Assembly: GCA_900016675.1 (NCBI GenBank)
Contig: LN483072.1
Span: forward strand, 310,001 to 374,000
Origin: Arthrobacter saudimassiliensis
Lineage (GTDB): Bacteria > Actinomycetota > Actinomycetes > Actinomycetales > Micrococcaceae
Length of the DNA stretch: 64,000 nt
Direction of reading: 5' to 3'
Shown: piece by piece, positions 1 to 64,000 of the stretch
Numbering within the stretch: the first letter of the stretch is position 1
Layout of the letters: the number at the start of each line of letters is the position of its first letter
Notes under the pieces: model-generated
Told to the model about the DNA's origin: nothing
The model's input: only the letters and a program-made list of their open reading frames with translations
Databases searched by the model: none
Position numbers and translations under genes: made by a program

Positions 1-2
1 CC

Positions 3-1295
3 CTGGGCATCCGCCCGCTGAAGGCCGCCGCCGCCGTGCTCGTGGCCAACACCGCCCCGGTCGCCTTCGGCGCCATGGCCATTCCGATCACCACCGCCGC
101 CAACCTGACCGGCCTCGACGCCGTCCACCTGGGCACCGTCGTCGGCCGCCAGGCGCCGGTGCTGGCCGTCTTCGTGCCGCTGCTGCTGGTCTTCATCCTG
201 GACGGGCGCCGCGGCATGCGCGACACCTGGCCGGTGGCCGTCGTCACCGGCGGCGCGTTCGCCGTGGCCCAGGTGCTCTGCTCCACCTTCTTCTCCTACG
301 AGCTGACCGACATCGTCGCCGCCCTGGCCGGCCTCGGCGCCGCCGTCGTGTTCCTGCGCTTCTGGCAGCCGCGCGGCCTGGAGTCCGCCCGCGAGCGGAT
401 GGGCCTGCCCGCCGTGGCCGGGTCCGTCACCGCCGGCACCGGTTCCCGCACCGGGGTGCCCGGCGTCGGCGCCTCCGCTTCCGGGACGGCCGGAACCGGC
501 GACGAGCTGACCGCCTCCCGCACCTGGCTGGCCCTGTTCCCGTACTTCCTGGTCATCGTGGTGTTCGGCATCGGCAAGCTGTGGCGGTGGGGTGTGGACG
601 TGCCCGCCTTCCTGGCCTCCACCGACGTCAAGATCGCCTGGCCGTGGCTGCATGAGCGGCTGCTGGACGACTCCGGCAACCCGGTCTCCTCCACCATCTA
701 CACCTTCACCTGGCTCTCCTCCCCCGGCACCCTGCTGCTCATCACCGGCCTGATCGTGGCCGTGGTGTACGCGAAGTTCACCGACGGCGGCCGGTACGCG
801 CTGCGCGTCGCCGACGCCGTGAAGGAGATCGGCCGCACCACCTGGAACATGCGCTGGGCCGGCCTGACCATCCTGTCCGTGCTGTCCCTGGCCTACGTCA
901 TGAACTTCTCCGGACAGACCGTGGCCATCGGCACCTGGCTGGCCGGCACCGGAGCGTTCTTCGCCTTCCTCTCCCCCGTGCTGGGCTGGGTGGGCACCGC
1001 GGTGACCGGCTCCGACACCTCCGCCAACGCCCTGTTCGCCCGCCTGCAGCAGACCGCCGGCCTCGAAGCCGGGATCGACCCGAACCTGCTGGTCGCGGCC
1101 AACACCACCGGCGGCGTCGTCGGCAAGCTGATCAGCCCGCAGAACCTGGCCATCGCCGTCACCGCGGTGAAGCTGGACGGCCAGGAGTCGGTGCTGCTGA
1201 AGAAGGTGGTCGGCTGGAGCGTGGGCCTGCTGCTGGTGCTCTGCACGCTGGTCTACCTGCAGTCCACCCCCGTGCTGGGCTGGATGCTCCCGTAG
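3..1295 (+). CDS. lldP: L-lactate permease (LctP/LldP family), 5' end outside the window
   Basis: Membrane permease expected to import lactate (and often glycolate) by proton symport. The frame is open from base 3, so the start lies upstream; 430 residues are visible against a usual length of about 530-570. Many hydrophobic helices are seen, plus the family-typical segments GSDTSANALF and NTTGGVVGKLISPQNLAIA near the C-terminus. A Gly/Ala/Ser/Thr-rich stretch (about bases 420-500) probably forms a cytoplasmic loop. It is followed after 83 bases by a D-lactate dehydrogenase-type gene on the same strand, which supports lactate as substrate. Family call is firm; substrate range is inferred from the neighbour. 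Confidence 0.88.
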   Translation: MGIRPLKAAAAVLVANTAPVAFGAMAIPITTAANLTGLDAVHLGTVVGRQAPVLAVFVPLLLVFILDGRRGMRDTWPVAVVTGGAFAVAQVLCSTFFSYELTDIVAALAGLGAAVVFLRFWQPRGLESARERMGLPAVAGSVTAGTGSRTGVPGVGASASGTAGTGDELTASRTWLALFPYFLVIVVFGIGKLWRWGVDVPAFLASTDVKIAWPWLHERLLDDSGNPVSSTIYTFTWLSSPGTLLLITGLIVAVVYAKFTDGGRYALRVADAVKEIGRTTWNMRWAGLTILSVLSLAYVMNFSGQTVAIGTWLAGTGAFFAFLSPVLGWVGTAVTGSDTSANALFARLQQTAGLEAGIDPNLLVAANTTGGVVGKLISPQNLAIAVTAVKLDGQESVLLKKVVGWSVGLLLVLCTLVYLQSTPVLGWMLP

Positions 1296-1304
1296 CACAC
1301 AGGT

Positions 1305-1348
1305 GTTCCGCTGATGCTCCAAGGGCCTAGATTGGTCCTTGGAGCATC
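1305..1348 (+). promoter_or_regulatory. Promoter with 12-bp inverted repeat before the lactate dehydrogenase gene
   Basis: Perfect inverted repeat GATGCTCCAAGG (1313-1324) / CCTTGGAGCATC (1337-1348), separated by 12 bases. The spacer contains TAGATT (1328-1333), a plausible -10 box, so the arms would flank RNA polymerase contacts as an operator does. The -35 region (around 1305-1310, GTTCCG) is weak. No T-run follows the second arm, which argues against a plain terminator. Regulator unknown; no lactate regulator gene is in view. Confidence 0.55.
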
Positions 1349-1378
1349 GCCGCTTCCCCACGACGGATCAGGATCGAT

Positions 1379-4198
1379 ATGAGCGTCACTGCAGATAACC
1401 CCGTCCACCCGTTCGCCGGTGCCTTCACCGAGCTGGGCCCGAACATCAGCACCCGGGAAATCGACCGGCGCAAGATGGCCCACGACGCCTCGCACTACCT
1501 GCTGGTTCCGCAGGCGGTGGCCACCCCCGGCTCGGCCGAGGAGGTGGCCGGGCTGCTGCGCCGCAGCCGCGCCCAGGGCATCCCCGCCACCTTCCGTTCC
1601 GGCGGCACCAGCCTCTCCGGGCAGGGCATCACCGACGCGCTGCTGATCGACACCCGCCGCCACTTCCGCGGCATCCAGGTGCTCGACGACGGCGCCCGGG
1701 TGCGCGTGGAGCCCGGCGTCACCGTGCGGGCGGTCAACGCCCGGCTCACCCCGCACGGGCGCAAGCTCGGCCCCGACCCGGCCAGCGAGATCGCCTGCAC
1801 GATCGGCGGGGTGGTCGCCAACAACTCCTCGGGCATGTCCTGCGGCACCGAGTTCAACACCTATCAGACCGTGGAATCCCTGGTGATGGTGCTGCCTTCG
1901 GGGACCGTCATCGACTCCGCCGCCCCCGACGCCGCCGAGCGGCTGCGCACCCTGGAGCCGGAGCTGTTCGACGGGCTGCTGCGCCTGCGCGGCCGGATCG
2001 TCGCCAACCCGGAGTCGGTGCGCACCATCACCCGGCTGTTCTCCATGAAGAACACCATGGGCTATGGGCTGAACTCCTTCCTGGACTACGAGGATCCGGT
2101 CCAGATCCTCGCCCACCTGATGATCGGCTCCGAAGGCACCCTCGGCTTCGTGGCCGAAGCGGTGTTCCGGACCGTGCCGGCGCTGCCCCAGGCGGCCACC
2201 GGTCTGCTGCTGTTCGAGGACCTCGACGCCGCGGCCACCGCGCTGCCGGACCTGGTCGCCCAGGGCCTGGCCGCCGTCGAGCTGCTGGACGCCACCTCGC
2301 TGCGGGTGGCGCGGGCCGCCGTCGACGCCCCGGAGCAGCTGAAGGCGCTGGAGGTGGACCGGCATGCGGCGCTGCTGATCGAACACCAGGCGGCCGACGT
2401 CGAACAGCTCGCCGAGCTGCGCGCCGGCACCGATCCGCTGCTGGCGTCGCTGGACCTGGCCGCGCCGTTCGAAATGACCGGCGACGCGAAGGCCCGCGCC
2501 CGGCTCTGGCATATGCGCAAGGGCCTGTACACGACGGTCGCCGGCGCCCGGCCCACCGGCACCAACGCCCTGCTTGAGGACATCGTGGTGCCGGTGCCCG
2601 CCCTGGCCCGGACCTGCGCCGAGCTGACCGAGCTGTTCAGCAGGCACCGCTACCGGGACTCGGTGATCTTCGGGCACGCCAAGGACGGCAACGTCCACTT
2701 CATGCTCAACGAACGCTTCGACGACCCGGTGGAGCTGGAGCGCTACCAGGCCTTCACCGACGACATGGTGGACCTGGTCCTCGCCGAGGGCGGCTCGCTC
2801 AAGGCCGAGCACGGCACCGGCCGGATCATGGCCCCGTTCGTGCGCCGCCAGTACGGCGACGAGCTCTACGAGGTGATGTGCGAGCTGAAGGCGCTGGTCG
2901 ATCCGCCGAACCTGCTCAACCCCGGCGTGCTGCTGAACGACGACGCCACGGCCTACATCCGCGACCTCAAGGTCGCGCCCACGGTCGAGGAGGAGGTGGA
3001 CCGCTGCGTCGAGTGCGGGTACTGCGAGCCGGTCTGCCCCAGCAAGGACATCACCACCACCCCGCGCCAGCGGATCGTGCTGCGGCGTGAAATCGCCGCC
3101 GCCGAGCAGCGCGGCGACGACGCCCTGGCCCGCCGGCTGCGCGAGGACTACGACTACGACGGCACCCAGACCTGCGCCGTCGACGGCATGTGCGTCACCG
3201 CCTGCCCGGTGCTGATCAACACCGGCGACCTGACCCGCCGGCTCCGCCGCGAGGATGCCAACCCGGCGGCGCAGCTGGGCTGGAAGGCCGCGGCCAAGGG
3301 CTGGGGCGGAGCCACCCGGCTCGGCGGCCTGGCCCTGTCCGCGGCCAAGGTGTTCCCGGCGCCGCTGCCCAAGGCGGCCACCGCCGTCGCCCGCGCCGTG
3401 CTCGGCGACGAGAACATTCCGGAATACACCGGCGTGCTGCCCGGCGGCGGATCCGCCCGCACCCCGCGCGAGGACCCGGACGCCGAGGTCGTGTTCTTCC
3501 CCGCCTGCATCGGCACCATGTTCGGCCCGGCGGCCGACGGCGAGGGCGCCTCAGCGGCGTTCCTGGAACTGTGCGGGCGGGCCGGCGTCGGCGTCAGGGT
3601 GCCCGAGGGCATCGGCAGCCTGTGCTGCGGCACGCCCTGGAAGTCCAAGGGCTTCTCGCAGGGCTACGGGACGATGACCGACCGCGTGTTGGCCGGGCTG
3701 TGGGAGGCCTCCGGCGGCGGGGCGCTGCCGGTGGTGTGCGACGCGGCGTCATGCACCGAGGGCCTGGACACGATGAAGCGGGCGGCCGCCCAGAGCGAGA
3801 AGTACGCGGCGCTGCGGTTCGTTGACTCGACCGAGTTCGTTCGGGACCGGGTGCTGCCGCGGCTGGCCGTTTCGCGGAAGCTGACCTCGCTGGCGCTGCA
3901 CCCGACCTGCTCCTCCACCCAGCTGGGCGCCAACGACGCCCTGTCGGAGATCGCCGCGGCGGTCAGCGACGAGGTGTACGTGCCGCCGAGCTGGGGCTGC
4001 TGTGCCTTCGCCGGCGACCGCGGGCTGCTGCATCCCGAGCTCACCGCCTCGGCAACCGACCGGCAGGCGGCGGAGATCAACACCCGCGAGTTCGGCGGCT
4101 ACGCGTCGGTGAACCGGACCTGCGAGATCGGCATGTCCAAGGCCACCGGCCACACCTACCGGCACATCCTGGAGTATCTGGCCGAGGCGACGCGGTAG
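1379..4198 (+). CDS. dld: D-lactate dehydrogenase-type FAD-linked oxidase with Fe-S and CCG domains
   Basis: Peripheral membrane flavoprotein of 939 residues that probably oxidises D-lactate (or glycolate/2-hydroxy acids) to the keto acid and passes electrons to quinone. Order of domains: FAD-binding PCMH domain (about 35-270, with SGGTSLSGQG), FAD-linked oxidase C-terminal domain (to about 530), two ferredoxin-like 4Fe-4S motifs (CVECGYCEPVCP near 541 and CAVDGMCVTACP near 600), then CCG-type cysteine domains (CCGTPWKSKG near 746; GCCAFAGDRG near 874). This one-chain FAD plus Fe-S layout equals GlcD fused to GlcF. ATG start at 1379; no strong ribosome binding site. It lies downstream of a lactate permease, which favours lactate over glycolate. 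Exact substrate is inferred. Confidence 0.88.
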   Translation: MSVTADNPVHPFAGAFTELGPNISTREIDRRKMAHDASHYLLVPQAVATPGSAEEVAGLLRRSRAQGIPATFRSGGTSLSGQGITDALLIDTRRHFRGIQVLDDGARVRVEPGVTVRAVNARLTPHGRKLGPDPASEIACTIGGVVANNSSGMSCGTEFNTYQTVESLVMVLPSGTVIDSAAPDAAERLRTLEPELFDGLLRLRGRIVANPESVRTITRLFSMKNTMGYGLNSFLDYEDPVQILAHLMIGSEGTLGFVAEAVFRTVPALPQAATGLLLFEDLDAAATALPDLVAQGLAAVELLDATSLRVARAAVDAPEQLKALEVDRHAALLIEHQAADVEQLAELRAGTDPLLASLDLAAPFEMTGDAKARARLWHMRKGLYTTVAGARPTGTNALLEDIVVPVPALARTCAELTELFSRHRYRDSVIFGHAKDGNVHFMLNERFDDPVELERYQAFTDDMVDLVLAEGGSLKAEHGTGRIMAPFVRRQYGDELYEVMCELKALVDPPNLLNPGVLLNDDATAYIRDLKVAPTVEEEVDRCVECGYCEPVCPSKDITTTPRQRIVLRREIAAAEQRGDDALARRLREDYDYDGTQTCAVDGMCVTACPVLINTGDLTRRLRREDANPAAQLGWKAAAKGWGGATRLGGLALSAAKVFPAPLPKAATAVARAVLGDENIPEYTGVLPGGGSARTPREDPDAEVVFFPACIGTMFGPAADGEGASAAFLELCGRAGVGVRVPEGIGSLCCGTPWKSKGFSQGYGTMTDRVLAGLWEASGGGALPVVCDAASCTEGLDTMKRAAAQSEKYAALRFVDSTEFVRDRVLPRLAVSRKLTSLALHPTCSSTQLGANDALSEIAAAVSDEVYVPPSWGCCAFAGDRGLLHPELTASATDRQAAEINTREFGGYASVNRTCEIGMSKATGHTYRHILEYLAEATR

Positions 4199-4215
4199 GG
4201 CGGCGGCGCGCCGGC

Positions 4216-4944
4216 GTGGGCGGTGACCGGTGTGTGGGCCACGGGGACGCGGCGGGCGCGGCGGGCGGGGCGGGCGGGGCCGTGCAGCCGGTGACGCTTC
4301 GGCTGCCGTTCCGGGGCCGCTGGACGGTGCAGAACAGTCCGGCGAACCGGGTGCCCAGCCATGGCACGGACCTGTTCGGCACCACGTACGCCATCGACTT
4401 CGTGGCCGTGGACGCGCAGGGCCGGTCTGCCCCGTCCTCGTGGCGCGCCGTCGTCGGCGTCGAGCGGCCCGACCAGTTCACCGGCTTCGGGGCGCCGATC
4501 CTGGCGCCGGCGTCGGGCGTCGTCGCCGCGGTGCACGACGGCGAACCGGACCATGAGGCCCGCCGCTCCCCCGTCTCCCTGCTCGGCTATGCCCTGACCC
4601 AGGCCGGCCGGGTGCGGCAGGGCGTCGGGGCGGTCGCGGGCAACTTTGTGGTGCTGGCTGTGCCTGTGCGGCCGGGCTCTATGGCCGGCGTTCGCACAGT
4701 CTACGTGCTGCTCGCTCATCTGCGGCGGGGATCCATCGGCGTCGGCGTCGGGGACGCCGTCGTGCCGGGTGCCCGGCTCGGGGAATGCGGCAACTCTGGC
4801 AACAGCACCGAGCCGCATGTGCATGTGCAGGTCACCGACTCAATGGACTGGAGCCGGGCCCGCGGGCTGCCGCTCGCTTTCGAGGGCCCCGGCGGTAAGC
4901 AGCCCTGGCTGCCGCGCACCGGGGAGACGCTCGACGCCGGGTAG
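4216..4944 (+). CDS. M23 family peptidase-like (LytM domain) protein
   Basis: A 242-residue protein with the LytM/M23 metallopeptidase fold signature: HGTD around residues 49-52 (first zinc ligands) and EPHVHVQV with histidines 201 and 203 (HxH zinc/catalytic motif). No signal peptide or membrane helix is evident, unlike most cell-wall endopeptidases, so either the start is mis-set or the protein acts inside the cell. The GTG start at 4216 lies 17 bases after the lactate dehydrogenase stop and has no clear ribosome binding site; GTG at 4234 is an alternative. Family call good; cell-wall role not shown. Confidence 0.72.
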   Translation: MGGDRCVGHGDAAGAAGGAGGAVQPVTLRLPFRGRWTVQNSPANRVPSHGTDLFGTTYAIDFVAVDAQGRSAPSSWRAVVGVERPDQFTGFGAPILAPASGVVAAVHDGEPDHEARRSPVSLLGYALTQAGRVRQGVGAVAGNFVVLAVPVRPGSMAGVRTVYVLLAHLRRGSIGVGVGDAVVPGARLGECGNSGNSTEPHVHVQVTDSMDWSRARGLPLAFEGPGGKQPWLPRTGETLDAG

Positions 4945-4948
4945 CCGG

Positions 4949-5318
4949 ACTATCGGCGGGTTGAGGTCCCTTAGCCCCGGCGGCAGCCCGACTATCGGCG
5001 GGCTGATGCGTGCAAGACCCCCGTGAAGCCGCACCAACCCGCCGACAGACGACCCGGTGCGGGCGTAGCCTGCCTCCGCCCGGACTCTCGGTGGGTTGGG
5101 GTCGCGCAGCCGTGCCGGAGCGCAACTATCGGCGGGTTGATGTGGGAAAGGGCCCCGCGAAGCAGCGCCAACCCACCGACAGACGACCCAATCCTGGCGC
5201 AGCCGTGCCTGAGCGCAACTATCGGCGGGTTGACGTCGCTAAGTCCCCTGCCTCACCACTTCTATCGGTGGGTTCACGCGTGAAAGGCAGCCGCGAAGCA
5301 GCACCAACCCACCGGGAG
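4949..5318. repeat. REP-like palindromic repeat family A (ACTATCGGCGGGTTGA)
   Basis: The left-arm element ACTATCGGYGGGYTGA or close variants occurs at 4949-4964, 4991-5006, 5084-5098, 5125-5140, 5218-5233 and 5262-5274. Its reverse complement (CCAACCCRCCGACAG, or a variant) occurs at 5035-5049, 5168-5182 and 5304-5318. Three left/right pairs (4991/5049, 5125/5182, 5262/5318) form hairpins with 14-15 bp stems and loops of about 27-29 bases. The sequences after the right arms are also similar (AGACGACCC, GGTGCGGGCG). Other copies are unpaired left arms. Compensating C/T changes in stems suggest that pairing is conserved. Confidence 0.8.
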
Positions 5319-5358
5319 ACGAACCGGTGCGGGCGCCAAGCCGCCCCACCCAAAGCAT

Positions 5359-5456
5359 CCGTTGTACAGATAACGTCCCTTTACCCACCGCCAAGCAGCA
5401 TCTGCTGTACAACGGGTTCCCACCCGCCGGGCAAAGCAGCATCTGCTGTACAACGG
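5359..5456. repeat. Palindromic repeat family B (AAGCAGCATCTGCTGTACAA)
   Basis: Two direct copies of AAGCAGCATCTGCTGTACAA followed by CGG (5393-5415 and 5434-5456, 41 bases apart) and one inverted partial copy (CCGTTGTACAG, 5359-5369). Each full copy contains an internal palindrome AGCAG-CAT-CTGCT, and the inverted copy can pair with CTGTACAACGG of either direct copy. The family has no sequence in common with family A beside it. Function unknown; a protein-binding site, transcription-end element or REP-type element are all possible. Confidence 0.7.
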
Positions 5457-5509
5457 ATTCGCGGCGGTGCTCGCGGACGGCGCAGAGACCCGCCTGTCCC
5501 CGCGGCTGA

Positions 5510-6985
5510 TCAGCTCCGGTCGCCGCCCCTCCGCACCGGCCGCAGCCGGGCGGTGACGGCCAGCGCCAGCACGGCCAGCGCCACGGCCCCGGCGAACACC
5601 GCGGTGAACGCCTGCTCCGGGGAGGCGGGCAGCAGCGCCGCGAAGCCGATGCCGCCGAGCGCCAGCCACAGCGACTGGACCAGGTTGTCGTTGATCTGCA
5701 GCGACGAGCTGTTGGCGCCCTCCTCGCCCCGCCGGGACCAGTCCAGCAGCAGCACCGACAGGGTGGAGAAGCCCATGCCGATGCCCAGGCCGGCCACCGC
5801 CCAGCCGGCAATGACGACGGCGACGCTCACCTGCGGGTGCACGGCGGCCAGGGCCGGGACCATGCCTGCGGCCATCAGCAGCACCCCGAGACGCACCCGC
5901 ATGACCTTCGAGGCCAGGAAGCGCAGGTTGGCCGCCAGCCAGGAACCGCCGAACCAGGTCAGCGCGGAGACGCTCAGCAGCGCACCCGCCTGCACCGGCT
6001 CGAACCCGCGCTGCTCCACCAGGGCCAGCGGCAGATAGGCCTCCACGCCCACGAACGCCGCACCCACCAGGCCCCGGGAGGCGATGACCGCCGGCAGGCC
6101 GCGTCGCAGGGTCCAGGTGCCCTTCGGCAGCAGGCGCGGGCCGCCCAGCAGCACCGCCGCCAGCGACACCGCCCCGAGCAGCACCGGCCAGCTCCGGCCG
6201 TCCAGGCCCTGCTCGCCCAGACTGCCCAGCCCCAGCACCCCCGCTGCCGCGGTCACCGACCACAGCACCGGGCCGGGCCGCCCCCGCCACCGGCCGTCGG
6301 AGGCGGTGGCGCGCAGCACCGGCTCCAGCGCCAGATAGGAGACGACGGCGAGCACCGGGGCGATCCCGAACACCCACCGCCAGCCCAGCACGTCGTTGAT
6401 CGCGCCCGCAATGACCGGTCCGATGACGCCCGGCAGCACCCACCCGCTGGTCAGCACCGTGAACGCCTGCGGCCGCATGGCCTCCGGATAGGCGCGGGCC
6501 ACCACCACGTACATCGCCACCGAGGCCAGCCCGGAGCCGAAGCCCTGCAGTCCGCGGCCCACCAGCAGCAGCCCCATGCTCGGGGCCAGCGCGGCCGCCG
6601 CCAGCCCCAGGGAGAACAGCAGGACGCCCAGCCGCAGCGCCGGGCCCGGTCCGCGGGCGTCGCTCCAGCCGCCGCCCAGTCCGATCGAGACCACCGACAG
6701 TGCCATGGGGGCGCCGAACGCCAGCGCGTACAGGCTCAGCCCGTCCAGGTCCCGGGCCACGACCGGCATCACCGTCGCCACCGCGAGCGCCTCGAAGGCG
6801 AAGAGGAACGCGAGCGCGAACAGGCCCGCCGTCGTCGTGCGGTAGGTACGGGACCAGACCCGGGCCGACGACGGCGCGCCGCCGGCCGGTATGGAAGATG
6901 AGGCGTCGACGGCGTCCGGGCGGGCGGCTTCGCCCGGCGCCGACGTCGGCGGGGCGGGATGGGGGCTGCTGCCGGGCTCGGGCAC
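5510..6985 (-). CDS. MFS transporter (drug efflux type), SoxR-linked
   Basis: Fourteen-helix-like MFS protein of 491 residues with a proline-rich cytoplasmic N-terminus, then hydrophobic helices starting with TAGLFALAFLFAFEALAVA. I place the start at GTG 6985 because GAAGGAG lies 5 bases upstream; an earlier open frame to 7075 would run through the divergent promoter. The gene is divergent from soxR, and a SoxR-type palindrome lies between them, so it is probably induced by redox-active compounds and exports them. Export substrate is unknown. Its 3' end faces the repeat cluster. Confidence 0.85.
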   Translation of the reverse strand: MPEPGSSPHPAPPTSAPGEAARPDAVDASSSIPAGGAPSSARVWSRTYRTTTAGLFALAFLFAFEALAVATVMPVVARDLDGLSLYALAFGAPMALSVVSIGLGGGWSDARGPGPALRLGVLLFSLGLAAAALAPSMGLLLVGRGLQGFGSGLASVAMYVVVARAYPEAMRPQAFTVLTSGWVLPGVIGPVIAGAINDVLGWRWVFGIAPVLAVVSYLALEPVLRATASDGRWRGRPGPVLWSVTAAAGVLGLGSLGEQGLDGRSWPVLLGAVSLAAVLLGGPRLLPKGTWTLRRGLPAVIASRGLVGAAFVGVEAYLPLALVEQRGFEPVQAGALLSVSALTWFGGSWLAANLRFLASKVMRVRLGVLLMAAGMVPALAAVHPQVSVAVVIAGWAVAGLGIGMGFSTLSVLLLDWSRRGEEGANSSSLQINDNLVQSLWLALGGIGFAALLPASPEQAFTAVFAGAVALAVLALAVTARLRPVRRGGDRS

Positions 6986-7053
6986 TCGGGCTCCTTCGTC
7001 GATCACGGATCCATTGTGCGCCACGGCTCGCGGCGCCAGTGTCCAGCGAACAA

Positions 7054-7071
7054 CCTCAAGTACCGTTGAGG
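7054..7071. promoter_or_regulatory. SoxR-type operator between MFS gene and soxR
   Basis: CCTCAAGTACCGTTGAGG: 6-base arms CCTCAA/TTGAGG with the CCTCAAGT half site of known SoxR boxes. On the minus strand TTGACC (7075-7070) is a good -35 box overlapping one arm, and a weak TTCGCT lies 19 bases further on, the long spacer typical of MerR-family promoters. The site would therefore serve the MFS gene; for soxR it lies just upstream of AGGAGG (7078-7083). Confidence 0.7.
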
Positions 7072-7089
7072 TCAAGCAGGAGGAATACC

Positions 7090-7647
7090 ATGACGCCCAA
7101 CCCCGAACAGGACCGGGAACTGACCCCCGGACAGCTGTCCGAACGCAGCGGGGCAGCCGTGTCCGCGCTGCATTACTACGAGCGTGAGGGCCTGATCAGC
7201 AGCCGCCGCACCGCCGGCAACCAGCGCCGCTACCCGCGGCACATGCTGCGCCGGGTGGCCTTTATCCGCATCTCCCAGCAGCTGGGCATCCCGCTGCGCG
7301 ACATCCGCGCCGCACTGGCGACCCTGCCGCCGGACCGCGCCCCGAGTCGTGAGGAATGGGCGCAGCTGTCCGCCGGGTGGCGGCAGGTGCTGGATGAGCG
7401 GATCGAGCAGATGGAACGGCTCCGCGACGACCTGGACGGGTGCATCGGCTGCGGCTGCCTCTCCCTGACCCGCTGCAGCCTGTACAACTCCCGGGACTCC
7501 CTGGCCACGGAAGGGGCCGGCCCCCGGCTGCTGCTGACCCGGCAGCGCCGGGACGCCAGCCGGCGGCAACAGGTCACTGACCTGTCCGCCGTCCCGGCCG
7601 GCGTCTCCCCGGATCCGGACCGCTCCGTCCCGCCCGTCGACGCCTAG
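7090..7647 (+). CDS. soxR: Redox-sensing transcriptional activator SoxR
   Basis: MerR-family regulator of 185 residues. N-terminal winged helix (ELTPGQLSERSGAAVSALHYYEREGL), dimerisation helix, then the [2Fe-2S] ligands Cys118, Cys121, Cys123 and Cys129 in the pattern CX2CXCX5C, diagnostic for SoxR. Oxidation or nitrosylation of the cluster activates target promoters. ATG 7090 is chosen for AGGAGG at 7078-7083, 6 bases upstream. The C-terminal tail of about 55 residues after the cluster is longer than in enterobacterial SoxR. It is divergent from an MFS pump with a SoxR box between, so autoregulation and control of that pump are likely. Confidence 0.93.
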   Translation: MTPNPEQDRELTPGQLSERSGAAVSALHYYEREGLISSRRTAGNQRRYPRHMLRRVAFIRISQQLGIPLRDIRAALATLPPDRAPSREEWAQLSAGWRQVLDERIEQMERLRDDLDGCIGCGCLSLTRCSLYNSRDSLATEGAGPRLLLTRQRRDASRRQQVTDLSAVPAGVSPDPDRSVPPVDA

Positions 7648-7653
7648 GGCCGC

Positions 7654-8031
7654 TCAGTTCGGGATGAACTCCGGTGGCATCTGCTGCAGCGACCATTCGT
7701 TGCCGTCCGGGTCGCTGAAGTACACGAACCGGCCCCAGTCCAGCGGCGTCACCTCGCTGGCGTCGACGCCGTTGTCCACCAGGTGCCGGCGCGCGGCGTC
7801 GGCATCGGGCACTACGATCTGGATCCGCTGGCTGCCCGGAACCATGTCCGTGGTGCCGGTGCCGATCACCACCGAGCAGGCGGACCCGGGCGGGGTCAGC
7901 TGCACGAAGCGCAGGTCGGGGGTGACCTGATGGTCGTGGTCGGCGTTGAAGCCGACGCGGTTTACGTAGAAGTCCTTCGAGGCGTCCACATCCGTCACCG
8001 GCACGGGCACGAGTTCGATTTTCCAGTCCAC
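7654..8031 (-). CDS. VOC family (glyoxalase/bleomycin resistance-like) protein
   Basis: A 125-residue single VOC domain protein with paired beta-alpha-beta-beta-beta units (IELVPVPVTDVDASKDFYVNR at the start; WGRFVYFSDPDGNEW near the end). The metal-ligand-type Glu in DPDGNEW is present. Start GTG 8031 is chosen because AAGGGA precedes it and the domain begins here; the longer upstream frame is basic, non-domain sequence. It is convergent with soxR (6 bases between the stops). Catalytic or binding role cannot be told from sequence; dioxygenase, isomerase and antibiotic-binding proteins share this fold. Confidence 0.8.
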   Translation of the reverse strand: MDWKIELVPVPVTDVDASKDFYVNRVGFNADHDHQVTPDLRFVQLTPPGSACSVVIGTGTTDMVPGSQRIQIVVPDADAARRHLVDNGVDASEVTPLDWGRFVYFSDPDGNEWSLQQMPPEFIPN

Positions 8032-8291
8032 CGTCTGTCCCTTCGCGTCGCCGGCCGGGTTTCCCGGCCGATGCAGGGAGACTAGGCCGTCCCGGCGCCT
8101 GCCAACAGGACTTCGCGGACGGAAGCGGTCCGCATTGCCGAGCTTTGCCGAGTTGGGCTCCGCACGGCGGACCACCCGCACCCCCGGACCGATCCGGCCG
8201 GGCCCGCATCCCTCCCTCGCTCGGCACCACTCGCCACCGCTTATCAGGGTGCTGAGGAATAAACCCCGCGCGGCGCTGTGTTGCCGACTAC

Positions 8292-9173
8292 ATGAGCGAG
8301 CAGACCGTAGAACCGAACCTGTCCCCCGTCATCGACCTTTTGGACCTCGGACCCGTGCACCGGCTGGGCTACGGTGCCATGCGCATCGTGGGCGACGGCG
8401 TGTGGGGCGAGCCCGAGAGCCGCGGCACCGCCGTCGAGGTGGTGCGCCGCGCCGTCGAACTGGGCGTCGACTTTATCGACACCGCCGACTCCTACGGGCC
8501 GAACATCAGCGAGGAGATCATCGCCGAGGCCCTCTACCCCTACCCGGAGGGGCTGCGGATCGCCACCAAGGTGGGCTTCGTGCGCACCGGTCCGGACGTG
8601 TGGGTGCCGGTCGGCCGGCCGGAGTACCTGCGCCAGCAGACCGAGCTGAGCCTGCGCAAGCTCAAGGTCGACGCGCTGGACCTGCTGCAGCTGCACCGGA
8701 TCGATCCCAAGGTCGACGCCGAAGAGCAGTTCGCCGTCCTGCGGGACCTGCAGCAGGAGGGCAAGGTGAAGGCCCTGGGCCTGTCCCAGGTCACCGTGGA
8801 GCAGCTGCAGGCCGCGGAAAAGTATTTCACCGTGTCCACCGTGCAGAACCGCTACAACCTCACCGACCGCTCTTCCGAAGACGTGCTCGAGTACGCCGAG
8901 GCCAACGGCATCGGCTTCATTCCCTGGGCGCCGATCTCCGCCGGCGAGCTGGCGCAGCCGGGCGGACCGGTGGACGACGCCGCCCGCCGGCTGGGTGCCA
9001 CCACCTCCCAGGTCGCGCTGGCCTGGCTGCTGCGCCGCTCCCCCGTGATGATGCCGATTCCCGGCACCGGCTCGGTGCAGCACCTGGAGGAGAACATGGC
9101 CGCCGCGTCGCTGCAGCTCGACGACGCCACCTTCGAGGAGCTCGACGCCGCCGGCCGCGCCGCCGCGAAGTAA
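8292..9173 (+). CDS. Aldo/keto reductase
   Basis: NADPH-dependent oxidoreductase of 293 residues with a TIM barrel. The catalytic tetrad is visible: Asp and Tyr in [10 protein letters not shown], Lys in IATKVGF and His in LLQLHRID. The C-terminal [13 protein letters not shown] segment is the cofactor-binding region. ATG 8292 lacks a clear ribosome binding site. The 260-base divergent gap to the VOC gene contains a tandem TTGCCGAG pair (8136-8143 and 8146-8153), which may be regulatory. The next gene encodes a DJ-1/PfpI protein 43 bases downstream, so the two may form a carbonyl-stress unit; this is inferred. Confidence 0.9.
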
Positions 9174-9216
9174 CACCGGCAGATCCACCCCCACCCCCCA
9201 CTCAAGGAGGACCCCC

Positions 9217-9930
9217 ATGTCGAACATCCTGATGGTCGTATCCGCCGCCGATTCCCTCACCATGAAGGACGGCTCCGAGCATCCCACCGGCTTCTGGGCG
9301 GAGGAGCTCGTGGAGGGCCACCGCACCCTGATGGAGGCCGGCCACACCGTCACCTTCGCCACCCCGGGCGGCAGGCGCCCCACCGTGGACCAGGTCAGCC
9401 TTGACCCGTCCCAGGCCGGCGGCGAGGACCGCGCCGCCGAGCTGCGCCGCTACCTGGACACCCTGGCCCCGGAGCTGGAGCACCCGCTGGCCCTGGCCGA
9501 CGTCGACCCCGCCGGCTACGTCGCCGTCGTCATCCCCGGCGGCCACGGCCCGATGACCGACCTGGCCTTCGATCCGGAGATGGGCCGGATCCTGGTCGCC
9601 GCGAACGACGCCGGGCTGATCATCGCCCCGTACTGCCACGGCCCGGCCGCCCTGCTCAGCGCCGTGACCGGGGATGGCTCGTTCGCCTTCGCCGGCCGCC
9701 GGCTCACGGTGTTCACGAACGAGGAGGAGCTGGCCGGCGGCACCGGGGAGAACACCCCCTGGATGGTCGCCGACGCCCTGGCTGAAAAGGGCGCGGTGGT
9801 GGACGCCGGCCCGGCCTGGAGCAGCTTCGTGGTCCGCGACGGCAACCTGATCACCGGCCAGAATCCGCAGTCCTCCGTGGCCACCGCCGCCGCCGTGCTG
9901 TCCGCGCTCGACGGCGACGACGAGCTCTGA
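9217..9930 (+). CDS. DJ-1/PfpI (Hsp31-like) type 1 glutamine amidotransferase-domain protein
   Basis: Cytoplasmic protein of 237 residues. The nucleophile elbow APYCHGPAAL places the catalytic Cys at residue 140, and GGHGPMTDL holds the acidic/oxyanion region. Members act as glyoxalase III, deglycase-like or chaperone proteins. A strong ribosome binding site AAGGAGG (9204-9210) precedes ATG 9217. It follows an aldo/keto reductase and overlaps the next gene by one base (TGATG), so translation is coupled. Glyoxalase III-like function is likely from length and motif but not proven. Confidence 0.87.
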   Translation: MSNILMVVSAADSLTMKDGSEHPTGFWAEELVEGHRTLMEAGHTVTFATPGGRRPTVDQVSLDPSQAGGEDRAAELRRYLDTLAPELEHPLALADVDPAGYVAVVIPGGHGPMTDLAFDPEMGRILVAANDAGLIIAPYCHGPAALLSAVTGDGSFAFAGRRLTVFTNEEELAGGTGENTPWMVADALAEKGAVVDAGPAWSSFVVRDGNLITGQNPQSSVATAAAVLSALDGDDEL

Positions 9931-10781
9931 TGAGCCGCGTCCTGATTGCCGGCTGCGGCGATCTGGGCACCGAGGCCGGCCTGCGGTTCGCCGCGGCCGG
10001 CTTCGCCGTGTCCGGATGGCGGCGCAGCCCGGAGAAGCTGCCCGCCCCGATCGAGGGCGCCGCGGCCGACCTCGCCGACGCCGGCCTGCCGCCGGTGCCC
10101 GCGGACACCGACGTCGTGGTCATTACCCCCGCCGCCCGGGAACGCAGCGAGGCCGCCTACCGGGCCACCTATCGGGACGGCACCGCGCATGTGCTGGACG
10201 CGCTGGAACGGGACGGGGTGCACCCGCGCCGGATCCTGCTGGTCTCCTCCACCGCGGTGTATGGCGACGCCGACGGCGGCCGGGTGGACGAGCTCACGCC
10301 CACGGACCCGGCGTCGGCCACCGGGGCGGTGCTGCGCGAGGCCGAGCAGCTGCTGCTGGCGCGCCGCCCGGACGCGGTGGTGCTGCGGCTGGCCGGAATC
10401 TACGGGCCGGGCCGCACCCGGCTGATCGACCAGGTGCGCTCCGGTGCCGCCGTCGTCCGCCCCGGGCAGCTGACCAACCGCATCCACCGCGACGACGCCG
10501 CCGCCGCGCTGGTGCACCTGGCCGGGCTGGCCGATCCGGCGTCGCTGTACCTGGGCGTGGACGACGAGCCGGTGGAGCAGGCCGAGGTGCTGGCCTTCCT
10601 GGCCGCCGAGCTGGGACTGCCCGCCCCGGCGGCGGATCCCGACGCCGGAGCCTCCCCCCGGGGCGGCAACCGGCGGCTCAGCAACGCCCGGCTGCGCGGC
10701 TCCGGCTTCACCTTCACCTATCCCACGTATCGGGAGGGCTACCGGGCGGTGCTGGCCGGCACCGGCGTCCGGCACCCCTGA
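9930..10781 (+). CDS. NAD(P)-dependent epimerase/dehydratase (atypical SDR, YeeZ-like)
   Basis: Extended/atypical SDR of 283 residues. The N-terminal nucleotide-binding loop GCGDLGTEAG departs slightly from GxxGxxG; SSTAVYGD supplies the Ser and Tyr of the active site region, but the usual YxxxK lysine is not obvious, as in YeeZ-like proteins. ATG 9930 overlaps the stop of the DJ-1 gene. A perfect 20-bp hairpin terminator follows 14 bases after the stop. Substrate unknown. Confidence 0.82.
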   Translation: MSRVLIAGCGDLGTEAGLRFAAAGFAVSGWRRSPEKLPAPIEGAAADLADAGLPPVPADTDVVVITPAARERSEAAYRATYRDGTAHVLDALERDGVHPRRILLVSSTAVYGDADGGRVDELTPTDPASATGAVLREAEQLLLARRPDAVVLRLAGIYGPGRTRLIDQVRSGAAVVRPGQLTNRIHRDDAAAALVHLAGLADPASLYLGVDDEPVEQAEVLAFLAAELGLPAPAADPDAGASPRGGNRRLSNARLRGSGFTFTYPTYREGYRAVLAGTGVRHP

Positions 10782-10795
10782 CCGGGCTGCACAGT

Positions 10796-10837
10796 GCAAA
10801 GGAGGCCGCTTCCCCGTGGGGGAAGCGGCCTCCTTTG
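10796..10837. terminator. Bidirectional hairpin terminator
   Basis: Perfect 20-bp inverted repeat GCAAAGGAGGCCGCTTCCCC (10796-10815) / 10818-10837 with a 2-base loop. It sits between two convergent genes; the AAA/TTT at the stem base gives a short U-tract in both directions. Confidence 0.9.
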
Positions 10838-10852
10838 CGTGCGTGGCGGGGC

Positions 10853-11308
10853 TCAGCCCTTCGGAATGGGCGGGCCGAGGTAGAGCAGCACCGAGAACAC
10901 CACCGCGACGCCGACCAGCGCCACCAGCGCGGCGGCCACGGGGCGCCGGAGCACCAGCGCGGCGACCCTGTCCGGGAAGGTGGCCGGCTCCTCGCCGCCG
11001 GGCGCCATCCGCCAACCGCCCTCGAGCATGCCGCGCCGGTCCACCGACTTCTCGAAGGGGATGGTGGCCCAGGGCACGACGGCGAGCAGCACGCCCGGCA
11101 CGCCGGTGCGGGCCGGCCACTTCTGGTTGGCCCAGACGAACACGGTGACCGCGGCGTAGGAGAGGAAGACGAAGCCGTGCAGGCCGCCGGCGATCGGCGT
11201 GAACGACTCGTTGCCGAAGCCGTACTTGGTCACCAGGGCCGCGATCAGCAGGGTCCACGTCACGGCCTCGGCGAAGGCGAGGGTGGTGAACAGTTTCCGG
11301 GGGGTCAT
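10853..11308 (-). CDS. DUF3817 family integral membrane protein
   Basis: Small inner-membrane protein, 151 residues, with three or four helices. The first helix (KLFTTLAFAEAVTWTLLIAAL) and the GGLHGFVFLSYAAVTVFVW segment are typical of DUF3817. The C-terminus has another helix and a positively charged linker. ATG 11308 is taken as start; a GTG at 11329 is in frame, and the GGAAGG sequence that could serve the ATG would lie inside that longer reading, so the start is uncertain. A CATAAT -10-like box is at 11350-11345. Function of the family is unknown. Confidence 0.8.
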   Translation of the reverse strand: MTPRKLFTTLAFAEAVTWTLLIAALVTKYGFGNESFTPIAGGLHGFVFLSYAAVTVFVWANQKWPARTGVPGVLLAVVPWATIPFEKSVDRRGMLEGGWRMAPGGEEPATFPDRVAALVLRRPVAAALVALVGVAVVFSVLLYLGPPIPKG

Positions 11309-11390
11309 GGCGATGCGCTTACCTTCCACATGGACGTTGCCAACATTATGTCAGCATCGCGGCGGGGGCCCCTAATCCCCGGGCGCAGGA

Positions 11391-12809
11391 TCAGCTCCCC
11401 CGGGGCAGGAGCAGCACTTCGGCGGGGGCCCCGCTGCCACGGACGAACAGCAGGCTGTCGCCGTCCACGAGCGGACCCAAGGGTGCGCTGTCGCCCTCGA
11501 AATCGGTCCTGGCCCGCACCTGACCGGTGGCGGCGTCGACGGCCAGCAGCCGGTGGCGGCTCCAGGGGGTGCCGTCATCGCGGCCGTGGACGGCGGGGTC
11601 ATGGGACGAGGCGAAGACGTAGGCCGTGCCGCCGGCCAGGACGGCGCGCAGCTCCGCGGCCGCGAACGGCGGTGCGCTCTCATCCGCTGCAGTGTCACCG
11701 GAAAGGCCCGCCGTCCACCGGGCTCCTGCGCCGCCGGCGTCCAGGGCATGCACGGCTCCGCCGGAACGGACCAGGACGGTGGGACCCTCGGCCATGATCT
11801 CCACCGCATCCGGGAGGCCGGCGTAGGCCGCCTGCGGCGCGGGCACGGTGCCGAGCACCTCTTTCTCTCCCCGGGCGTCCAGCCGCAGCACGTCAAGGAC
11901 ATCATCCCTGCCGTCCGCGCCGCCGGGCCGGCGTTCGGTGACCAGGAAGCCCGCCGCATCGGCGGTCAGCGCCCCGAATTCGGTGCCGCTGCGGCGGACC
12001 ACCAGGCGGTTTCCGTCGGCACGGTCGAAGAGCTCGATGACGCCACCGTCGGACACCGCCAGCACGCCGCCGGACACGGCAACGGAGGTCCGGTCTCCGA
12101 CGGCGGCTCCGCTGTCCGCCCGCCACTGCTGCACCGCCGCCCCGGTGTCCACGGTGCTTTCGTCAGCCGCCGCGGTGCCGGGGGCGGTGTCGTCCCCGGC
12201 ACCGGCGTCCAGGGCACCGGGGTCCAGGGCGGTCAGGGCGCCGCCGGCCAGGTAATACAGCACGCCGGCGTCGACGGCGAGAACGGGAAACTCCCCTACC
12301 GCGGCGAGCGCCTCCGCCCGGCCGGTGGCCAGGTCGTAGCGCCCGATTTCGCGGACGTCGTCGCCGACGGTGCCGGCGATCCGTTCGTCGGCGAAGTAGA
12401 GGTAGCCGTCGGCGATCACCGGCGCGGTCTCCCGGCTCAGCCGGGTGCTGCCCTTGCTCAGCGACCGGCCTTCGTAGTCAGGCTCCGGAAGCGACGCGGG
12501 GACGGCGCCGGTGCGGTAGTCGGTCACGGCCACGCCGCTGTCGGTGTAGGAGAACAGCCAGCCGTCCACCGCCTCGGTGTGGCCGCTGTATCGGTATGCG
12601 GCGTTTTCCACCGGAACCCGCTGCAGCTGCTCCGCCGGCTGGCCTTCGCCGTCGAACACGTTGATCCACGGGTGTGCGCCGGTGTGGAAGGACGGCGGTC
12701 CGGAGGCGGAGGCCGCCCGGCTTTCCTCCGCGGCGCCGGTGCAGCCGGCGAGCAGCAGGGCGGCCGCCAGCGCAGGCGCGAGCAGCATGGTTGAGGTGCG
12801 GTTCGGCAT
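11391..12809 (-). CDS. Lipoprotein with PQQ-like beta-propeller repeats
   Basis: Secreted lipoprotein of 472 residues: basic N-terminus, hydrophobic segment and lipobox LAGC with Cys23 as lipid attachment site. The rest is repeated VxADGxLYFxDxRxxG / LxALDxxTG blades, the pattern of PQQ-like (quinoprotein alcohol dehydrogenase-type) propellers, without clear PQQ-binding residues. An acidic, low-complexity insert (around residues 205-225) interrupts the propeller. ATG 12809 is preceded by GGGGGGAAC. The gap to tenA is 38 bases. Probably a surface scaffold or binding protein; function not recognised. Confidence 0.75.
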   Translation of the reverse strand: MPNRTSTMLLAPALAAALLLAGCTGAAEESRAASASGPPSFHTGAHPWINVFDGEGQPAEQLQRVPVENAAYRYSGHTEAVDGWLFSYTDSGVAVTDYRTGAVPASLPEPDYEGRSLSKGSTRLSRETAPVIADGYLYFADERIAGTVGDDVREIGRYDLATGRAEALAAVGEFPVLAVDAGVLYYLAGGALTALDPGALDAGAGDDTAPGTAAADESTVDTGAAVQQWRADSGAAVGDRTSVAVSGGVLAVSDGGVIELFDRADGNRLVVRRSGTEFGALTADAAGFLVTERRPGGADGRDDVLDVLRLDARGEKEVLGTVPAPQAAYAGLPDAVEIMAEGPTVLVRSGGAVHALDAGGAGARWTAGLSGDTAADESAPPFAAAELRAVLAGGTAYVFASSHDPAVHGRDDGTPWSRHRLLAVDAATGQVRARTDFEGDSAPLGPLVDGDSLLFVRGSGAPAEVLLLPRGS

Positions 12810-12847
12810 CGTTCCCCCGATCGGTGCCCGGACAGATGCCTGTGAGC

Positions 12848-13639
12848 CTACCCTGTTGGCTCGCCGATGCCGCCGACCGGAGCCGGCACGTCCTCGCGCA
12901 GTCCCTGGGCAAAGAACGCCAGTTCCCATTCCATCGACGTGGCGAAGGCTGCCGCTGCCGCGTCCCGCTCCGGGGCGCCGTCGGCCGCGGCCAGTGCCTG
13001 CTCCAGCAGCGCGACGGCGCGGGCCGTGGCCTCGCTGAACCCCGTCGCGCTGTAGGTCTGCACCCAGTCCCGGTAGGGGCCGGCGGAATCGGTGCGCGGC
13101 AGCAGCCGCGCACCGACGTCGGCGTACAGCCAGAAGCAGGGCAGCACCGCGGCGACCGTGCGCAGATAGCGCTGGGCGCGCGGGGCCGCCGCGTAGTCGC
13201 TCCCCAGGTGGGCGAGGTAGCCGCGGGTGACCGGCGACGGCGATACGGGGGCCGCGGCCAGCCGGCTGCGGTGCAGGTGCTGTTCCTCTTCGATGCAGGC
13301 CTGTGCCTGGACGGCCCAGAAGGTCCGGGCCTGCTCGTCGTCGGCCAGGTCGGCACACCGAGCCAGGGCGTCGGCGTACCCCCCGAGATACAGCGCGTCC
13401 TGGGCGAGATAGGTGTCGAACGCCGCGGCGGGCAGGCTGCCGTCGGCCAGCCCGCCGAGGAACTCCAGCGCGTAGACGCGCTGCCGCGTCGCCGCCGTGC
13501 GGCGCCACAGCTCCTCCGTGAGCGGCCCGGCTGCCGCGGGCCGGGGTCCGTCCAAGGACTCGTCGGAAGTGGAGGACGCGGCTGCGGAGCCGGGCTGCGT
13601 GGGGGCGGTCAGGTCCTGATCGGCCATGTGCGGGCTCAT
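12848..13639 (-). CDS. tenA: TenA family aminopyrimidine aminohydrolase (thiaminase II)
   Basis: Hydrolyses the aminopyrimidine of degraded thiamine to HMP for salvage. 263 residues, with the conserved Asp81, the active-site Cys168 in AVLPCFWLYADVG and the C-terminal Glu in SMEWELAFF. The N-terminal 38 residues are a Ser/Pro-rich extension not seen in typical TenA (about 225 residues); ATG at 13627 is an alternative start. ATG 13639 overlaps the thiD stop by 4 bases (ATGA). Last gene of the thi operon under the TPP riboswitch, which supports the salvage role. Confidence 0.9.
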   Translation of the reverse strand: MSPHMADQDLTAPTQPGSAAASSTSDESLDGPRPAAAGPLTEELWRRTAATRQRVYALEFLGGLADGSLPAAAFDTYLAQDALYLGGYADALARCADLADDEQARTFWAVQAQACIEEEQHLHRSRLAAAPVSPSPVTRGYLAHLGSDYAAAPRAQRYLRTVAAVLPCFWLYADVGARLLPRTDSAGPYRDWVQTYSATGFSEATARAVALLEQALAAADGAPERDAAAAAFATSMEWELAFFAQGLREDVPAPVGGIGEPTG

Positions 13640-14550
13640 CGTGAGGTCCCTTCGGATGCGGCGGCGCGCAGGGGCCCGGCCAGGCCGCGCTCCCAGACGC
13701 CGTGGAAGTGGTGGATGGGTCCGTGCCCGGAGCCGACATGCAGCTCATCGGCGTGCTGCAGCGCTTCCTGCAGCCAGTCCTTGGCGGCCCGCAGGGCCGC
13801 CTCCCAGCTGCCGAGCCGAGGGTACAGGGTGGCCAGGGCGGAGGACAGCGAGCAGCCGGTGCCATGCGTGTTCGCCGTCTGCACCCGCGGCGTCCGGACT
13901 TCCGTGACCGGCCCGGCGGCGGACACCAGCGCGTCCGGGCTGCCGGCATCCGCGGCCAGGTGCCCGCCCTTGGCCAGGACGAGGACCCGGTGCCGGGCGG
14001 CGAGGGCTTGGGCCTGTTCCAGCGCTTCGGTCCAGCTGCCGGCTTCTCCGGTGCCGAGCAGGGCGGCCAGCTCCGGCAGGTTCGGCGTCACCAGGTCCGC
14101 CCGGTGCAGCAGGTCGCGCACCGCGTCCTCCGCGGCGGCGTCGAGCAGCCGGTCGCCGCTGGTGGCCACCATCACCGGATCCAGCACGACGGCGGGCGGG
14201 CGCACCCGGTCCAGCCAGGCCGTGACGGCGGCGGCGACGTCGGCGCGGCCCAGCATTCCGATCTTCACCGCGTCGATCTGCACATCGTCGGAGACGGCGT
14301 CCAGCTGCTCGGCCAGGAAGGACACCGGCGGGGTGTGGATGGCGCGAACGCCGTGGGTGTTCTGCGCCACCAGGGCGGTCACCACGGCCATGCCGTAGCC
14401 GCCGTTGGCCGCGATGGACTTCAGGTCCGCCTGGATGCCCGCTCCCCCGGTCGGGTCGGTGCCGGCGATGCTGAGCACCCGAGGCACGGAGCGGGTTCCG
14501 GCGGCGGTGTCCGCCGGCGCCCCGGCGGCCCGGCCGGTGGACCCGCTCAT
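13636..14550 (-). CDS. thiD: Hydroxymethylpyrimidine/phosphomethylpyrimidine kinase ThiD
   Basis: Phosphorylates HMP to HMP-P and HMP-PP. 304 residues of the PfkB/ribokinase fold: SIAGTDPTGGAGIQADLK (substrate loop), KIGMLG, DPVMVATSG, and the anion hole/catalytic base motif NTHGTGCSLSSALA. ATG 14550 gives an ATGA overlap with the thiE stop and has GGGAG upstream, so I prefer it to GTG 14559. Third gene of the thiM-thiE-thiD-tenA operon. Confidence 0.95.
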   Translation of the reverse strand: MSGSTGRAAGAPADTAAGTRSVPRVLSIAGTDPTGGAGIQADLKSIAANGGYGMAVVTALVAQNTHGVRAIHTPPVSFLAEQLDAVSDDVQIDAVKIGMLGRADVAAAVTAWLDRVRPPAVVLDPVMVATSGDRLLDAAAEDAVRDLLHRADLVTPNLPELAALLGTGEAGSWTEALEQAQALAARHRVLVLAKGGHLAADAGSPDALVSAAGPVTEVRTPRVQTANTHGTGCSLSSALATLYPRLGSWEAALRAAKDWLQEALQHADELHVGSGHGPIHHFHGVWERGLAGPLRAAASEGTSR

Positions 14551-15245
14551 CGGTTCCACTCCCGGACCAGGTCGGCGGCGGCCTGCCGTGGATCGGCGGC
14601 GGCGCAGACCGCGGAGACGACCGCGACGCCGCTCGCTCCGGCGGCGCGCAGCGGCGCGACGTCGGCGGCCGTGACCCCGCCGATCGCGACGCAGGGCACC
14701 GGGGCCGCGGCCGCGAACCGGGCGAAGCCGTCGATGCCCAGCGGTTCGGGGTGGTCCTTCTTGGTGGCGGTGGGCCGGATGACGCCGGCGCCCAGATGGT
14801 CCACGGTTCCGGCCGGCAGGGCGGCGAGCGCGGCCAGGTGCTCGGGCGTGTTGGCGGTCAGCCCGACGACGGCGTCGGGGCCGACCAGCTGCCGCACCGC
14901 CGCCACGGGCAGGTCGGATTGGCCCACATGCACGCCGTGCACGGCCGCGCCCGCGGCCCGGGCGGCAAGGTAGAGGTCCACCCGGTCATCGACCAGCACC
15001 AGGGCGCGGTCTCCCACCGCCTCGGCAACGGCCAGCACCCTGGCATAAAACTCGGCGGCAGAGGCGTCCTTTTCCCGCACCTGGACGGTGCGGATGCCGC
15101 CGGCGACGGCGGCGCGCACCGTGTCCACCAGGCCGCGGGGCCCGCACTGGGCGGTGTCGGTGACCAGGTAGATGCCGGTGCTGCGGGCCCGGGCGCGGGG
15201 GTCGGCGCCGGTCAGCGGGTCACGGGCCAGGTCCTGGGCGCTCAC
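14547..15245 (-). CDS. thiE: Thiamine phosphate synthase ThiE
   Basis: Joins HMP-PP and thiazole phosphate to thiamine monophosphate. 232 residues, TIM barrel, with [23 protein letters not shown] and the diphosphate-binding segment [12 protein letters not shown]. About 18 residues precede the domain. GTG 15245 overlaps the thiM stop (GTGA). Both partners are delivered by the neighbours ThiM and ThiD, so the operon assembles thiamine from salvaged halves. Confidence 0.95.
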
Positions 15246-16051
15246 GAGATCACCAGCCGGGAGGTGAGGTCGGCGGCGTCGACGGCGGCGAGCGCGTCGA
15301 GGAACGCGACGGCGAAGCTGCCGGGCCCTGCCGCCTGCTCGGCGGCGATTTCCGCCGCGACGGTGTAGACGGCGGTGCCGGCGGCAGCGGCGGCCAGCCG
15401 GTCGACGTCGGGCGCGGCGCCCAGGAAGGCGGCGGTGACGGCGCCCAGGGCGCAGCCACCGCCGGTGATCCGGGTCAGCCAGGGGTGGCCGTTGCCGATC
15501 CGGAGCACGTCCTGCCCGTCGGTGACCAGGTCCACCGACCCGGACACGGCGACCACGGAACCGTACTTGCCGGCCAGCAGCTGCGCCGCCGGCAGCGCAT
15601 CCTCGGGGTTGTCGGTGGCGTCGACGCCGCGGCCGCCGGCACCCTGGCCGGCCAGGGCAATGATCTCGGAGGCGTTGCCGCGGATCACGGCCGGGCGGCG
15701 TTCCAGCAGTTCGGCGGCCAGCCGGGTGCGGACGGGCAGCGAGCCGACGGCCACCGGGTCCAGCACCCAGGGGGTGCCGGCGTCGGCGACGACGACGGCG
15801 GCCTCCGCCATCGCCTCGCGCTGCTCCGCGGTGGGCGTGCCGAGGTTGATCAGCACCCCGGAGGCGATCCGGGCAAACGGTCCGGCTTCCCCGGGAATGT
15901 CGGTCATCGCCGGAGCCGCGCCGAGCGCGAGCAGCGCGTTGGCGGTGAAGTTGGTGACCACCACGTTCGTCAGCGACTGCACCAGCGGCGTGCCGGCGCG
16001 CAGCTGTGCGAGGAGGTCAATGGTCAGGTCTGGAGTCAGGCGAATGCTCAT
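15242..16051 (-). CDS. thiM: Hydroxyethylthiazole kinase ThiM
   Basis: Phosphorylates the thiazole alcohol salvaged from thiamine breakdown. 269 residues, ribokinase-like, with [24 protein letters not shown] at the N-terminus, NASEI, and the catalytic-Cys motif [12 protein letters not shown] 16051 is used because the AAGGGA of the riboswitch 3' end lies 10 bases upstream; the in-frame ATG at 16060 would directly abut it. First gene of the operon; no thiC or thiG is present, so this locus is for salvage. Confidence 0.95.
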
Positions 16052-16059
16052 CCGCGACA

Positions 16060-16127
16060 TCCCTTCGCTAGTTCTAACTAGATCAGGTTCGACGGGTCTC
16101 ATCTCAGCCTTGCGGCACCCCGTGTCA
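16060..16127 (-). promoter_or_regulatory. TPP riboswitch (THI element)
   Basis: On the minus strand the conserved blocks appear in order: CACGGGGTGCC, GGCTGAGATGAGACCC, GAACCTGATCTAG and TAGCGAAGGGATG. This matches the THI-box consensus. The final block contains the ribosome binding site (AAGGGA) for thiM, so TPP binding should hide it and block translation rather than act through a terminator. No separate terminator hairpin is seen between it and thiM. Confidence 0.96.
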
Positions 16128-16136
16128 CTGCCTTCG

Positions 16137-16165
16137 ACTGTAGCCCCGCTCACAGGCAGGGGCAA
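16137..16165 (-). promoter_or_regulatory. Promoter of the thi operon
   Basis: Minus-strand TTGCCC (16165-16160), 17-base spacer, TACAGT (16142-16137). Predicted start is a few bases before the first conserved riboswitch block, as expected. Confidence 0.65.
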
Positions 16166-16169
16166 ACCA

Positions 16170-16200
16170 CCGGACCCTGCCCGGAACGGGCAGGGTCCGG
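16170..16200. terminator. Hairpin terminator after the DUF5996 gene
   Basis: Perfect 14-bp stem CCGGACCCTGCCCG (16170-16183) / 16187-16200 with a 3-base loop. It lies 22 bases beyond the DUF5996 stop and just upstream of the thi promoter, insulating the two same-strand units. Confidence 0.8.
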
Positions 16201-16222
16201 CCTGCACCTCGGCGGCAGCGCG

Positions 16223-17131
16223 TCAGCGGCGGTAGGTCAGGGCCTCAGTGGCCCAGTCCAGGTCCGGCCAGGGATCCTGGCGCTGCAGGATGGCGAAGGC
16301 GCTGGAGCAGAAGTCCACCACCGTCCGCTGCGGGTCCGCCGTGGCCAGGGCATCCTCAAGGGGAAGCACGTACTCGCATTCCTGAGCCAGGAACCGGGCG
16401 GCGTCGGGCTTCAGCATGGCCTCGTAGCTTCCGATGTCGCTGACGAACGGATAGGGCAGCACGAAGAAGGACGGCCGTGGAGACTTCGGATCGCCGGGCC
16501 AGAATCCGAACTCGCAGGCCTTCTCGTCGAAGGATCCGGCGGCAATCTCGCCGCGGCCGGGATAGGGCGCCGCCTGGCCGCTGAACAGCGTGCCGGTGAG
16601 GTCCATGGTGCCGAACCAGTAGGCGGGCATCTCCACCTTGCCCCGCCACGGCGCCATGAACGCGGCGATGCTGCGGTATGCGAAATGCAGGTTTTCCAGG
16701 AACAGGGTCACCGCGTCCCGGTCATAGGAGGCGTGCCGGTCGTCCTGGTCGAAGTCGACCGGATCGTGGAACTCCTGCGGCCGGACGTTGATCGGGGTGG
16801 GGGCGTTGATGTCGTCCAGCGCCACCATCAGCTGCTCGTAGAAGCGCTTGACGCTCAGGCCCGGCCCCAGCGGGATCTTCTCCCGCAGGCCGCGGCTGTT
16901 CTGCACGACGACGTGGTGCCGGCGCAGGTTGAAATAGATTTCGAAGTTCGACTCATGCGCCGGAATGATCCCGGTGCCGATCCCGTCGATCGTCAGGAAC
17001 AGGCGGACGTGCGCCCACTCGGGCCGCTGGGGGCTGCGCTCGAGCTTCACCTTGCCCGCCATCTGCAGGAACATGTGCAGCGTATCGGCGGTGGCCTGCC
17101 AGTCGGGGTAGTTCAGGAACCTGGTCTTCAT
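16223..17131 (-). CDS. DUF5996 family protein
   Basis: Conserved protein of 302 residues without signal peptide or membrane helix. It starts with the family-typical W-x-T-x-D-T-L-H-x-F-x-Q-x-x-G-K segment (DWQATADTLHMFLQMAGKVKL is its form here) and contains DDRHASYD, which may hold acidic and His ligands. Length matches the family. No function is known to me. ATG 17131; the 5' gap to the divergent Bcr-type pump is 185 bases. Confidence 0.85.
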   Translation of the reverse strand: MKTRFLNYPDWQATADTLHMFLQMAGKVKLERSPQRPEWAHVRLFLTIDGIGTGIIPAHESNFEIYFNLRRHHVVVQNSRGLREKIPLGPGLSVKRFYEQLMVALDDINAPTPINVRPQEFHDPVDFDQDDRHASYDRDAVTLFLENLHFAYRSIAAFMAPWRGKVEMPAYWFGTMDLTGTLFSGQAAPYPGRGEIAAGSFDEKACEFGFWPGDPKSPRPSFFVLPYPFVSDIGSYEAMLKPDAARFLAQECEYVLPLEDALATADPQRTVVDFCSSAFAILQRQDPWPDLDWATEALTYRR

Positions 17132-17266
17132 CTCCTACGCCTCTCTCGCGGAAACCGGCGCCTCCCCCCGTAGCCCTCCCCTCAGTGTGGGGGCCGGTTC
17201 AGGTGCCGACAAGGGTGCGCGCCGGCGTCCGTGCGGACCCCGGGCGGCGTCATGCAGCTGCCGTAA

Positions 17267-17307
17267 AATGGACGTCCATTCCCCCGCCTGCCCATGCCCA
17301 CTAGGCT
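17267..17307 (+). promoter_or_regulatory. Promoter with 14-bp palindrome before the Bcr-type efflux gene
   Basis: AATGGACGTCCATT (17267-17280) is a perfect palindrome of the TGGAC-GTCCA type often bound by TetR-family repressors. A -10 box TAGGCT (17302-17307) lies 9 bases before the ATG, so the palindrome covers the -35 region. No TetR gene is adjacent. The divergent DUF5996 gene could share the site. Confidence 0.6.
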
Positions 17308-17316
17308 GTAGTCCTT

Positions 17317-18678
17317 ATGCGCCCTAGGAAGACCACTGCGGCCGCGTCGGCCGAATCCCGCCCCCGTTCCGTTTCCGACACCGCTGCCGCCCGCCGCCGC
17401 GGCCTGAAATACGTGCTGATGCTCGGTGCCCTGGCCGCACTGCCGGCAGTCACCACGGACATGTATCTTCCGGCCCTGCCGGCGGTGGCCGAGGATCTGG
17501 AGACGACCGCCGCCGCCGCGCAGTTCACTCTGTCCGGCACCCTGCTCGGCGCCGCCGTCGGGCAGCTGGTAATCGGCCCGTTCTCCGACCGCGTGGGCCG
17601 GCGGCTGCCGCTGCTGCTGGGCATCAGCCTGCACGTGCTGGTCTCGCTGCTGTGCTCGGTGGTGCCGAACATCGAGACGCTGATCGGGCTGCGGGTACTC
17701 CAGGGATTCTTCAACGCCGCGGCCGGCGTGGTGGCGATCGCCGTCATCCGGGACCGGTTCCAGGGCTCCGACGCGGCCCGGATGCTTTCCCGCCTGATGC
17801 TCATCATCGGCCTCGCGCCGCTGCTGGCGCCCACCCTGGGACAGGCGGTGATCGCCGTGTGGCAGTGGCGTGCCGTGTTCCTCGCCCTGGCCCTGATCGG
17901 CGTCGTGCTGGTGGTCATCGTCTGGCGCTGGATGCCCGAGACCCTGCCGCCGCACCGCCGTGCCCGGGCCGCCGCCGCGGCGGAGACGGCCGAAGCCGCA
18001 CGTGCCGCCGCGGCGGGCGAGGACGCGGCCGCCGCCCGCCCCCGCGGGTACCGGGTGCTGCTGCGGGACCGGCGCTTCCTGTCCCTGGCCGTGCTGCCGG
18101 GCCTGGGCATGGGCGTGATCATGAGCTACGTGGTCGGCTCCCCGTTCGTGTTCCAGGAGCAGTACGGGTTCAGCCCGGCCCAGTTCGCCGGGATCTTCGC
18201 CTTCAACGGCGTGGCCATGGTGGTCACCGCGCAGGTCAACGCCGCCCTGGTGCAGCGGGCGGCGCCGCTGCGCATCCTGCGCACGGCCGCTCCCGCGATG
18301 CTGGTGCTGGCGCTGCTGCTGCCGCTGGTCATCTCACTGGACCTCGGCGGCGTCGTCGGCCTGATCGCGGTGCTTTGGCTGGTGCTGGGCATGCAGGGCT
18401 TCATCATGGCCAACGCCAGCGCCCTGGCCCTGAACGACTACGGCCACATGGCCGGCACCGCGGCCGCCCTGATCGGCTGCCTGCAGGTGGGCCTGGCCGG
18501 CCTGATCAGCCCGCTGGTCGGGCTGCTGGGCTCCTCCGCCCTGGACCTGTCCGTGGTGGTCATCGGCTGCGCCACCCTGATGGTGCTCATCCTGGCGTTC
18601 GGCGCCTCCGCCTACTCCCGGCGTGGTCCGGGGACCCGGCGCAGCCTGCGCCGCCCGCCGGCCGCCGCGGGGAACTGA
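17317..18678 (+). CDS. Bcr/CflA family MFS multidrug efflux transporter
   Basis: Twelve-helix MFS antiporter, 453 residues. The motif TDMYLPALPAVAEDL in helix 1 is characteristic of Bcr/CflA, followed by LVIGPFSDRVGRRLPLL (MFS motif A). A charged Ala-rich loop (about residues 208-240) separates the halves. The ATG is only 9 bases from the -10 box and has no ribosome binding site, so the mRNA is probably leaderless. Convergent with the LacI gene (8 bases between). Likely exports chloramphenicol/bicyclomycin-like or sulfonamide-type drugs by family; substrate not shown. Confidence 0.9.
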   Translation: MRPRKTTAAASAESRPRSVSDTAAARRRGLKYVLMLGALAALPAVTTDMYLPALPAVAEDLETTAAAAQFTLSGTLLGAAVGQLVIGPFSDRVGRRLPLLLGISLHVLVSLLCSVVPNIETLIGLRVLQGFFNAAAGVVAIAVIRDRFQGSDAARMLSRLMLIIGLAPLLAPTLGQAVIAVWQWRAVFLALALIGVVLVVIVWRWMPETLPPHRRARAAAAAETAEAARAAAAGEDAAAARPRGYRVLLRDRRFLSLAVLPGLGMGVIMSYVVGSPFVFQEQYGFSPAQFAGIFAFNGVAMVVTAQVNAALVQRAAPLRILRTAAPAMLVLALLLPLVISLDLGGVVGLIAVLWLVLGMQGFIMANASALALNDYGHMAGTAAALIGCLQVGLAGLISPLVGLLGSSALDLSVVVIGCATLMVLILAFGASAYSRRGPGTRRSLRRPPAAAGN

Positions 18679-18686
18679 GGCCCCGC

Positions 18687-19706
18687 TCAGCCGGCAGGCG
18701 GCGCGGTGCTGTCCCGCACCACCAGGGACGTGGCCAGGTCCAGGCGCAGGTTGTTCGGGTACTCCCCGTCGCGCAGCTGCATCACCATCCGGGCGGCCTC
18801 CTCGGCCATTTCGATCAGCGGCTGGTGCACGGTGGTCAGCGCCGGTGAGGACCACCGCGCCATGGGCAGGTCGTCGTAGCCCACGATCGACAGCTGCTCC
18901 GGCACGCTGATGCCCAGCTGCCGGGCGGCGTCGAGCACGCCCAGCGCCTGCAGGTCGCTGCCGGCGAAGATCGCCGTCGGCCGGTCAGGCAGGGCCAGCA
19001 GCTCCAGCGCGAGCCGCCGCCCGCCGTCGACGTGGAAGTCCCCGTAGCGGATCAGGTCCGGGTCGATCGGCAGCCCCGCGGTGTTCATTGCCGACCGGTA
19101 GCCGTCGATCCGGGCCAGCGAGCACATCATGTCCTCGGGCCCGGTCAGCGCGGCGATCCGGCGGTGACCCAGTTCGATGAGGTGCCGGGTGGCCATCATC
19201 CCGCCGGACCAGTTGGCCGAGCCCACCGACGGCACGTCCGGGGCCGGGTCGCCGGCCGGATCGATGATCGCGAACGGAATGGACCGTGCCTCCAGCTGCC
19301 GCCGGCTTTCCTGCGCCAGGTCCGAAAAGACCAGCACGACGCCGGCGGGGCGGCGCGCGATCACCCCGTCCACCCACTCGGGGCCGGGGGCGTGCCGGGT
19401 GCCGCTCTCGGTGAGCACCACCGACAGCCCGTTCTCCCGCGCCACGTTCTCCACGCCGCGCACGATCTCCAGCGCCCAGGCGCTCTCCAGCTCATGGAAG
19501 ACCAGTTCCAGCAGGGTGGAGCGCGAGCGGGCGGCGGAACGCGGCCGGTAGCCGTGCTCATCGAGCAGCGCCTCCACCCGGGCCCGGGTGCTGCTGGAGA
19601 CGTCGGAGCGGCCGTTCAGGACTTTCGAAACCGTGGACAGCGACACGCGCGCCTCGGCGGCGAGGTCGGCAAGGGTTACCCGCCCGGCCGTGGACTGGCT
19701 GGTCAT
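18687..19706 (-). CDS. LacI family regulator of the xylo-oligosaccharide ABC operon (BxlR-like)
   Basis: 339 residues: N-terminal HTH (VTLADLAAEARVSLSTVSKVLNGR) with hinge helix, then a periplasmic-binding-protein-like sugar sensor. ATG 19706 is chosen for GGAGG just upstream; the frame is open to 19790 but through the promoter. It is divergent from an ABC importer, GH3 and later CE7 gene, the same arrangement as bxlR-bxlEFGA of Streptomyces. Three AACTTTCG half sites lie between the genes, one in its own 5' leader, so it probably represses both directions. Effector (xylobiose/xylose) is inferred. Confidence 0.88.
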   Translation of the reverse strand: MTSQSTAGRVTLADLAAEARVSLSTVSKVLNGRSDVSSSTRARVEALLDEHGYRPRSAARSRSTLLELVFHELESAWALEIVRGVENVARENGLSVVLTESGTRHAPGPEWVDGVIARRPAGVVLVFSDLAQESRRQLEARSIPFAIIDPAGDPAPDVPSVGSANWSGGMMATRHLIELGHRRIAALTGPEDMMCSLARIDGYRSAMNTAGLPIDPDLIRYGDFHVDGGRRLALELLALPDRPTAIFAGSDLQALGVLDAARQLGISVPEQLSIVGYDDLPMARWSSPALTTVHQPLIEMAEEAARMVMQLRDGEYPNNLRLDLATSLVVRDSTAPPAG

Positions 19707-19718
19707 GAGGCCTCCGGT

Positions 19719-19822
19719 TTTTCGAAAGTTGGCTGCTGCAACAAAAGTATTGCGCGTCACATTACCCGCCCCTATGCTGGAGCGCACCAAGGAACTTTCG
19801 CCAAGAATATCGAAACTTTCGA
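19719..19822. promoter_or_regulatory. Divergent promoter with three AACTTTCG operator sites
   Basis: Promoter for the ABC operon: TTGCGC (19750-19755), 17-base spacer, TATGCT (19773-19778). Operator-like sites: TTTTCGAAAGTT (19719-19730), AACTTTCG (19793-19800) and the palindrome TCGAAA-C-TTTCGA (19810-19822). The last abuts the ribosome binding site of the binding-protein gene. Positions downstream of the -10 box suggest roadblock repression. Streptomyces BxlR is known to bind CGAA/TTCG inverted repeats, which fits. Confidence 0.72.
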
Positions 19823-19832
19823 GAGGTGTTCA

Positions 19833-21143
19833 ATGAAGAACAACACCAGCCGGCGCCGGCCGTTGATTGCAGGGGCCAGTGCGCTGGCCCTTGGCCTCAC
19901 CCTTGCCGCCTGCGGCAGCGGTGACGGGACGGACTCGAGCAGCCGCCCGGAAAACGAGATCCATGTCCTGGTCTACGGGGACGCGAGCAACGACGTCGAG
20001 AACGCGATGGTCGAGCAGTTCAACGAGACCTCCGACGTCAAGGTGGTGCTGGACACCATCCCCGGCGCCGAATACCAGCAGAAGCTGCAGACCGTCATCG
20101 ACACCGATGCCGCGCCCGACATCTTCTTCAACTGGGGCGGCGGCAGCATCAAGCCGTTCGTCGAGGCGGACCTGCTGATGCCGCTGGACGACTTCATCGA
20201 AGAGGACCCGGGGCTGCGGGACAACTTCCTGCCCTCGGTGTTCGACGTCGCCGTCGTCGACGACACCCCCTACGGCATCCCCATGCGCGGCACCCAGCCG
20301 GTGATGCTGTTCAACAACAAGGAAGTCCTCGCAGAGCTCGGCATCGAGGAGCCGCAGACCTGGGACGAACTGCTCGACGCCGTCGAGAAGCTCAAGGCCG
20401 CCGGCAAGACCCCCATCTCCCTGGGCGGCGGCGACGAATGGCCCACCCAGATGTGGTTCCAGTACGTCTACGACCGCGTCGCCGGCCCGGAGCTGTTCCA
20501 GGCCGCGATGGAGGGCGACACCGAGGTGTGGGACTCCGAGGAATCCCGCGAGGCCCTGGGCATGCTCCGCGAACTGGTGGATGCCGGCGCCTTCGGCACC
20601 AACTTCCAGTCGGTGAAGTTCACCGACGGCGGCTCACACAACCTGCTCGCCGCCGGAGACTCCGGCTTCGAGCTGATGGGCTCGTGGATGTACGCCACCA
20701 TCCAGGACTACGCCCCTGAATTCGCCGAGACGAACCTGGGCTACAGCAACTTCCCCGAGATCGAGGGCGGCAAGGGCGACCCGGCGAACATCGCCGGCAA
20801 CACCAACAACTACTACTCGGTGCTCAAGAACACCCGCTACCCCGACACGGTCCGGGACTTCCTGAAGCTGATGTACTCCGATGAGTTCGTGCAGGAGCAG
20901 ATGGCCATCGGCAACCTGCCCACCACCACGAACACCGAGCAGTTCCTGGACCAGGCCGCCAACCCGGACTACGCCCGCTACCAGTTCGAGCTGGTGCAGG
21001 ATGCGCCGAACTTCCAGCTCTCCTGGGACCAGGCCTACCCGCCGGCCGCCACTCCGACCATCCACGCCGCCGTCTCCGACTTCTTCGCCGGACGCATCGA
21101 CGAGGACGGGTTCATCGAAGCCATGCAGTCCCTGAAGAACTGA
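19833..21143 (+). CDS. ABC sugar transporter substrate-binding lipoprotein
   Basis: Family 1 extracellular sugar-binding protein of 436 residues. Signal peptide with lipobox LAAC, Cys27. Conserved PDIFFNWGGGSIKPFVEADLL and GSWMYATIQ typify oligosaccharide-binding members. ATG 19833 follows GAGAGG. First gene of an operon with two permeases and a GH3 enzyme and no ATPase gene; such importers share an MsiK-type ATPase encoded elsewhere. Xylo-oligosaccharides are the likely ligand, from the GH3 and acetylxylan esterase neighbours. Confidence 0.92.
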   Translation: MKNNTSRRRPLIAGASALALGLTLAACGSGDGTDSSSRPENEIHVLVYGDASNDVENAMVEQFNETSDVKVVLDTIPGAEYQQKLQTVIDTDAAPDIFFNWGGGSIKPFVEADLLMPLDDFIEEDPGLRDNFLPSVFDVAVVDDTPYGIPMRGTQPVMLFNNKEVLAELGIEEPQTWDELLDAVEKLKAAGKTPISLGGGDEWPTQMWFQYVYDRVAGPELFQAAMEGDTEVWDSEESREALGMLRELVDAGAFGTNFQSVKFTDGGSHNLLAAGDSGFELMGSWMYATIQDYAPEFAETNLGYSNFPEIEGGKGDPANIAGNTNNYYSVLKNTRYPDTVRDFLKLMYSDEFVQEQMAIGNLPTTTNTEQFLDQAANPDYARYQFELVQDAPNFQLSWDQAYPPAATPTIHAAVSDFFAGRIDEDGFIEAMQSLKN

Positions 21144-21162
21144 CCCGGGAAGCACCTGTTCC

Positions 21163-22113
21163 ATGACCACCCTGCTCCCACCCCGGCCGCCGGCCGCGCC
21201 GGACGACCCCTCGCGGGGCCGCCCGGTGCGGCCGGGCGGCTCGGCCCGTACCCGGCCCGGCCTGCTCTGGACCCTGCCGGCCACCGTCTTCTTCCTGTTT
21301 TTCGCCGTGGTGCCGCTGATCGCCGTCGCGGTGCTGTCCTTCACCACCTGGGGCGGCCTGGGCCAGCCCAGCTTCGTGGGCGCGGAGAACTGGCAGGACC
21401 TCGCCGACGACTCGACCATGCAGAAGAGCCTGTGGCTGAGCCTGCTGTTCATCGTCCTCGGCGTGGTGACCCAGACCCCCATGAGCATCCTGCTCGGCGT
21501 CTGGGCCGCCGGCCCGCAGCGCAACCGCGCCGTGCTCAGCGCCATCTTCTTTGTTCCGCTGCTGCTCTCCTCCGCCGCGATCTCGGTGCTGTGGCGGGCG
21601 CTGCTGGACCCGAACTTCGGCATTCCCGGACAGATGCGCTGGCTCTTCGGCGACGGCAACCTGTTCGGCAACCAGGCCACCGCGATCGGCGTGATCATCT
21701 TCGTGGGCATCTGGCAGTTCACCCCGTTCCACACCCTGCTGTACCAGGGCGCCGCGAAGTCGGTGCCGCCGGTGCTCTACCAGGCCGCGGCGATCGACGG
21801 CGCCGGCCGGATCCGGCAGTTCTTCAGCATCACGCTGCCCCAGCTGCGCAACACCATCATCACCTCGGTGATCCTGATGGTCGTCGGCGGCCTCACCACG
21901 TTCGAGACCGTCCTGATCCTGACCAACGGCGGCCCCGGCACGGACACGACCATCACGGCCTTCTACATGTTCGAGCAGGCCTTCCGCCGCTTCGACTTCG
22001 GCTACGCCTCCGCCGTCGCGCTGGTGCTGGTGGTGGTGGCCACGGCCATCTCCCTGGTGATGGTCAAGGTCTCCGGCTACGACAAGATGCGCAGCACCAT
22101 GGAGGGAGTCTGA
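21163..22113 (+). CDS. ABC sugar transporter permease (MalF-type)
   Basis: Membrane permease of 316 residues with six predicted helices after a Pro/Arg-rich N-terminus. The EAA loop YQAAAIDGAGRIRQFFSITLPQL, which docks the ATPase, and the C-terminal TFETVLILTNGGPGTDTT motif are typical of MalF-type sugar permeases. It starts 19 bases after the binding-protein gene, and its stop overlaps the next start (TGATG). Confidence 0.93.
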   Translation: MTTLLPPRPPAAPDDPSRGRPVRPGGSARTRPGLLWTLPATVFFLFFAVVPLIAVAVLSFTTWGGLGQPSFVGAENWQDLADDSTMQKSLWLSLLFIVLGVVTQTPMSILLGVWAAGPQRNRAVLSAIFFVPLLLSSAAISVLWRALLDPNFGIPGQMRWLFGDGNLFGNQATAIGVIIFVGIWQFTPFHTLLYQGAAKSVPPVLYQAAAIDGAGRIRQFFSITLPQLRNTIITSVILMVVGGLTTFETVLILTNGGPGTDTTITAFYMFEQAFRRFDFGYASAVALVLVVVATAISLVMVKVSGYDKMRSTMEGV

Positions 22114-22931
22114 TGCGTACCCGCCCCAACTACGGCGCCGGGATCGCCGTCACGCTCTGGCTGGCCATCGTCGCCGTGCCGCTGTACGTGATGATCACGG
22201 CCAGCCTGCAGACCCGCACCTCGTTCAGCGAGAACGGGCCGATCTCGGTGCCGACGGAGCTGACCTTCGAGAACTACGTCGGGGTGTTCAATGAGGGCTT
22301 CGGCCGGTACTTCCTGAACACCTTCATCGTGACCGCGGGCGTGGTCGGCATCGTGCTGCTGGTGGTGCCGCCGCTGGCGTACGCGATCGTGCGCTCCCAG
22401 TCCCGGACCACCACGCTGATCTTCCGGTTCTTCCTGCTCGGCCTGGCGATTCCGGTGCAGGCCGTGATCGTGCCGATGTTCTACCTGATCAACTCCGTGG
22501 GCCTGTACGACACCCTGCTGGGCGTCATCCTGCCCACCGCCGCGTTCGCCCTGCCGATCTGCACGCTGATCCTCACCGGCACCATGCGGGACATCACCCC
22601 GGAGCTCTACGAGGCGATGGCGATCGACGGTGCCAGCGTGTGGCGGACCTTCCTGCGCCTGGTGCTGCCGCTGTCCAAGGGCGGGCTGTCCACCATCGCG
22701 GTGTTCTCCGCCCTGCAGGGCTGGAACGGGTTCCTGCTGCCGCTGATCCTGACCCAGTCCGAGTCCAACCGGGTGGTCACCCAGGGCCTGTTCAACTTCC
22801 AAACCCAGTACGGCGTCAACGTTCCGGGTATCCTCGCCGCCGTGACCGTCTCCATGGTCCCGGTGCTGCTGGTGTACCTCTTCGCCCGCCGCGCACTCGT
22901 CCAGGGCCTCATGGGCGCTGGCGGAAAGTAG
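22113..22931 (+). CDS. ABC sugar transporter permease (MalG-type)
   Basis: Second permease, 272 residues, six helices. EAA loop YEAMAIDGASVWRTFLRLVLPL and the short ARRALVQGLMGAGGK C-terminus are typical of MalG-type proteins. ATG 22113 overlaps the preceding stop and has GGAGGGA upstream. It is followed after 4 bases by the GH3 gene, giving a four-gene operon. Confidence 0.93.
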   Translation: MRTRPNYGAGIAVTLWLAIVAVPLYVMITASLQTRTSFSENGPISVPTELTFENYVGVFNEGFGRYFLNTFIVTAGVVGIVLLVVPPLAYAIVRSQSRTTTLIFRFFLLGLAIPVQAVIVPMFYLINSVGLYDTLLGVILPTAAFALPICTLILTGTMRDITPELYEAMAIDGASVWRTFLRLVLPLSKGGLSTIAVFSALQGWNGFLLPLILTQSESNRVVTQGLFNFQTQYGVNVPGILAAVTVSMVPVLLVYLFARRALVQGLMGAGGK

Positions 22932-22935
22932 CCGC

Positions 22936-25392
22936 ATGTCAGACACCACCCTCGAGCGCGCCGCCTGGCGCGACGAATCCCTGTCCCCCGAAGCCCGCGC
23001 CGACGCGCTGATCAGCGCCATGACGCTGCGGGAAAAGACCTCCCAGCTGTTCGGCATCTGGGTGGGCGCCTCCGCCGAAGGCGGCGACGTCGCCCCGCAC
23101 CAGCACGACAACATGGCCGGCGCCCCGGACCTGGACGACGTCCTGCCGCACGGGCTGGGCCAGCTCACCCGTCCCTTCGGCACCTCCCCCGTGGACCCCG
23201 CCGTCGGGGCGCTGTCCCTGGCCCGCTCCCAGGCCCGGATCGCCGCCGCCAACCGCTTCGGCATCCCGGCCCTGGCGCACGAGGAATGCCTGGCCGGTTT
23301 CGCGGCCTGGCAGGCCACCGCCTACCCGGTGCCGCTGGCCTGGGGCGCCACCTTCAATCCGGAGCTGATCCAGGAAATGGCCGGCCGGATCGGCGCCGAC
23401 ATGCGCGCCGTCGGCGTCCACCAGGGCCTCGCTCCGGTGCTGGACGTCGTCCGCGACGCGCGCTGGGGCCGGGTCGAGGAAACCATCGGCGAGGACCCCT
23501 ACCTGGTGGGCCGGATCGCCTCCGCCTACGTGTCCGGCCTGGAATCGGCCGGCATCGTGGCCACGCTCAAACACTTCGCCGGCTACTCCGCATCCCGCGC
23601 CGGCCGCAACCTGGCCCCGGTCTCGATCGGCCCGCGGGAGCTGGCCGACGTCGTCCTGCCGCCGTTTGAGATGGCCGTGCGGGAAACCGGCGTCCGGTCG
23701 GTGATGCACGCGTACACCGACATCGACGGCGTGCCCTCCGCGGCGGACGAGGCCCTGCTCACCGGGCTGCTGCGGGAGACCTGGGGCTTTACCGGCACCG
23801 TGGTGGCGGACTACTTCGGGGTCAACTTCCTGCAGAACCTCCACGGCGTGGCCTCCAGCCTCGGCGAGGCCGCGGGCGCCGCCCTGACGGCCGGGGTCGA
23901 CGTCGAACTGCCCACCGTCGACGCCTACGGGGACCAGCTGATCGGCGAGATCGAGGCCGGCCGCGTCGACGAGGCCCTGGTGGACCGGGCGCTGCGCCGG
24001 GTGCTGGTGCAGAAGATCGGCCTGGGCCTGCTCGACGACGGATGGTCGCCGGTACCGGATGCCCTCGCCGGGACGGTCACCGCCGAGGACCTGGCCGCGG
24101 ACGCCGGGGCGGACGCCGCCGGCGCGGCTGCCGGTGCGGAGAATGCTGACGCCGCGTCTGCCGTCGGCGCGCTGCGCGGCCGGGTGGACCTGGATCCGCC
24201 GGCCAACCGGGAACTGGCCGGGCGCATCGCCGAGCAGTCGATCGTGCTGCTGAGCAATGACGGCATCCTGCCGCTGGCCGCACCGCGCCGGATCGCCGTG
24301 ATCGGGCCCAACGCGGACAACCCGATGGCCTTCCTCGGCTGCTACTCCTTCCCCGCCCACGTCGGCTCCCAGCATCCCGACATCGCCGCCGGCATCGACC
24401 TGCCCACCGTCGCGCAGGCGCTGCGGGACGCGTTCCCGGACAGCGAGGTGGTGTCCCTGCCCGGCTGCGGCATCGACACCCCCGGCACCGACGGCTTCGC
24501 CGGCGCCGTGGCCGCCGCCCGGGACGCCGACGTCGTCATCGCCGCCCTCGGCGACCGGGCCGGACTGTTCGGGCGCGGGACCAGCGGCGAGGGGTGCGAC
24601 GTCGAATCCCTCGCCCTGCCGGGCGTGCAGCAGCAGCTGCTCGACGCCCTCCTGGACACGGGCACCCCGGTGGTGGCCGCCCTGCTCACCGGACGCCCCT
24701 ACGCCCTGGGCCGCGCCGTCGGCGAGGCGGCCGCCATCGTGCAGGCCTTCTTCCCCGGCGAGGACGGCGGCCCGGCGCTGGCCCGCGTGCTCAGCGGCGC
24801 CGTCAACCCGTCGGGGCGGCTGCCGGTGAGCGTGCCGGCCGGGACCGGCGCACAGCCGGCCAGCTACCTCGCCGCTCCGCTGGCCGGGCGCAGCGACGTC
24901 TCCAGCATCGACCCGACGCCGGCGTTCGGCTTCGGTCACGGGCTCGGGTACACGTCCTTCGACTGGACCGGCGCGGCACTCGACGGCCCGGCCCAAGTCC
25001 CCACCGACGGTGAGGCGACGGTCGCCCTGACGGTCACCAATACCGGCGGGCGGGACGGCGTCGAGGTGGTCCAGCTGTACCTACACGATCCGGTGGCCTC
25101 CGTGGTGCGCCCGGTCCAGCGGCTCATCGGCTTCGCCCGGGTGCCGCTGAACGCCGGCGCCTCCGCCCGGGTCCGGTTCACCGTCCCGGCTGACCTGGCG
25201 GCCTTCACCGGCCGGGACGGCCGGCGAATCGTGGAGCCCGGCGCCCTTCAGCTGCGGTTCGGTGCCTCCAGCACCGAGATCCGCGGCGCCGTCGGGATCA
25301 CCCTGACCGGCCCGGTCCGCACCGTGGACCACACGCGCCGGCTGCACTGCGGCATCGAGGTCACTGCTGTCGGGGTCACCGACGCCGGCTGA
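22936..25392 (+). CDS. Glycoside hydrolase family 3 (probable beta-xylosidase/beta-glucosidase)
   Basis: Cytoplasmic enzyme, 818 residues, no signal peptide. GH3 N-terminal barrel with KHFAGYSASRAGRN (substrate/catalytic region) and the nucleophile Asp292 in GTVVADYFGV, a GH3 C-terminal sandwich (GPNADNPMAFLGCYSF), and a C-terminal fibronectin type III-like domain (NTGGRDGVEVVQLYL). An Ala-rich insert (about residues 385-415) separates the first two. Co-operonic with the sugar importer, so it splits imported oligosaccharides. Xylose specificity is inferred from the CE7 esterase nearby and the xylose genes at 43839-46560. Confidence 0.9.
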   Translation: MSDTTLERAAWRDESLSPEARADALISAMTLREKTSQLFGIWVGASAEGGDVAPHQHDNMAGAPDLDDVLPHGLGQLTRPFGTSPVDPAVGALSLARSQARIAAANRFGIPALAHEECLAGFAAWQATAYPVPLAWGATFNPELIQEMAGRIGADMRAVGVHQGLAPVLDVVRDARWGRVEETIGEDPYLVGRIASAYVSGLESAGIVATLKHFAGYSASRAGRNLAPVSIGPRELADVVLPPFEMAVRETGVRSVMHAYTDIDGVPSAADEALLTGLLRETWGFTGTVVADYFGVNFLQNLHGVASSLGEAAGAALTAGVDVELPTVDAYGDQLIGEIEAGRVDEALVDRALRRVLVQKIGLGLLDDGWSPVPDALAGTVTAEDLAADAGADAAGAAAGAENADAASAVGALRGRVDLDPPANRELAGRIAEQSIVLLSNDGILPLAAPRRIAVIGPNADNPMAFLGCYSFPAHVGSQHPDIAAGIDLPTVAQALRDAFPDSEVVSLPGCGIDTPGTDGFAGAVAAARDADVVIAALGDRAGLFGRGTSGEGCDVESLALPGVQQQLLDALLDTGTPVVAALLTGRPYALGRAVGEAAAIVQAFFPGEDGGPALARVLSGAVNPSGRLPVSVPAGTGAQPASYLAAPLAGRSDVSSIDPTPAFGFGHGLGYTSFDWTGAALDGPAQVPTDGEATVALTVTNTGGRDGVEVVQLYLHDPVASVVRPVQRLIGFARVPLNAGASARVRFTVPADLAAFTGRDGRRIVEPGALQLRFGASSTEIRGAVGITLTGPVRTVDHTRRLHCGIEVTAVGVTDAG

Positions 25393-25411
25393 CCGTCGCC
25401 GCTCCGTGAGC

Positions 25412-25447
25412 GTGGGCGCTGCCTCCCCGTCCGGGGGCAGCGCCCAC
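25412..25447 (+). terminator. Hairpin terminator after the GH3 gene
   Basis: GTGGGCGCTG (25412-25421) pairs with CAGCGCCCAC (25438-25447), and the inner CCTCCCC/GGGGG extends the stem. It ends the ABC-GH3 operon, so the esterase gene has its own transcription start. Confidence 0.7.
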
Positions 25448-25595
25448 CGCGCTTCCGGGCCTGCCCCGCACTGCGGGCCCGGCCGAACCGGCAGTAGACT
25501 CCACAACCAACGGAAACCGGCGGATCAGGCCGCGCCGCCGCGCGGGTCCGCCGTACCGACCGACCGCATGTCCCCGACCACCCGAGGAGAACCGA

Positions 25596-26576
25596 GTGTA
25601 TTCAGACCTGCCCGCCGACCAGCTGGTGCACTACCGCGGTTCGCAGACCCAACCGGAGGACTTTGACGCCTTCTGGGAGCAGACCCTGGCCGAGGCGCGC
25701 CGGCATCCGCTCGCGGTCCGGCTGAAGCCGGTGGAAACGGAGCTGGCGACTCTGCAGGTGTGGGATGTGACCTTCAACGGATTCGGCGGGGAGCCGATCC
25801 GCGCCTGGCTGCGCGCCCCGGCCGGGGCGGCCGGACCGCTGCCCGGCGTCGTGCAGTTCGTCGGCTACGGCGGCGGACGCGGGGACGCTCACGAGAACCT
25901 GCTCTGGGCCTCCGCCGGATTCGCGCACCTGCAGATGGACACCCGCGGGCAGGGCGCGGGGTGGAGCCGCGGCGACACTCCGGACGCGGCCGGCAGCGGC
26001 GGCCCGCAGGTGCCCGGCGTGATGACGCGCGGCATTTCCGACCCGGACACCTACTACTACCGGCGGCTGTTCACGGACGCGGTGCGCGCCGTGGAGGCGC
26101 TGCAGTCCCTGGACCTGGTGGACGGCGCCCGGACGGCCGCCGTGGGCGGCAGCCAGGGCGGGGCCCTGACCCTGGCCGCGGCCGCACTGGCACCGGACCT
26201 GGCCGCCGTCGTCGCGTACGTGCCGTTCCTTTCCGACTTTCCGCGCGCCGTGCAGGTGACCGATGCCTACCCGTACCGGGAACTGCGCGATTACCTGGCG
26301 GTGCACCGCGGCGGGACGGAGCGGGTGATGGACACCCTGCGGTACTTCGACATGGTGAACCTGGTGCCCCGGGCCCAGGTTCCGGCGCTGTTCTCCGTGG
26401 GGCTGATGGATGAGACGACGCCGCCGTCCACCGTGTACGCCGCCTACAACAACTACGCCGGGCCCAAGGAGCTGATGGTGTGGCCCTTCAACGGCCACGA
26501 GGGCGGCGGCATCGAAGACGAGACCGCCGCCGTGGCGTTCCTGCGCCGGCGGCTGGCCGGCCCCGGCATTGCCTGA
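25596..26576 (+). CDS. axeA: Acetylxylan esterase / cephalosporin-C deacetylase (CE7)
   Basis: Removes acetyl groups from xylo-oligosaccharides. 326 residues, alpha/beta hydrolase without a signal peptide, as usual for CE7. Nucleophile Ser186 in GGSQGG, the CE7-specific RGQG loop (MDTRGQGAGWSRG), SVGLMDETTPP with the acid, and NGHEGGG with the catalytic His. GTG 25596 is preceded by GAGGAGAA. The 203-base gap and hairpin upstream suggest separate control, but the context fits deacetylation of substrates imported by the neighbouring ABC system. Confidence 0.92.
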   Translation: MYSDLPADQLVHYRGSQTQPEDFDAFWEQTLAEARRHPLAVRLKPVETELATLQVWDVTFNGFGGEPIRAWLRAPAGAAGPLPGVVQFVGYGGGRGDAHENLLWASAGFAHLQMDTRGQGAGWSRGDTPDAAGSGGPQVPGVMTRGISDPDTYYYRRLFTDAVRAVEALQSLDLVDGARTAAVGGSQGGALTLAAAALAPDLAAVVAYVPFLSDFPRAVQVTDAYPYRELRDYLAVHRGGTERVMDTLRYFDMVNLVPRAQVPALFSVGLMDETTPPSTVYAAYNNYAGPKELMVWPFNGHEGGGIEDETAAVAFLRRRLAGPGIA

Positions 26577-26626
26577 GCCAGGCACGTCCCGGACGCGCCG
26601 GCCGGCCCGGCGGGCCTGCGAGCCGG

Positions 26627-27838
26627 TCAGCGCACAGTCACCAGCGCTTCGTCGGCGATGATCCGGCCGATCTCCAGTGCCGCCGTCGCCGCCGGTGACG
26701 GCGCGTTGAGCACGTGCATCTGGCGGGGGGCCCGCTCGAACAGGAAGTCATCCACCAGGGTGCCGTCCCGGTGCATGGCCTGGGCACGCACCCCGGCATG
26801 CGTGGGCACCAGGGATTCGTCCGGCAGCTCCGGGACCAGCTGCCTCAGCCCGGCCAGGAACCGGCGCCGGCTCAGCGACCGCGCCGTTTCCGAGATGCCG
26901 ACCTTCCAGAACTTCGCCCCCAGCTTCCACAGCCCCGGCCAGGTGGCACTGTCCAGCACGTCGCGGGGGTTGACCGTCAGCCAGGTGTAGCCCTCCCGGG
27001 CGAAGGCGAAGAGCGCGTTGGGGCCTGCGTGCACGCCGCCGCCGGTCATCCGGGTGAGGTGGACGCCCAGGAAGGGAAAGGCGGGGTCCGGAACGGGATA
27101 GATGAGCCCCTTCACCAGGTGCTCCTGCTCCGGCGCCAGTTCATAGTATTCCCCGCGGAAGGGAATGATCCGCACGCCCGGGCGGATGCCGGCGAGCCGG
27201 GCGATGCGGTCGCTGTGCAGCCCGCCGCAGTTCACGAACCCGTCCCCGCGCCACTGCCCGTTGTCGGTCTCGACCACCGTGTGTGCTGCTTCGGCGCGGA
27301 TTCCGGTTACCGCGGTGCCGAACCGGATGTCGCCGCCGGCCTCGCCGATCATCCGGGCCAGGACGGCGCACACACCCTTGTAGTCCACGATGCCGGTGCT
27401 CTCCACCCGCAGCGCCGCCACGCAGCTGACATGCGGTTCATACTCCCGCGCTTCCTCCGGAGAGACCAGCCGGCAGGGCACCCCGTTGAGGGTGCCCCGC
27501 CGGTGCAGCTCGTGCAGCCGGCCCAGCTGCGCCTCGGACGTGGCCACCACCAGCTTGCCGGTCGTGTGCACCGCGACGCCGTGCTCCGCCGCGAACCGCT
27601 TCATCGACTCGGCGCCGGCCACAGCCAACCGGGCCTTCATGCTGCCCGGGGTGTAGTAGAGCCCGGAGTGGATGACTCCGGAGTTGTTCCCGGTCTGGTG
27701 CGCGGCGACGCCGGCTTCCTTCTCCAGCACCGTCACCTCGTGACCGCGGCGGATGAGCTCCCAGGCGGTGGCGAGACCGACGACGCCGGCGCCGGCGATG
27801 ATGATCCGCTGGCCTGCGCGGGCCGGGCCGGAGGTCAT
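26627..27838 (-). CDS. lhgO: L-2-hydroxyglutarate oxidase LhgO
   Basis: FAD enzyme of 403 residues that oxidises L-2-hydroxyglutarate to 2-oxoglutarate, electrons going to the quinone pool. Rossmann motif IIAGAGVVGLATAWELIRRG, then FAD segment NNSGVIHSGLYYTPGSMKA, characteristic of LhgO. C-terminal FLFERAPRQMHVLNAPSPAATAALEIG completes the FAD site. ATG 27838 overlaps the glutaryl-CoA dehydrogenase stop (ATGA). It is the last gene of the TRAP operon. The pairing with GCDH and a CoA-transferase suggests a link to glutarate or a 2-hydroxy-dicarboxylate. Confidence 0.88.
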   Translation of the reverse strand: MTSGPARAGQRIIIAGAGVVGLATAWELIRRGHEVTVLEKEAGVAAHQTGNNSGVIHSGLYYTPGSMKARLAVAGAESMKRFAAEHGVAVHTTGKLVVATSEAQLGRLHELHRRGTLNGVPCRLVSPEEAREYEPHVSCVAALRVESTGIVDYKGVCAVLARMIGEAGGDIRFGTAVTGIRAEAAHTVVETDNGQWRGDGFVNCGGLHSDRIARLAGIRPGVRIIPFRGEYYELAPEQEHLVKGLIYPVPDPAFPFLGVHLTRMTGGGVHAGPNALFAFAREGYTWLTVNPRDVLDSATWPGLWKLGAKFWKVGISETARSLSRRRFLAGLRQLVPELPDESLVPTHAGVRAQAMHRDGTLVDDFLFERAPRQMHVLNAPSPAATAALEIGRIIADEALVTVR

Positions 27839-29013
27839 CGGAAGGCCTGGATGCCGGTGAGGTGCTGGCCCAGGATCAGGGTATGCACCTCATCCGTGCC
27901 CTCATAGGTGCGCACCGATTCGAGGTTGGCGGCGTGGCGCAGCGGCGAATAGTCGAGCGTGATGCCGTTGCCGCCCAGGATGGTGCGTGCCTCCCGGCAG
28001 ATGGCGATCGCCTCCCGGCAGTTATTCAGCTTTCCCGCTGAAATCTGGTGCTTCTGCAGCTGCCCGGCATCCTTCAGCCGCCCGATCTGCAGTGCCAGCA
28101 GCGTGCCCTTGGCGATCTCCAGCGCCATGTTCACCAGCTTCTCCTGGGTGAGCTGATACCCGGCCAGCGGCTTGTCGAACTGCAGCCGTTCCCCGGCATA
28201 GGCCAGGACGGTTTCGTAACTGTCGCGTGCCGCTCCCATGGCACCCCAGATGATTCCGTAGCGGGCCTCGTTCAGGCATTCGAACGGCCCCCGCAGGCCC
28301 TTGGCGCCGGGCAGCATAGCCGTGTCCGGGACCCGCACATCGGTGAGCTCGATGTCGCATTGGATGGAGGCCCGCATGGAGAGTTTCTGCGTGATTGCGG
28401 TGGCCTTGAATCCGGGGGTTCCGGTGGGTACCAGGAAGCCGCGGACGCCGTCGTCGGTCATTGCCCAGATCACCGCCACCTGCGCGACCGAGGCCAGTCC
28501 GATCCAGCGTTTGGCGCCGCTGATCACCCAATCCGCGCCGTCGCGGCGGGCGAAGGTGAGCATGTTGCCCGGGTCCGAGCCAGCGGTGGGCTCGGTCAGG
28601 CCGAAACAGCCGATCGCCTCCCCGGCCGCCATCCGGGGCAGCCACTCGTTCTTCTGCTCCTCGGAGCCGTGCTTGGCGATGGCGCTCATGGCAAGCGAGC
28701 CCTGCACGGAGACAAAGGTGCGCAGGCCCGAATCGCCGGCCTCCAGTTCCATGGCGGCCAGCCCGTACTCCACCGCGCTGCGGCCGGGGCAGCCGTAGCC
28801 TTTGATATGCATGCCCAGCAGCCCCAGCTCCGCCATCTTCGGCACGATCTCGAGGGGGAACACCGCGGTGTCGTACCAGCCGGCGATGTTGGGGCGGATC
28901 TCGCTGTCCACGAAACCGCGGACACGGGAACGCAGTTGGAGCTCCTCCGCGCTGAGGAGGGAGTCGATGCCCAGCAGGTCGAGGCTGCCGCCGGTTTCCG
29001 TGGTGGTTGTCAT
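27835..29013 (-). CDS. gcdH: Acyl-CoA dehydrogenase, glutaryl-CoA dehydrogenase-like
   Basis: 392 residues. The order CFGLTEPTAGSDPG, ISGAKRWIGLASVA, EARYGIIWGAMGAARDSYE and the catalytic Glu in RTYEGTDEVHTLILG closely follow glutaryl-CoA dehydrogenase, which oxidises and decarboxylates glutaryl-CoA to crotonyl-CoA. ATG 29013 is 5 bases after the CoA-transferase stop. Paired with a class III CoA-transferase, as in glutarate catabolism, where the transferase makes glutaryl-CoA. No crotonase or hydroxybutyryl-CoA dehydrogenase is in the operon. A non-decarboxylating acyl-CoA dehydrogenase cannot be excluded. Confidence 0.82.
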   Translation of the reverse strand: MTTTTETGGSLDLLGIDSLLSAEELQLRSRVRGFVDSEIRPNIAGWYDTAVFPLEIVPKMAELGLLGMHIKGYGCPGRSAVEYGLAAMELEAGDSGLRTFVSVQGSLAMSAIAKHGSEEQKNEWLPRMAAGEAIGCFGLTEPTAGSDPGNMLTFARRDGADWVISGAKRWIGLASVAQVAVIWAMTDDGVRGFLVPTGTPGFKATAITQKLSMRASIQCDIELTDVRVPDTAMLPGAKGLRGPFECLNEARYGIIWGAMGAARDSYETVLAYAGERLQFDKPLAGYQLTQEKLVNMALEIAKGTLLALQIGRLKDAGQLQKHQISAGKLNNCREAIAICREARTILGGNGITLDYSPLRHAANLESVRTYEGTDEVHTLILGQHLTGIQAFR

Positions 29014-29018
29014 GGTTC

Positions 29019-30224
29019 TCACTTTCGGGTCATGGCGGCGGGTGCTGCCGAGGAGTCGAAGCGTGCTCCGCTGTGTTCGCCGAGCTGTGGCGGGGGCAGG
29101 CGGTACCGGACGGGGGTGCGGGACATCCGGATCGGGTTGGCGACCTGCCGGCTGCTGCGCCGGCCGGGGCCCTGGCCGGTGTCCACGATGGGGTCCAGGC
29201 CCAGCTCTTCGGCCAGTGCCAGGGCCTCCGCGATGCTGTTGACTTTCCCGGCCGGTACGCCTTCCCGGTTCAGGGCCGCAGCCCACTGAGCCGCGGTCCT
29301 GCGCCCAAGCCGATCCTCCAGCAGCTCCTTGAGCTCGTCCCGGTGCGCCACCCGGGCGGGGTTCGAACCGAACCTGGCGTCCGTGGCGAGCTCCGGTACC
29401 CCGAGGGTCCGGGCCAGGGCGGCGAACTGCCGGTCGGTGCCCACGGCGACGGCCAGCGGTCCGTCCGCCGCCGCCAGGGTCTCGTAGGGGGCGATGCTGG
29501 GGTGGGCGTTGCCCATGCGCTGCGGGGCCTGCCCCGTGGCCAGCGTGCTTGCCGCCTGGCTGACCAGCGCGGACAGCAGCGAGGACAGCAGATTCACCTC
29601 CACGAGCTGGCCTTCTCCGCTGCTCTCCCGGGAGCGCAGCGCCGCCATGATTCCGACGACGGCGTTCTGCCCCGTGATCACGTCCACCAGGGCCACGCCC
29701 ACCTTGCTGGGCTCCGCGTCGCTGGCACCGGTGACGCTCATCAGCCCGCCGACGGCCTGGATCAGGAGGTCATAGCCGGGCAGGTGGGCGCCTCCCCCGC
29801 TGCCGAAGCCGGTGATCGAGCAGTACACCAGGTCCGGGCGCCGGGCCCGCAGGGTGGCGGCGTCCAGGCCGTAGCGGGCCATGACGCCCGGGCGGAAGTT
29901 CTCGATGACGACGTCGGCTCCCAGGGCGAGTTCCCGCGCGGCGGCGAGTCCGTCCCCGGTGCGCAGGTCGCAGACCACCGACCGCTTGTTGCGGTTGACG
30001 CTGGAGAAGTAGGTGCCGATGCCGTGCCGGTCGACGGGCGGTGTCCAGGACCGGGTATCGTCTCCGGCGGGGCTTTCGATCTTGATGACGTCGGCGCCGA
30101 GGTCGGCGAGCATCATTGAGGCGTACGGGCCGGCGAGCACCCGGGAAAAGTCGGCGATCCTCAGGCCCTGGAGCGGGCCCGGCGGGGGCGTCCCGGCAGG
30201 TGCGGCGTGCGGGTCGGTGGTCAC
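29019..30224 (-). CDS. Class III CoA-transferase (CaiB/BaiF family)
   Basis: 401 residues. N-terminal LRIADFSRVLAGPYASMMLADLGADVIKIE and the GDDTRSW segment are signature parts; the catalytic Asp is expected in PGYDLLIQAVGGLM. GTG 30224 is selected because AAGGAG lies 8 bases upstream; the frame is open further upstream but encodes Pro/Arg-rich non-domain sequence. Beside a GCDH-like gene, so it may be a succinate:glutarate CoA-transferase (SUGCT-like); the true acid may differ. 82 bases separate it from the FAH-family gene. Confidence 0.86.
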   Translation of the reverse strand: MTTDPHAAPAGTPPPGPLQGLRIADFSRVLAGPYASMMLADLGADVIKIESPAGDDTRSWTPPVDRHGIGTYFSSVNRNKRSVVCDLRTGDGLAAARELALGADVVIENFRPGVMARYGLDAATLRARRPDLVYCSITGFGSGGGAHLPGYDLLIQAVGGLMSVTGASDAEPSKVGVALVDVITGQNAVVGIMAALRSRESSGEGQLVEVNLLSSLLSALVSQAASTLATGQAPQRMGNAHPSIAPYETLAAADGPLAVAVGTDRQFAALARTLGVPELATDARFGSNPARVAHRDELKELLEDRLGRRTAAQWAAALNREGVPAGKVNSIAEALALAEELGLDPIVDTGQGPGRRSSRQVANPIRMSRTPVRYRLPPPQLGEHSGARFDSSAAPAAMTRK

Positions 30225-30306
30225 GGGCGGCTCCTTGCGTGGTGCTGTACGGGCTGCGGCTGCGGGCTTCAGGCTCCGCGCTTCGGGGCGGGGCCGGGCG
30301 GGCCGC

Positions 30307-31194
30307 TCAGCCGGCGGCTCCGTCAACCACGGGATTGGACAGGGACGGGAACCCGGCGATCCGGCATTCGGCGGTGTCCCCGGGGCGGATGTGGATGGCT
30401 CCCGGGGTGCCGGTGGAGATGATGTCACCGGGATACAGGGGCATGACCCTGCTGTGGAAGCTGATCAGGAACTCGGGGCTGTAGCGCATGTGCGACACCG
30501 AGTTGGTGCGCAGGACCTCGCCGTTGACCACCGTCGAGACCTCCAGCTCCGGCAGCGTGCCCTCCCCCACGGCGGTTTCCAGGGGAACAATCCGCGGGCC
30601 GAAGGAGAAGAAGCCGGGAAAGTTCTTGGACCGGGTCAGGAACCGCGGGTTGCGCTCCAGGATGTCCTCGGCGGTCTGGTCCAGGACGGGCACCAGCCCG
30701 GCCACGTAGTCCAAGGCCTGTTCCGGTTCCACGTTGCGGCAGTACCGTCCGATCACCACGGCGATTTCCGCCTCCGCCGTGGTGCGGCTGCTCTGGGCGG
30801 GAATGGGTATCGGTTCTCCGGGGCCGATGACGGTGTGGTCGCCCTTGATGAAGGAGGCCGGTTCGTCCGGAACCGCTTCGGACAGGTCGGAGGCGTGTTC
30901 CACGTAGTTCAGGCCGATGCCCCACAGCATGCGGGGGTGGCGGTAGGGGGCACCGTAGGTGAGGTCCGCCGGGTCGGTGAAGACGTCGTCGTCGGCTTTG
31001 TCCGCGGCGGCCTCCAGGTCCTCGAGCAGGTCCCCGGCGAGGACGTCGAGCAGGTCGCCCGTGAATCCGGGCAGCAGGTCCCGGACCCGGGCGGCTCCAC
31101 GCCGGGGGTGGACGACGGCGGCGCTTTCCACCGGGTTCCCGGGCCGTGAGGCGGGCTCGTGGATGGAGCATAGCTGCAGGATGCGGTTGGTCAA
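30307..31194 (-). CDS. Fumarylacetoacetate hydrolase (FAH) family protein
   Basis: 295 residues with the FAH fold: MLWGIGLNYVEHASD, FIKGDHTVIGPGEPI, metal ligands in TTAEAEIAVVIGR, and MPLYPGDIISTGTPGA. The family cleaves or hydrates 2-oxo acids (oxaloacetate decarboxylase, 2-oxo-4-pentenoate hydratase, fumarylpyruvate hydrolase, L-2-keto-3-deoxyfuconate-type hydrolases). TTG 31194 with AAAGGA 6 bases upstream is preferred to ATG 31209. Within the operon it is expected to act on a 2-oxo-dicarboxylate intermediate; the substrate is not defined. Confidence 0.83.
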   Translation of the reverse strand: MTNRILQLCSIHEPASRPGNPVESAAVVHPRRGAARVRDLLPGFTGDLLDVLAGDLLEDLEAAADKADDDVFTDPADLTYGAPYRHPRMLWGIGLNYVEHASDLSEAVPDEPASFIKGDHTVIGPGEPIPIPAQSSRTTAEAEIAVVIGRYCRNVEPEQALDYVAGLVPVLDQTAEDILERNPRFLTRSKNFPGFFSFGPRIVPLETAVGEGTLPELEVSTVVNGEVLRTNSVSHMRYSPEFLISFHSRVMPLYPGDIISTGTPGAIHIRPGDTAECRIAGFPSLSNPVVDGAAG

Positions 31195-31258
31195 GGCAGG
31201 TCCTTTCAACGGGCGGGCAGTGAACGACGGAGGGGCAGGGGTGTCCCGGTCCCGGCTT

Positions 31259-32035
31259 CTAGTAGGAGCGGACCATCCCTCCGTCGCAGCGGATCTGCTG
31301 CCCGGTCACATAGGAGGCCCCGGTACCGGCGAGGAAAGCGACCACCGCGGCGAACTCCTCCGGCCGGCCGTAGCGCCCGGCGGGGATGGCCGCCTCCGAT
31401 GCCGCCCGGACCTCCTGCGCTGAGCGGCCCGAGGATTTGGCAGCGGCCTCGTCGAGGGACTTCACCCGCTCGGTGTCGATCCGGCCGGGCAGCACCAGGT
31501 TGACGGTGACGCCGTCGGCGGCGACCTCGGCGGCGAGGGTCTTCAGGTAGCCGGCCAGCCCGGCGCGGGCCATGTTGGACAGCGCCAGGTTCGGCAGCGG
31601 CTGCACGATGCCGGAGGAGCCGACGGCGATGATCCGCCCCCAGCCGCGCTCGCGCATGCCGGGCAGCACCAGGGAGACGAGCCGCAGGTGCTGCAGCAGC
31701 AGCTGGTTCAGGGCCGCCGCGGCCTGCGCCGGGTCCATGCCGGCGGCGGTGCCCGGGGGCGGGCCGCCGCTGTTCAGGACCAGCACGTCGACCGGCCCGA
31801 AGGCGTCTTCCGCCTGCCGGACCAGGTCCTCCGGGGCGGTGTCGCCGGTCAGGTCGAGGCCAATCCCGACGGCGGCGGGCAGCTTCGCCGCTGCCTGCTT
31901 CACGACGTCCCCGCGCCGGGCGGCAAGGACGACGTTGGCTCCTTCCGTCCCCAGCGCCTGCGCGATGGCCAAACCCATCCCCGCGCTTGCCCCCGGTACC
32001 AGGGCATTCTTTCCCGCCAGGCCCAGTTCCATCAC
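31259..32035 (-). CDS. SDR family protein lacking the YxxxK catalytic pair
   Basis: 258 residues, Rossmann fold with GASAGMG (15-21), VLNSGGP and GSSG (139-142). At the catalytic site, where a classical SDR has Y-x-x-x-K, the sequence is LSNMARAG: the Tyr position is Ser153 and the Lys position Arg157. The C-terminal YVTGQQIRCDGGM is normal. This SNxxR variant recurs in FabG-like relatives, which may use another mechanism or be non-catalytic. ATG 32035 overlaps the DapA-family stop (ATGA); ATG 32032 is an alternative. Confidence 0.83.
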   Translation of the reverse strand: MMELGLAGKNALVPGASAGMGLAIAQALGTEGANVVLAARRGDVVKQAAAKLPAAVGIGLDLTGDTAPEDLVRQAEDAFGPVDVLVLNSGGPPPGTAAGMDPAQAAAALNQLLLQHLRLVSLVLPGMRERGWGRIIAVGSSGIVQPLPNLALSNMARAGLAGYLKTLAAEVAADGVTVNLVLPGRIDTERVKSLDEAAAKSSGRSAQEVRAASEAAIPAGRYGRPEEFAAVVAFLAGTGASYVTGQQIRCDGGMVRSY

Positions 32036-33021
32036 GCCACCTCCGTCCGGACGGCGTCCAGCTGCGCATCGATCAGTTCCGCCAGTTCCGGGGGCAGTGG
32101 CGGTGCCGGCGGCCGAACCCGGGCGTCGGTGAGGATGCCGCGGCGGCGCAGCACCTCCTTGCGCAGGGCCAGGCCCACGCCCGGCTGCGCCTCGAAATTG
32201 GCCAGCGGAAGCCAGTGGGCGAATGCCGTCCGGGCCTGGGCGAACCCGCCTTCGGCGAACGCCTCCAGCGCTGCGAGCAGCCCTTCCGGATGGGAGAACC
32301 CGGTCATGGCGCCGGCGGCACCGGCGGCCAGTTCATCAAGCAGCCCCACTCCTCCGAGGCCGCCGAACACCGGGACCTCGGTGCCCCGCGTGAGCCGGGC
32401 CACCGCCATGGCCGTGGGCGGCGCCTCGGACTTCACCGCGGTGATGAACGGACACTGCCCGACGACGGCGAGGATCCGGTCGGCGCTGATGTTCACCCCG
32501 GAGGCGACCGGGTAATCCTGCAGCACGATGCCCGCACCGGTCGCCTCATGGATGGCCGTCAGGTGTGCCGCCAGGACCTCGGGCACCGCACTGTTGGCCT
32601 GGACCATCAGCGAAGCGAGGTGGGGCCCGGCCGCCCGGCAGGCAGTGGCGGCCTGGTCCAGTGCCGGGGCGGTGCTGCGCGCGGAGAGTCCGACGACCAG
32701 CGGCACGTCGCCGGCCTCGGCCGCCACGGTGCGGACGGTCAGTCCCTGTTCCGCAGTGCTGAGCGCCGCGCCTTCGCCGAAGACGCCGAGGACCACAAGG
32801 CCGGTGGCGCCGAGTTCCGTATACAGGGCCACCTCCCGGCGCAGCGAGCCGGTGTCGACTGCGCAGCCGGCGCCCAGGAAGGGGGTCGCCAGCACACCCC
32901 ACAGGCCGGGGCGCAGCGGCGTCGGCGGGGACGGCGGTGCGGTCGTCTGGTTGGTCATGGATGTCCTGTCCTGGGTCGACGGGTCGGTGGGCCCCGGGCT
33001 TCCGGGACGGCCGGCGGTCAT
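32032..33021 (-). CDS. DapA family aldolase/dehydratase
   Basis: Class I (Schiff base) TIM-barrel enzyme, 329 residues from ATG 33021. Catalytic Tyr170 in VLQDYPVASG and Lys197 in FITAVKSEAPP are present. The 2-oxo-acid-binding GTTGE loop is replaced by GVFGEGAAL, so the substrate is not that of DHDPS. ATG 33021 has GGAGG 4 bases upstream and forms ATGA with the TRAP stop; ATG 32958 (308 residues) is also possible and matches domain start better. Candidates are 2-oxo-3-deoxy-sugar acid or 4-hydroxy-2-oxoglutarate-type reactions; unresolved. Confidence 0.85.
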   Translation of the reverse strand: MTAGRPGSPGPTDPSTQDRTSMTNQTTAPPSPPTPLRPGLWGVLATPFLGAGCAVDTGSLRREVALYTELGATGLVVLGVFGEGAALSTAEQGLTVRTVAAEAGDVPLVVGLSARSTAPALDQAATACRAAGPHLASLMVQANSAVPEVLAAHLTAIHEATGAGIVLQDYPVASGVNISADRILAVVGQCPFITAVKSEAPPTAMAVARLTRGTEVPVFGGLGGVGLLDELAAGAAGAMTGFSHPEGLLAALEAFAEGGFAQARTAFAHWLPLANFEAQPGVGLALRKEVLRRRGILTDARVRPPAPPLPPELAELIDAQLDAVRTEVA

Positions 33022-35207
33022 GGTGCCTCCGTTTCGGCTGCGCGCGGTGCAACAGGTGCCGCGGAGCTGCCGCGGCGGACCACGGCCCGTTTGCCGGGAC
33101 CGGCGGCAGGGCCGGTACCGGGCCTCTCGCCGGGATCATCAGCAGGCCGGATTCTCAGGCTGATCAGGTGCACCGCGATGCCGACGGCGATGATGCCGAG
33201 CCCGATGCCGATGTACAGCGGTTCCATGACCAGCAGGGGCAGGGAGCCGATGCCCAGCAGGACCCGCTCCGGCCAGCGGGCCAGGCCGAACATCCAGCCA
33301 CCGGTGGCTACGGCCAGCGCGGCAACGGCCACCAGCGAGACGGCCAGGGCCAGGGCGATGGTGCCGACGCCGCCCTGCATGAGCAGCCCGACACCGGAAG
33401 CGGACATCACGAAGATGAACGGCACGAGGAAGGCGGAGAGCGTGTACCGCCAGGTCAGCCACATGGTCTTGATCGGTTTGCCGCCGGTGATGGCCGAGGC
33501 GGCAAACGGGGACAGCGCCGTCGGCGGGGACACTTCGCTGAGCACCGAGTAGTAGAAGATGAACATTGCGGCGGCGAACGCCGGTACGCCCACATCCTGC
33601 AGCGCCGGGCCGATGATGACCCAGGAGATGATGAAGCTGGCGGTCACCGGCACCGCCAGTCCGAGCAGCGTCACCGCAATCGCCGAGTACACGGCCGTGA
33701 GCAGCAGGGAGCCGCCGGCGAAGTCCACGATGATGTTGGCCAGTTTCAGGCCCAGCCCGGTGAGGGTCATGACGCCCACGATCAGTCCCGCGGCAGCCAT
33801 CACGGGGATCACCGAGAGGGCACCGGTGGCGCCGGTGGCCAGGGCATCCCAGATCCGCCGCGGTGTCATCCAGGACTGCTTGTCGAGGAAGCTGAGCACA
33901 AAGGCCAGCACCGTGGCGTAGACCACCGCACGGAACGGAGTCATGCCCATCACCATGAAGACGACGATCGCCGCGAGGGAGCTGAAATGGTAGCCGAAGC
34001 GCAGCAGCAGCTTCCCGACCGGTTTGACGTCGAAGTCCACCGCCTTGGTCTTGAACCGCCGGGCGTCCATTTCGATGGCAAGGATGATGCCGAAGTAATA
34101 GAGCAGGGTGGGAATGGTGGCCCAAATGAGCACCTGCAGGTAGGACACGCCCAGCAGCGCCGCGATGATGAAGGCCGCCGCGCCGAGCGTGGGCGGGGAC
34201 ATGATCGCACCGATGCCGGCTGCGGCGAGGATCGCACCGCCGTGTTCCTTCGGGTAGCCGGCCTTGCGCAGCAGCGGCCAGGAGATGCCGCCGAGGGTGA
34301 CGGTGGTGGCGACGCCGGAGCCGGAGACGGTGCCGAGCAGGAATCCGGCGAGGGTGACGGTGCGTCCCGGGCCGGACTTGGACTGGCCGAAGGCGGAGAA
34401 GGACAGGTCGATGAAGAACTTCGTGGCGCCGGACCCGGCCAGCACCGCCCCGTAGATGGTGAAGAGGATGATGTAGGAGGCCGCGACCTCGGTGGGAACC
34501 CCGAACAGGCCCTGGGTGCCCATCACGTTGTGCCCCACCAGGCGGATCCAGCTGAAGTCGGAGGTGTTGAACGGGGCCGGCACCAGGGTGCCGAACGAGG
34601 CGTAGACGAAGAATACGAGCACCACGATCGGCACCAGGATGCCCACCGTGCGGCGGGATGCCTCCAGGGTGACCAGGATGGCGATGATGCCCATGATCAG
34701 GTCCAGGTAGGTGGGCGTGATCGCCCGGCGGAAGAAGCCGTCCCAGTCCATGGCGATGTAGACGAAGGGCACCAGCGCAACGGCGGCGAGCAGCCAGTCC
34801 GCGATGTACGGGTTGTCCGTGCGCCCCTGCTCTTTGGCCTTCGCGGAGCGGCCCCAGCCGCGGTAGACGAGGAAGGTCATGGCCAGGCCCAGGCCCAGGA
34901 ACATCGGCAGGTAGAACTGCGTGGGCATGGGCCGGAACACCCAGTAGAGGGCGAACAGGGACAGGGCCACGCCGAGGGCCTTGATGATCACGGCGGGAAT
35001 GCCGCTGAGCTGGCGGGCGGGCTTTTCCGCCTCGAACTCGGCGATCAGCGCCTCTTCATCGACGATGCTTTCACGCTTGAGCGGATCGACGACGTCGTCC
35101 TCCCCGTCCCTGCCGAGGCGTTCCGAGCGCAGCAGCGGGTCGGGGGTGGTGCGGGCTTCCTCGGCCTTGGCCCTGACGGCCGACGCGCCGCGGGGTCGCT
35201 TGGTCAT
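33018..35207 (-). CDS. TRAP transporter fused permease (TAXI type)
   Basis: 729 residues with about 18 hydrophobic helices: small (DctQ-like) and large (DctM-like) subunits in one chain, the form paired with TAXI binding proteins. Long charged cytoplasmic N-terminus (about 55 residues), then helices. The large-subunit segments GVATTVTLGGISWPLLRKAGYPKEHGGAILAAAGIGAIMSPPTLG and FFYSVLSEVSPPTALSPFAASAI-like stretches are typical. ATG 35207 overlaps the DUF1850 stop. Driven by Na+ or proton gradient; imports an organic acid presented by the TAXI protein. The operon suggests a dicarboxylate or hydroxy acid. Confidence 0.94.
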   Translation of the reverse strand: MTKRPRGASAVRAKAEEARTTPDPLLRSERLGRDGEDDVVDPLKRESIVDEEALIAEFEAEKPARQLSGIPAVIIKALGVALSLFALYWVFRPMPTQFYLPMFLGLGLAMTFLVYRGWGRSAKAKEQGRTDNPYIADWLLAAVALVPFVYIAMDWDGFFRRAITPTYLDLIMGIIAILVTLEASRRTVGILVPIVVLVFFVYASFGTLVPAPFNTSDFSWIRLVGHNVMGTQGLFGVPTEVAASYIILFTIYGAVLAGSGATKFFIDLSFSAFGQSKSGPGRTVTLAGFLLGTVSGSGVATTVTLGGISWPLLRKAGYPKEHGGAILAAAGIGAIMSPPTLGAAAFIIAALLGVSYLQVLIWATIPTLLYYFGIILAIEMDARRFKTKAVDFDVKPVGKLLLRFGYHFSSLAAIVVFMVMGMTPFRAVVYATVLAFVLSFLDKQSWMTPRRIWDALATGATGALSVIPVMAAAGLIVGVMTLTGLGLKLANIIVDFAGGSLLLTAVYSAIAVTLLGLAVPVTASFIISWVIIGPALQDVGVPAFAAAMFIFYYSVLSEVSPPTALSPFAASAITGGKPIKTMWLTWRYTLSAFLVPFIFVMSASGVGLLMQGGVGTIALALAVSLVAVAALAVATGGWMFGLARWPERVLLGIGSLPLLVMEPLYIGIGLGIIAVGIAVHLISLRIRPADDPGERPGTGPAAGPGKRAVVRRGSSAAPVAPRAAETEAP

Positions 35208-35710
35208 GAGTTCTCCTTAAGTTCCAGCGCGACGAAGGGCGCCTCGTCGTCAACCAGCGTCCATAGGGGCAGCGGGGGCCGCCCCTCGACGTGCACGGTC
35301 CGCTGCCCCCGGTCGGTGGCGGCGATGGAAAGATGGGTGAAGACGGCGGGGCGGGCCGGATCCGGAGCGGCGGTCCAGGCCCGCCTGTCCTGCTCCGGGG
35401 CTGCGGCGGGCGCGCCCGGGACCGCGTAGTACTCCTCCAGCACGGCCAGCTGATCCGCTGCGAGCTGCACCAGCTCCCAGCTGCCGTCCGGCCGGACCTC
35501 ATACCGTTCCTCGGCAAGGGTGCCGAAGATCGAGTTGCGGTAGCTGACCGCGAAGGAGCCGGAGTCCACGGGCAGGTCGGCCAGCTCGCCGTCGTCGTTG
35601 CTGATGCTCAGCGTCCAGGACGGGTCCCGGGGTTCCTGTGCCGCGGCGGCGGCAAGGCCTGCCGCGGCAAGGATCCCCAGGAGCACGACGACGGCGGCCG
35701 GCCGGCGCAT
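35204..35710 (-). CDS. DUF1850 domain-containing protein
   Basis: 168 residues. N-terminal hydrophobic segment (VVVLLGILAAAGLAAAAA) serving as signal or membrane anchor, then a beta-rich domain with LPVDSGSFAVSYRNSIFGTLAEERYEV, typical of DUF1850. The family is found almost only beside TAXI-TRAP genes, between binding protein and permease, as here. It may be an accessory subunit; no tested function is known to me. Starts 3 bases after the TAXI stop and overlaps the permease start. Confidence 0.88.
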   Translation of the reverse strand: MRRPAAVVVLLGILAAAGLAAAAAQEPRDPSWTLSISNDDGELADLPVDSGSFAVSYRNSIFGTLAEERYEVRPDGSWELVQLAADQLAVLEEYYAVPGAPAAAPEQDRRAWTAAPDPARPAVFTHLSIAATDRGQRTVHVEGRPPLPLWTLVDDEAPFVALELKENS

Positions 35711-35713
35711 GTG

Positions 35714-36709
35714 CTAGCTTCCCGCCGAGTCGAAGTAGGTCTGGGACCCGGGGCAGGTGTCCACGTAGCTGACGTCGCCCGCGGTGGCCGGGTCCATTTC
35801 CTTGGCGGCGGGATGGACCTGCGTCAGCTGCTCGACGTTGTCGAACAATGCGCGGGAGATGTCCTCCTGCAGCTGCTCGTCCATGTTCGGGCTGGCGATC
35901 AGCAGGTTGGGCGAGGCGATGGCTTCCACTGCCTCGGTTTGTCCCTCGTAGGTGCCGGCCGGGATCTCTTCGTTGAGGTAGTAGTCCCCGTACTTGTCCG
36001 CCATGGATTCGGCGTACTGGCCGATGGGCAGCAGCACCATGTCGCCGTCGCTGGCCAGGTCGATCAGCGCCCCGGTCGGCAGGCCGCCGGACCAGAAGCC
36101 GACGTCGATGGTGCCGTCCCGCAGCGCGGCGACTGTTTCCGCGACGCCGAGCTGGCGGCGCTCCACGGACTCCGGGTCGACGCCGGCGGCTTCGAGGATC
36201 CGCAGGGCACCGACCTCGGTGGCGGATCCGGGGGCGCCCACGGAGACGACCTTGCCCGCCAGTTCCTCGGCTGAGGTGATTCCGGTCCCGTCCACCGTGA
36301 CGGCCTGGAGGAAGTTGTTGTAGATGTTGCCGAGCGAGCAGATTTCCTGCGGTTTGCCTTCGAATTCGCCGATGCCCTCCACGGCGTCGGAGACGACGTC
36401 GCCCACCGAGAAGGCAATCTGCGCGGAGCCGTTGGTGATCAGCAGGACGTTGTCCACCGAGGCGTTGGTTTCCTGGACGGTGGCGTCATAGCCTTCGATG
36501 TTCTCCCGGATGGCGGTCGCGAAGCCGCCGCCAAGGGGGTAGTAGACCCCGCCGGTGCCGCCGGTGGCGATGGAGAGGGTGCCGCCGTCGCCGCCGGCAC
36601 CGGCGTCGCCGCCGGAGGTGTCCGGGCTGCCGCAGGCGGAGAGCAGCAGGGCCGGAGCCAGCAGCGCTGCCGCTCCCAGGCGGATCCAGCTGCGTTCAGT
36701 CGAACTCAT
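35714..36709 (-). CDS. TAXI family TRAP transporter solute-binding lipoprotein
   Basis: 331 residues; signal peptide with lipobox LSAC, Cys26. Family motifs: LSIATGGTGGVYYPLGGGFA at the N-terminus, ASVDNVLLITNGSAQIAF, and VSVGAPGSATEV in the middle. ATG 36709 follows GGGAGA. Lipid anchoring fits a Gram-positive. Known TAXI ligands include glutamate and other dicarboxylates, consistent with the hydroxyglutarate/glutaryl-CoA enzymes in this operon, but the ligand here is not determinable from sequence. Confidence 0.93.
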   Translation of the reverse strand: MSSTERSWIRLGAAALLAPALLLSACGSPDTSGGDAGAGGDGGTLSIATGGTGGVYYPLGGGFATAIRENIEGYDATVQETNASVDNVLLITNGSAQIAFSVGDVVSDAVEGIGEFEGKPQEICSLGNIYNNFLQAVTVDGTGITSAEELAGKVVSVGAPGSATEVGALRILEAAGVDPESVERRQLGVAETVAALRDGTIDVGFWSGGLPTGALIDLASDGDMVLLPIGQYAESMADKYGDYYLNEEIPAGTYEGQTEAVEAIASPNLLIASPNMDEQLQEDISRALFDNVEQLTQVHPAAKEMDPATAGDVSYVDTCPGSQTYFDSAGS

Positions 36710-36732
36710 GGTGTCTCCCTGATAGTCGTTTT

Positions 36733-37359
36733 TCATGGGCGCGTGTGGGTGGTGCCATGACCGGGTTCGCTGGGCGCCGGCACGGCTCCCACGGCGAGCA
36801 GCCCGGCGAGCAGGCGGTAGTACCCGGTCAAAACTGTGAGCTCGGTGATTCCGGCGTGATCGAAATGCTCGGCGGCCGCCGCGTGGACCCGCTCGCTGAC
36901 GGTCGCGGAGTCCAGCAGCGCGCGGACCAGGTCGAGGGCTGCGTGCTCGGCGGAGTCCAGGGTGGCGGGCAGCCGTCCGCTGCCCAGCTCCTCCAGTTCC
37001 GTTGCGGAGACGCCGGCGGTGAGGGCGACCCGGCTGTGGGCGTACCACTCGTAGTCCGACTCCAGCTCCGCGGCCAGGGTGCAGATCACCAGCTCGCGCA
37101 GCCGCCCGGGCAGGCTGCCGCGGAAGCGCAGCACCGCGCCGAGCTCCTGCACGGCCTGTCCGATGGCCGGGGCGAAGAGCAGGACGTTGAACGGGCCGGT
37201 GAGGGCGCCGTCGTCATAGGTGAGCCGGAACGGCCCGTCGGCCCGCGGCGGGCCGGCGATCGCGCCGTAGAGGGAGGCTTGCTCCGGGGCCAGTTCCGCG
37301 GGAACCAGCAGCGGAAAGCGGCCCTGGGAAGGCGCTGCCGGGGTGGGAGTCTCAGACAA
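36733..37359 (-). CDS. Carboxymuconolactone decarboxylase family protein
   Basis: 208 residues, all-helical CMD/AhpD fold: GALTGPFNVLLFAPAIGQAVQELG, RELVICTLAAELESDYEWYAHSRVALTAGVS, and TELTVLTGYYRLLAGLL. The CxxC of peroxidase-type AhpD proteins is absent; Glu and His of EWYAH remain, as in decarboxylase-type members. It overlaps the SDR stop by 8 bases (start 37359). May act as a lactone decarboxylase or hydratase-like enzyme on a ring or lactone intermediate; role uncertain. Confidence 0.82.
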   Translation of the reverse strand: MSETPTPAAPSQGRFPLLVPAELAPEQASLYGAIAGPPRADGPFRLTYDDGALTGPFNVLLFAPAIGQAVQELGAVLRFRGSLPGRLRELVICTLAAELESDYEWYAHSRVALTAGVSATELEELGSGRLPATLDSAEHAALDLVRALLDSATVSERVHAAAAEHFDHAGITELTVLTGYYRLLAGLLAVGAVPAPSEPGHGTTHTRP

Positions 37360-38149
37360 GGGTCCGCCCGCCGTCCGTGTAGAGGACCTGGCCGGTGATG
37401 AAGGCCGCCCGGTCCGACGCGAGGAACAGGGCCGGCCCGGTGAGGTCCGCGACGGAGCCCAGGCGTCCTGCCGGAACCTGGGCGGTGTAGTGGTCCCGCA
37501 CGCCGGGGCGGTTGAGGTGCGCGGAGGTCAGGTCGGTGTCCGTGTAACCCGGTGCCACGGCGTTGGCAGTGACTCCGGAGGCCGCCCATTCCCGTGCCAT
37601 CACCCGCAGGAGCTGGTTCAGCCCGCCCTTGCTGGCGGCATACGGGCCGTGGTCCGGGTGGGCGAGCAGTCCGGACACCGAGGAGAAGTACACCTGGCGG
37701 CCGTATCCGGCGGCGACCATGAGCCGCCCGGCCGCACGGCCCAGCCGGAAGGCACTGGTGAGGTTGACGGCCAGAATGGCGTCCCAGTCCTCGTCGGCGG
37801 TGTCCAGCAGCGGCACGCGGTGGTTGATGCCGACGGCATGAATGAGGATATCCAGTCCGCCCAGGGTGCCGGCGGCCGCCGCGACCAGGTCCTCGCACCC
37901 CTCGGCGGTGGCGAGGTCGGCTTCCAGGGTTTTGAGTTCGGCGCCAAGCCGGGCCAGGCGTGCGGGATCCCGGTCCGCCGTGACAACAGCGGCGCCGGCC
38001 TCGGCGAAGGCGAGAGCGACCGCGGAACCGATGCCGCCGGCACCGGCGACGAGCACTTTACGCCCGGAAAGTCCCAGCCAGTCGGCTGCGGGGCCGTTGG
38101 CCGGGGCCGGGAAAGAACGACCAGCGACGCTGCTGGAAACCAGATCCAT
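37352..38149 (-). CDS. SDR family oxidoreductase (classical)
   Basis: 265 residues with a complete catalytic set: GAGGIGS cofactor loop (36-42), Ser157, Tyr170 and Lys174 in YAASK, and C-terminal FITGQVLYTDGG. About 28 residues precede the Rossmann domain. First gene after the putative promoter of the eleven-gene TRAP operon, so it may oxidise the imported hydroxy compound; in contrast to the second SDR (31259-32035) its active site is intact. Confidence 0.9.
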   Translation of the reverse strand: MDLVSSSVAGRSFPAPANGPAADWLGLSGRKVLVAGAGGIGSAVALAFAEAGAAVVTADRDPARLARLGAELKTLEADLATAEGCEDLVAAAAGTLGGLDILIHAVGINHRVPLLDTADEDWDAILAVNLTSAFRLGRAAGRLMVAAGYGRQVYFSSVSGLLAHPDHGPYAASKGGLNQLLRVMAREWAASGVTANAVAPGYTDTDLTSAHLNRPGVRDHYTAQVPAGRLGSVADLTGPALFLASDRAAFITGQVLYTDGGRTLV

Positions 38150-38197
38150 TTGGCGAATGTATCCAAAGTCCGGCGAGAATGTAACCTATCTCACATT
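38149..38197 (-). promoter_or_regulatory. Putative promoter/operator region of the TRAP operon
   Basis: Two inverted repeats: TTTGG-N9-CCAAA (38149-38167, touching the start codon) and AATGT-N10-ACATT (38178-38197). The region is A+T-richer than its surroundings; TACATT (38184-38179) could be the -10 box. The GntR gene lies just upstream and is the likely regulator. Evidence is composition and symmetry only. Confidence 0.45.
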
Positions 38198-38281
38198 TTT
38201 CTTGCCGGGACCACTTGGTGCCTTCCAACCGAGGCCCGGTCTGCCCTCCGCCTGCCCGGCGGGCGGGGTGTCCCGCTCGGC

Positions 38282-38956
38282 TCAGGTGGCCCGGAGAAAG
38301 GCACCCAGCGCCTCGACCGCGTGCTCCCGATGCTCGTCCAGGAGGCGGATCAGGAGTTCGACGTCTCGATCCTCAAAGGCATCGATGATCATCCGGTGCT
38401 CGGCCTCGACTCGTGTCCGGTTGCCTTCTCCCCCGTAGTAGACGTACCGGTAGGCCTCGGTGGCATCCCAGAGGACCTGCACCATCCGTTCCAGCCGGGG
38501 CATGGCAGCGGCTTCGACCAGGATGAAGTGGAAGCGGCGGTTGGCCGCCGTCATGGCCAGCAGGTCTCCTGCGGCGCTGGCGGCTTCCACCTCCGAAGCG
38601 ACGGACTTGAGCGCGGCAAGCACCTCGGGCTGCGGCGCAGCCTGCATCGCCACGCGCGCAGCCTCCGCTTCCAGCAGCTGCCGCAGCCGGTACACCTCCA
38701 GCAGATCGTCAATGGAAAGTGTGGCGACCTTGTGCCCCCTGTGGGGCTCGTAGACCACCTGGCCCTCACTTTCCAGGACCTTGAACGCCTCCCGGACCGG
38801 CACGCGGCTGACCCCGAACCGCTTAGCCAGTGCATCCTGACGGAGGGGCTGCCCCGGCTGGAATTCTCCGGCACTGATTGCGCGGCGCAGCTGATCCAGG
38901 ACGTAGGCCTGGGTCGTGGGCGGGCGCCGTTGCCCCTGGCCCTCGTCGTCAACCAC
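38282..38956 (-). CDS. GntR family regulator (FadR subfamily, FCD domain)
   Basis: 224 residues. Winged helix (LRQDALAKRFGVSRVPVREAFKVLESEGQVVYEPHRGHKVA), then a helical FCD ligand domain with the metal-ligand pattern NRRFHFILVEAA and a later EHRMIIDAF His. Such regulators sense organic acids. Start GTG 38956. Same strand as, and directly upstream of, the TRAP operon (132-base gap), so it is the likely local repressor, with the operon substrate or an intermediate as effector. Confidence 0.9.
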   Translation of the reverse strand: MVDDEGQGQRRPPTTQAYVLDQLRRAISAGEFQPGQPLRQDALAKRFGVSRVPVREAFKVLESEGQVVYEPHRGHKVATLSIDDLLEVYRLRQLLEAEAARVAMQAAPQPEVLAALKSVASEVEAASAAGDLLAMTAANRRFHFILVEAAAMPRLERMVQVLWDATEAYRYVYYGGEGNRTRVEAEHRMIIDAFEDRDVELLIRLLDEHREHAVEALGAFLRAT

Positions 38957-39047
38957 GGTCAGTCCATAAGATTGCGGTCACACCGGAATCCTAGCGCCCG
39001 CTTCCGCTGCCGGGCCCCCGCCGGCGTCCGTCCCGTCAAAGGCCGGC

Positions 39048-39590
39048 TCAGGCTGGGGCCAGCCCGGCCGGCTCCGTGCTGAACAGTTCGCAGACCGTGT
39101 TGTAGTAGCGGTCGGTCAGTCCGTGCGGGTGCAGGCCGATCTTCTCGCACACCCGCCGCGACGCGGAGTTCGCCGGATTGATCACTGCCACCACGCGGGG
39201 CAGGCCCTGCCGCAGGGCATGCGCCAGCACAGCGGCGGCGGCTTCGGAGGCGTAGCCCCGCCCCCAGCTGTCCGGATGGAAGTGCCACCCGATTTCGATG
39301 TCGCCTGACGGCGGCAGGTCCGGGCCCGACGCCGGAATGGACTTCAGCAGCAGGCTCCCCACCGGCTGTCCGGAGCTCTTGTCCTGAACGGCCCAGATGC
39401 CGCAGGTGCCGTCGTCGAGCGCGGCCCACGCCTGGATGCGCGCGGTTGCTTCAGCCCGGTCCTGCATCACCTTCGGCTGCACGCCCAGGTAGCGCTGGAC
39501 GTCCATGCGCGAGTAGAGGTCGTAGACGAAATCGGTGTCGTCGGGGGTATACGGCCGCAGGAGCAGCCGTTCGGTCTCCAGGTTCCGCAT
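39048..39590 (-). CDS. GNAT family N-acetyltransferase
   Basis: 180 residues, RimJ/RimL type: ETERLLLRPYTPDDTDFVYDLY at the N-terminus, IEIGWHFHPDSWGRGYASEAAAAVL (acetyl-CoA loop SWGRGYASEA) and NPANSASRRVCEKIGL. ATG 39590 chosen; it is 4 bases from the azoreductase stop, so the two are probably co-transcribed. Acceptor substrate unknown. Confidence 0.87.
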   Translation of the reverse strand: MRNLETERLLLRPYTPDDTDFVYDLYSRMDVQRYLGVQPKVMQDRAEATARIQAWAALDDGTCGIWAVQDKSSGQPVGSLLLKSIPASGPDLPPSGDIEIGWHFHPDSWGRGYASEAAAAVLAHALRQGLPRVVAVINPANSASRRVCEKIGLHPHGLTDRYYNTVCELFSTEPAGLAPA

Positions 39591-39594
39591 CGGC

Positions 39595-40242
39595 TCAGCC
39601 CAGGCGCCGGGCGGCGGCCGCTGCGGCTTCATGAGCGGCGGTCAGCTCCGCGTGCTGGCGTGCCACGTCCTCGGCCGGAGCGCCCAGCCGCTCGCTCAGG
39701 GTGCGGGTGGCCACGATGGTCTCCAGCCGCATGCCGAGGGCATCGGCGAGGATCAGCTTCAGCGCCGGCACCGCGTGGCCGTCGAATTCGGTGGCGCTGC
39801 CGGCGTCGTACGCTCCCCCGCGGGTGGAGACCAGCACCGCCGGCCTTCCCGCCAGCGGCTGCTGGGCAGCCGGATCGTCAAAGGGAGCGGTGACCGCAGG
39901 GATGTGGATGTAGTCGATCCAGGCCTTGAGCGTGGACGGCATCGAATAGTTGTAGAGCGGCACCCCGATCAGCAGCACGTCGGCCGCCAGGAGCTCGGCC
40001 ACCAGCTTCTCCTGCAGCGCCTCCTGCTCCCCCGACGGCGCCGCGCCGGCCGGACGCAGCCGGGGCGGGAAGTGCAGGGCGGCGTCGCTGAGGTGCGGCA
40101 GCGGCTCGCGGTGCAGGTCGCGGTGGACCACCTCATGGTCCGGACCCAGCCTGCGCCAAGCCTCCGCGAAGGTCGCGGTGACGGCGCGGGAGCGGGAGGT
40201 GAGCAGGTCGGCGGAGGAGTCAAGATGCAGCAGAACAGGCAT
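39595..40242 (-). CDS. azoR: FMN-dependent NADH-azoreductase (AzoR-like)
   Basis: Flavodoxin-like fold, 215 residues. LHLDSSADLLTSRSRAVTATFAEAWRR holds the FMN-phosphate loop, VPLYNYSMPSTLKAWIDYI the conserved PxYNxxxPxxLKxWID motif, and STRGGAYD the isoalloxazine contact. Reduces quinones and azo compounds with two electrons, protecting against quinone stress. First gene of a two-gene unit with the acetyltransferase; divergent from the DUF2975 gene across a 152-base gap with palindromes. Confidence 0.9.
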   Translation of the reverse strand: MPVLLHLDSSADLLTSRSRAVTATFAEAWRRLGPDHEVVHRDLHREPLPHLSDAALHFPPRLRPAGAAPSGEQEALQEKLVAELLAADVLLIGVPLYNYSMPSTLKAWIDYIHIPAVTAPFDDPAAQQPLAGRPAVLVSTRGGAYDAGSATEFDGHAVPALKLILADALGMRLETIVATRTLSERLGAPAEDVARQHAELTAAHEAAAAAARRLG

Positions 40243-40345
40243 GCGCCCAACCTACCCGAGCCCGCCCGCGCGATGCCGGAGCGGCGCCGGGCTCCTGTCC
40301 CGGTGGCCGGCGGTCCGGCTCTTGTGGCGGAGCGGAATCTCGGTC

Positions 40346-40378
40346 ATTATCGAAACACGATGTTTCCTTATCGATAAT
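40346..40378. promoter_or_regulatory. Nested palindromes in the DUF2975/azoR intergenic region
   Basis: Three symmetries in 33 bases: GAAACA-CGA-TGTTTC (40352-40366), TTATCGATAA (40368-40377), and an outer pair ATTATCGA (40346-40353) / TCGATAAT (40371-40378). Located 17 bases before the DUF2975 start, so it probably overlaps its promoter; it is also in position to affect azoR. Regulator unknown. Confidence 0.68.
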
Positions 40379-40394
40379 CGATGGAAGGCCGACG

Positions 40395-40859
40395 ATGAAA
40401 CACCGCACCAGCACCGAAATGCAGTCGCTGCTGGCGGCACTGCTCGCGGGAACCCTGCTCCTCCAGGCGCTGCTGCCCGTGATGGGCCGGGACGCCGCGG
40501 CGAACTACCCCGAGGTGGCGGACCTGCGGATGCCCATCACGGTCCTCATGGTGCTCGCCATCGCAGCAGCTCAGGCCGCGCTGCTGTGCCTGTGGCGCCT
40601 GGTCCGGCTGGCGGCCCGGGACGGCCTCATCTCCCGGCGGGCGCTGGTCTGGGCGGATGCCCTGGCGGCGGCGCTGCTCGCCGCGGCCTCGCTGCTGGCC
40701 GTCGTCGCCCTGACCCTCGGAACCGATCCCCGGACCGGAGGCGGCGGCCCGGCCATGCTGTTCCTGATGGCCGGCATTGCCGGCGCGTTGGCCGCCCTGT
40801 GGGCGGTCCTGGCCTGGCGCGTCCGGCTGCGGCGGACGGCCCGGGACGCTGCCCGCTGA
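40395..40859 (+). CDS. DUF2975 family integral membrane protein
   Basis: 154 residues, four predicted helices: LLAALLAGTLLLQALLP, ITVLMVLAIAAAQAALLCLW, ALLAAASLLAVVALTL and AMLFLMAGIAGALAALWAVLAW. The YPEVADLRMPITVL stretch after helix 1 is typical of actinobacterial DUF2975 proteins. GGAAGG (40383-40388) precedes ATG 40395. These genes are usually followed by a small XRE-type HTH gene; none is present here. Function unknown. Confidence 0.83.
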   Translation: MKHRTSTEMQSLLAALLAGTLLLQALLPVMGRDAAANYPEVADLRMPITVLMVLAIAAAQAALLCLWRLVRLAARDGLISRRALVWADALAAALLAAASLLAVVALTLGTDPRTGGGGPAMLFLMAGIAGALAALWAVLAWRVRLRRTARDAAR

Positions 40860-40890
40860 AGCGCAGGCTGCCCCACCCGGCAGCGCCGGC

Positions 40891-41466
40891 TCAGCGCCGG
40901 CGCCGCCGCACAATCCGCCGCGTCAGAGCAAAGGCCGCGCTCCCGGCCAAGACCCACGGACCGCCGACCAGGATCGGATCGATCCACTGGTGGTTCACAT
41001 CGGCCCGCTTCCGCCCGATCCGGGAGGCGAGCCCGCCGCGCTTGAATTCGCTGAGCACGCCGGTCTCGGTGATGGGGTTGTCCGGATGCAGCGTGGCGAA
41101 GGAGGCCAGGTGGCTCTCCACCGCGTCCACCCGGTCCGCGGCGATCAGCAGCAGCCAGTGCGCGGCCTTGGCCTCGCTGTGCCGGGCGTAGGCGTACCGG
41201 CGGATGGCGCCGGAGAGACCCTTGGGCGGGCAGGAGGTGCCGAACACCGGGGTCAGGAACTTGTGCTCGATCGAGCGTTCCCGCGGGTACTTCTCCTCCT
41301 GCCGCTCCGGAAACTCCCAGTGCGCACCGCTCAGGGTCGGATCAAACTGCAGCCGGGGCACCTGCGGGCGGTCCTTCGGATCCAGGTCGGCTCCCCAGCC
41401 CGGGATGCGGGCGCGGAGCTCCTCCGCGGTGGGGGTCAGCGCCGGTTTCTGCGGGGTGTAGGCCAT
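40891..41466 (-). CDS. Conserved hypothetical protein with C-terminal membrane anchor
   Basis: I do not recognise this 191-residue protein. It is soluble for about 160 residues, with conserved-looking aromatic/charged segments (WEFPERQEEKYPRERSIEHKF; YARHSEAKAAHWLLLIAADRV), then one hydrophobic stretch (PILVGGPWVLAGSAAFAL) and a terminal RRIVRRRRR. This suggests a tail-anchored or single-pass protein with the basic end in the cytoplasm. Starts 27 bases after the zinc alcohol dehydrogenase stop, so the two likely form an operon. Codon use matches neighbours. Confidence 0.72.
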   Translation of the reverse strand: MAYTPQKPALTPTAEELRARIPGWGADLDPKDRPQVPRLQFDPTLSGAHWEFPERQEEKYPRERSIEHKFLTPVFGTSCPPKGLSGAIRRYAYARHSEAKAAHWLLLIAADRVDAVESHLASFATLHPDNPITETGVLSEFKRGGLASRIGRKRADVNHQWIDPILVGGPWVLAGSAAFALTRRIVRRRRR

Positions 41467-41493
41467 GGTCTTCGCTCCTCTCGGATTCGGCGC

Positions 41494-42642
41494 TCAGGAA
41501 GCGGCGGGGTCGATGATCGGCTTGATGCAGTTGTCCAGCTTCGACGAGAACATGTGGTAGCCCTCGGCGATGTGCTCCAGCGGGATCCGGTGCGTGATGA
41601 TCTCGCTCGGCTTCAGGTAACCGTTGCGGATGTGTTCAAACAGGCGCGGCCACTGCCGCTTCATCGGTGCCTGGTTCATGTTCAGCGTCAGCCCCTTGTT
41701 CATCGCGTCGCCGAACTTGACCGCGCTGAAGATCGGCCCGTAGGCGCCCATGACGGAGATGGTGGCGCCCTTGCGCACCGAGTCGATCGCCCAGTTCAGG
41801 GCCACCGGCGAGCCGCCCTGCAGCTTGAACTTCGCGCTGGTGACGTGCTGGATGAGGTTGCCGTCCGCCTCCGCGCCCACCGCGTCGATCGCGACGTCGG
41901 CGCCCAGGTGGTCGGTGATCTTCTTCATGTGGACCACGATGTCGTCGTACTCGGTGAAGTTGTAGGTCTCGGCGTGGGCGAAGCTGCGGGCCTTCTCCAG
42001 CCGGAAGTCCAGGTGGTCGATGACGATCACCCGGCCGGCGCCCATCAGCCACGCAGACTTGGCCGCGTACAGGCCCACCGGCCCGGCGCCGAAGACCACC
42101 ACGGTGTCCCCTTCGGTGATGTCGCCGAGCTGGGCGCCGAAGTAGCCGGTGGCCAGCGCGTCGGTCATCATCAGCGCGTCCTCCTCGTCCAGCCAGTCCG
42201 GAATGATGGAGGGTCCGACGTCGGCGAACGGCACGCGCACGTATTCGGCCTGGCCGCCGTCGTACCCGCCGGTGGTGTGCGAGTAGCCGTACAGGGCGCC
42301 GACGGCGGTGGCATTGGGGTTGACGTTGTGGCAGTTCGAGTACAGGCCCCGGGCGCAGTAGAAGCAGGAGCCGCAGTAGATGTTGGCCGGAACCATCACC
42401 CGGTCGCCGGGCTTGAGGTTCTGCACCGAGGGGCCGACCTGCTCCACCACCCCGATGAACTCGTGCCCGAAGGTGTGCCCGACCCGGGTGTCCGGCATCA
42501 GCCCGTGGTAGAGATGCAGGTCCGAGCCGCAGATTGCCGCCTTCGTCACCCGCACGATGGCGTCGTTGGGGTGTTCGATCGTCGGCATGTCCTTGTTTTC
42601 GACGCGCACCTTGTAGGGGCCGCGGTAAACCATCGCTCGCAC
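41494..42642 (-). CDS. Zinc-dependent alcohol dehydrogenase (formaldehyde dehydrogenase-like MDR)
   Basis: 382 residues, MDR fold. Catalytic zinc ligands in AAICGSDLHLYHG and GHTFGHEF, structural zinc cysteines in YCGSCFYCARGLYSNC, and the cofactor loop VVFGAGPVGLYAAK. The long form with NCHNVNPNATAVGALYGYSHTTGGYDGGQAEYVRVPF places it near glutathione-independent formaldehyde dehydrogenases and related polyol/alcohol enzymes. GTG 42642 has GGAG upstream; ATG 42633 is an alternative. Expression is probably controlled through the 20-bp palindrome just upstream. Substrate unknown. Confidence 0.9.
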   Translation of the reverse strand: MRAMVYRGPYKVRVENKDMPTIEHPNDAIVRVTKAAICGSDLHLYHGLMPDTRVGHTFGHEFIGVVEQVGPSVQNLKPGDRVMVPANIYCGSCFYCARGLYSNCHNVNPNATAVGALYGYSHTTGGYDGGQAEYVRVPFADVGPSIIPDWLDEEDALMMTDALATGYFGAQLGDITEGDTVVVFGAGPVGLYAAKSAWLMGAGRVIVIDHLDFRLEKARSFAHAETYNFTEYDDIVVHMKKITDHLGADVAIDAVGAEADGNLIQHVTSAKFKLQGGSPVALNWAIDSVRKGATISVMGAYGPIFSAVKFGDAMNKGLTLNMNQAPMKRQWPRLFEHIRNGYLKPSEIITHRIPLEHIAEGYHMFSSKLDNCIKPIIDPAAS

Positions 42643-42680
42643 TGGCTCTCCTCATCGCTGTGGTGATCAGGTATCGGCGG

Positions 42681-42711
42681 ATCATCAGCATGCTGATGAT
42701 GTATCAGATAC
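42681..42711 (-). promoter_or_regulatory. 20-bp perfect palindrome and second repeat before the zinc alcohol dehydrogenase
   Basis: ATCATCAGCATGCTGATGAT (42681-42700) is a perfect 20-bp palindrome; GTATC-A-GATAC (42701-42711) abuts it. They lie 38-69 bases upstream of the dehydrogenase start, in operator position. No regulator gene is adjacent. A MarR, TetR or LacI-type factor could use such a site. Confidence 0.65.
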
Positions 42712-42768
42712 TCTCACACGGTCACGCGACGCCGGTCAAACACCTCCCCGGATCCGGCGGCCGACGGG

Positions 42769-43839
42769 TCAGGCGGCGGCGATCCGGCAGTGGAAGCGGT
42801 GCTCCTCCCCCGGCGCCAGGACGGCCAGGTCGGTGCCGGAGTTGAAGGCGTCCGCGGGGCAGCTCATCGGCTCCACGGCGAGCCCGGCCCGGCCCAGCCG
42901 CTCCCCGGTGTACACCTGCACCCAGCGGGCCCCGTCTGCGCCGTCGGCCTCCAGCAGCACCCCGAAATCCTCCTGGGGATCCTGCAGCCGCACCTGCCAG
43001 ACGGCTGCGGGCAGCCCGGTGAAGGCGTGGTCCAGCCGGGTGCCGTCCAGCGGGCGGGCGGCCGGCCCGGACTCGCGGTAGTCGAACCGCGGCCCGTCCA
43101 CCGGCCGCAGCCCTCCGCCGTCGAGCACCTGGGCGGCCGGCAGCGTGAGCCGGCAGCGGTCCAGGTCGGCGCCGCCGGCGGTGAGGTAGGGGTGGATGGA
43201 GACCCCGTAGGGCGCCGGGCCGGTGCCGGCGTTGACGGCCCGCATCTCGACGGCCAGGCCGGTCTCCGGGTGCAGGCGGTAGCCGACCTCCAGGTCCAGC
43301 GGAAAGGGGTAGCCCGGTTCCCCGGCAAAGCGGAGCCGGAAGACGACGGCGGTTCCGGCGGCGCTCTCGGTCCCGGCGGCACTGTCGGTGCCGGTGCCGA
43401 CGTCGAGGGACGGCGCGGGAGTCGCGGGCGCCGGGTCCTGGGCCCATTCCTGCCAGAGCACCAGTCCGTGCAGGGCGCTGCCGGTTTCCGGTTCATTGAC
43501 CGGCAGCTGGTACTCCTGCCCGGCGAAGCGGTACCGGGCCCCGGCGATCCGGTTGGGCCAGGGCATCAGGACCTTGCCGGAGTAGCCGTCCGGGATCACG
43601 GCCGGATCCGCGGGCAGGGTCAGCGGCCGGTCGTCGAACCACAGGCCCAGCAGGGCCGCTCCCACCGGTGAGAGCAGCGCCCGGTAGCGGCCGGCGGACA
43701 GCTCCACCGGGGTGCCGTTCGAGGAGCGGCCGCCGGCCGGGACGGCAGGGCCGACGTCGGGGCGGCCGGAGGGCGCGTCGAGAACCGGAGCGGGTGAGGC
43801 GGTATCTCCGGGTGCGGTGGCGCTGCCGTGGGCGGCCAT
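42769..43839 (-). CDS. galM: Aldose 1-epimerase (mutarotase)
   Basis: 356 residues. Converts anomers of aldoses, here probably xylose. Motifs: MPWPNRIAGARYRFAG, GSALHGLV, YGVSIHPYLTAGG (catalytic His) and the C-terminal Glu region GRAGLAVEPMSCPADAFNSG. The N-terminal 40 residues are a Pro/Ala/Ser-rich extension, and an Ala/Gly/Thr-rich insert lies near residue 150. ATG 43839 overlaps the xylB stop by one base. Being coupled to xylB supports a role in xylose feeding. Confidence 0.88.
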   Translation of the reverse strand: MAAHGSATAPGDTASPAPVLDAPSGRPDVGPAVPAGGRSSNGTPVELSAGRYRALLSPVGAALLGLWFDDRPLTLPADPAVIPDGYSGKVLMPWPNRIAGARYRFAGQEYQLPVNEPETGSALHGLVLWQEWAQDPAPATPAPSLDVGTGTDSAAGTESAAGTAVVFRLRFAGEPGYPFPLDLEVGYRLHPETGLAVEMRAVNAGTGPAPYGVSIHPYLTAGGADLDRCRLTLPAAQVLDGGGLRPVDGPRFDYRESGPAARPLDGTRLDHAFTGLPAAVWQVRLQDPQEDFGVLLEADGADGARWVQVYTGERLGRAGLAVEPMSCPADAFNSGTDLAVLAPGEEHRFHCRIAAA

Positions 43840-45254
43840 CAGCCGAGGCCGTGTTCGCGGCGGGCGGCGGCCCGGTAGCGGGCCAGCAGGCCGGGGGCGG
43901 GCTCGGCGGTGACGGTGTCGGCGGCGCGGGCCTTCCAGTCCGGCCAGCCGCCGGCGAGGACGGCGGCGGCCTGGCGGGCGGCGCCGTCGGCCACGTACTC
44001 TCCCGGCTCGGGCACCGTGACGGGCAGCCCGAGCACGGCCGAGAGTGCCTGCTGCATGGCGGCGGACCGGGCCGCGCCGCCGACCATCAGCACCCGCCGG
44101 GCTTCGATGCCCAGATCCGCGAGGGCGGCGAAGCCGTCGGCCAGCGAGCAGGCGATGCCCTCGAAGGCGGCGCGGGCGAGGTTGGCGGGTGTGTAGCTGG
44201 TCAGGGTGAGCCCGTGCAGCGATCCGGTGGCGTCGGGCAGGTTCGGTGTGCGTTCGCCTTCGAAGTAGGGCACCAGGGTCAGGCCGCCGGCGCCCGGAGC
44301 CGCGGACAGCGCGAGTTCGGTGAGCCCGGGCAGGTCCACCGCGAGCAGCGCGGCGGTCGCGTCCAGCACCCGGGAGGCGTTGAGCGTGCAGGCCAGCGGC
44401 AGGTAGTGGCCGGTGGCGTCGGCGAACCCGGCGACCAGGCCGGTGGCGTCGGCGGTGGGGTCGGCGGCGACCGCGAAGACGGTGCCGGAGGTGCCGATGG
44501 AGACGACGACGTCGCCCACGCCCGCGCCGACGCCGAGTCCGGCGCCGGCGTTGTCTCCCGCGCCGGGGCCGATCAGCGCCCCGTCCGGGGTCCGGAGCCC
44601 GGCCTCCAGGGGCCCGAGCACGCGGGGCAGCTGCGGCACGTGGCCCAGGGACTGTTCGAGCAGCTCGGGCAGGTACTCGCCGCGGGCCGGGGACCAGTAG
44701 CCGGTGCCGGAGGCATCGGACCGGTCGGTGCACAGCGCGGCCAGGCCCTCGGCGCCGCTGCCCGGCCCGTATCCGGCCAGCCGCCAGCTCAGCCAGTCGT
44801 GCGGCAGGCACACCGCGGCGGTGCGGGCGGCGTTCTCCGGCTCGTGCTCGCGCAGCCAGCGCAGCTTGGTCACGGTGAAGGAGGCCACCGGCACGCTGCC
44901 GGTCTCCTGCGCCCAGTGCCGGGCGCCGTCGGGCCCGGCCTCCCCGACCAGCTGCCGGCCGGCGTCGGCGGAGCGGATGTCGTTCCAGAGCAGCGCGGGG
45001 CGCACCACGGCGCCGTCGGCGTCCAGGCAGACCATGCCGTGCTGCTGGCCGCCGGCGGCGATCGCGGCGACGTCGGCCAGCCCGCCGGCGGCTTCGGCCG
45101 CGGCCAGCAGGGCCTGCCACCAGGCTTCGGGGTCCACCTCGGTGCCGGGCGGGTGCGGTGCGGCGCCGGAGCGGACCAGGGCCCCGGTGTCGGCGTCGCG
45201 GATGACGATCTTGCAGGACTGGGTGGAGCTGTCCACCCCGGCGACGAGGGACAT
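43839..45254 (-). CDS. xylB: Xylulokinase XylB
   Basis: Phosphorylates D-xylulose to xylulose 5-phosphate. 471 residues, FGGY kinase: [23 protein letters not shown] (phosphate loop 1), GGQQHGMV (substrate region), [15 protein letters not shown] with the catalytic Asp, and [14 protein letters not shown] near the C-terminus. Follows xylA on the same strand, but a strong hairpin lies between them. Followed by galM with overlapping codons. Confidence 0.95.
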
Positions 45255-45320
45255 CAGTGGCCTTTCGAGGAAATGCTGCGCGGCGTTGCTGAACAGGCTA
45301 CCGGCCAGCCCGCGGGTGGG

Positions 45321-45357
45321 GCCGCCGCGGCCGTCATACTGCGACGGCCGCGGCGGC
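45321..45357 (-). terminator. 15-bp hairpin between xylA and xylB
   Basis: GCCGCCGCGGCCGTC (45321-45335) pairs perfectly with 45343-45357, loop of 7 bases. It lies 15 bases beyond the xylA stop. It lacks a U-tract, so it may act as partial terminator or 3' stabiliser that lowers xylB expression relative to xylA. Confidence 0.65.
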
Positions 45358-45372
45358 GTCGGACAAAGCCGG

Positions 45373-46560
45373 TCAGCGGGCGCCCATCAGGTGCTCGAGG
45401 GCCAGCTGGTTCAGGCGCACGAAGCCGAAGTCCCGCTGCGCGGCGGCGTCGGCGTCGAAGTCCTCGAACGCGGAGGCGTCGGCGAGCAGGTCCGCCGTGG
45501 TCTCGCCGTCGGCCAGGGTGGGCCGGCCGAGCTCCCCGACGCCGGAGTGCGCCAGCGCCTCCTGCACCTCGGGGTCGGCGCGGAAGGCCTGCGCGCGCTC
45601 CTTGAGCAGCAGGTACATGCGCATGTTGGCCTCGGCCGAGGCCCAGACGCCGTCGTAGCCGTCGGTGCGGGAGGGCTTGTAGTCGAAGTGGCGGGGGCCT
45701 TCGTAGCGCGGGCCGCCGTTCGGGAAGCCGTTCTCCAGCAGGTCGACGGTGAAGAAGGCGCTGGACAGGTCGCCGTGGCCGAACACCAGGTCCTGGTCGT
45801 ACTTGATGGACTTCTGGCCGTTGAGGTCGATGTGGAAGAGCTTGCCGGCCCACAGCGCCTGGGCGATGCCGTGCGTGAAGTTCAGCCCGGCCATCTGCTC
45901 GTGCCCGGTCTCGGGGTTCAGGCCGACGATGTCGCCGTGCTCGAGCTGGGAGATGAACGCCAGGCCGTGGCCCACGGTGGGCAGGAAGATGTCGCCGCGC
46001 GGTTCGTTGGGCTTGGGTTCCAGGGCGATCCGCAGGCCGTAGCCCTTGTCCTTGATGTAGGCGGCGACCGTGTCCACGGCTTCCTTCATCCGGTCGAATG
46101 CGGCGGCGAAGTCCTTGGAACCGTCGTACTCGGCGCCTTCGCGCCCGCCCCACATCACGAAGGTTTCGGCGTCCATCTCCGCGGCGAGATCGACGTTCGC
46201 GAGGACCTTGCGCAGCGCGAAGCGGCGGATGGAGCGGTCGTTGGAGGTGAAGCCGCCGTCCTTGAACACCGGGTGGCTGAACAGGTTGGTGGTCACCATG
46301 GGAACCGCCAGGCCGGCCTCGCTCAGCGCGGAGCGGAACCGCTTGAGGATCAGGTCCCGCTCCTGGGCGGTGGCGTCGAAGGGAATGAGGTCGTTGTCAT
46401 GGAAGGTGATGCCGTAGGCGCCCAGCTCGGCGAGCTTGTGCACGGCTTCGACCGGGTCCAGTTCGGCGCGGGAGGCGACACCGAAGGGGTCGTTGCCGGT
46501 CCAGCCCACGGTCCAGAGTCCGAAGGTAAAGCGATCTGCGGGTGTTGGCGTCGTCGTCAC
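45373..46560 (-). CDS. xylA: Xylose isomerase XylA
   Basis: Isomerises D-xylose to D-xylulose with two divalent metals. 395 residues, the short class I form of actinobacteria. [24 protein letters not shown] (catalytic His region), [41 protein letters not shown] (metal Glu) and [24 protein letters not shown] (metal Asp/His) are all present. GTG 46560 follows GGAG. Divergent from a ROK-family regulator. Confidence 0.97.
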
Positions 46561-46584
46561 GATATGCTCCAGGTCACAGGATTA

Positions 46585-46599
46585 GTTGTACCCGACAAC
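46585..46599. promoter_or_regulatory. Operator-like inverted repeat between xylA and the ROK regulator
   Basis: GTTGT-ACCCG-ACAAC (46585-46599), 25-39 bases upstream of the xylA start. The form and position fit ROK-type XylR operators, which are inverted repeats with GTT/AAC arms. Only one copy is seen. Confidence 0.6.
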
Positions 46600-46757
46600 A
46601 TATGGTGGCAGGGTGGTGCTGTCAACCGCCGCACGACGGCGCGGCACCCGCCCCGGCCGGGCCGGGTCATGACAGCGGGAAACGGCCGCGGCACCCCCTG
46701 GGCGTTGATATCTTGGCGAAGAGGCACGACGGCGGCACCACAGTCATGGAGGACGGA

Positions 46758-48005
46758 ATGGGCGAGGCGACAACCGGCACGGAGGTGCGCCGGGCGAACC
46801 TGGCGCGGGTGCTGTCCCTGCTGCACCGGCAGGGACCGCTGTCCCGGGCACAGCTGACCCGGCTGACCGGTTTCAACCGCTCCACGGTGGGCGCCCTCGC
46901 CGCCGATCTGGTGCAGCGGGGCCTGGCCCGTGAGACCGCTCCCGACGGCGGCCGGGTGGGTCGGCCGAGCCCGATCGTGCACCCCAATGACAAGGTGGCC
47001 GCGCTGGCGGTGCACCCGGACGTGGACGCGGTGACGGTCGGCGTCGTCGGCCTGGGCGGCGGCGTGCGGCACCGGGTGCGCCGGGAAACCGACGGCGCGC
47101 CGTCCCCCGAGGCGGCAGCCGCGCTGGCGGCCGACGTCGTCGCCGGCCTGCGCCGGGAGCTGGCCGGGCTCCACGCCGTCGTGGGCGTGGGCGCCGCGGT
47201 GCCCGGACTGGTCCGCGCCGAGGACGGGCACGTGCTGCTGGCCCCGCATCTGGGCTGGGAGGACGAACCGTTCGCCGCCCGGCTGGCCGAGGCGCTGCAG
47301 CTGCCCGTGCGCGCGGCCAATGACGCGAACCTGGGCTCCCTGGCCGAGTCCCGCTACGGGGCGGCCGTGGGCGCGGCCGACGTCGTCTACCTCAACGGCA
47401 GCGCCAGCGGCATCGGCGGCGGGGCCGTGGTGGGCGGGGTTCCGCTGCACGGCGGCGCCGGGTACGCCGGGGAGTTCGGGCACACCCGGGTGAGCGTGCC
47501 CGGGCTGCCCTGCCACTGCGGGCGCAGCGGCTGCCTCGAGACGGAGGTGAGCCTGGCCGGGCTGCTCGCCGCACTGGGCCTGGCGCGGGCGGACCTGGAC
47601 GAGCTGCAGCGGGCGATCGCCGCCGGCCCCTCCCCCGCCCTGCAGGCGGAGGCTGCCCGGCAGCTGGACCTGCTCGGCTCCGCGCTGACCGACCTGGTCA
47701 ACATCTTCAACCCGCAGCTGGTGGTGCTCGGCGGGTTCCTGGCCGCTTTGTACGGCCTGGAGCCGCAGCGGCTGCGGGACGCCGTCGCCGGCGGCCCGAT
47801 CGGCGGGCTGGGCCGGCAGGTGGACATCCGGCCGGCCCAGCTGGGCGCGGAGCTGCTGCTGGTGGGTGCCGCGGAGCTGGCCTTCGAGCCGGTGCTCGCC
47901 GACGCGGCGCTGCCGCCGGCCACAGCGCAGTCCGGCGCCGAAGCCGACGCCGACGCCGGACGGTCGGGTCCAGCCGCCGACGCCGTGCCGGCGCGGGGCG
48001 CCTAG
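46758..48005 (+). CDS. xylR: ROK family transcriptional repressor (XylR-like)
   Basis: 415 residues. N-terminal HTH (RRANLARVLSLLHRQGPLSRAQLTRLTGFNRSTVGALAADL), then ROK sugar-kinase-like domain with GGYAGEFGH-type segment (GAGYAGEFGHTRV) and zinc-binding CHCGRSGCLE. Repressors of this type lose DNA affinity on binding xylose. ATG 46758 chosen because GGAGG (46748-46752) precedes it; ATG 46746 is in frame. C-terminal 35 residues are an Ala/Asp-rich tail. Divergent from xylA; stop codon overlaps that of the next, convergent gene. Confidence 0.9.
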   Translation: MGEATTGTEVRRANLARVLSLLHRQGPLSRAQLTRLTGFNRSTVGALAADLVQRGLARETAPDGGRVGRPSPIVHPNDKVAALAVHPDVDAVTVGVVGLGGGVRHRVRRETDGAPSPEAAAALAADVVAGLRRELAGLHAVVGVGAAVPGLVRAEDGHVLLAPHLGWEDEPFAARLAEALQLPVRAANDANLGSLAESRYGAAVGAADVVYLNGSASGIGGGAVVGGVPLHGGAGYAGEFGHTRVSVPGLPCHCGRSGCLETEVSLAGLLAALGLARADLDELQRAIAAGPSPALQAEAARQLDLLGSALTDLVNIFNPQLVVLGGFLAALYGLEPQRLRDAVAGGPIGGLGRQVDIRPAQLGAELLLVGAAELAFEPVLADAALPPATAQSGAEADADAGRSGPAADAVPARGA

Positions 48006-49129
48006 GACTCCTCGCCGTAGGCGAAACGCTCGGCCCGGAACGGCTCCAGCAGCGGATGCCGACGGCCGGTGAGGATTTCATCGGCCAGCAGCTCGCCGGC
48101 GATCAGCCCCAGCGTGGCGCCGGAGTGCGTGAAGGCGGCCCAGCAGCCGGGCAGCGCGGCGAGTTCGCCGAGCACCGGCTCTCCGTCCCCCGGCACCGGC
48201 TTCAGCCCGGGCTGCCAGCTCTGCGGCACCACCTCGGGATGGCCCGCCAGCACCCGGGAGGCCTCCGCGGCCAGCTCGGCCAGCACCTCCAGGTCCACGC
48301 TCCAGGTGCCGTCGTCCAGCCGCTGCACCCGGTCCAGGTACCAGGTGTGGTCCATCGCCAGCCGACCGCCGGGATGCGGGCGCAGCGAGATCCGCGGGGT
48401 GTTCAGCACCGCACGCAGCCCGTGGTCCACCGGCTCGCTGATCACCAGCATGGCCAGGTCGGAGGAATCCGGCAGCTCCACGCCCGCACCGGCGAGCACC
48501 GCCGGCGTGCCCGCCCCGCAGGCGACGACGACGGCGTCGGCCGCGTACTCCTCGCCGCCGGCGGTGCGCAGCCCGCGCACCGGCCCGCCGCCGTCGGCCG
48601 CGACGAGTGTGCAGAGCCCGGCATGTTCGATCAGGGTGCCGCCGCGCAGCGTGAACTCCTCAGCCAGGTGCCGGACCAGGTGGGGCAGGGACACCCAGCC
48701 CTCGCCCGGATTGACCAGCGCCCGGTGCGGCAGCACGCCCGGGTCCACGCCGGGCACGTACGCGGGCACGTCGTCGCGGTCCAGCAGCCGGGCGTCGTAG
48801 CCGGCCCGGCTCTGCGCGTTGTGCCGGTCGACGACGGCGAAGGGGTCGTCATCCCAGTACAGGCCGCCGTCGAAGGCGAGCCAGTCGATGCCGGGGCTGC
48901 GGGCGAGCAGGGTGCGGTAGCGGTCGATGCCGGCCATCCGCAGCCGGTAGTAGTCCTCGCCGTAGCCGCCGCCGGCGTTCAGCCAGGACAGCGAGCGTCC
49001 GGAGGCGCCGCTGCCGATCTCCGCCTCCGTCACGAGCAGCACCTCGGCGCCGCCGCGCAGCAGCTGCACCGCGGTCGAGAGTCCGATGACGCCGCCGCCG
49101 AGCACCGCGACCTGCCTGCCGTTCTCCAT
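48002..49129 (-). CDS. FAD-dependent oxidoreductase (DAO family)
   Basis: 375 residues, D-amino acid oxidase/glycine oxidase fold: VAVLGGGVIGLSTAVQLLRGGAEVLLV Rossmann motif, GRSLSWLNAGG near the flavin, and AAFTHSGATLGLIAGELLADEI as C-terminal FAD motif. Substrate likely an amino acid or secondary amine; not defined. ATG 49129. Its stop codon shares CTA of CTAG with the convergent xylR stop. Upstream 174 bases lead to the divergent couL gene. Confidence 0.86.
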   Translation of the reverse strand: MENGRQVAVLGGGVIGLSTAVQLLRGGAEVLLVTEAEIGSGASGRSLSWLNAGGGYGEDYYRLRMAGIDRYRTLLARSPGIDWLAFDGGLYWDDDPFAVVDRHNAQSRAGYDARLLDRDDVPAYVPGVDPGVLPHRALVNPGEGWVSLPHLVRHLAEEFTLRGGTLIEHAGLCTLVAADGGGPVRGLRTAGGEEYAADAVVVACGAGTPAVLAGAGVELPDSSDLAMLVISEPVDHGLRAVLNTPRISLRPHPGGRLAMDHTWYLDRVQRLDDGTWSVDLEVLAELAAEASRVLAGHPEVVPQSWQPGLKPVPGDGEPVLGELAALPGCWAAFTHSGATLGLIAGELLADEILTGRRHPLLEPFRAERFAYGEES

Positions 49130-49235
49130 TGCCTCCGCCTTCCGTTTGAGCCTGGTTCGAGCCTATCCGCCGAAGCGGAGGCTCGCGGAGGGGACGCGGA
49201 GGCCTGCACCGGGGAAAACGTAAAAAGTATCAATA

Positions 49236-49265
49236 GTTGACTTTTTCAACGGTTAAGGGTTCGAT
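49236..49265 (+). promoter_or_regulatory. couL promoter with CouR-type operator
   Basis: TTGACT (49237-49242), 17-base spacer, TTCGAT (49260-49265). Inside lies the inverted repeat GTTGA-CTTTT-TCAAC (49236-49250). The 15 bases TTGACTTTTTCAACG recur exactly before couN (52824-52838), with further matches downstream. So both operons share a promoter/operator module. Confidence 0.78.
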
Positions 49266-49303
49266 GAAAACTCTTGTGATCCACACCACGCAAAGGAGCA
49301 GCG

Positions 49304-50812
49304 GTGAACCTAGGAATCGGTTCCTGGCCGGCCCGCCGGGCCCGGGTGCGCCCGGACAGCACGGCGATCGTCTTCGAGGACCGGCGGTTCAGCTACGCCG
49401 AGGTCGATGCCCGCGTGAGAAGCCTGGCCAATGCCCTGAGCAACGCCGGGGTCCGCCGCGGCGACCGGGTGGCGTACGTCGGCTTCAACCATCCTGCCCT
49501 TCTGGAGACCTTCTTCGCCGCCGGGCTGATCGGCGCCGCCTGCGTGCTGGTCAACCCCCGCCTGGCCCGCGACGAGGTGGCCTACATCCTGGGCGACTGC
49601 ACGCCCGCCGTCGTCGCCTACGGTGCCGAGCAGGCGGCCAACGCCGAGGACCTGGCCCGGCAGCTGCCGGTCGGCACGTGGCTCAGCGTCGACGGCGGCG
49701 GCCCCGGCAGCGACTATGAGCAGTTCCTGGCGGGCGGCGGAACCGAAGCCGTGGAGGCCGAGGTGCACGAGGACGACCTGGCCCTGATCATGTACACCTC
49801 CGGCACCACGGGCCGGCCCAAGGGCGCCATGCTCAGCCACCGCAGCCTGTTCTACCAGTACATGAACGCCCTGATCGGCGTGGACCTGCGCCAGGACGAG
49901 GTGCACCTGGCCGCGGCTCCGCTGTTCCACATCGCCGGCCTGAACATGATGACCCTGCCGACCTTTACCCTCGGGGGAACGATCATCATCCACCGCGGCT
50001 TCAAGGCCGAGGCGGTCCTGGCCGAGATGGCGGCATCCCGGGTGACCAGCGCCTTCCTGGTGCCGGCCATGCTGGACGCCCTGTCCGGGCATCCGGACTT
50101 CGCCGGCGCCGACCTGTCCTCGGTCCGCGGCTTCATGGTCGGCGGCTCCCCGCTGCCGGAACGGACCATCCGCACCTGGCAGCAGAAGGACGTGGCGATC
50201 ATGCAGGGCTTCGGCATGACCGAAACCGCCCCCGGCGTCTGCATGCTCGAGCCCCGGGACGGCACGGTGAAGGCCGGCAGCGCCGGCCGCCCGCACTTCT
50301 TCACCGAGTACCGGCTGCTCGACGCCGGCTGCTCCCCCGTTCCGGAGGGCACGCCCGGCGAGGTGGTGGTCCGCGGCCCCAACGTCATGAGCGGGTACTG
50401 GAACAACCCCGAGGCCAGCGCCGCCGCCCTGGCCGGCGGCTGGTACCACTCCGGCGACGTCGCCGTCGTCGACGAGGACGGCTACATCTGGATCAAGGAC
50501 CGGATCAAGGACATGTACATCTCCGGCGGCGAGAACGTCTACCCCGCCGAAGTGGAGAACGCCCTGCTGAACCTGCCCGGCGTCGTCGAGGCCGCCGTCG
50601 TCGGCGTGCCCGATGAACGCTGGGGCGAGTCCGGCCGCGCCTACGTGGTGCTGGCCGACGCCGCGGAGGCCGCCGACGGCGCCGGGCTGCGCGAGCAGCT
50701 GCGCAGCCGGCTGGCCGGCTACAAGCTTCCCCGCGAGGTCCTCGTGGTGGAGCAGCTGCCCCGGACCACCACCGGCAAGATCCAGAAACACGTGCTCCGC
50801 TCCGGCTCCTGA
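49304..50812 (+). CDS. couL: Acyl-CoA synthetase, probable p-hydroxycinnamoyl-CoA synthetase (CouL-like)
   Basis: AMP-forming ligase, 502 residues. P-loop MYTSGTTGRPKGAM, GFGMTETAPG, YHSGDVAVVDEDGY, and the C-terminal Lys in RTTTGKIQKHVL. GTG 49304 follows AAAGGAG. It activates a carboxylic acid for the following CoA-dependent steps. Alone it could be any medium/aryl acid ligase; the neighbours (MHS transporter, MarR regulator, SDR, amidohydrolase, MaoC) reproduce the coumarate set couLT/R/NOM of Rhodococcus jostii, hence the call. Confidence 0.86.
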   Translation: MNLGIGSWPARRARVRPDSTAIVFEDRRFSYAEVDARVRSLANALSNAGVRRGDRVAYVGFNHPALLETFFAAGLIGAACVLVNPRLARDEVAYILGDCTPAVVAYGAEQAANAEDLARQLPVGTWLSVDGGGPGSDYEQFLAGGGTEAVEAEVHEDDLALIMYTSGTTGRPKGAMLSHRSLFYQYMNALIGVDLRQDEVHLAAAPLFHIAGLNMMTLPTFTLGGTIIIHRGFKAEAVLAEMAASRVTSAFLVPAMLDALSGHPDFAGADLSSVRGFMVGGSPLPERTIRTWQQKDVAIMQGFGMTETAPGVCMLEPRDGTVKAGSAGRPHFFTEYRLLDAGCSPVPEGTPGEVVVRGPNVMSGYWNNPEASAAALAGGWYHSGDVAVVDEDGYIWIKDRIKDMYISGGENVYPAEVENALLNLPGVVEAAVVGVPDERWGESGRAYVVLADAAEAADGAGLREQLRSRLAGYKLPREVLVVEQLPRTTTGKIQKHVLRSGS

Positions 50813-50865
50813 CCCGGTCCCGTCCGCTTTCGCCCCTCCCTCTCCCCCGCACCCTAGGAACAGCC

Positions 50866-52197
50866 ATGCCCACAGCAAGCACGACCCTCCCCGGCCTGAG
50901 CGGAAAGCAGCGGCAGAGCGAGGCCCGCAAGGTCATCCTCTCCAGCTACCTCGGCTCGACCATCGAGTTCTACGACTTCCTGCTCTACGCCTCGGCCTCG
51001 GCCCTGGTCTTTCCGCAGGTGTTCTTCCAGGACCTGGATCCGCTGGCCGGCACCATCGCCGCCTACGGAACCTTCGCGGCCGGCTACCTCGCCCGCCCGC
51101 TCGGCGGGGCGATCTTCGGCCACTTCGGCGACCGGCTGGGCCGGAAGAAGATGCTCATCCTCTCGATGCTGATCATGGGCATCGCCTCCACGCTGATCGG
51201 CCTGATCCCCGGCTCGGCCCTCATCGGCAGCTGGGGCGCGGTCATCCTGGTGCTGCTGCGCGTCTGCCAGGGCATCGCCGTCGGCGGCGAATGGGGCGGC
51301 GCGGCGCTGATGGCGCTGGAGCACTCGGAGAAGGGCAGGCGCGGCTTCGCGGCGTCCTTCGCCAACGCCGGCGCCCCCTCGGGTGCCGCGCTGGGCACCG
51401 TCGTGCTCGGCATCTTCTCCACCCTGCCGGAGGACCAGTTCCTCTCCTGGGGCTGGCGCGTGCCGTTCCTGCTCTCGGTGGCGCTGCTGGTGGTCGGCCT
51501 GGTGGTCCGGGCCAGGATCGCCGAAAGCCCGATCTTCGAGGCCGCCGTGGCCAAGGAGGCCGCAGAGCCGACCAAGCCGAAGGTCCCCATCCTGGAGGTG
51601 CTGCGCCGGCCCAAGGCGCTGATCTTCACCATGCTCGCCGGCGCCTCCGGGTTCGCGCTCCAGGTCTTCCTGTCCACCTTCTCGGTCAGCTATGCGGTGG
51701 AAAACGGGGCGGCCCGCCCCGTGGTGCTCTACGCCTTCGCCCTCGCCTCGGTGATCAGCGTGGTGTTCGTGGTGCTGATGGGCCGGGTCTCCGACCGGTA
51801 CGGGCGGCGGCCGGTGATGGTCGTCGGCCTGGTCGGCTTCATCGCCGTCATCTTCCCCATGTTCGGCTGGCTCGGCTCCAACAACCTGCTGCTGATCTTC
51901 CTGGCCTTCACCGTGGGCCTGGCCTTCCACGCCGCGATGTACGGGCCGCTGGCCGCCTTCATTTCCGAGCAGTTCGGCACCAGCGCCCGCTACACCGGCG
52001 CCTCCCTGGGCTACCAGTTCGCCACCCTGCTCGGCGCGGGCTTCACGCCGACCATCCTGGCCACGCTCTACGCCGGCGCGGACCGCTCGGTGACGCCGGT
52101 GGCCGGCTACCTTGCAGCGCTGGCGGCGCTGAGCACGCTGTTCATCCTGCTGACCCGCGAGTCCAAGGACTACGACCTCGAGACCCACGAGCACTGA
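50866..52197 (+). CDS. couT: MFS transporter, MHS family (probable hydroxycinnamate importer, CouT-like)
   Basis: Twelve-helix symporter, 443 residues. STIEFYDFLLYASASALVFPQVFF in helix 1 and GGAIFGHFGDRLGRKKMLI (motif A) are typical of metabolite:H+ symporters (shikimate, aromatic acids). RVCQGIAVGGEWGGAALMALEHSEKGRRGF is the conserved MHS loop. ATG 50866 with AGGAA upstream. 53 bases after couL, so in the same operon; aromatic acid uptake is inferred. A strong hairpin follows. Confidence 0.87.
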   Translation: MPTASTTLPGLSGKQRQSEARKVILSSYLGSTIEFYDFLLYASASALVFPQVFFQDLDPLAGTIAAYGTFAAGYLARPLGGAIFGHFGDRLGRKKMLILSMLIMGIASTLIGLIPGSALIGSWGAVILVLLRVCQGIAVGGEWGGAALMALEHSEKGRRGFAASFANAGAPSGAALGTVVLGIFSTLPEDQFLSWGWRVPFLLSVALLVVGLVVRARIAESPIFEAAVAKEAAEPTKPKVPILEVLRRPKALIFTMLAGASGFALQVFLSTFSVSYAVENGAARPVVLYAFALASVISVVFVVLMGRVSDRYGRRPVMVVGLVGFIAVIFPMFGWLGSNNLLLIFLAFTVGLAFHAAMYGPLAAFISEQFGTSARYTGASLGYQFATLLGAGFTPTILATLYAGADRSVTPVAGYLAALAALSTLFILLTRESKDYDLETHEH

Positions 52198-52212
52198 CCG
52201 CGGCAGAACACC

Positions 52213-52253
52213 GAAGCCGTCCTTCCCGTGCAGTGCGCGGGAAGGACGGCTTC
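52213..52253. terminator. Hairpin terminator between couT and couR
   Basis: 16-bp stem GAAGCCGTCCTTCCCG (52213-52228) / 52238-52253, loop of 9 bases. Placed between convergent genes and able to serve both. Confidence 0.85.
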
Positions 52254-52276
52254 GTCCGGTGGAGTGCGGCTGGAGG

Positions 52277-52750
52277 TCAGAGCGCCACTTTGCTCAGCAG
52301 CCGGTGCAGCTCCCGGCGCTGGCCGGCGTCGAGGGCGGCCAGGGACTCGGCGGTCGCATCCTGCACCACGCCGCGGGCGCGCTCGTACAGCCGGCGGCCG
52401 GCGGCGGTGGGAACGATGATCTTGGACCGCCTGTCCCGCGGATCCGGCTGCCGGTCGACGGCGCCCCGGGCCTCGAGCTCATCCACGATCGCGACGATCT
52501 GGCTGGGGTCCAGGGCCAGGAACTGGCTCAGCTCCCGCTGGGTGGGGGCCTGTCCGCTGCAGGCGAGGGAGAGGACCGAGTAGGAACGGACCTTCAGGTC
52601 CAGCTCGGCGAGCCGGCGGTTGGCCGCCGAGGAGCCGAGCGACGATGCGCGGGCCATCAGGAAGAACGGCTCGGAGGCGAGGTCGGTGTCGGCAAACCTG
52701 ACGGCGCTCTCAACGGCGTCCGCCGCGGCGGAGGCGGGGCGGGGAGTCAT
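52277..52750 (-). CDS. couR: MarR family regulator (CouR-like)
   Basis: 157 residues. Winged HTH with QRELSQFLALDPSQIVAIVDELEARGAVDRQPDPRDRRSK, the MarR recognition helix and wing (DPRDRR). ATG 52750 has AAAGGA upstream. Convergent with couT and divergent from couN. CouR of Rhodococcus is a MarR repressor released by p-coumaroyl-CoA; the shared inverted repeat before couL and couN makes the same role likely here. Ligand not shown by sequence. Confidence 0.87.
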   Translation of the reverse strand: MTPRPASAAADAVESAVRFADTDLASEPFFLMARASSLGSSAANRRLAELDLKVRSYSVLSLACSGQAPTQRELSQFLALDPSQIVAIVDELEARGAVDRQPDPRDRRSKIIVPTAAGRRLYERARGVVQDATAESLAALDAGQRRELHRLLSKVAL

Positions 52751-52823
52751 GACTGTCCTTTGGTCGGAAGAGAGCTTAACTCTACGAAACACCACCGGCG
52801 CATCTAAATGCAAACCTCAATGA

Positions 52824-52852
52824 TTGACTTTTTCAACGATTAGCGGTCGAAT
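52824..52852 (+). promoter_or_regulatory. couN promoter with CouR-type operator
   Basis: TTGACT (52824-52829), 17-base spacer, TCGAAT (52847-52852). Inverted repeat TTGA-CTTTT-TCAA (52824-52836) overlaps the -35 box. Matches the couL promoter through TTGACTTTTTCAACG and continues as RTTA-GG-TCGA in both. Confidence 0.78.
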
Positions 52853-52909
52853 GGCTGCAGAGCAGCGGACAAGCGCTCCGCAGCCGGCCACGTAACCAAA
52901 GGAGTTTCC

Positions 52910-53854
52910 ATGGCAGAGCAGAACACGGCCCCCCTCGCCGGCAAGGTCGCCGTCGTCACCGGGTCCGGCCAGGGCCTGGGCCTGGCGTACGCACAGGAGC
53001 TCGCACGGCAGGGCGCCGCCGTGGTGATCAACGACGTCAGCGAGGACGCCGCCCGCGCCGCCGTGGAGTCCATCACCGCCGCCGGCGGGCAGGCCACCGC
53101 CGTCGTCGCCGCCGTCGGCAGCACCGAGGCCGCCCGCGCCCTCGTGGACGGCGCCGTCGCAGCCTTCGGCGGCCTGGACATCCTGGTGACCAACGCCGGC
53201 GTGCTGCGGGACAAGTCCCTGCTGAAGATGACCGACGAAGACTTTGACTTGGTCATCCAGGTGCACCTGCGCGGCACGTTCACCTGCGTGCGGGAAGCCT
53301 ACCGCCATTTCAAGGAGAACGGCGTCGCCGGGCGGATCATCGCCATCGGCTCTCCCACCGGCCAGTACGGCAACTTCGGGCAGACCAACTACGCGGCGGC
53401 CAAGGCCGGCATCGTGGGCATGGTGCGCACCTGGGCGCTGGAAATGAAGAAGTCCGGCGTCACCGCCAACGCCGTCATCCCGGTCGCCGCGACCGCCATG
53501 ACCCGCACCGTGCCCTACTTCGCCGCCGCCATCGACGCGCAGGACCGGGGCGAGGCGATGCCCTCCTTCTTCCGTCATGACCTCGGCTTCGGCACCGCCG
53601 ACGACGTCGCCGGCCTGATCGCCTACCTCGCCTCCGACGCCGCCGCCGGCATCACCGGCCAGGCCATCGGCGCCGGCGGCGACCGCCTGCAGCTGTTCAG
53701 CCACCCGACGCCGACGGTCACCGAGTACGCCGACGGCGGCTGGAGCTTCGAAGCCCTGGCCGAGCGGTTCCCGCAGCTGGCCGAAGGCCACCTGGCCCCG
53801 GTCGGGGAAACCTTCCCGCCGCTGCCCGCCGAGCTGCAGCCTGCCGACAAGTAG
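52910..53854 (+). CDS. couN: SDR family 3-hydroxyacyl-CoA dehydrogenase (CouN-like)
   Basis: 314 residues. GSGQGLG cofactor loop (18-24), NAGVLRD, Ser148, Tyr161 and Lys165 in YAAAK. The VLRDKSLLKMTDEDFDLVIQVHLRGTF stretch resembles the (3R)-hydroxyacyl-CoA dehydrogenase domain of peroxisomal multifunctional enzyme type 2. The 60-residue C-terminal tail is longer than in simple SDRs. AAAGGAG precedes ATG 52910. In the coumarate route it would oxidise the 3-hydroxy-3-arylpropionyl-CoA made by CouM to the beta-keto form. Confidence 0.87.
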   Translation: MAEQNTAPLAGKVAVVTGSGQGLGLAYAQELARQGAAVVINDVSEDAARAAVESITAAGGQATAVVAAVGSTEAARALVDGAVAAFGGLDILVTNAGVLRDKSLLKMTDEDFDLVIQVHLRGTFTCVREAYRHFKENGVAGRIIAIGSPTGQYGNFGQTNYAAAKAGIVGMVRTWALEMKKSGVTANAVIPVAATAMTRTVPYFAAAIDAQDRGEAMPSFFRHDLGFGTADDVAGLIAYLASDAAAGITGQAIGAGGDRLQLFSHPTPTVTEYADGGWSFEALAERFPQLAEGHLAPVGETFPPLPAELQPADK

Positions 53855-53864
53855 GAGCACCGGC

Positions 53865-54794
53865 ATGTACGAATACGGGCTGGACCTCGCGTCGCTGGAC
53901 GCGATCGATATGCACGTGCACATTGAGTGCTCCGACCACGGGCACGCCTCGCTGCCGCCGGCGCTGACCGAGGCCAGCGCCAAGTACTTCAAGGCGGAGG
54001 ACCGCTCCCCCTCGCTGGACACCATCGCCGAGCGCTACCGGGAATGGAACATGGCCGCCGTCGTGTTCACCGTCGACGCGACCACCGCCCTGGGCCACCC
54101 GCCGAACTCCATCGAGGAGATCGCCGAGGGCGCCGCCCGGAACAACGACGTGCTGATTCCGTTCGGGTCGGTGGACCCGCTGCAGGGAGCGGCCGCCGTC
54201 GAACGCGCAAAGCTGCTGGTCCGCGAGTACGGGGTCAAGGGCTTCAAGTTCCACCCCTCGCTGCAGGGCTTCGACCCCTCGGACCAGCGGTTCTATCCGC
54301 TGTACGAGGCGATCCAGGAGCTGGAGGTGCCCGCCCTGTTCCACACCGGGCAGAACGGCATGGGGGCCGGGCTGCCCGGCGGATACGGCATCAAGCTGGC
54401 GTACTCGAACCCGCTGCTGCTCGACGCCGTGGCCGCCGACTTCCCGCATCTGCAGGTCATCATGGCCCACCCCTCGGTGCCCTGGCAGGAGGAGGCCAAC
54501 TCGATCGCCACGCACAAGGCGAACGTCTGGATCGACCTCTCCGGCTGGTCGCCGAAGTACTTCCCGGAGTCCCTGGTGAAGGCCTCCAATGCGATGCTGC
54601 AGGACAAGGTGCTCTTCGGCACCGACTATCCGCTGATCACCCCGCAGAAATGGCTGGGCGCCTTCGAGCAGCAGAGCTTCAAGGACGAGGTGCGGCCCAA
54701 GATCCTCAAGGCCAACGCGGTGCGGCTGCTCGGCCTGGAGTCCGGCGTACCGGCCGGGCAGGCCAGCAGGGCCGCCGCCGGGGTGCGGGCATGA
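53865..54794 (+). CDS. couO: Amidohydrolase-2 family hydrolase (CouO-like beta-ketoacyl-CoA hydrolase)
   Basis: 309 residues, TIM barrel with metal ligands: IDMHVHIE at the N-terminus, KGFKFHPS, ALFHTGQNG, IMAHPSVPW and LFGTDYPL. The ACMSD-like family contains decarboxylases and C-C hydrolases. In p-hydroxycinnamate catabolism of Rhodococcus, CouO hydrolyses 4-hydroxyphenyl-beta-ketoacyl-CoA to 4-hydroxybenzoate and acetyl-CoA, replacing a thiolase. The gene order SDR-amidohydrolase-MaoC matches. Starts 10 bases after couN and overlaps the next gene (ATGA). Confidence 0.86.
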   Translation: MYEYGLDLASLDAIDMHVHIECSDHGHASLPPALTEASAKYFKAEDRSPSLDTIAERYREWNMAAVVFTVDATTALGHPPNSIEEIAEGAARNNDVLIPFGSVDPLQGAAAVERAKLLVREYGVKGFKFHPSLQGFDPSDQRFYPLYEAIQELEVPALFHTGQNGMGAGLPGGYGIKLAYSNPLLLDAVAADFPHLQVIMAHPSVPWQEEANSIATHKANVWIDLSGWSPKYFPESLVKASNAMLQDKVLFGTDYPLITPQKWLGAFEQQSFKDEVRPKILKANAVRLLGLESGVPAGQASRAAAGVRA

Positions 54795-56032
54795 GTCCCG
54801 CCCCGGCGGCCCGGGCCGCGGCCGGCACGGCGGGCTCGGACGCCGAGGCGGAGTCCGACCGGCTGTATCCGGACTGCGACCCCTACGGCATCGAGTTCGG
54901 GCTCACCGAGGCCGAGCGGGCGCCGCTGCGCCGGCTTCGGGCGGTGCTCGACACCGAGGTCTATCCGCTGCTGGCCGAGTACTGGGAGAAGGGCGAGTTC
55001 CCGTATTCGATCGCGCCGTCGCTGCAGGCGCTGGGCCTGATGGAGCCCAAGGAGGTCGCCGACGCCGGCGCCGAACCGAGCGCGCTCTACCACGGGTTCC
55101 GGATCTTCGAGCTGGCCCGCACCGACGCCAGCGTGGCGACGTTCTACACCGCACAGGCGGGCCTGTTCCGCACCGCCTGCCGGGTGGGCGGCACCGCCGA
55201 TCAGTTCGCCGCGTGGGACCCGGCCATCACCCGGTTCGAGATGACCGGCGTGTTCTGCCTGACCGAACCCGACCACGGCTCGGACATCGCCGGCGGGCTG
55301 GCCACCCGGGCCCGCCGCGACGGCGACGAGTGGATCCTCGACGGCGCCAAGCGCTGGATCGGCGGCGCGCACAGCGCTGACCGGCTCGCGGTCTTCGCCC
55401 GCGACGAGGCCGACGGGCAGGTCAAGGGCTTCCTGGTGGACCGCCGCGCCCCCGGCGTGAGCCTGGCGAAGATCCACGGCAAGACCTCGCTGCGGATGAT
55501 GCAGAACGCCGACATTCGGCTCGACGGCGTCCGGGTGCCCGAGGAATGGCGGCTGGGGAACGTGCAGTCCTTCCGGGACGTGGCCGCCATGCTGCGGCAG
55601 ATGCGCTCCGACGTCGCCTGGATCGCCGCCGGGCTGCAGGCCGGCGCCTACGAGGCCGCGCTGAGGTACGTGCGCGGCCGGGAGCAGTTCGGCAAACCGC
55701 TGGGCGGCTTCCAGCTGGTGCAGGAGAAGCTGGCGCGGATGCTGGACAACGTCACCGCCTCCCTGGCCATGGCCGCCGCCCTCGCCGGGCGCCAGCAGCA
55801 GGGCATCTACCGGGACCAGGACTCGGCGCTGGCCAAGATGGGCAACAGCCGGCGGATGCGCGAGACCGTCGCCCTGGCCCGCGAAGTGGCCGGCGGCAAC
55901 GGCATCACCCTGGCCGCCGACGTCGCGCGCTTCCACGCCGATGCCGAGGCCGTCTACTCCTACGAAGGCACCCATGAGATCAACGCGCTTGTGGTCGGCC
56001 GCTCCCTCACCGGCCTCAGCGCCTTCGCCTGA
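54791..56032 (+). CDS. Acyl-CoA dehydrogenase in the coumarate operon
   Basis: 413 residues. VFCLTEPDHGSDIAGG, LDGAKRWIGGAHSAD, REQFGKPLGGFQLVQEKLARML and YSYEGTHEINALVVG with the catalytic Glu. Overall similar to the GCDH-like branch. ATG 54791 overlaps couO (ATGA). It lies between couO and couM, so it probably desaturates a dihydro-hydroxycinnamoyl-CoA (3-(4-hydroxyphenyl)propionyl-CoA) to the cinnamoyl-CoA that CouM hydrates. That would widen the substrate range to phenylpropanoids; inferred. Confidence 0.86.
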   Translation: MSPAPAARAAAGTAGSDAEAESDRLYPDCDPYGIEFGLTEAERAPLRRLRAVLDTEVYPLLAEYWEKGEFPYSIAPSLQALGLMEPKEVADAGAEPSALYHGFRIFELARTDASVATFYTAQAGLFRTACRVGGTADQFAAWDPAITRFEMTGVFCLTEPDHGSDIAGGLATRARRDGDEWILDGAKRWIGGAHSADRLAVFARDEADGQVKGFLVDRRAPGVSLAKIHGKTSLRMMQNADIRLDGVRVPEEWRLGNVQSFRDVAAMLRQMRSDVAWIAAGLQAGAYEAALRYVRGREQFGKPLGGFQLVQEKLARMLDNVTASLAMAAALAGRQQQGIYRDQDSALAKMGNSRRMRETVALAREVAGGNGITLAADVARFHADAEAVYSYEGTHEINALVVGRSLTGLSAFA

Positions 56033-56065
56033 ACCGCTTTTCCGAACAACTCCGAAAGGACTCCC

Positions 56066-56542
56066 ATGACCGAGATCCAGACCCAGCCCGCCGTCGTCGT
56101 CCCCTTCGAAGAGGTGCAAAGCCTGGTGGGCCGGAACCTCGGCTACTCGCAGTACCGCGAGATCACCCAGGACCAGATCAACACGTTCGCCGACGCGACC
56201 GATGACCACCAGTGGATCCACACCGACCCGGAGAAAGCGAAGGACGGACCGTTCGGCGCGCCGATCGCGCACGGCTTCCTCACCCTGTCGCTGCTGATTC
56301 CGATGTGGACCGAGCTGCTGGACGTCACCGGCGTGAAGACCAAGGTCAACTACGGCCTGGACAAGGTGCGCTTCACGAACCCGGTGAAGGTGGGCGCACG
56401 GGTGCGGATGACCGTGACCATCACCGATGTGCAGGAGGTCAAGGGCAACGGCGTGCACCTGGTGGCCGACGCCGTCATCGAGATTGAGGGCGAGGAGCGG
56501 CCCGCCGTGGTGGCGACGTTCCTGAACCGGTTCTACGCCTAG
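56066..56542 (+). CDS. couM: MaoC family enoyl-CoA hydratase (CouM-like)
   Basis: 158 residues, single hot-dog domain. YREITQDQINTFADATDDHQWIHTDPEKA carries the hydratase-2 active-site Asp and His, followed by GPFGAPIAHGFLTLSLL. Expected to hydrate p-hydroxycinnamoyl-CoA to the 3-hydroxy acyl-CoA for CouN. AAAGGA precedes ATG 56066. Last gene of couNO-ACAD-couM; its stop overlaps that of the convergent next gene. Confidence 0.9.
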   Translation: MTEIQTQPAVVVPFEEVQSLVGRNLGYSQYREITQDQINTFADATDDHQWIHTDPEKAKDGPFGAPIAHGFLTLSLLIPMWTELLDVTGVKTKVNYGLDKVRFTNPVKVGARVRMTVTITDVQEVKGNGVHLVADAVIEIEGEERPAVVATFLNRFYA

Positions 56543-57117
56543 GGCCGCCGGCTCCCGCGCCCGGTTCCGGCTGCCGCCGGAGCCGGGCGCCCTGCGTTGA
56601 GGGCGTGGATCAGGCCGTGGCAGGCCAGCAGCATTGCCGCCCCGAGCAGGCCGAAGAGAAGTATGAAAGGGCCCGCTTGGAACAGCTGCATGGCGATGAC
56701 CGCTGACGGGCTCTCCACTGAACGGCCGGTGCCGGGTTCGACCATCGTCATCAACTGGGGCTGACGCAGGATTCCGGTGACCCAGAGGAGGCCCGGCGCC
56801 AGGACCAACGCCATCACCGCCCAGCCCGCGGCCAGATAGGGGTTGAAGCGGAACCTCCGGCGCCGTTCCGTCACCGCCGCCCCGTCGCCGACCTCTCCGC
56901 CGTCTACCACGGCACCCTCCGGCGAATCTCCGGCAAGGGTGCCGAATCCCCCGTCATCCATCTGTCCGTCGTGCTGTCTGCCAAATCCAGGTGCAGAGCC
57001 CTGGCTCCGGACGGTCCCGCCGCCATCGTCAACCACCTCCACCCAGTCCCGGTCCTGCCCGGGCTGCGGCCGGGCATAAAGATGGTGGTCGGCGTCATTA
57101 GTCAGCGGATTCCCCAT
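56539..57117 (-). CDS. Hypothetical membrane protein
   Basis: Not recognised. 192 residues from ATG 57117: an 80-residue Asp/Gly-rich N-terminus, a RRRRFRFNP basic patch, then two hydrophobic helices (YLAAGWAVMALVLAPGLLWV and GPFILLFGLLGAAMLLACHG) and a Pro/Ala/Gly-rich end. Ribosome binding site weak. Stop shares CTAG with the convergent couM stop. Start and expression are uncertain; the two helices and codon use favour a real gene. Confidence 0.6.
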   Translation of the reverse strand: MGNPLTNDADHHLYARPQPGQDRDWVEVVDDGGGTVRSQGSAPGFGRQHDGQMDDGGFGTLAGDSPEGAVVDGGEVGDGAAVTERRRRFRFNPYLAAGWAVMALVLAPGLLWVTGILRQPQLMTMVEPGTGRSVESPSAVIAMQLFQAGPFILLFGLLGAAMLLACHGLIHALNAGRPAPAAAGTGRGSRRP

Positions 57118-57231
57118 GCGCGGGAGCCTACTGCATGCCGGTCTCCAACGGTGGGACTGGGCACCACGCAGTGCAAAGCCTTCGGTTAGGCTGACCCGGA
57201 TTTGCCCTCCCGATGATGCGAAGGAGTCTCC

Positions 57232-57549
57232 ATGGACCACACCTATTCCGGCGTCATGCTGGTGACCACCACGCCGCAGGCCGGCGTCGACGAGGCGGAG
57301 TTCAACGCCTGGTACGACAACACCCACCTGGCCGAAATCCGGGAACGCGTCCCCGGCATTGAAGCCGTGGAACGGTTCCGCACCCAGGCGGACGGCCAGC
57401 CGCCGCGCTACCTGGCGGTCTATCGGATCTCCCGACCCGCGTCGGACATCCTGGCTGATATGCAGGGCGCGGACCTCAGCGACGCGACCCCGTGGTTCGA
57501 CGCGGGCGAGCATCCTCCGGTCATCACCTCGTACGACGCCGTCCGCTGA
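57232..57549 (+). CDS. Small dimeric alpha/beta-barrel (DUF4286/EthD-like) protein
   Basis: 105 residues. MLVTTTPQAGVDEAEFNAWYDNTHLAEIRERVPGI and RYLAVYRI are typical of the ferredoxin-like dimeric barrel fold, with the conserved NTHLAE His. GAAGGAG lies 5 bases before ATG 57232 and TAGGCT (57187-57192) may be the -10 box. Relatives act on aromatic or lactone intermediates, but no role can be assigned. It stands alone between leftward genes. Confidence 0.75.
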   Translation: MDHTYSGVMLVTTTPQAGVDEAEFNAWYDNTHLAEIRERVPGIEAVERFRTQADGQPPRYLAVYRISRPASDILADMQGADLSDATPWFDAGEHPPVITSYDAVR

Positions 57550-57592
57550 CGCGGGAAGGCGGACCCGGGCGCGTCCGGTGCGGGCGACGCAG

Positions 57593-57889
57593 CTAGCGCC
57601 AGTAGTTGTTCGCCGCCGCAATCGTCGCGAACTCGATGGCGACCACGTGCGCCGAGGCGATCAGGGCATCCGGCTCGTTGGAGTAGGCGGAGCGGATCAT
57701 CTCCTGCACGTTGTGGTCCGGCTGGACGGCCAGCGAGGTCTTCAGGGCCAGCTGCACGGCCAGCTGGCGCCCCTCCTCGGGGGTGGCGCAGATCAGGGAG
57801 TTGCCGGGAACGAGTTCCATGGTGACCGTCCTGGGGAAGCGGATGTCGGCGTCGTGCTTCCAGTGTCGCCAGCGGTACTCGCGCGGCAC
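57593..57889 (-). CDS. Hypothetical protein, downstream of rlmC
   Basis: 98 residues, not recognised. C-terminal half VQLALKTSLAVQPDHNVQEMIRSAYSNEPDALIASAHVVAIEFATIAAANN looks helical and folded. GTG 57889 with GGAAG upstream lies 22 bases after the rlmC stop; ATG 57820 (75 residues) is possible. Likely co-transcribed with rlmC. Confidence 0.6.
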   Translation of the reverse strand: MPREYRWRHWKHDADIRFPRTVTMELVPGNSLICATPEEGRQLAVQLALKTSLAVQPDHNVQEMIRSAYSNEPDALIASAHVVAIEFATIAAANNYWR

Positions 57890-57911
57890 AAGGCTTCCGC
57901 TCCGACGGCGG

Positions 57912-59036
57912 CTACCGCCGCTCGAGCAGCACCATCGCCTCGTAGTGGGTGGACTGCGGGAACATGTCCATCACCCGGGCCCGGACCGGGGCCAGGGACG
58001 GCATCCGGGCCAGGTCCTTGGCCAGCGAGACGGCGTTGCAGCTGGAGTAGACCACGTGCCGCACGTCGGAGTTCTCCAGCCAGCCGGCCAGCTCGGCGCC
58101 GATGCCGCGGCGCGGCGGGTTCACGATCACCAGCTCCGGCGCCTGCCCGGAGTCCAGCGCGAACGCCGTCGCGTCGCCGGCGGCGAACCGCACCCGGGAG
58201 AGCCCGGCCCGGTCCCGGCTGGTTTCGGCGGCGGTGATCGCCTCGGCGCTGATCTCGATGCCGGTCACGTCGCGGACGCCGTCGGCGACGCTGAGCGCGA
58301 ACCCGCCCACCCCGCAGTACAGGTCCCACACGCTGGCCGGGGCGACCTCGTCCACCCACTCCCGGCCCTGCCGGTAAAGGGCGGCGGCGACCTCGGTGTT
58401 GGTCTGGAAGAAGCCCTGCGGGCGCAGGAACAGGTCCAGCCCGTTGATGCCCATCCGCAGGGTGGCCTGCTCGGTGAGCAGGATTTCGGTCTCACCCTCG
58501 GTGACGGCCTTGTGCTCGGGGTGCAGGTTGACGCTGGCGACGGCGAGCTGCGGCAGCCGCTCGCGCAGCCCGGGCAGGTGCTCGCGGACGTTGGGCAGCA
58601 GCTTGTCGCTGCGCAGCACGAACCGGACCATCAGCTCCCCGTCCGGGGATTCGGTCAGCAGCAGGTACTTCAGCTCGCCGGTGCGGGCGGCGACGTCGTA
58701 GGGCACCAGCCTGGCAATCCGGATGAAATGCGACAGGATCGGGAACGCGGCGGTCAGCCCGGGTGAGCAGATGCCGCAGCGGCGCAGGTCGATGCCGTGC
58801 CCGTCGGCGTCCAGGATGCCGATGTTGGGCCGGCGCAGGGTTCCAGAGACCACCATCTTCGCCTTGTTCCGGAACCCGGATTCGGGGCTGGCCAGCGGCG
58901 GCAGCCATTCAAGGTCGGAATAGTCGGCGAGGAGTTTGGTGCAGTGCGCCTGCTTGCCCCCAAGCTGCGCCGGGTAGGGGGTACCCATCAGGGTGCAGGA
59001 GCGGCACCGGCCGGCGTCGTAATAGGAGCATTCCAT
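57912..59036 (-). CDS. rlmC: 23S rRNA (uracil747-C5)-methyltransferase RlmC
   Basis: 374 residues. N-terminal 4Fe-4S cysteines Cys3, Cys11, Cys14 and RRCGIC further on; no TRAM domain, as in RlmC (RumB) and unlike RlmD. SAM-binding LYCGVGGFAL, catalytic-site VIVNPPRRGIG, and nucleophile Cys in VVYSSCNAVSLAKDL; general base Glu in HYEAMVLLERR. Methylates U747 in helix 35 of 23S rRNA. ATG 59036, no strong ribosome binding site. Housekeeping gene among accessory loci. Confidence 0.93.
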   Translation of the reverse strand: MECSYYDAGRCRSCTLMGTPYPAQLGGKQAHCTKLLADYSDLEWLPPLASPESGFRNKAKMVVSGTLRRPNIGILDADGHGIDLRRCGICSPGLTAAFPILSHFIRIARLVPYDVAARTGELKYLLLTESPDGELMVRFVLRSDKLLPNVREHLPGLRERLPQLAVASVNLHPEHKAVTEGETEILLTEQATLRMGINGLDLFLRPQGFFQTNTEVAAALYRQGREWVDEVAPASVWDLYCGVGGFALSVADGVRDVTGIEISAEAITAAETSRDRAGLSRVRFAAGDATAFALDSGQAPELVIVNPPRRGIGAELAGWLENSDVRHVVYSSCNAVSLAKDLARMPSLAPVRARVMDMFPQSTHYEAMVLLERR

Positions 59037-59159
59037 GGGCAGTTAATTCTAGCCCCGCCCATCGCCCGGATATTCCCGCCGGGCCCCGGCGGAAACCCCT
59101 GCCCGGGCCCGGCTGCGCCGTATGCTCAAAGGCGTTGTCCCGTCCCCCAGGAGCTGCCC

Positions 59160-60167
59160 GTGTCCGCCTCTTCCTCTTCCCCCGCTGCCCCGGCGCGTCC
59201 GACGCCGGTGATCGCCGACGTCGACACCGGCACCGACGACGCGCTCGCCCTGCTGTTCCTGGCCTGCCACCCGGGCCTCGACCTGCGTGCGGTGACCTGC
59301 ACGGCCGGGAACACCGACGTCGACCAGGTGCTGCGCAACACCCTGGACGTGCTCGCCCTGGCCGGCGCCGGCGACGTCCCGGTGGCCCGGGGCGCGGAGC
59401 GGCCGCTGCTGAACGAGCCGCGGCACGCGCACGGCTTCCACGGCGTGGGCGGCATGGGCGGGCTGCAGCTGCCCCGCAGCGGCACCGCCCCGTCGCCGCT
59501 GGCCGCCGTGGAGCTGATCCGCCGGACGGTCGAGGACTCTCCCGAACCGGTGACCCTGCTGGGGCTGGGCCCGCTGACCAACCTCGCCCTGTTCCTGCGC
59601 ACCTATCCCGCCACCGCACGGAAGCTGGCGCGGATCGTGTTCATGGGCGGTTCCGCCGGGCTCGGCAATGCCAGCGCCGTCGCCGAGTTCAACGCCTGGC
59701 AGGATCCGGAGGCGCTGGCCATCGTCCTCGCCGCCGACGTGCCGGTGACCATGTACGGGCTGGACGTGTTCCTGCAGGCCACCGTCGAGCCGGCGGACTT
59801 CCGTGCCCTCGCGGCGGCGGACGACGCCGGCACCGCGCTGGCCGGGGCGCTGCTGACCCGGGCGGCACGGGCCCGGGCCGTCGACGCCGGGCTGTCGGCG
59901 GACACGGACCGGCTGCAGGCGGTGACCATCGGCGACGCCGGCGCGGCCTGCCTGCTGGCCAAGCCCGCCACCGTGACGGTCCGGCCGTTTCCGGTGCAGG
60001 TCCAGCTCTTCGGCCCCGGCCGCGGGCAGACCATCGTTGACCGCCGCGCGTTCGCCGGCGAGGAGGAAGAGCACGGGCTGGCCGGCACGGTGCCGGTGAT
60101 CGACGTCGCGTTCTCCCTGGACCGGGACCTGATGGCCCGGACGTTCCTGGCCGCTGTCGGCGGCTGA
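59160..60167 (+). CDS. Nucleoside hydrolase (IunH family)
   Basis: Hydrolyses nucleosides to ribose and base. 335 residues. Calcium-binding DVDTGTDDAL at the N-terminus, LGLGPLTNLA, GGSAGLGNASAVAEFNAWQDPEA with substrate contacts, and a catalytic His expected in HGFHGVGGMGG. GTG 59160 has CAGGAG upstream. The GMC gene stop lies 2 bases after its stop, convergent. Pyrimidine or purine preference cannot be told. Confidence 0.92.
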   Translation: MSASSSSPAAPARPTPVIADVDTGTDDALALLFLACHPGLDLRAVTCTAGNTDVDQVLRNTLDVLALAGAGDVPVARGAERPLLNEPRHAHGFHGVGGMGGLQLPRSGTAPSPLAAVELIRRTVEDSPEPVTLLGLGPLTNLALFLRTYPATARKLARIVFMGGSAGLGNASAVAEFNAWQDPEALAIVLAADVPVTMYGLDVFLQATVEPADFRALAAADDAGTALAGALLTRAARARAVDAGLSADTDRLQAVTIGDAGAACLLAKPATVTVRPFPVQVQLFGPGRGQTIVDRRAFAGEEEEHGLAGTVPVIDVAFSLDRDLMARTFLAAVGG

Positions 60168-60169
60168 CC

Positions 60170-61801
60170 TCAGATCTCCCCCGCCCCCATCTGCTCCACC
60201 AGGTATTCGGCCTGCCGGATCGCCAGGGCCACGATGGTCAGCGTCGGGTTCGCCGCCGCTCCGGTGGTGAACAGCGAGCCGTCGGAAATGAACAGGTTGG
60301 GCACGTCGTGCGCCTGCCCGAAGGCGTTGACCACCCCGTCCTCGGGGCGTTCACTCATCCGGGCGGTGCCCATGTTGTGGGTGGACGGATACGGCGGCGT
60401 GCGCACCGCCGACACCGCACCCACGGCCTCGTAGATCAGCTCGCCCTGCCCGTAGCCGTGGTTGCGCATGGCGACGTCGTTCGGGTGGTCGTCGAAGTGC
60501 ACGTTGGGCACCGGCAGGCCCAGCGGGTCGGTGACCGTCGTGTTCAGGGTGATCCGGTTGCCCTCCTGCGGCATGTCCTCGCCCACGATCCACATCCCGG
60601 CGGTCCGCTCGTATCCGTCCAGGATCGAGGCGAAGCCCGGCCCCCAGGCGCCGGGGTCCACGAAGCTGGCCAGGAACGCCGGGCCCAGCGAGATGGTCTC
60701 CATGTAGTAGCCGCCGGCGAAGCCGCGGTCCGGATCGTGCCGGGACTCGTCGGCGATCAGCCCGGCCATGGTCTCGCCGCGGTACATCCGCACCGGCTGC
60801 TCGAACTGGGCGTACACGCTGCCGGTGGTGTGGCGCATGTAGTTCCGGCCCACCTGCCCGGAGGAGTTCGCCAGCCCGTCCGGGAACAGCGGGGACGCGG
60901 AGAGCAGCAGCAGCCGCGGGGTTTCGATCGCGTTGGCGGCGACGGCGACGGCGCGCGCGGCCTGCCGGTGCAGGTTTCCCTCGGCGTCGGCGTAGACCAC
61001 CCCGTCCACCAGCCCGTCCGGGGCGTGGGTGATCTGCACGGCGTGGCACCCCGGGCGCAGGTCCAGGTTGCCTGTGGCCAGGGACTTGGGCAGCTCGGAG
61101 ACCAGGATCGACCACTTGGATTTGTTCTTGTCGCCCTGGAAGTTGAAGCCGTCCTGGATGGAGGCCGGCCGCCCGTCGAAGGGTTCGGCGTTGGTGCCGT
61201 AGGGGCCGGTGGCGTAGTGCCGGTAGCCGACCTTTTCGGCACCGTTGGCGAAGACCTTGTAGTTGTTGTTGGCCGGCAGCGGCGGCCGGCCGTGCCGGTG
61301 CGTGACGCCCATCTTCCGCTCGGCCCGGTCGTAGTACGGCTCCAGATCGGCCAGGGACAGCGGCCAGTCCAGCAGGTTCGCCCCGTCGATCCGCCCGTAC
61401 GTGCTGCGGGTGCGGAACTCGTGCTCCTTGAACCGCGGCGTCGCCCCGGACCAGTGCGTGGTGGTGCCGCCCACGGCCTTGACGATCCAGGCCGGCAGGT
61501 TCGGGAAGTCGCGGGCGATCCGCCAGGACCCCGAGGTGGTGCGCGGGTCCAGCCAGGCCATCTGGTTGAACGCCTCCCACTCGTTGTTCACGTAGTCCTC
61601 GTTGGTCAGGTACGGCCCGGCCTCGAGCAGCACCACCTTCACGCCCTTGCCGGTCAGTTCGTGGGCCAGGGTGCCGCCTCCGGCGCCGGACCCGATGACG
61701 ACGACCACCGAGTCGTCGTCATGGCCGAAATCCGCGGAGCCCGCCGGGCGGGTGCCGCCCTGTCCGCCGCCGCTGCCGTTGCTGGTGGCCTCGCTGCTCA
61801 T
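60170..61801 (-). CDS. GMC family oxidoreductase (gluconate 2-dehydrogenase flavoprotein-like)
   Basis: 543 residues. FAD-binding VVVIGSGAGGGTLAHELTGKGVKVVLLEAGP, GGTTTHWSGATPRF, VAVAANAIETPRLLL, and the C-terminal LFISDGSLFTTGAAANPTLTIVALAIRQAEYL with Asn. The His of the active site is in STHNMGTARM. No TAT or Sec signal. ATG 61801 overlaps the subunit-3 gene stop (ATGA). GMC plus subunit 3 is the pair seen in membrane gluconate/2-keto-gluconate and other sugar dehydrogenases. No cytochrome c subunit is nearby, so the electron acceptor is unclear. Confidence 0.9.
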   Translation of the reverse strand: MSSEATSNGSGGGQGGTRPAGSADFGHDDDSVVVVIGSGAGGGTLAHELTGKGVKVVLLEAGPYLTNEDYVNNEWEAFNQMAWLDPRTTSGSWRIARDFPNLPAWIVKAVGGTTTHWSGATPRFKEHEFRTRSTYGRIDGANLLDWPLSLADLEPYYDRAERKMGVTHRHGRPPLPANNNYKVFANGAEKVGYRHYATGPYGTNAEPFDGRPASIQDGFNFQGDKNKSKWSILVSELPKSLATGNLDLRPGCHAVQITHAPDGLVDGVVYADAEGNLHRQAARAVAVAANAIETPRLLLLSASPLFPDGLANSSGQVGRNYMRHTTGSVYAQFEQPVRMYRGETMAGLIADESRHDPDRGFAGGYYMETISLGPAFLASFVDPGAWGPGFASILDGYERTAGMWIVGEDMPQEGNRITLNTTVTDPLGLPVPNVHFDDHPNDVAMRNHGYGQGELIYEAVGAVSAVRTPPYPSTHNMGTARMSERPEDGVVNAFGQAHDVPNLFISDGSLFTTGAAANPTLTIVALAIRQAEYLVEQMGAGEI

Positions 61802-62493
61802 TTGCTGCCTCCTTCAGTGGATGCGGTCGGTGTTGAAGGCCCGCCGACGGCGTCACCGCCGCCGCGCAGGCCGCCGGCCTCGGCGGTGGTGCCGGATTCC
61901 GGTGCCGGTCCGGCGGCCGCGGCGGCCTTGGATCCGGCGGCGTCGTCGCGCTGCGGGGCGTTCTCCCGCACCCGCAGCGGGCGGCTGCCCGGGGTGTCGA
62001 CGGCGTACGGCAGGGGCCCGACGTCGGGCACCGGCTCACCGTCGTACTCCTCCACCCGCGGGCTGGGCAGCCAGGCGAGGTCGTTGAAGCCGCGGTGCAG
62101 GTAGCCGCCCTTGGAGAAGGACTCGCCCTCGTAGCCGAGCACCTGCCACACCTCGGGGTCGTCGTAGAGGTTCAGGACGGCGGTGCGGCGGATGAACCCG
62201 AAGAACTCCAAGTCCGCGACGCGGCGCAGCACGGCCAGGGCGCGCTCCTCGGGCAGGTCCAGGAACGGTTCCTCCGACTCGGCGCCGAGGGCGATCAGGC
62301 CCTGGGTGAGCACCACCCGGAACCAGGTGGACCCTTCGGCCTCGGTGACGATCCGGTCCGCCAGCCGCTCATAGGCGCTGTCCGGGAAGTTCGGATGCGG
62401 AAACGCGACGCGGACGATCCGTTCCAGGATCCGGCGCGCCTCCGGCGTGAGCGTGGTCTGGTTCAGGGTGGGATATTTCGCTGGATAGGTCAC
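61798..62493 (-). CDS. Gluconate 2-dehydrogenase subunit 3-like protein
   Basis: 231 residues. Conserved LTPEARRILERIVRVAFPHPNFPDSAYERLADRIV and LADLEFFGFIRRTAVLNLYDDPEVWQVLGYEGESFSKGGYLHRGFNDLAWLP; the last part (LGYEGPSxxxGGYLxxGFxD) is family signature. The subunit often carries a TAT signal for export of its flavoprotein; none is present here. The C-terminal 70 residues are Ala/Gly-rich. Directly upstream of, and overlapping, the GMC gene. Confidence 0.87.
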   Translation of the reverse strand: MTYPAKYPTLNQTTLTPEARRILERIVRVAFPHPNFPDSAYERLADRIVTEAEGSTWFRVVLTQGLIALGAESEEPFLDLPEERALAVLRRVADLEFFGFIRRTAVLNLYDDPEVWQVLGYEGESFSKGGYLHRGFNDLAWLPSPRVEEYDGEPVPDVGPLPYAVDTPGSRPLRVRENAPQRDDAAGSKAAAAAGPAPESGTTAEAGGLRGGGDAVGGPSTPTASTEGGSK

Positions 62494-62622
62494 GGTGTTC
62501 TTCCTCCTGCGGGACGGGCCCCGCGCGACGGCGGGCGGGGCGTTCGGGAACGGCTGGTCAGGTGCGCACCTGGCCCGTGTGGTGCGGGCGGCCGGGACGG
62601 TGTGGGCGGGTCGGCGGCCGGG

Positions 62623-63687
62623 TCAGCGGCGGGGCCAGGTCACGCTGTTCGGGGTCAGGACGGCGCGGCCGGTGATGGTGCCGGCAGTGAGGTCGTGCAT
62701 GGCCTGCACCGCGTCGTCGAGCGGGTAGGGCACGGTGGTGAGGCTGATCTGTCCCTCGGCGGTGAGGGTCATCAGTTCGGCCAGGTCCTGGTAGGTGCCG
62801 ACCAGGTTGCCGACGATGCTGATCTCCCGGGAGATCAGGTCGATGGTGGGGATGCTCAGGGTCCCGCCGTAGCCGATGGCGTAGTAGCTGCCGCCGTTGC
62901 GCAGCATCGCCGGGCCGGTCTGCTCGGTGCCGTGCTCGCCGACAAAGTCGAACACCACGTGCGCTCCGCCGTCGGTGGCGCCCAGCACGGCGTTGACCAC
63001 GGCGCTGTCCTGGCCGTCGAACTCGCGCGGGTTGAGCACGGTGTCCGCGCCGAGCGCCGCGGCGAGGGCCAGTGCCTCGTCGCTGAAGTCGAGGACGGTG
63101 ATGTCGGCGTTGGTCAGCGCGCGCAGCGCCTGGACGCCGATGTGCCCGAGCCCGCCGGCGCCGATGACGACGGCGTGCGTGCCCGGTCCCAGCAGCGGTG
63201 CGGCCTTGCGGACCGCGTGGTAGGCGGTGACGCCGGCGTCGGCGAGCGCGGCGATGTCCACCGGATCAGTGCCGTCCTCCAGCTTGACGACGGCGCGGGC
63301 GTTGGTGCGCAGGTACTCGGCCATCCCGCCGTCGGCATTCAGGCCGGGGAAGGCGGAGTCCTGGCAGTGCGAGTCATTGCCGGTGCGGCACGGGTCGCAC
63401 ACCCCGCAGGTGACCACCGGGTGCATGATCACCGTGTCCCCGGGGGCGACGTTGGTGACCGCCGGACCGACGTCGACCACCCAGCCGGCGTTTTCGTGGC
63501 CCAGGATGTAGGGCAGCTGCGGGTGCTGGATCTGCTCCCACTGTCCCTCGACCACGTGCAGATCGGTGCGGCAGAGCCCGGCGGCGCCCACCTGTATCAG
63601 CACGTCCCACGGCCCGGCGACCACCGGCTCCGGAACCTCGTCGATCTGCGGATCCTCACCGTAGCGGTGCACCCGGACAGCCTTCAC
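62623..63687 (-). CDS. NAD(P)-dependent zinc alcohol dehydrogenase
   Basis: 354 residues, MDR fold. Catalytic zinc: GLCRTDLHVVEGQW and GHENAGWV; structural zinc: CGVCDPCRTGNDSHC; cofactor loop VIGAGGLGHIGVQAL. GTG 63687 has GAAGGAG 5 bases upstream; GTG 63693 would abut it. Same strand as the GMC pair, 129 bases before it. The segment order (VIMHPVVTCGVCDPCRTG) resembles 6-hydroxyhexanoate/aryl-alcohol-type enzymes. Substrate unknown. Confidence 0.9.
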   Translation of the reverse strand: MKAVRVHRYGEDPQIDEVPEPVVAGPWDVLIQVGAAGLCRTDLHVVEGQWEQIQHPQLPYILGHENAGWVVDVGPAVTNVAPGDTVIMHPVVTCGVCDPCRTGNDSHCQDSAFPGLNADGGMAEYLRTNARAVVKLEDGTDPVDIAALADAGVTAYHAVRKAAPLLGPGTHAVVIGAGGLGHIGVQALRALTNADITVLDFSDEALALAAALGADTVLNPREFDGQDSAVVNAVLGATDGGAHVVFDFVGEHGTEQTGPAMLRNGGSYYAIGYGGTLSIPTIDLISREISIVGNLVGTYQDLAELMTLTAEGQISLTTVPYPLDDAVQAMHDLTAGTITGRAVLTPNSVTWPRR

Positions 63688-63807
63688 GCCCACTCCTTCG
63701 TCAGCCCAGCAGTGGGGCCAGTCTCTTCCCGGTGACCGGCCGGGTCAACGGGTGGCGGCGAAGTCGCCGGGACCGGCCTCCGGGGCCGGCGCGACGATGT
63801 GCAGGGC

Positions 63808-63845
63808 GGAGAAACCCGACTATGCTTCTCCGGCCACCGGTGGCC
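63808..63845. promoter_or_regulatory. Inverted repeats between the AraC gene and the alcohol dehydrogenase gene
   Basis: GGCCACCGGTGGCC (63832-63845) is a 14-bp palindrome directly after the AraC stop, and GGAGAA-N12-TTCTCC spans 63808-63831. They may end AraC transcription or control the alcohol dehydrogenase gene that starts at 63687. The rest of 63694-63807 shows nothing else. Confidence 0.5.
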
Positions 63846-64000
63846 TCAGCCCCGGGCGCTGCGCCGGTAGCCGCTGGGCGTGAAGCCCAGGACCTGGCGG
63901 AAGTCGGCGGTCAGGTGGGCGTGGTCCACGTACCCAAGGTCGGCGGCGACGTCGGCGATCGTCACCCCGGGATCGGTGCGCAGCCGTTCGGCCGCCTCCT
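63846..64000 (-). CDS. AraC family regulator, C-terminal HTH only (start beyond window)
   Basis: 51 residues are visible in the minus frame ending at 63846: EAAERLRTDPGVTIADVAADLG then YVDHAHLTADFRQVLGFTPSGYRR, the second HTH of an AraC/XylS regulator, ending in SARG. The N-terminal sensor is outside the window. Same strand as, and upstream of, the alcohol dehydrogenase and GMC genes; may regulate them. Confidence 0.88.
   Translation of the reverse strand, partial: EAAERLRTDPGVTIADVAADLGYVDHAHLTADFRQVLGFTPSGYRRSARG

Follow-up and report, generated by a model that had tools for sequence, protein, structure and literature searches.

In Rhodococcus jostii RHA1 the cou genes are repressed by CouR, a MarR protein whose ligand is p-hydroxycinnamoyl-CoA (PMC4737184). 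Overlapping the -35 element, the published CouR box (cATTGA-N5-TCAATg) is an inverted repeat whose arms are 5 bp apart, and RHA1 has promoters at couN, couR, couT and couH (PMC4737184). The basic residues 36 and 38 of RHA1 CouR contact both DNA and the CoA moiety, while D10 and H117 hold the phenol hydroxyl; a Lys was reported at position 36 of CouR from Arthrobacter FB24 (PMC4737184). By title and abstract, it was the only relevant paper listed on CouR of Arthrobacter or of the Micrococcaceae.

Related functions are described in other bacteria. PhdR of Corynebacterium glutamicum is a MarR repressor of phenylpropanoid catabolism freed by p-coumaroyl-CoA, and the phd promoter elements were deduced from CouR systems (PMC7593625). 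In Rhodopseudomonas palustris CouPSTU is an uptake system, with a hydroxycinnamate substrate-binding protein in the coumarate gene set (PMC3610893). Similar enzymes are reported in a piperine paper, whose main text does not contain the term 'regulator' (PMC12753220).

The window, a stretch of 64,000 nucleotides of the Arthrobacter saudimassiliensis genome (contig LN483072.1), carries a cou cluster that is complete in Pfam classes (CoA ligase, hydratase, dehydrogenase, amidohydrolase and transporter) and predicted to be under CouR control (Table 1). Its genes were named by Pfam class and order; the acyl-CoA dehydrogenase is taken to be PhdE-like. Like in RHA1, the MarR gene is divergent from couN, a repeat with a 5-bp spacer lies over the -35 and the pathway is of the amidohydrolase-type deacetylation kind (PMC4737184). 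Unlike RHA1, the window has one box for couL-couT and one, the single box between the divergent couR and couN, for couN-couO-acyl-CoA dehydrogenase-couM; the two phenol-binding residues appear to be different, the operon includes an acyl-CoA dehydrogenase, and an unlinked operon, sbp-couL2, also bears the box. There is no CouR box before couT in the window, and couL and couT seem to form a single operon downstream of box 1. The phd cluster of C. glutamicum contains an acyl-CoA dehydrogenase too; by description, this enzyme and a MarR regulator would be features of both clusters.

Table 1. Predicted regulatory elements and genes of the cou cluster (window positions; R1, sequence profile trained without the window)
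Feature	Position	Strand	Basis
CouR box 1, 21-bp quasi-palindrome before couL-couT	49233..49253	+	profile R1, 29.2 bits
-35 hexamer TTGACT, couL promoter, within box 1	49237..49242	+	sequence, comparative footprint
-10-like hexamer TTCGAT, 17 bp past -35	49260..49265	+	matches T...AT pattern of homologous promoters
couL, acyl-CoA ligase (AMP-binding), probably for hydroxycinnamates, GTG start	49304..50812	+	
couT, MFS transporter, probable hydroxycinnamate uptake (from its place)	50866..52197	+	
couR, MarR-family regulator, CouR orthologue	52277..52750	-	PDB matches, Pfam, conserved residues
Possible couR -10, TTGCAT	52808..52813	-	17 bp from minus-strand -35 TTGAAA (52831-52836) within box 2
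CouR box 2, 21-bp quasi-palindrome between couR and couN	52820..52840	+	profile R1, 34.5 bits
-35 hexamer TTGACT, couN promoter, within box 2	52824..52829	+	sequence, comparative footprint
-10-like hexamer TCGAAT, 17 bp past -35	52847..52852	+	matches T...AT pattern of homologous promoters
couN, SDR-family dehydrogenase	52910..53854	+	Pfam
couO, amidohydrolase-superfamily hydrolase	53865..54794	+	Pfam
Acyl-CoA dehydrogenase	54791..56032	+	Pfam
couM, MaoC-type hydratase	56066..56542	+	Pfam

A preliminary description of this DNA had pointed to 15 identical bases before the two operons, each copy placing a -35 within an inverted repeat with a -10-like box 17 bp on, and to a MarR gene between the operons. 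All these elements were recovered: the 15-mer TTGACTTTTTCAACG is found at 49237-49251 and again at 52824-52838, both -10-like hexamers follow the T...AT pattern, and couR is flanked by couT and couN. The core common to both sites, TTGA-CTTTT-TCAA, lies within the 21-bp quasi-palindrome, the arms reading GTTGA-CTTTT-TCAAC and ATTGA-CTTTT-TCAAC when the outer bases are included. This agrees with the definition of the CouR box as an inverted repeat over the -35; the outer positions G/A and C vary, as they do in relatives. Allowing up to three mismatches, GTTGACTTTTTCAAC has three matches in the window (the two cou sites with 0 and 1 mismatch, the third, at 8466, with 3) versus 0.16 expected from shuffles; none of 100 shuffles gave three and the maximum was two.

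Conservation was assessed in 86 loci, composed of six named loci (L012-L017, from nine) and 80 regions picked by hand, mostly best matches; many come from close relatives and are not independent. An adjacent divergent couR-couN pair was lacking in 12 of them. The window and the other 74 loci give 75 adjacent couR-couN gaps, 73 of which have the CouR box while two lack the exact box; as the box was the search criterion, the evidence is this frequency and not invariance among boxes. With four duplicate promoters removed, 69 distinct promoters were left; a T...AT hexamer stands exactly 17 bp downstream in 65 of them, whereas the seven other spacings tried gave no such hexamer. Ten gaps have several boxes, of which the TTGAC box was taken, and the orientation figure is therefore restricted to the 63 gaps with one box (the window among them): all of these have C as first spacer base (TTGAC toward couN), and none has G at the mirror-image position. 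The palindrome is symmetric out to 21 bp. Toward couR the promoter is poorly conserved (T...AT at 17 bp in 10/69 promoters), and the minus-strand -10 points only weakly to a possible autoregulation of couR.

The best PDB matches of the window regulator in phmmer are 3fm5 (82.8 bits) and 5cyv (82.7 bits), both entries of RHA1 CouR (PMC4737184), the next match having 40.7 bits. Pfam assigns it to the MarR winged helix-turn-helix families PF01047/PF12802. Among the matches listed, the only entry named CouR is 6c28, which we take to be CouR of R. palustris; it is likewise of the MarR family and, with 34.1 bits, far weaker than 3fm5 and 5cyv. Arg36 and Arg38 are both unconserved in the regulator of R. 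palustris (PMC4737184). The predicted DNA-reading residues D65, S67 and Q68 of RHA1 correspond to D81, S83 and Q84 in the window and are present in 42/42 aligned rows, as is N27 (RHA1 numbering). The positions of R36 and R38 are occupied by K53 and R55, with K or R at position 36 in 40 and R38 in 39 of the 42 rows; the DNA-reading residues and the basic pair are thus conserved like in RHA1 (PMC4737184). D10 and H117 correspond to E27 and T133 (the latter extrapolated, one residue past the phmmer alignment), and because of these replacements the inducer in the window may differ from that of RHA1.

At E<=10, profile R1 detected three sites in this genome, E-values being rough owing to a shortened calibration. 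They are the two cou sites and a third copy outside the window, which precedes the unlinked operon coding for a substrate-binding lipoprotein (sbp) and a second CoA ligase (couL2). At E<=0.01, R1 did not return the couL box of another genome (G131, L093:2974) that was seen by another scan; therefore R1 misses some sites. The pattern RTTGAN5TCAAY occurs at 11 places in the genome versus one for the reversed control pattern, and three of the 11 are the R1 sites. None of the other eight was reported by R1 at E<=10: three lie within coding frames (Pfam: IF-2, a LacI-type regulator and a DUF499 protein), three may be intergenic because they overlap the upstream part of their frames (Pfam: FliF, NUDIX and ribosomal L5), and for two (L131, L136) Pfam returned nothing. 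The narrower pattern TTGANNNNTTCAA also occurs at 11 places, two of them in the window. Scattering of the operator over unrelated promoters, for which the preliminary description had proposed a genome scan, is not supported, as all three R1 sites stand before hydroxycinnamate-type genes and the eight other places go unreported by R1. Its proposal that the repeat is a CouR operator overlapping the -35 at both promoters is supported by the PDB matches, the published box layout, the conserved gaps and this three-site scan, TTGACT lying within each inverted repeat.

In the genus, where scoring covered only the 150 best candidates of most genomes, R1 matches occur in 18/18 genomes with the regulator versus 0/6 without it, a co-occurrence that is partly circular since R1 had been trained on promoters from about 15 of these 18 genomes or on promoters identical to them. 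The sites are nearly restricted to cou-type genes: in a hand tally against gene positions, 46 of 47 matches adjoin couR, couN/couO, couL or sbp, two of the 46 (G296:C1:3432985 and G204:C5) being placed from layout only. The remaining match (L190, 18.8 bits) stands before an ABC operon of the phosphonate type. Sixteen regions chosen among the 47 for weak and new matches were inspected; in 14 of them cou-type genes come after the box, L184 ends at a contig edge and L190 has the phosphonate-type operon.

The box precedes 8/8 unlinked sbp-couL2 operons examined, a set with at least two pairs of identical box regions (L161/L162, L151/L154), and is absent from 17/22 copies located beside cou genes. 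No ABC permease gene was found on the same strand beside sbp-couL2 in this genome (L145); the next gene on the other strand codes for an ABC ATPase. At L181, from one other genus, couL2 is followed by two permeases and an ATPase. Similar permeases of this genome are at C2:795502-796847 and C3:19444-20855, each adjoining its own binding protein; such permeases, two in number and with a binding protein of their own, lie ~23 kb from sbp-couL2. A substrate-binding protein within a coumarate gene set recalls CouPSTU by description (PMC3610893); unlike that system, the binding protein here is of the NMT1 type and has no adjoining permease.

By analogy with RHA1, the CouR-type repressor whose gene lies between the two operons would have the repeat as its operator, the left half-site of the repeat serving also as -35 at each promoter. 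As this half-site has the two roles, a CouR dimer on the 21-bp palindrome would keep RNA polymerase off couL-couT and couN-couO-acyl-CoA dehydrogenase-couM, and may do so at couR as well. Hydroxycinnamates entering the cell would be converted to CoA thioesters, and hydroxycinnamoyl-CoA would occupy CouR and mask its DNA-contacting basic residues; the loaded repressor would leave the DNA and the operons be turned on. The unlinked sbp-couL2 operon would obey the same switch. This explanation as a whole, sbp-couL2 included, is very probably correct.

A chance repetition of an AT-rich 15-mer has next to no probability, being refuted by the shuffles (0.16 matches expected versus three in the window) and by the comparative conservation in 73/75 gaps and in 65/69 promoters at 17 bp. 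It is also highly improbable that the common sequence is a conserved strong promoter alone, defined by its -35 and spacing. TTGACT and T...AT are indeed both conserved 17 bp apart, but TCAA, for which we know of no sigma-factor requirement in a promoter spacer, sits in the spacer and is paired with TTGA in 73/75 gaps, and the symmetry reaches 21 bp; furthermore, R1-type promoters went unreported in the six genus genomes devoid of the regulator, with the scoring depth given above. Some MarR proteins activate (PMC4737184) and six further regulator matches, among 12 candidates scored, exist in this genome, so that the regulator might be an activator or the true binder another MarR paralogue. Both are very improbable given a site over the -35, which is a repressor position, an RHA1 orthologue that is a repressor by deletion test (PMC4737184) and the location between couR and couN in 73/75 cases.

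The identity of the inducer leaves more room. Operator and regulator might be correctly assigned while the natural inducer is another CoA thioester than p-coumaroyl-CoA, for instance cinnamoyl-CoA or phenylpropionyl-CoA. The positions of D10 and H117 vary over the 42 rows, and the acyl-CoA dehydrogenase in the operon would suit saturated phenylpropanoids; against this, an acid is kept at the D10 position in 31 of the 39 rows with a residue there and the pathway genes are a hydroxycinnamate deacetylation set. A different inducer is rather unlikely.

The CouR switch is of a type already known from R. jostii RHA1, and the window is a further case whose interpretation brings no new kind of system. 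The unlinked sbp-couL2 operon seems to be under this switch as well, a modest extension of the regulon. It is conceivable, if somewhat doubtful, that this actinobacterial family has a movable CouR regulon in which the operator fused to the -35 is set before cou genes outside the main operon. Here an orphan substrate-binding lipoprotein would have been recruited together with a second CoA ligase; this capture-and-activate pair may use the permeases of another ABC system for high-affinity hydroxycinnamate uptake. The analysis provides a precise footprint, a 21-bp operator with the -10 locked 17 bp past the -35, and a testable predicted regulon member in sbp-couL2. A well-studied repressor-operator pair, in use in p-coumaroyl-CoA biosensors, would be carried from Rhodococcus to many soil actinobacteria of one family.

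The hydroxycinnamate gene cluster of A. saudimassiliensis (genome of 3 contigs and 3,552,112 bases, 99% complete) spans 49.2-56.5 kb of the window. Its cou names were assigned from Pfam class and gene order by analogy to Rhodococcus jostii RHA1, and the acyl-CoA dehydrogenase is labelled PhdE-like. CouO is an amidohydrolase (PMC4737184). Two copies of one 15-mer, exceeding chance, are found at 49237-49251 and 52824-52838. Their common core is TTGA-CTTTT-TCAA, with TTGACT as the -35 hexamer followed after 17 bp by TTCGAT or TCGAAT. This pair of inverted repeats, each holding a -35 box with 17-bp spacing, and the MarR gene between the operons had been noticed in the preliminary description and are found as described, couR being flanked by couT and couN.

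Genes of the hydroxycinnamate cluster and sites matched by R1, a sequence profile of couR-couN promoters (window positions unless a contig or locus is named)
Feature	Position	Strand	R1 score (bits)	Description
couL				CoA ligase (class by Pfam); first in cluster order
couT				MFS transporter (class by Pfam); after couL
couR		minus		MarR gene; between couT and couN
couN				SDR dehydrogenase (class by Pfam); after couR
couO				amidohydrolase (class by Pfam); after couN
acyl-CoA dehydrogenase gene				class by Pfam; between couO and couM
couM				MaoC hydratase (class by Pfam); last in cluster order
R1 site before couN	52816-52860		34.5
R1 site before couL	49229-49268		29.2
R1 site before sbp-couL2	C2:823621-823662	minus	27.4
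sbp-couL2 operon	L145:5970-8655 = G000:C2:820969-823654			CouR-type promoter

In a comparison of the MarR protein with every PDB chain, the best matches are 3fm5 (82.8 bits) and 5cyv (82.7 bits), the next score being 40.7; both are CouR entries of PMC4737184. In RHA1 each of the four cou promoters carries the inverted repeat cATTGA--TCAATg, whose spacer is 5 bp long and which overlaps the predicted -35 box; CouR binds this repeat in vitro, and deletion of couR leads to couN expression without inducer (PMC4737184). The window sites have an identical layout, so the kind of switch is already known. In a 42-row alignment of the MarR protein and its relatives (RHA1 numbering) the predicted base-reading residues D65, S67 and Q68 are invariant, as is N27. 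A basic residue (K or R) occupies position 36 in 40 rows, with Lys reported for the Arthrobacter FB24 homologue (PMC4737184), and R38 is present in 39. The two phenol-hydroxyl contacts appear not to be kept as such (E27 and, by extrapolation, T133 in the window protein). A second CouR paralogue adjoins couT-couL in one genus (L071:5998-6453, L120:5998-6420, L121:5998-6420); it has 50-52% identity to the window CouR, carries Ser where CouR has the essential Arg38, and may have a different ligand or operator.

From the listed matches of a protein search of 295 genomes of the family, 80 regions, mostly the best ones, were collected; with six named loci they make 86 loci. The couR and couN genes are divergent and adjacent in 74 of them, as in the window, and the box TTGA-N5-TCAA is present in 73 of these 75 gaps; the other two (L077, L129) have TTGACA and then a degenerate right arm. 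In all 63 single-box gaps (window counted) the spacer starts with C, which directs TTGAC toward couN; a last spacer base G, which would direct it toward couR, occurs in 0/63. Ten gaps have two or three boxes, one TTGAC box in each. Leaving out four duplicates and the window, the palindrome extends to 21 bp in a footprint set of 68 promoters (65 have A at -4 and 59 have T at +16). In 65/69 promoters (window counted) the -35 hexamer is followed at a distance of exactly 17 bp by a T...AT hexamer, which is absent at the seven other spacings tried. These patterns support operator and -35 forming a single element. The couL promoters agree: close couL homologues (identity at least 63%) located outside the couN operon (7 loci) have a box beginning 54-72 bp from the match start, and those inside it (L085, L086) have no box of their own. 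In one genus, paired CouR-type boxes whose starts are 18 bp apart precede couN (L105:5915-5945, L107, L108, L109), suggesting two dimers.

The preliminary description had gone on to propose that the repeat is the CouR operator, overlapping the -35 element at both promoters. PDB matches, published box layout and conservation agree with it, binding being predicted by analogy; the observation was right and the inference is supported. At these sites, whose layout, conservation and specificity are observed, CouR on the palindrome would by homology cover the -35 element and block transcription; hydroxycinnamoyl-CoA made by the couL or couL2 product would then occupy CouR, which would leave the DNA. 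Toward couR the window minus strand reads TTGAAA-17-TTGCAT. Autoregulation of couR from the same box is uncertain, since T...AT stands at that place in only 10/69 promoters.

The suggested genome scan was carried out with R1, trained on the 68 promoters without the window. At E<=10 it gave three sites, the two of the window and one before sbp-couL2, and no others. The last (TTGACA, 17 bp, TCTCAT) is placed between the operon and the end of a long same-strand gene upstream, malQ-like by eye. In the operon, sbp codes for a substrate-binding lipoprotein of NMT1 type and couL2 for an acyl-CoA ligase with 45% identity to couL; no same-strand permease follows it in L145, the fetched locus. Thirteen of the 86 loci, from 12 genomes, have homologues of the pair after couM, sbp first and couL2 second, and some remaining loci have just one of the two there. 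Among the best 30 sbp loci (1.5 kb flanks; several from close relatives), a box precedes all 8 unlinked sbp genes, with no other cou gene in the flanks, whereas it precedes 5 of the 22 linked ones, 233-272 bp from couM, the other 17 having none within 300 bp. The box is thus mostly found where these genes separate from the main operon, and the unlinked operon is predicted to belong to the CouR regulon. In one relative a vanillate O-demethylase-like pair (Pfam) lies downstream of sbp-couL2 (L178:6074-8272) and would process ferulate-derived vanillate.

R1 matches at E<=0.01 occur in 21 of 29 Arthrobacter genomes. The regulator search covered 24 of these: R1 matches are found in 18/18 genomes that have a close regulator homologue (E below 1e-45) and in 0/6 that have none, mostly with only the best 150 candidates scored. 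The positive side is partly circular because most of these genomes, G000 (the window's own), G204 and G241 excepted, gave training promoters; the negative side is free of this circularity. Cou-type genes follow the box in 14 of 16 regions fetched out of 47 matches, and one region ends at a contig end. An 18.8-bit match before a phosphonate-type ABC operon of one genome (L190:3050-3062, TTGACA-17-TCGAAT) is probably due to chance. R1 also overlooks some sites, as it missed the couL box of genome G131. Among the regions with cou-type genes, several species of the genus have a further operon of couN and/or couO with acyl-CoA dehydrogenase, preceded by its own CouR-type box (L182, L183, L185-L189); these fetched regions contain no couR.

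No description of the family-wide footprint or of the unlinked regulon member was found in searches covering open-licence PubMed Central papers. To a known kind of repressor-operator pair, the analysis adds a footprint extending across the family and a predicted regulon member unlinked to the main cluster.
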